This document shows positions 1 to 7,047 of a stretch of 7,047 bases of DNA, one piece after another; position 1 is the first letter of the stretch, and every line of letters begins with the position of its first letter. A program made the position numbers and the translations under genes. The stretch spans positions 1-7,047 of the forward strand of contig CAMPCG010000151.1 in assembly GCA_946644025.1 (NCBI GenBank). The letters are read 5' to 3'. This DNA is from an uncultured Prevotellaceae bacterium (GTDB lineage Bacteria > Bacteroidota > Bacteroidia > Bacteroidales > Bacteroidaceae). The notes beneath the pieces are model-generated. The model searched no databases. It saw nothing but the letters and a program-made list of their open reading frames with translations, and was not told the DNA's origin.

Positions 1-1
1 C

Positions 2-547
2 GGCGAAGTCACCGGTGGCGGAGGCGGCGATATACGCGTACTCTCGTACGAGCGCGTCACCATGGACGACGGCTCGCAGATGGACGTAGCCACCGTCAGC
101 ATGAACGGCCAGCAGGCCGCCATCGTAGATGTTGATCTGGACGGCTGGGCTGACGGCATGATGGCCGACTACAACAGCGACGGCAACATCAGCGAGGACG
201 AGATACAGTCGTTCCAGGGTACCGATGTGCAAATCAGCATGGGCGACCTGGCCGCCGTGGCCGAGCAGAACAACGTGAGCAACGACCCGGGCAACGGCCC
301 TTCGAGCGAAGTCGTGGTCTATGAGGAAGGCTTCGAAGGCGACGACACCGGAGAAAGCGGAGAAAGCGGAGAAGGTGGAGACGTCATCATCGGAGAAGGA
401 GAAACAGACACAGACATCTATCCTGAGGACGACCCGAACCTCCTCATGACCAGCAACGAGGGCACTGACGGCACCCTGCCCGACTACTGCAACACGGGCG
501 ACGTGAGCGACGTGGTGGGCGACAGCGACGACATGCTGCTCGTCTGA
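2..547 (+). CDS. Acidic protein with EF-hand-like calcium loops, 3' part (5' end outside window)
   Basis: The reading frame is open to the left edge, so this is the last 181 codons of a longer gene. The ATG at 62 lies inside a conserved segment and is unlikely to be the real start. Two adjacent calcium-loop-like motifs are seen at 128-202: DVDLDG, followed by DYNSDGNISEDE, which fits the EF-hand loop pattern D-x-N/D-x-D-G-x-I-x-x-x-E. Next comes a very acidic, low-complexity tail with a GES/GEG run, a 'PDYCN' motif near the end and a terminal LLV. The same order (VT..DGS, VDVD.DG, EF loop, PDY, LLV) occurs in the next gene, so the two are tandem paralogues. By analogy, the missing N-terminus probably carries a membrane segment and this part is extracytoplasmic; that is inference. 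Its function is unknown. Calcium binding is plausible from the motif but unproven. Confidence 0.8.
   Translation, partial: GEVTGGGGGDIRVLSYERVTMDDGSQMDVATVSMNGQQAAIVDVDLDGWADGMMADYNSDGNISEDEIQSFQGTDVQISMGDLAAVAEQNNVSNDPGNGPSSEVVVYEEGFEGDDTGESGESGEGGDVIIGEGETDTDIYPEDDPNLLMTSNEGTDGTLPDYCNTGDVSDVVGDSDDMLLV
350..376 (+). repeat. 9-bp coding tandem repeat (GES/GEG)
   Basis: Three consecutive copies of a 9-bp unit, GGAGAAAGC twice and then GGAGAAGGT, encode GES-GES-GEG in the acidic tail. The unit is a multiple of three, so changes in copy number would alter length without breaking the frame. It is probably a flexible, low-complexity linker. Confidence 0.7.
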
Positions 548-597
548 CGCGGCCTACACCTTATTATAATAATAACAACTAAAAAAAGAATACGACT

Positions 598-1596
598 ATG
601 GCAACGAATGAAGAAACCATCATCCTGGGTTTAGGAAACCAGAACCAGAATAACAGTCAGACGCCCCCGCCGCGTCCTAACACCGCTAACGCCGCCGGCC
701 AGCAGCAACAGCCGCGGCCGCAACAGCCGCAACGCCCGCAGCAGGCCTACCGCCCGGCTTACCAGCCGCAGAGCAGCGACAGCAGCCAGACCTGGATGCG
801 CGTCGTGGTAGGTGGCGTGGCAGGCATCCTGTTCGGCTCGGTCAGCGCCGTGGGCGCATCGGCTGCCTACCAGCACTTTGCCAACGGCGAGGAGCCGGAG
901 CCCGAAGTAGATGTCAACCTGGACGACGTGCCCGTCACCCCCGAAAACGAGGGCCACTACACGATGAGCAACGGTCTGGAGGTAGCCGAGGTGAGCGACT
1001 CCATGTCGTTCGGCGAGGCCTTTGCCGCCGCCCGCGCCGAGGTAGGCCCCGGCGGTGTGTTCGTATGGCACGGCGGTGTCTATGGCACCTACACGGCCGA
1101 CGAGTGGAACAGCATGAGCACGGCCGAGCACAACGAGTTTGCACAGCTCTCGCAGCCCGCCATCAGCGAGAACGTCACCGCAGCGCCCGCCAACAACGTT
1201 GACGTGGTGCACCACGAGCCCGACGTACACATTCATAACGCTGCCAACGGCGACGACGATGTCTCCATCGTGGGTGTCGAGGAGGTAACACTCTCCGACG
1301 GCTCCACCGCCACGCTGGCCCAGGCTAACGTGGATGGCCACGACGTCTATATGGTCGATGTCGATCAGGACGGCACGTTCGACGTGGCAGCCATGGACGC
1401 TAACGGCAACGGACAACTCGACGACAACGAAGTCATGGACATCTCCGGCCAGGGCATGGGCATGAGCGGCGGCAGCGGCATGGCTACCACCGTGAGCGAC
1501 CCGGGCACCGACGACGGACTGCTGACCGACGCCTCCATGGGGTCGGACGGCATGCCCGACTACATGAACGATGCCGGTGGCGACCTCTTGGTATAA
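598..1596 (+). CDS. Single-pass membrane protein with glycine zipper and EF-hand-like calcium loops
   Basis: This 332-residue protein belongs to no family I can name. In order it shows: a P/Q/R-rich disordered N-terminus (about 20-65); one hydrophobic segment (about 69-91) with small residues every fourth position (G72, G76, G80, A84, S88), a glycine zipper; an acidic spacer; a compact block at about 136-181 rich in aromatic and glycine residues (GEAFAAARAEVGPGGVF, then VWHGGVYGTYTADEW); two calcium-loop-like motifs (DVDQDGTFD at 254-262 and DANGNGQLDDNE at 267-278, the second a good EF-hand loop); and a C-terminal DGMPDYMNDA resembling thrombospondin-type-3 calcium motifs. The arginines before the membrane segment suggest that the N-terminus is cytoplasmic and the calcium-loop domain periplasmic. 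It is a paralogue of the gene before it, 50 bases upstream, and the caspase gene starts 21 bases downstream. The start is the first ATG after an A/T-rich leader. The function is unknown; candidates are a sensor, an oligomeric scaffold or a pore. Confidence 0.88.
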   Translation: MATNEETIILGLGNQNQNNSQTPPPRPNTANAAGQQQQPRPQQPQRPQQAYRPAYQPQSSDSSQTWMRVVVGGVAGILFGSVSAVGASAAYQHFANGEEPEPEVDVNLDDVPVTPENEGHYTMSNGLEVAEVSDSMSFGEAFAAARAEVGPGGVFVWHGGVYGTYTADEWNSMSTAEHNEFAQLSQPAISENVTAAPANNVDVVHHEPDVHIHNAANGDDDVSIVGVEEVTLSDGSTATLAQANVDGHDVYMVDVDQDGTFDVAAMDANGNGQLDDNEVMDISGQGMGMSGGSGMATTVSDPGTDDGLLTDASMGSDGMPDYMNDAGGDLLV

Positions 1597-1617
1597 ACCC
1601 CGAAACACGTTACCGCT

Positions 1618-2373
1618 ATGAACAGAAGAACTGTCATACTGGCGCTCCTGATGCTGGTGCTGGGCCTCGGCCCGGCGCTGGCTCAGACGCAGAAGAAGGT
1701 CAACAAGATATACATCGTGACCTGCGGCATTGCCGACTACCCGGGCTACGACATGGACCTGGCGCTCTGTGCCAACGACGCAAAAACCATCAAGCAGGTG
1801 TTCGAGAAGAACAAGAAAGCCAGCTGCATCCTGCTCACCAACTCGCAGGTGACGAAGGCCGCCGTGCTCAACGCCATGAGGACGCAGTTTGCCAAGGCTA
1901 CGAAGAACGACGCCATCCTCTTCTTCTACAGCGGCCACGGAGCACCCGGCCAATTGGTGTTCTACGACGGACTTATAGAGTACAAAGACATCAAGAACAT
2001 CATGGCCAAGAGCAAGGCGGGCTCGAAGATGATCTTCGCCGATGCCTGCTTCTCGGGCAAGATGCGCAACGAGCAGCGCACGAACCACAACACCAGCGTG
2101 CCGGCCAACCTGAGGAACACGGAGGTCATGTTCTTCCTCTCCTCGCGCTCGGACGAGACCAGCATTGAGCGCCCCAGCATGAAGAACGGCTTCTTCACCG
2201 CCTACCTGCAGCGCGGACTGCGCGGCGGGGCCGACGCCAACCGCGACCGCACCATTACGGCCCGCGAGCTCTTCAACTTCGTAAGTCAGGGCGTGAAGAA
2301 AATCTCCAACGACAAGCAGCACCCCGTCATGTGGGGAAAGTTCAAACACAACATGCCCGTCATCTCCTGGTAA
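1618..2373 (+). CDS. Secreted caspase-like (C14 family) cysteine peptidase
   Basis: This 251-residue protein has a typical signal peptide (NRR, then a leucine-rich core, ending ALA|Q at residue 22), so the mature enzyme should act in the periplasm or beyond. The caspase fold is recognisable: first strand IYIVTCGIADY (31-41); the A/N-D-A segment ANDAKTIKQVF (52-62); catalytic histidine H107 in FFYSGHG; catalytic cysteine C144 in FADACFSGK; and the SSRSDETSIE segment (175-184), typical of bacterial caspase-like proteins after the catalytic Cys. It ends with ADANRDRTITARELFNFV (205-222), where many family members carry an EF-hand-like 'D.N.DG.IT..EL'. The loop glycine is Arg here, so calcium binding may be weakened. 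Both catalytic residues are present, so activity is expected; cleavage specificity cannot be read from the sequence. It is short, a peptidase domain with no fused effector. It is co-directional with FHA, PP2C and kinase genes, suggesting that it is an output or regulator of the same pathway. Confidence 0.93.
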   Translation: MNRRTVILALLMLVLGLGPALAQTQKKVNKIYIVTCGIADYPGYDMDLALCANDAKTIKQVFEKNKKASCILLTNSQVTKAAVLNAMRTQFAKATKNDAILFFYSGHGAPGQLVFYDGLIEYKDIKNIMAKSKAGSKMIFADACFSGKMRNEQRTNHNTSVPANLRNTEVMFFLSSRSDETSIERPSMKNGFFTAYLQRGLRGGADANRDRTITARELFNFVSQGVKKISNDKQHPVMWGKFKHNMPVISW

Positions 2374-2410
2374 CAAATAACGAACGTAAGACCTATACAC
2401 ACACAACGAT

Positions 2411-2953
2411 ATGGAAGTAACAAGAATAAAGTGTCCGAAATGCCAAGCACAGCTGGACGTAAAGAACAAACTGAACGTAGCCCAGAAGGTCATCAAGTGT
2501 CCCAGCTGCGGCGCACAGATCATGGTGCGCTTCAAGCAGCAGGCACCCCCACAGGACGACGGACACACCATCTACGGCGGCACCGTGCGCCAGCCGCAAC
2601 AGCCGCACTCTGCCATGGCGCTGGGCGGATTCCTGGTACTGGGCGGCGTACGCTACGCGCTGAACATTGGCCGCAACACCATAGGCCGCAAACCGGAAGA
2701 CACCAACGCACCCGCCAAGGCCACCGTGGCACTGCCCACCAACGGCGACAAGACCATGAGCCGTCTGCACGCTGTCATTGAGACCATGAAGATGCCCGAC
2801 GGCTCCATACGCGCCATCATCAGCAACGGCGAGAACAAGAACCCCACCTTCGTGGCCGGCGTGCTGCTGAACGGGGCCGACAAGCTCATACTGAAGAACG
2901 GCGCCGAAATCAGAATGGGCGGAGTCACCATGCGTTACGAGATACCCGTCTAA
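2411..2953 (+). CDS. Zinc-ribbon and FHA domain protein (phosphothreonine reader)
   Basis: This 180-residue protein is predicted to be cytoplasmic, with no signal peptide or membrane segment. The N-terminus is a small zinc ribbon with two CPxC knuckles, C8-P-K-C11 and C30-P-S-C33, of the kind found at the start of many bacterial regulatory proteins. A short Q/P linker follows. An FHA domain covers about 75-180: LNIGRNTIGRKP (84-95), the signature SRLHAVIE (117-124) and the late LLNG (152-155) before the last strands. FHA domains bind phosphothreonine peptides, and the conserved Arg, Ser and His of that pocket are visible. Directly followed by a PP2C phosphatase gene and later by a kinase gene, it probably recruits proteins phosphorylated by that kinase. 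A role for the zinc ribbon (partner binding or dimerisation) is inference. The start is supported by the zinc-ribbon motif beginning at residue 8. Confidence 0.92.
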   Translation: MEVTRIKCPKCQAQLDVKNKLNVAQKVIKCPSCGAQIMVRFKQQAPPQDDGHTIYGGTVRQPQQPHSAMALGGFLVLGGVRYALNIGRNTIGRKPEDTNAPAKATVALPTNGDKTMSRLHAVIETMKMPDGSIRAIISNGENKNPTFVAGVLLNGADKLILKNGAEIRMGGVTMRYEIPV

Positions 2954-2975
2954 CCCCACAAAAACAATAAAACAC

Positions 2976-2980
2976 AGAGG
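2976..2980 (+). promoter_or_regulatory. Possible Shine-Dalgarno sequence of the PP2C gene
   Basis: AGAGG lies five bases before the ATG at 2986 and contains GAGG, which could pair with the 16S rRNA tail. It is the most Shine-Dalgarno-like sequence in any spacer of this window; the other starts follow A/T-rich leaders, as is usual in Bacteroidota. The match is short and could be chance. Confidence 0.3.
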
Positions 2981-2985
2981 ACGTT

Positions 2986-4461
2986 ATGAAATTCAGAATA
3001 TCACAGCCACAGGCTATACACCAAATAGGTAGCCGACCCACTCAGGAAGACTCCATCTTCCCCGTACTTAACGCTGCCACCACCAACGACCGGCTATTCA
3101 TACTCTGCGACGGAATGGGCGGACACGAGTCGGGCGAAGTAGCCAGCGGAACGGTCTGCAAGACCATGAGCGACTACATACTGAGCCGCATGCCCGCCGA
3201 CGGCGTGCTCGAAGACCAACTCCTGGAGGAAGCCCTCAGCGCCGCCTACGCTGCCGTTGACGCCAAGGACACCCACGGGCTCAAGAAGATGGGCACCACG
3301 CTGACCCTGCTCTCCATGCACAAGGGCGGCGTAACCGTAGCACACATCGGCGACAGCCGCATCTACCACCTCAGGCCCTCGACGGGGGAGATACTCTACC
3401 GCTCGCGCGACCACTCGCTGGTCTATGACCTCTTCGAGGTGGGCGAGCTGACCTTCGAGGAACTGCGGACGGCCAAGAACAAGAACGTCATTACGCGCGT
3501 CATCATGGCCAACCAGGAGCGACCCTCGAAGGCTGACATTGTACACATTACCGACGTGGAACCGGGCGACTATTTCTACCTCTGCTCCGACGGCATGCTG
3601 GAGCAGATGGACGACGACGACCTCATGGCCATCTTCAGCAGCCAAAAGACCGACGACGAGAAGCGCAAGCTGCTGACCGGAGAGACCATCGACAACAGCG
3701 ACAACCACTCGGCTTACTTCATACACATAGAGTCGGTGGAGCGCGAGCAGGGCGACAACCTGCTGGTAAGCGACGAGGCCTCGTTCCGCGCCGCCAACAA
3801 GGTGTTCATGGCCGAGCGCGAACAGCAGGGCGCCACAGCCATGATGCCACCGGCACCGCCCGTGGCCGACGAGGTGCCCGTAGGCGAAGAGGAGGTGGTC
3901 CAGGTAGTGGCCCACGAGCCAGAGCCCCCGCAGGCCATTCCGCCACAGCCGCAGATGCACCAGGCACCGCCGCAGTACAACCAGACGGCCCCCCTGCCAC
4001 CCACGAAGAACAGTGGCGGCGGCGGAGCCATGAAGTGGGCCATCATCGGCGTGCTGTTCATTGCAGTCATTGCGGCAGCCGGCATTCTCTTCTTCCTGCT
4101 GAAGGGCAGCGACGACAAGCCCGCGCCACAGGCACAGCCGCAGGAAATCAACCTGCCCGTGAAGCCTACCCCGGCACCCTCGCGCCAGCAAGACCTGGAC
4201 GAGGACGACTACATGCAGCCCAGCGCCACGACGCCAAGCCGGCCGGCACGCACTACGACAACCACACCAGCAAGACCTGCCAACACAAGCCCGTCGAAGA
4301 TTAACCAAAGCCACATAGACCAGATTAACACGGGCGGCAAGCACGACGACCCCAACAAGCCCGGCAAGGTGAAGCCTAACACGCAGCCCCAGAAGCCAGC
4401 CCCAGGAAAGGACAGCGACACCCACATTAACGACCCCTTCACGGAACCTTCCGACGACTAA
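2986..4461 (+). CDS. Membrane-anchored PP2C-type Ser/Thr phosphatase
   Basis: This 491-residue protein removes phosphate from Ser/Thr residues with a two-metal (Mn/Mg) centre. The PP2C motifs run in order through about 11-250: RPTQEDS (17-23), FILCDGMGGHESG (38-50, metal ligand D42), GTTLTLL (103-109), VAHIGDSRIY (118-127), RDHSLV (141-146), FYLCSDGM (197-204, D202) and DNSDNHSAYFIHI (236-248), where D239-N240 stands for the usual final D-N. All metal-binding aspartates appear present, so it should be active. The catalytic domain is followed by a P/Q/E-rich linker (285-345), one membrane helix (about 350-372) and a 119-residue P/T/K-rich tail that should lie outside the cytoplasm. This resembles Stp/PrpC-like phosphatases that counter a partner kinase, with an added anchor and tail. 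It begins 32 bases after the FHA gene; the kinase gene lies two genes on. The tail may touch the cell wall or partner proteins (inference). Confidence 0.95.
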   Translation: MKFRISQPQAIHQIGSRPTQEDSIFPVLNAATTNDRLFILCDGMGGHESGEVASGTVCKTMSDYILSRMPADGVLEDQLLEEALSAAYAAVDAKDTHGLKKMGTTLTLLSMHKGGVTVAHIGDSRIYHLRPSTGEILYRSRDHSLVYDLFEVGELTFEELRTAKNKNVITRVIMANQERPSKADIVHITDVEPGDYFYLCSDGMLEQMDDDDLMAIFSSQKTDDEKRKLLTGETIDNSDNHSAYFIHIESVEREQGDNLLVSDEASFRAANKVFMAEREQQGATAMMPPAPPVADEVPVGEEEVVQVVAHEPEPPQAIPPQPQMHQAPPQYNQTAPLPPTKNSGGGGAMKWAIIGVLFIAVIAAAGILFFLLKGSDDKPAPQAQPQEINLPVKPTPAPSRQQDLDEDDYMQPSATTPSRPARTTTTTPARPANTSPSKINQSHIDQINTGGKHDDPNKPGKVKPNTQPQKPAPGKDSDTHINDPFTEPSDD

Positions 4462-4489
4462 CCAACAATCCAATAACACTTATTCTATT

Positions 4490-5779
4490 ATGAAGACAAA
4501 CCTTATCAAAACCACCACGCTGTTGCTGATGGCTGCTTTTATCGGCATACAGACGGCAGGAGCTCAGGGCACCATCACCAAGCCCAACAAGCCCGCGCCA
4601 AAGCCAAGGACGAACACCAACACCAGCACCACGCGCCCCACCCCCCGCACCAACACCAGCACCAACAGCGGGACGAGGCGTGACGCCATGTCGGGTGTCA
4701 CCATCACCAAGATAGAGATTGGCAACGTGACCTACAACGGCGAGATGCTGACCTACTACGGCAACACGCTCTACGAGAACGACATGAAGTACGCCAAGCC
4801 CCGACTGACCTACAACTGCACAAGGGCAGCCAGCGACGTGACGCTCTACACAAAGATTTACCGCCCCGACGGCTCGCTGGTCACCAACAGCTCGTCGCCC
4901 ACGGGCTACACCACGACCGACGATGCGGACTTCACCACCGGCACCGCACAGACACTCGCACTGCCCGGATGGGGCAGCGACGACGGCGGCTACTACGAGA
5001 AGGGCATCTGGCGCTGGGAGATATGGTTCAACGGGCGCAAGCTGGCCTCGACGTCGTTCTCCGTCTATAGCGGCGGCACGGGCGTAACGCCGTCGAACTC
5101 TTCAGGCACCAGCGGCTTCGAATTCTACGGCACCACGCGCAGCTATACCGACGAGGCAAAGGCCCTGTCGTACATCACCACCACCATCAAGGAGTGGGGC
5201 GACAACGGCTGCCGCACGGGAGCCATCAGCGAGGACGAGCGCGGCGTGGCCATCTACGGCAAGAACGGCTACTGCTACACCGGTGCCTGTCCCGAGGGTC
5301 TGAAGAAGGCCATCAAGGAGTATAACGAGAAAGAGTATCGCATCTCGGACGTCACCGTCACCGACTCGGGCTGGTGGTGCGTCGTGTGGAACGACAACGG
5401 CTACCGTGGACACATGCCCGACAAGATGTCGGAAATGATGAAGCAGTACAACAACGACGGCGAGACCATCTACAGCGTGTCTATCTGCGAGAACGGCAAC
5501 TTCGTCATCGTGACCGACAAGCACTGGTATGCCTCGCACGAAACGGACAACGCCAACCTGCAGCGTGCCTACGACAAGTTCGGAACCATACGCAGCTGCT
5601 CGGTCACGAACAAGGGCTTCGTGGCCTGCTGCGACCGGGGTGTCTATTACAAGGACATTCCCACCAACGTGGAGACGGCCCTGAAGGAACAGGACTTCCG
5701 GCCGAAGGTGGTGAAGTTTACCGATAGCGGAACGTACCTCATCACCGACGGCGACAAGCAGCGCTCGTGGTACATGTAA
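4490..5779 (+). CDS. Secreted repeat protein of unknown function (beta-sandwich plus ~40-residue repeats)
   Basis: I do not recognise the family of this 429-residue protein. It has a clear signal peptide (MKTNLIK, hydrophobic core, AGA|Q at residue 25), so it is exported. A low-complexity P/K/T/N-rich linker (28-66) is followed by a probable all-beta domain (68-195), whose end (GIWRWEIWFNGRKLASTSFSVY, in two parts 172-182 and 183-193) looks like the last strands of an immunoglobulin-like sandwich. The C-terminal half has about five degenerate repeats of 38-44 residues, beginning near 238, 284, 327, 367 and 406. Each follows the pattern I-x-S/D-V-x-V-T-x-x-G-x-x-x-V-x-x-x-x-G-Y, then an amphipathic helix such as MSEMMKQYN or LKKAIKEYN; the last copy is cut short. 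Such repeats often build a propeller or solenoid for binding partners. It sits 28 bases after the phosphatase gene and 61 before the kinase gene, so it probably serves as the extracytoplasmic part of the same system. Confidence 0.88.
   Translation: MKTNLIKTTTLLLMAAFIGIQTAGAQGTITKPNKPAPKPRTNTNTSTTRPTPRTNTSTNSGTRRDAMSGVTITKIEIGNVTYNGEMLTYYGNTLYENDMKYAKPRLTYNCTRAASDVTLYTKIYRPDGSLVTNSSSPTGYTTTDDADFTTGTAQTLALPGWGSDDGGYYEKGIWRWEIWFNGRKLASTSFSVYSGGTGVTPSNSSGTSGFEFYGTTRSYTDEAKALSYITTTIKEWGDNGCRTGAISEDERGVAIYGKNGYCYTGACPEGLKKAIKEYNEKEYRISDVTVTDSGWWCVVWNDNGYRGHMPDKMSEMMKQYNNDGETIYSVSICENGNFVIVTDKHWYASHETDNANLQRAYDKFGTIRSCSVTNKGFVACCDRGVYYKDIPTNVETALKEQDFRPKVVKFTDSGTYLITDGDKQRSWYM
5201..5776 (+). repeat. 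Protein-level tandem repeats in the secreted protein
   Basis: About five diverged repeats of 38-44 residues are visible at protein level only (residues about 238-281, 284-325, 327-365, 367-404 and a partial 406-429). Shared positions are a beta segment with T-D/N-x-G, a second strand with V-V/C-x-x-D/N, and a short helix with K/M-x-x-Y-N/D. The DNA copies have diverged too far for recent recombination. Confidence 0.6.
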
Positions 5780-5788
5780 GAAGAAACA

Positions 5789-5826
5789 GTAAATCGAAAA
5801 TCCGTAAATCGAAAATCCGTAAATCG
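5789..5826 (+). repeat. 15-bp direct repeats in the kinase gene leader
   Basis: GTAAATCGAAAATCC occurs twice in perfect tandem (5789-5803 and 5804-5818), followed by a partial third copy, GTAAATCG (5819-5826), and then TAAATAAC. The repeats fill most of the 61-base spacer before the kinase start. They have no hairpin potential that I can see, so they do not look like a terminator. Slipped-strand changes would alter the spacing between the upstream stop and the kinase start. Confidence 0.8.
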
Positions 5827-5840
5827 TAAATAACAAACAG

Positions 5841-7047
5841 ATGGATACACAACAGAATTCACTACTGCGACAGGGAGCACAGCTCCAAAACGGTCGATAC
5901 ACCATAGTCCGCGTGCTCGGACAGGGCGGCTTCGGCATTACCTACCAGGCCATCACGAAGGAGAAAGTAACCGGCAACCTGGGCGAAATGGAAGTCGAGG
6001 TGCCCGTGGCTGTCAAGGAGTTCTTCATGAAGGACAGCTGCCTGCGCGACCAGACTAACAACAACGTCTCGCTGCCCTCGACGGGCAGTACCGAGCAGTT
6101 GGACAAGTACCGCCAGAAGTTCATCAAGGAGGCTCACAACCTTGCCTCGCTGAACCACCCGAACATTGTGCACGTGGCCGACGTGTTCGAGGAGAACAAC
6201 ACGGTCTATTACGTCATGCAGTTCCTCAAGGACGGCTCACTGCGCGACAAGCTGAAGGCCCAAGGGCGGCTGAGCGATGCTGACGCCAGGCGCTACATCA
6301 CCCAGATAGCCGAGGCGTTGCACTACATGCACAACGACAAGCACATGTGCCACTACGACGTGAAGCCGGGCAACATCCTGCTCAACGGCGACAAGGCCAT
6401 GCTCATTGACTTCGGCATATCGAAGAACTACACCTCCGACGGACGCGAGACCAGTGCCACGCCCGTAGGACTGAGCAAGGGCTTCGCTCCCCTGGAGCAG
6501 TTCCAGCAGTCGCTGCAGGACTTCTCGCCCGTCTCCGACATCTACAGCCTCGGTGCCACACTCTACAACCTCGTGACCGGCGAAGTGCCCCCCGAGGCAT
6601 CGACCGTCAACGAGGAAGGACTGGGCCAACGCCCTGACTACGTGGAGGAGCAGACGTGGAAGGCCATCGTGGCCGCCATGCAGCCCCGCCGCAAGGACCG
6701 CCCGCAAAGCATGCAGCAGTTCATCGACATTCTCTACAACCAGAACGTGGCACAGCCCGAAGCGGCAGCCGCTGTCGTGGAAACTGGCGACGAGACCATG
6801 GTAGGCGGCACGCCACTGCCCCCCGCCATTGAGGAGGAGGAGGACGACGAGGTAGTAGTGTCGCAGGCTGCCCCGCAGGTTCAGGGTGTCATGCCCCCAC
6901 CCCCGCCCATTCCGGGAGTGACACCGCAGCCAGCCCCCGCCTACACCCCCGCAGGCGGTGCTGACAACGAGGCCACCCAGTACTACGGACAACACCCAAC
7001 ACCCAACACCCAACACCCAACGGCCAACACCCAACACCCAACACCCA
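5841..7047 (+). CDS. Ser/Thr protein kinase (Hanks type), 3' end outside window
   Basis: The frame is open to the right edge, giving 402 residues of an incomplete protein. The kinase domain (about 18-300) is intact: glycine loop LGQGGFGITY (26-35), lysine K59 in VAVKEFF, alpha-C glutamate E97 in FIKEAHNLASL, catalytic loop HYDVKPGNILL (171-181; D173, K175, N178), DFG at 190-192, GFAPLEQF (214-221), DIYSLGATLY (233-242) and R287 in RRKDRPQSMQQF. The usual HRD is HYD, so it is a non-RD kinase. After the domain come an acidic run (331-337), a proline-rich segment (351-370) and, from about 384, repeats of QHPTPNT encoded by a 7-bp microsatellite. No membrane helix is seen so far; one could lie downstream, followed by a sensor or target domain. 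It is the probable partner of the PP2C phosphatase and FHA reader upstream. The ATG at 5841 follows an A/T-rich leader and places the glycine loop at the normal distance. Confidence 0.95.
   Translation, partial: MDTQQNSLLRQGAQLQNGRYTIVRVLGQGGFGITYQAITKEKVTGNLGEMEVEVPVAVKEFFMKDSCLRDQTNNNVSLPSTGSTEQLDKYRQKFIKEAHNLASLNHPNIVHVADVFEENNTVYYVMQFLKDGSLRDKLKAQGRLSDADARRYITQIAEALHYMHNDKHMCHYDVKPGNILLNGDKAMLIDFGISKNYTSDGRETSATPVGLSKGFAPLEQFQQSLQDFSPVSDIYSLGATLYNLVTGEVPPEASTVNEEGLGQRPDYVEEQTWKAIVAAMQPRRKDRPQSMQQFIDILYNQNVAQPEAAAAVVETGDETMVGGTPLPPAIEEEEDDEVVVSQAAPQVQGVMPPPPPIPGVTPQPAPAYTPAGGADNEATQYYGQHPTPNTQHPTANTQHPTP
6991..7046 (+). repeat. Heptanucleotide microsatellite (AACACCC)8 in the kinase reading frame
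   Basis: Eight consecutive copies of AACACCC occur, with the fifth changed to AACGGCC (7019-7025). The array continues to the last base of the window, so its true length is unknown. Translated in the kinase frame it gives QHPTPNT, QHPTANT, QHPTP. Seven is not a multiple of three, so gain or loss of one or two copies would shift the frame, while three copies would keep it. The complementary strand is a series of GGG tracts with four-base spacers. Confidence 0.92.

Follow-up and report, generated by a model that had tools for sequence, protein, structure and literature searches.

A Bacteroidales gene cluster with a putative trans-envelope phosphothreonine switch and a predicted exported caspase-like protease

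Bacterial caspases have mostly been discussed as cytoplasmic effectors, and signalling by Ser/Thr phosphorylation remains poorly characterised in Bacteroidales. The stretch of DNA analysed here (positions 1..7,047; hereafter the window) raised the question of what a caspase-like peptidase with a predicted signal segment does in the same gene run as a Ser/Thr kinase, a PP2C phosphatase, and an FHA reader. The reading favoured here, with a probability of roughly 0.55, is that these genes belong to a trans-envelope phosphothreonine switch, whose outputs would be a LytTR regulator and, in most copies of the cluster, a caspase-like protease that is predicted to be exported and Arg/Lys-specific.

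The window was composed of seven open reading frames, all on the + strand, with spacers of 50, 21, 37, 32, 28, and 61 bp in order. The seven co-directional genes and the 21–61 bp spacers described in an earlier note were confirmed; the span given there, 1618–7047, omitted the two calcium-loop paralogues at 2–547 and 598–1596. The first of these, Ca1 (2..547), is an acidic calcium-loop protein cut at its 5' end by the window, and the second, Ca2 (598..1596), contains an N-tail, one transmembrane (TM) segment, and an acidic ectodomain. They were followed by a caspase-like peptidase of the C14 type with a predicted N-terminal signal segment (1618..2373; PF00656, E 1.8e-20, 74.1 bits against a cut-off of 21.4), a Zn-ribbon and FHA reader (2411..2953; PF00498, E 8.9e-8), a PP2C phosphatase with a TM segment and a Pro/Thr-rich tail (2986..4461; PP2C_2, PF13672, E 3.9e-12), a protein that is predicted to be secreted and has no known domain (4490..5779), and a Ser/Thr kinase cut at its 3' end by the window (5841..7047; PF00069, E 5.4e-41). 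The kinase, phosphatase, FHA reader, and caspase that had been proposed for one operon-like run all scored over the curated Pfam cut-offs, and the signature motifs of the kinase, PP2C, and caspase were intact. For the protein at 4490..5779, the secreted repeat protein of the earlier note, Pfam gave no match with a meaningful E-value; it was present in 8/80 related loci. A consensus scan of the window gave six terminator-like sites (8.0 in shuffles), with the + strand free of them. The same kind of scan gave two promoter-like sites (2.0 in shuffles), and the one on the + strand (544–573) was located in the Ca1–Ca2 gap, where a separate transcript start could lie.

The window genes were part of a larger conserved cluster in some gut and rumen Bacteroidales, which contained a LytTR regulator, a membrane FHA protein (FHA0), acidic calcium-loop membrane proteins, the caspase, the Zn-ribbon FHA protein, PP2C, and one or more Ser/Thr kinases. 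In a near-identical locus (L001), the cluster extended upstream by the LytTR gene and the second, membrane FHA gene, FHA0. The same locus contained full copies of Ca1 (7944–8930, true start uncertain), with a TM segment near the N-terminus, and of the kinase (14260–16065, 601 residues), with a TM segment and a weak MORN match beyond the window end.

A set of 80 related loci was selected on similarity to the caspase and nothing else, and 73 of them contained four or more of the six partner families. Profile hits were located on the caspase strand in 622 cases and on the opposite strand in 4, a common orientation that exceeds chance. A sample of 251 genomes of one family, not chosen by neighbours, agreed: the caspase and Ca2 were found together in 23 genomes (3.3 expected), on one contig every time, Ca2 and the membrane FHA protein shared 27 of 28 genomes, and the co-occurrence gave a P of 8e-22, a value that ignores relatedness. 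A dedicated system is therefore supported, in line with the conserved co-occurrence of at least four families that the earlier note had put forward.

The place of the caspase in this system was less uniform. Ca2, FHA, and PP2C stood side by side without a caspase in two loci (L126 and L127; Ca2–FHA gaps of 14–33 bp), so the caspase is dispensable and the switch cannot serve it alone; a further locus, L128, contained Ca2 and was cut by the contig end. These loci, and the 7 of 30 caspase genomes in which Ca2 and FHA0 were missing at the thresholds used, would fit a caspase that is only co-transcribed and performs separate housekeeping proteolysis, while gene expression or envelope proteins are what the phospho-switch acts on. 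This account is nevertheless unlikely in view of the tight adjacency in 70 to 71 of the 80 loci and the co-occurrence in the genome sample. In all seven such genomes (L103 and L105–L110), looser profiles at E 1e-4 also placed one or more partner families next to the caspase, a threshold that is weak for the generic LytTR and FHA profiles.

The common element of the proposed switch is an acidic-x-Thr-x-hydrophobic motif, which occurred in three unrelated segments predicted to be cytoplasmic: the kinase juxtamembrane linker, the N-tail of Ca2, and the FHA linker. In these segments the Thr form was far over shuffles, which ignore relatedness (L017–L019 are near-duplicates); the Ser form was flat, and the ectodomains had no clear excess. 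The window Ca2 contained NEETII in its predicted cytoplasmic N-tail (607..624, + strand; pattern match 610–624). The kinase linker contained DETMV (6789..6803, + strand) and a second motif, EATQY (6969..6983, + strand), and one more match was located inside the kinase domain. The motif was present in 64/77 Ca2 N-tails (shuffle mean 9.7) and, in the flexible stretch before the FHA domain, in 41/74 family copies against 7.5 in shuffles; the linker of the window FHA protein, DGHTIYGG, was degenerate and did not match the strict pattern. The reversed pattern was also over shuffles in the Ca2 tails (30 against 10.6, maximum 20), so tandem repeats account for part of the Ca2-tail signal. Matches also fell within the FHA domain region, in 45/76 copies (13.8 in shuffles), presumably through the canonical NGTxVNG strand. 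The motif was weak in PP2C linkers (20 occurrences against 6.7; strict form, 7 against 4.1), and the kinase part after the TM segment, at 39/104, was slightly over the shuffle mean of 29.8 (maximum 42). Taken at the level of sequence, the kinase, FHA proteins, and PP2C likely write, read, and erase one phosphothreonine code.

The TM segment of PP2C, read from the sequence, was placed at about 4036–4101, and a TM segment after residue 230 was found in 59 of the 72 PP2C copies longer than 270 residues. For Ca2 and the kinase an N-in/C-out topology is inferred; Lys/Arg counts on the two sides of the TM segment were equal in 17/104 kinases and reversed in 8/104. The outside domains of the kinases varied among related loci. 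In one of the 80 loci, from a Bacteroides relative (L008), the kinase contained a C-type lectin variable domain, predicted to lie outside the membrane, that is rewritten by a diversity-generating retroelement (DGR). Diversification of this kind suggests variable ligands for the outside domains.

Ca2 was composed of a TM segment at about residues 69–87, a conserved ectodomain module (residues 118–194), and a Ca-loop module (residues 222–290), and no known fold could be assigned to it with confidence. The calcium loops attributed to the two paralogues were weak in Pfam (EF-hand_5, E 0.021 for Ca1 and a second match at E 0.24, both below the cut-off), whereas DxDxDG-type loops occurred in 101 of 119 Ca1/Ca2 profile hits. 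An EF-hand-like loop was also present in the caspase (residues 206–217), and cluster proteins may bind calcium. The caspase fold was supported by a structural model. Its catalytic dyad, His107/Cys144, was conserved throughout the family (each 81/81). Residues Asp54 and Asp142, each kept in 80/81 caspases, were matched to Asp95 and Asp211 of TbMCA2 by sequence context and by the portions consulted of PMC4357240 and PMC6426788. This acidic S1 pair predicts a preference for Arg or Lys at P1. The caspase is predicted to be located outside the cytoplasm, the one basis being its N-terminal hydrophobic segment.

The gene next upstream of the caspase was usually Ca2, and the ectodomain of Ca2 was almost free of Lys and Arg except for a conserved Arg, R146, invariant in 41 aligned Ca2 sequences. 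The Lys plus Arg fraction was 1.5–2.3% in Ca1/Ca2 (Ca1 family median 1.5%) against 10.6–17% in 11 other locus families. Together with the predicted Arg/Lys preference, these features could point to signalling from outside to inside, in which the caspase would be the sensor and cut the Ca2 ectodomain, whose loss would alter the phospho-state inside. This direction is improbable, since R146 sits in a confidently predicted helix and may be structural, and highly acidic proteins are poor in Lys and Arg for other reasons. The Arg was, moreover, kept by Ca2 of the caspase-less L126 and L127 and of the contig-end-cut L128, and the Arg motif was absent from Ca1 (0/34).

In the switch favoured here, the acidic-Thr motif common to the cytoplasmic tails would be phosphorylated by membrane Ser/Thr kinases whose outside domains vary. 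The phosphorylated motif would be read by FHA proteins, and PP2C would erase the phosphate. The outputs would be the LytTR regulator and, in most copies, the exported caspase-like protease. Ca2 would connect the internal phospho-state with the external protease, serving the caspase as an anchor, inhibitor, calcium donor, or substrate. We infer that the cluster kinase writes the motif, that the motif is bound by the cluster FHA domains, and that the link from the phosphothreonine code to the caspase runs through Ca2. A more specific version is only tentative and rather doubtful: that an Arg/Lys caspase beyond the inner membrane, dependent on calcium, is gated by the code on the Ca2 cytoplasmic tail, with kinase outside domains freely swapped and, in one Bacteroides relative or more, subject to hypermutation by the DGR.

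The trans-envelope signalling proposed in the earlier note agreed with the topology predictions. For its other suggestion, a stress or death pathway, no separate evidence was found. None of the proteins examined was recognised as a toxin or immunity protein, the PADLOC matches were to kinase models and to part of one caspase model, an antiphage kinase model matched far below its cut-off, and Ca2, FHA, and PP2C also stand side by side without a caspase. A conflict or suicide system, with the kinase as the detector of an attack and the caspase as the agent that kills the cell or damages its envelope, is very improbable, even though caspase effectors occur in conflict systems according to the consulted part of PMC7159879. 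The PADLOC kinase models matched strongly (MADS6, E 4.7e-55; PD-T4-6, E 3.6e-44) and a caspase model in part (E 4.9e-11). PD-T4-6 is a single-kinase system, which leaves room for a defence role of the cluster kinase. However, the NCBIfam antiphage kinase (MADS6) model gave 105.5 of 460 bits, far below the cut-off, so the kinase matches look generic. Two scans found no viral relatives, flanking families common to both sides of the cluster in L001–L006 disfavour mobility there, and the caspase is predicted to lie outside the cytoplasm.

The cluster thus gives Bacteroidales phospho-signalling and bacterial caspases a candidate role in envelope signalling; its sequence-defined phospho-code makes the wiring testable, and the caspase-less clusters provide a comparison set. 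No such system emerged from a literature search directed at this gene combination. MoxR and vWA, the partners of caspase effectors in MoxR–vWA conflict systems, gave no match in any of the seven proteins of the window (among the best 25 of 56 matches in the case of the FHA protein) or in the LytTR and FHA0 proteins of L001. PppA is the PP2C partner in the threonine phosphorylation pathway of the type VI secretion system (T6SS). In this PpkA–PppA–Fha pathway, an inner-membrane kinase phosphorylates an FHA scaffold, as described in the part consulted of PMC12607579, whereas the present cluster adds a caspase and calcium-loop proteins; no T6SS structural gene was recognised by eye among neighbour families recurring in at least five loci. 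The KKP module, reported from prophages in the sections consulted of PMC11341870, is a single operon that combines PP2C and kinases with an FHA domain. According to the same sections, the KKP kinases are fused to CSD or FHA domains, whereas here FHA is a separate gene and the kinases have TM segments and outside domains; no CSD or FHA match was found on the kinases of the window, L001, and 10 others. The cluster caspase shares the fold, dyad, and acidic S1 pair with orthocaspases and metacaspases (C14), but is small, predicted to be exported, and embedded in a cluster for phospho-signalling; no operon of this kind is named in the operon section of a metacaspase survey (PMC3501461). The L008 kinase resembles cyanobacterial DGR-diversified signalling kinases with a C-type lectin variable domain, as presented in the excerpt consulted of PMC7517822, with the difference that it occurs in a single locus and its variable domain is predicted to lie outside the membrane. 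In the actinobacterial GarA/OdhI proteins, which act with PknB/PknG, the unstructured stretch that precedes the FHA domain contains an acidic Thr motif (ETTS), which is phosphorylated by Ser/Thr kinases and bound by the protein's own FHA domain (PMC5448819 and PMC12321487, in the parts consulted). In the FHA family of the cluster, the corresponding stretch contained the motif in 41/74 copies against 7.5 in shuffles, but the window copy had no strict match. GarA/OdhI is a metabolic regulator, whereas here a single caspase-containing cluster has the motif in a membrane kinase, a membrane calcium-loop protein, and an FHA protein.

The window contained seven genes, all on the + strand and separated by spacers of 21–61 bp, in the order Ca1 (2–547, cut), Ca2 (598–1596), caspase (1618–2373), zinc ribbon FHA protein (2411–2953), PP2C phosphatase (2986–4461), predicted secreted protein (4490–5779), and kinase (5841–7047, cut). 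Ca1 and Ca2 are acidic, predicted membrane proteins with putative calcium loops. The caspase, FHA, PP2C, and kinase domains exceeded curated cut-offs. A near-identical locus, L001, from the Prevotella sp. UBA4341 metagenome genome, extended the cluster past the window and contained a LytTR gene (L001 6770–7165), the gene of FHA0, a membrane FHA protein bearing a zinc ribbon at its C-terminus (L001 7187–7888), and a full-length kinase of 601 residues with a transmembrane segment (TM) and a weak MORN match. The same two families flanked the cluster in L001–L006; the upstream family, on the opposite strand, is presumably a DNA ligase. A 15-bp repeat was located between the secreted-protein and kinase genes, with 2.9 copies in the window (5789–5831) and 5.4 copies in L001 (14170–14250).

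A caspase-alignment scan with one genome per species gave at least 462 confirmed relatives, of which the best 80 were kept on caspase similarity, with neighbours ignored. Partner families were scored by profiles from the window and L001 proteins, and matches were found for LytTR in 60, FHA0 in 68, Ca1/Ca2 in 76, FHA in 77, PP2C in 77, kinase in 68, and the secreted protein in 8 of the 80 loci, some of which end at contig ends and three of which (L017–L019) are near-duplicates. The earlier note took conserved co-occurrence of at least four families as support for a dedicated system, and at least four of the six partner families were present in 73 of the 80 loci; all six were present in 49, and only two or three in 7. 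The order FHA0–Ca–caspase–FHA–PP2C was retained in 59 of the 65 loci having all five. The cluster is almost certainly a dedicated system, with a probability of about 0.95. Further recurrent neighbours, each scanned with one representative, encoded a BspA-type LRR protein in 29 loci, a small protein judged by eye to be coiled-coil-like in 23, FGE-domain proteins in 12, and WG/Sel1 repeat proteins in 11.

In an even draw of 251 genomes from the L031 family, with the cluster-bearing L031 genome itself counted, the caspase was found in 30 (E 1e-30), Ca2 in 28 (E 1e-8), and FHA0 in 27 (E 1e-15), and all 27 FHA0 genomes had Ca2. The seven caspase genomes without Ca2 and FHA0 at these thresholds (L103 and L105–L110) each had at least one partner family adjoining the caspase by looser profiles. 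Counts that include the centre genome were 3 of 296 for FHA0 in the phylum and 8 of 198 for the caspase (E ≤ 1e-40) in the order. Thus, the system is patchy, occurring in roughly one genome in nine within the L031 family, and is rarer in the wider samples.

Caspase and Ca2 occurred together in 23 genomes of the family sample (3.3 expected), on the same contig in 23 of 23, with match-to-match gaps of at most 10.9 kb and within 500 bp in 19; FHA0 shared the caspase contig in 22 of 23. The main evidence against an obligate Ca2–caspase pair came from the five genomes that had Ca2 with no caspase at E 1e-30. L126 had LytTR–FHA0–Ca2–FHA–PP2C (Ca2 to PP2C, 2358–4187), with a Ca2–FHA gap of 33 bp and no kinase on its 13.4-kb contig. 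L127 had Ca2–FHA–PP2C (8992–11722) with 14-bp gaps, and no LytTR, FHA0, or full kinase within the 19 kb read. L125 had LytTR–FHA0–Ca1–kinase without FHA or PP2C, and the loci L128 and L129 ended at contig ends. The core can therefore stand without the caspase, which we interpret as a module for either output or input; L126 and L127 offer a useful comparison for caspase-bearing clusters. Lysine and arginine were strongly depleted in Ca1/Ca2 (1.5–2.3% vs 10.6–17% in other families of the loci), and one invariant arginine was retained in Ca2.

Residues His107 and Cys144 of the caspase were kept in 81 of 81 profile matches, and Asp54 and Asp142 in 80. Its EF-hand-like loop kept Asp206 in 80 and Glu217 in 81. 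The structure model (pLDDT 81.3, pTM 0.81) resembled MALT1, legumain, caspases, and metacaspases. Acidic residues at both S1 positions accompany basic P1 in MALT1 and TbMCA2 (PMC4357240; PMC6426788). The caspase is predicted to be exported, because a hydrophobic segment preceded the mature domain in all 66 of the 81 proteins with a usable anchor. Control of the caspase via Ca2 is a tentative guess, and a death or defence role, although conceivable, is unsupported.

The kinase C-termini varied by locus (MORN, Sel1, PEGA+FGE, Lcl_C, or FGE), and no C-terminal domain was recognized in 4 of the 10 kinases examined for domains. In L014, L017, L018, L069, and L077, between three and six kinase genes lay within or next to the cluster, and those examined differed in their C-terminal domains. 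Within the cluster of L008, from a Bacteroides relative, the C-type-lectin-like 3' end of the kinase gene (1241–1429) showed 25 differences from a template copy (2596–2784) over 189 positions, and 24 of these fell on template adenines. A bAvd-like gene (2016–2363) was located between the two copies, and a reverse transcriptase (within ORF 2402–4048) separated the template from the FHA gene. These features make up a diversity-generating retroelement (DGR), found in 1 of 80 loci, whose target is a predicted outside domain of the kinase. A 7-bp tandem repeat precedes the TM in the kinase coding sequence (window 6990–7047; L001 15405–15527, about 17.6 copies). If one or two units are added or lost, the reading frame changes and the L001 protein stops at 436–527 instead of 601 residues, which makes the kinase a candidate for phase variation. 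Among profile-match genes of the 80 loci, a 7-bp repeat of this kind was unique to the L001 kinase, and short mono- or dinucleotide runs were present in three others.

The threonine pattern [DEN]-[DENSTKGHA]-T-x-[VILMYF] was compared with 500 shuffles, none of which reached the observed counts in the linker that joins the kinase domain to the TM (66/104, shuffle mean 13.0), the Ca2 N-terminal tail before the TM (64/77 vs 9.7), or the linker between zinc ribbon and FHA domain (41/74 vs 7.5). The held-out loci L027–L080 agreed (47/69 vs 8.6, 35/43 vs 5.5, and 26/49 vs 4.9, respectively). The serine form stayed at shuffle level in these three segments. The threonine motif was depleted in the Ca2 ectodomain (20/77 vs 40.2), not clearly enriched in the kinase part C-terminal to the TM (39/104 vs 29.8, shuffle maximum 42), and less frequent in Ca1 tails (10/34 vs 2.4). 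Its consensus was E-(E/D/K/S)-T-(I/V/Q)-(Y/V/I/L/F), often in tandem, and it was retained in Ca2 and FHA of L127 and in FHA only of L126. A single kinase/FHA/PP2C set would write, read, and erase this motif, and the shared phosphothreonine motif probably functions as a code. However, PP2C linkers showed the motif only weakly, Ca2 tails were also enriched in the reversed pattern, matches occurred in the FHA domain itself, and the window FHA protein had no strict match.

Literature searches aimed at this gene composition found no description, and the cluster is regarded as a novel form of bacterial Ser/Thr phospho-signalling module. GarA uses an acidic threonine motif (ETTS), N-terminal to its FHA domain, in the sense proposed here for the cluster (PMC5448819). 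The L008 kinase rewritten by a DGR resembles the DGR-diversified kinases already known from cyanobacteria (PMC7517822).
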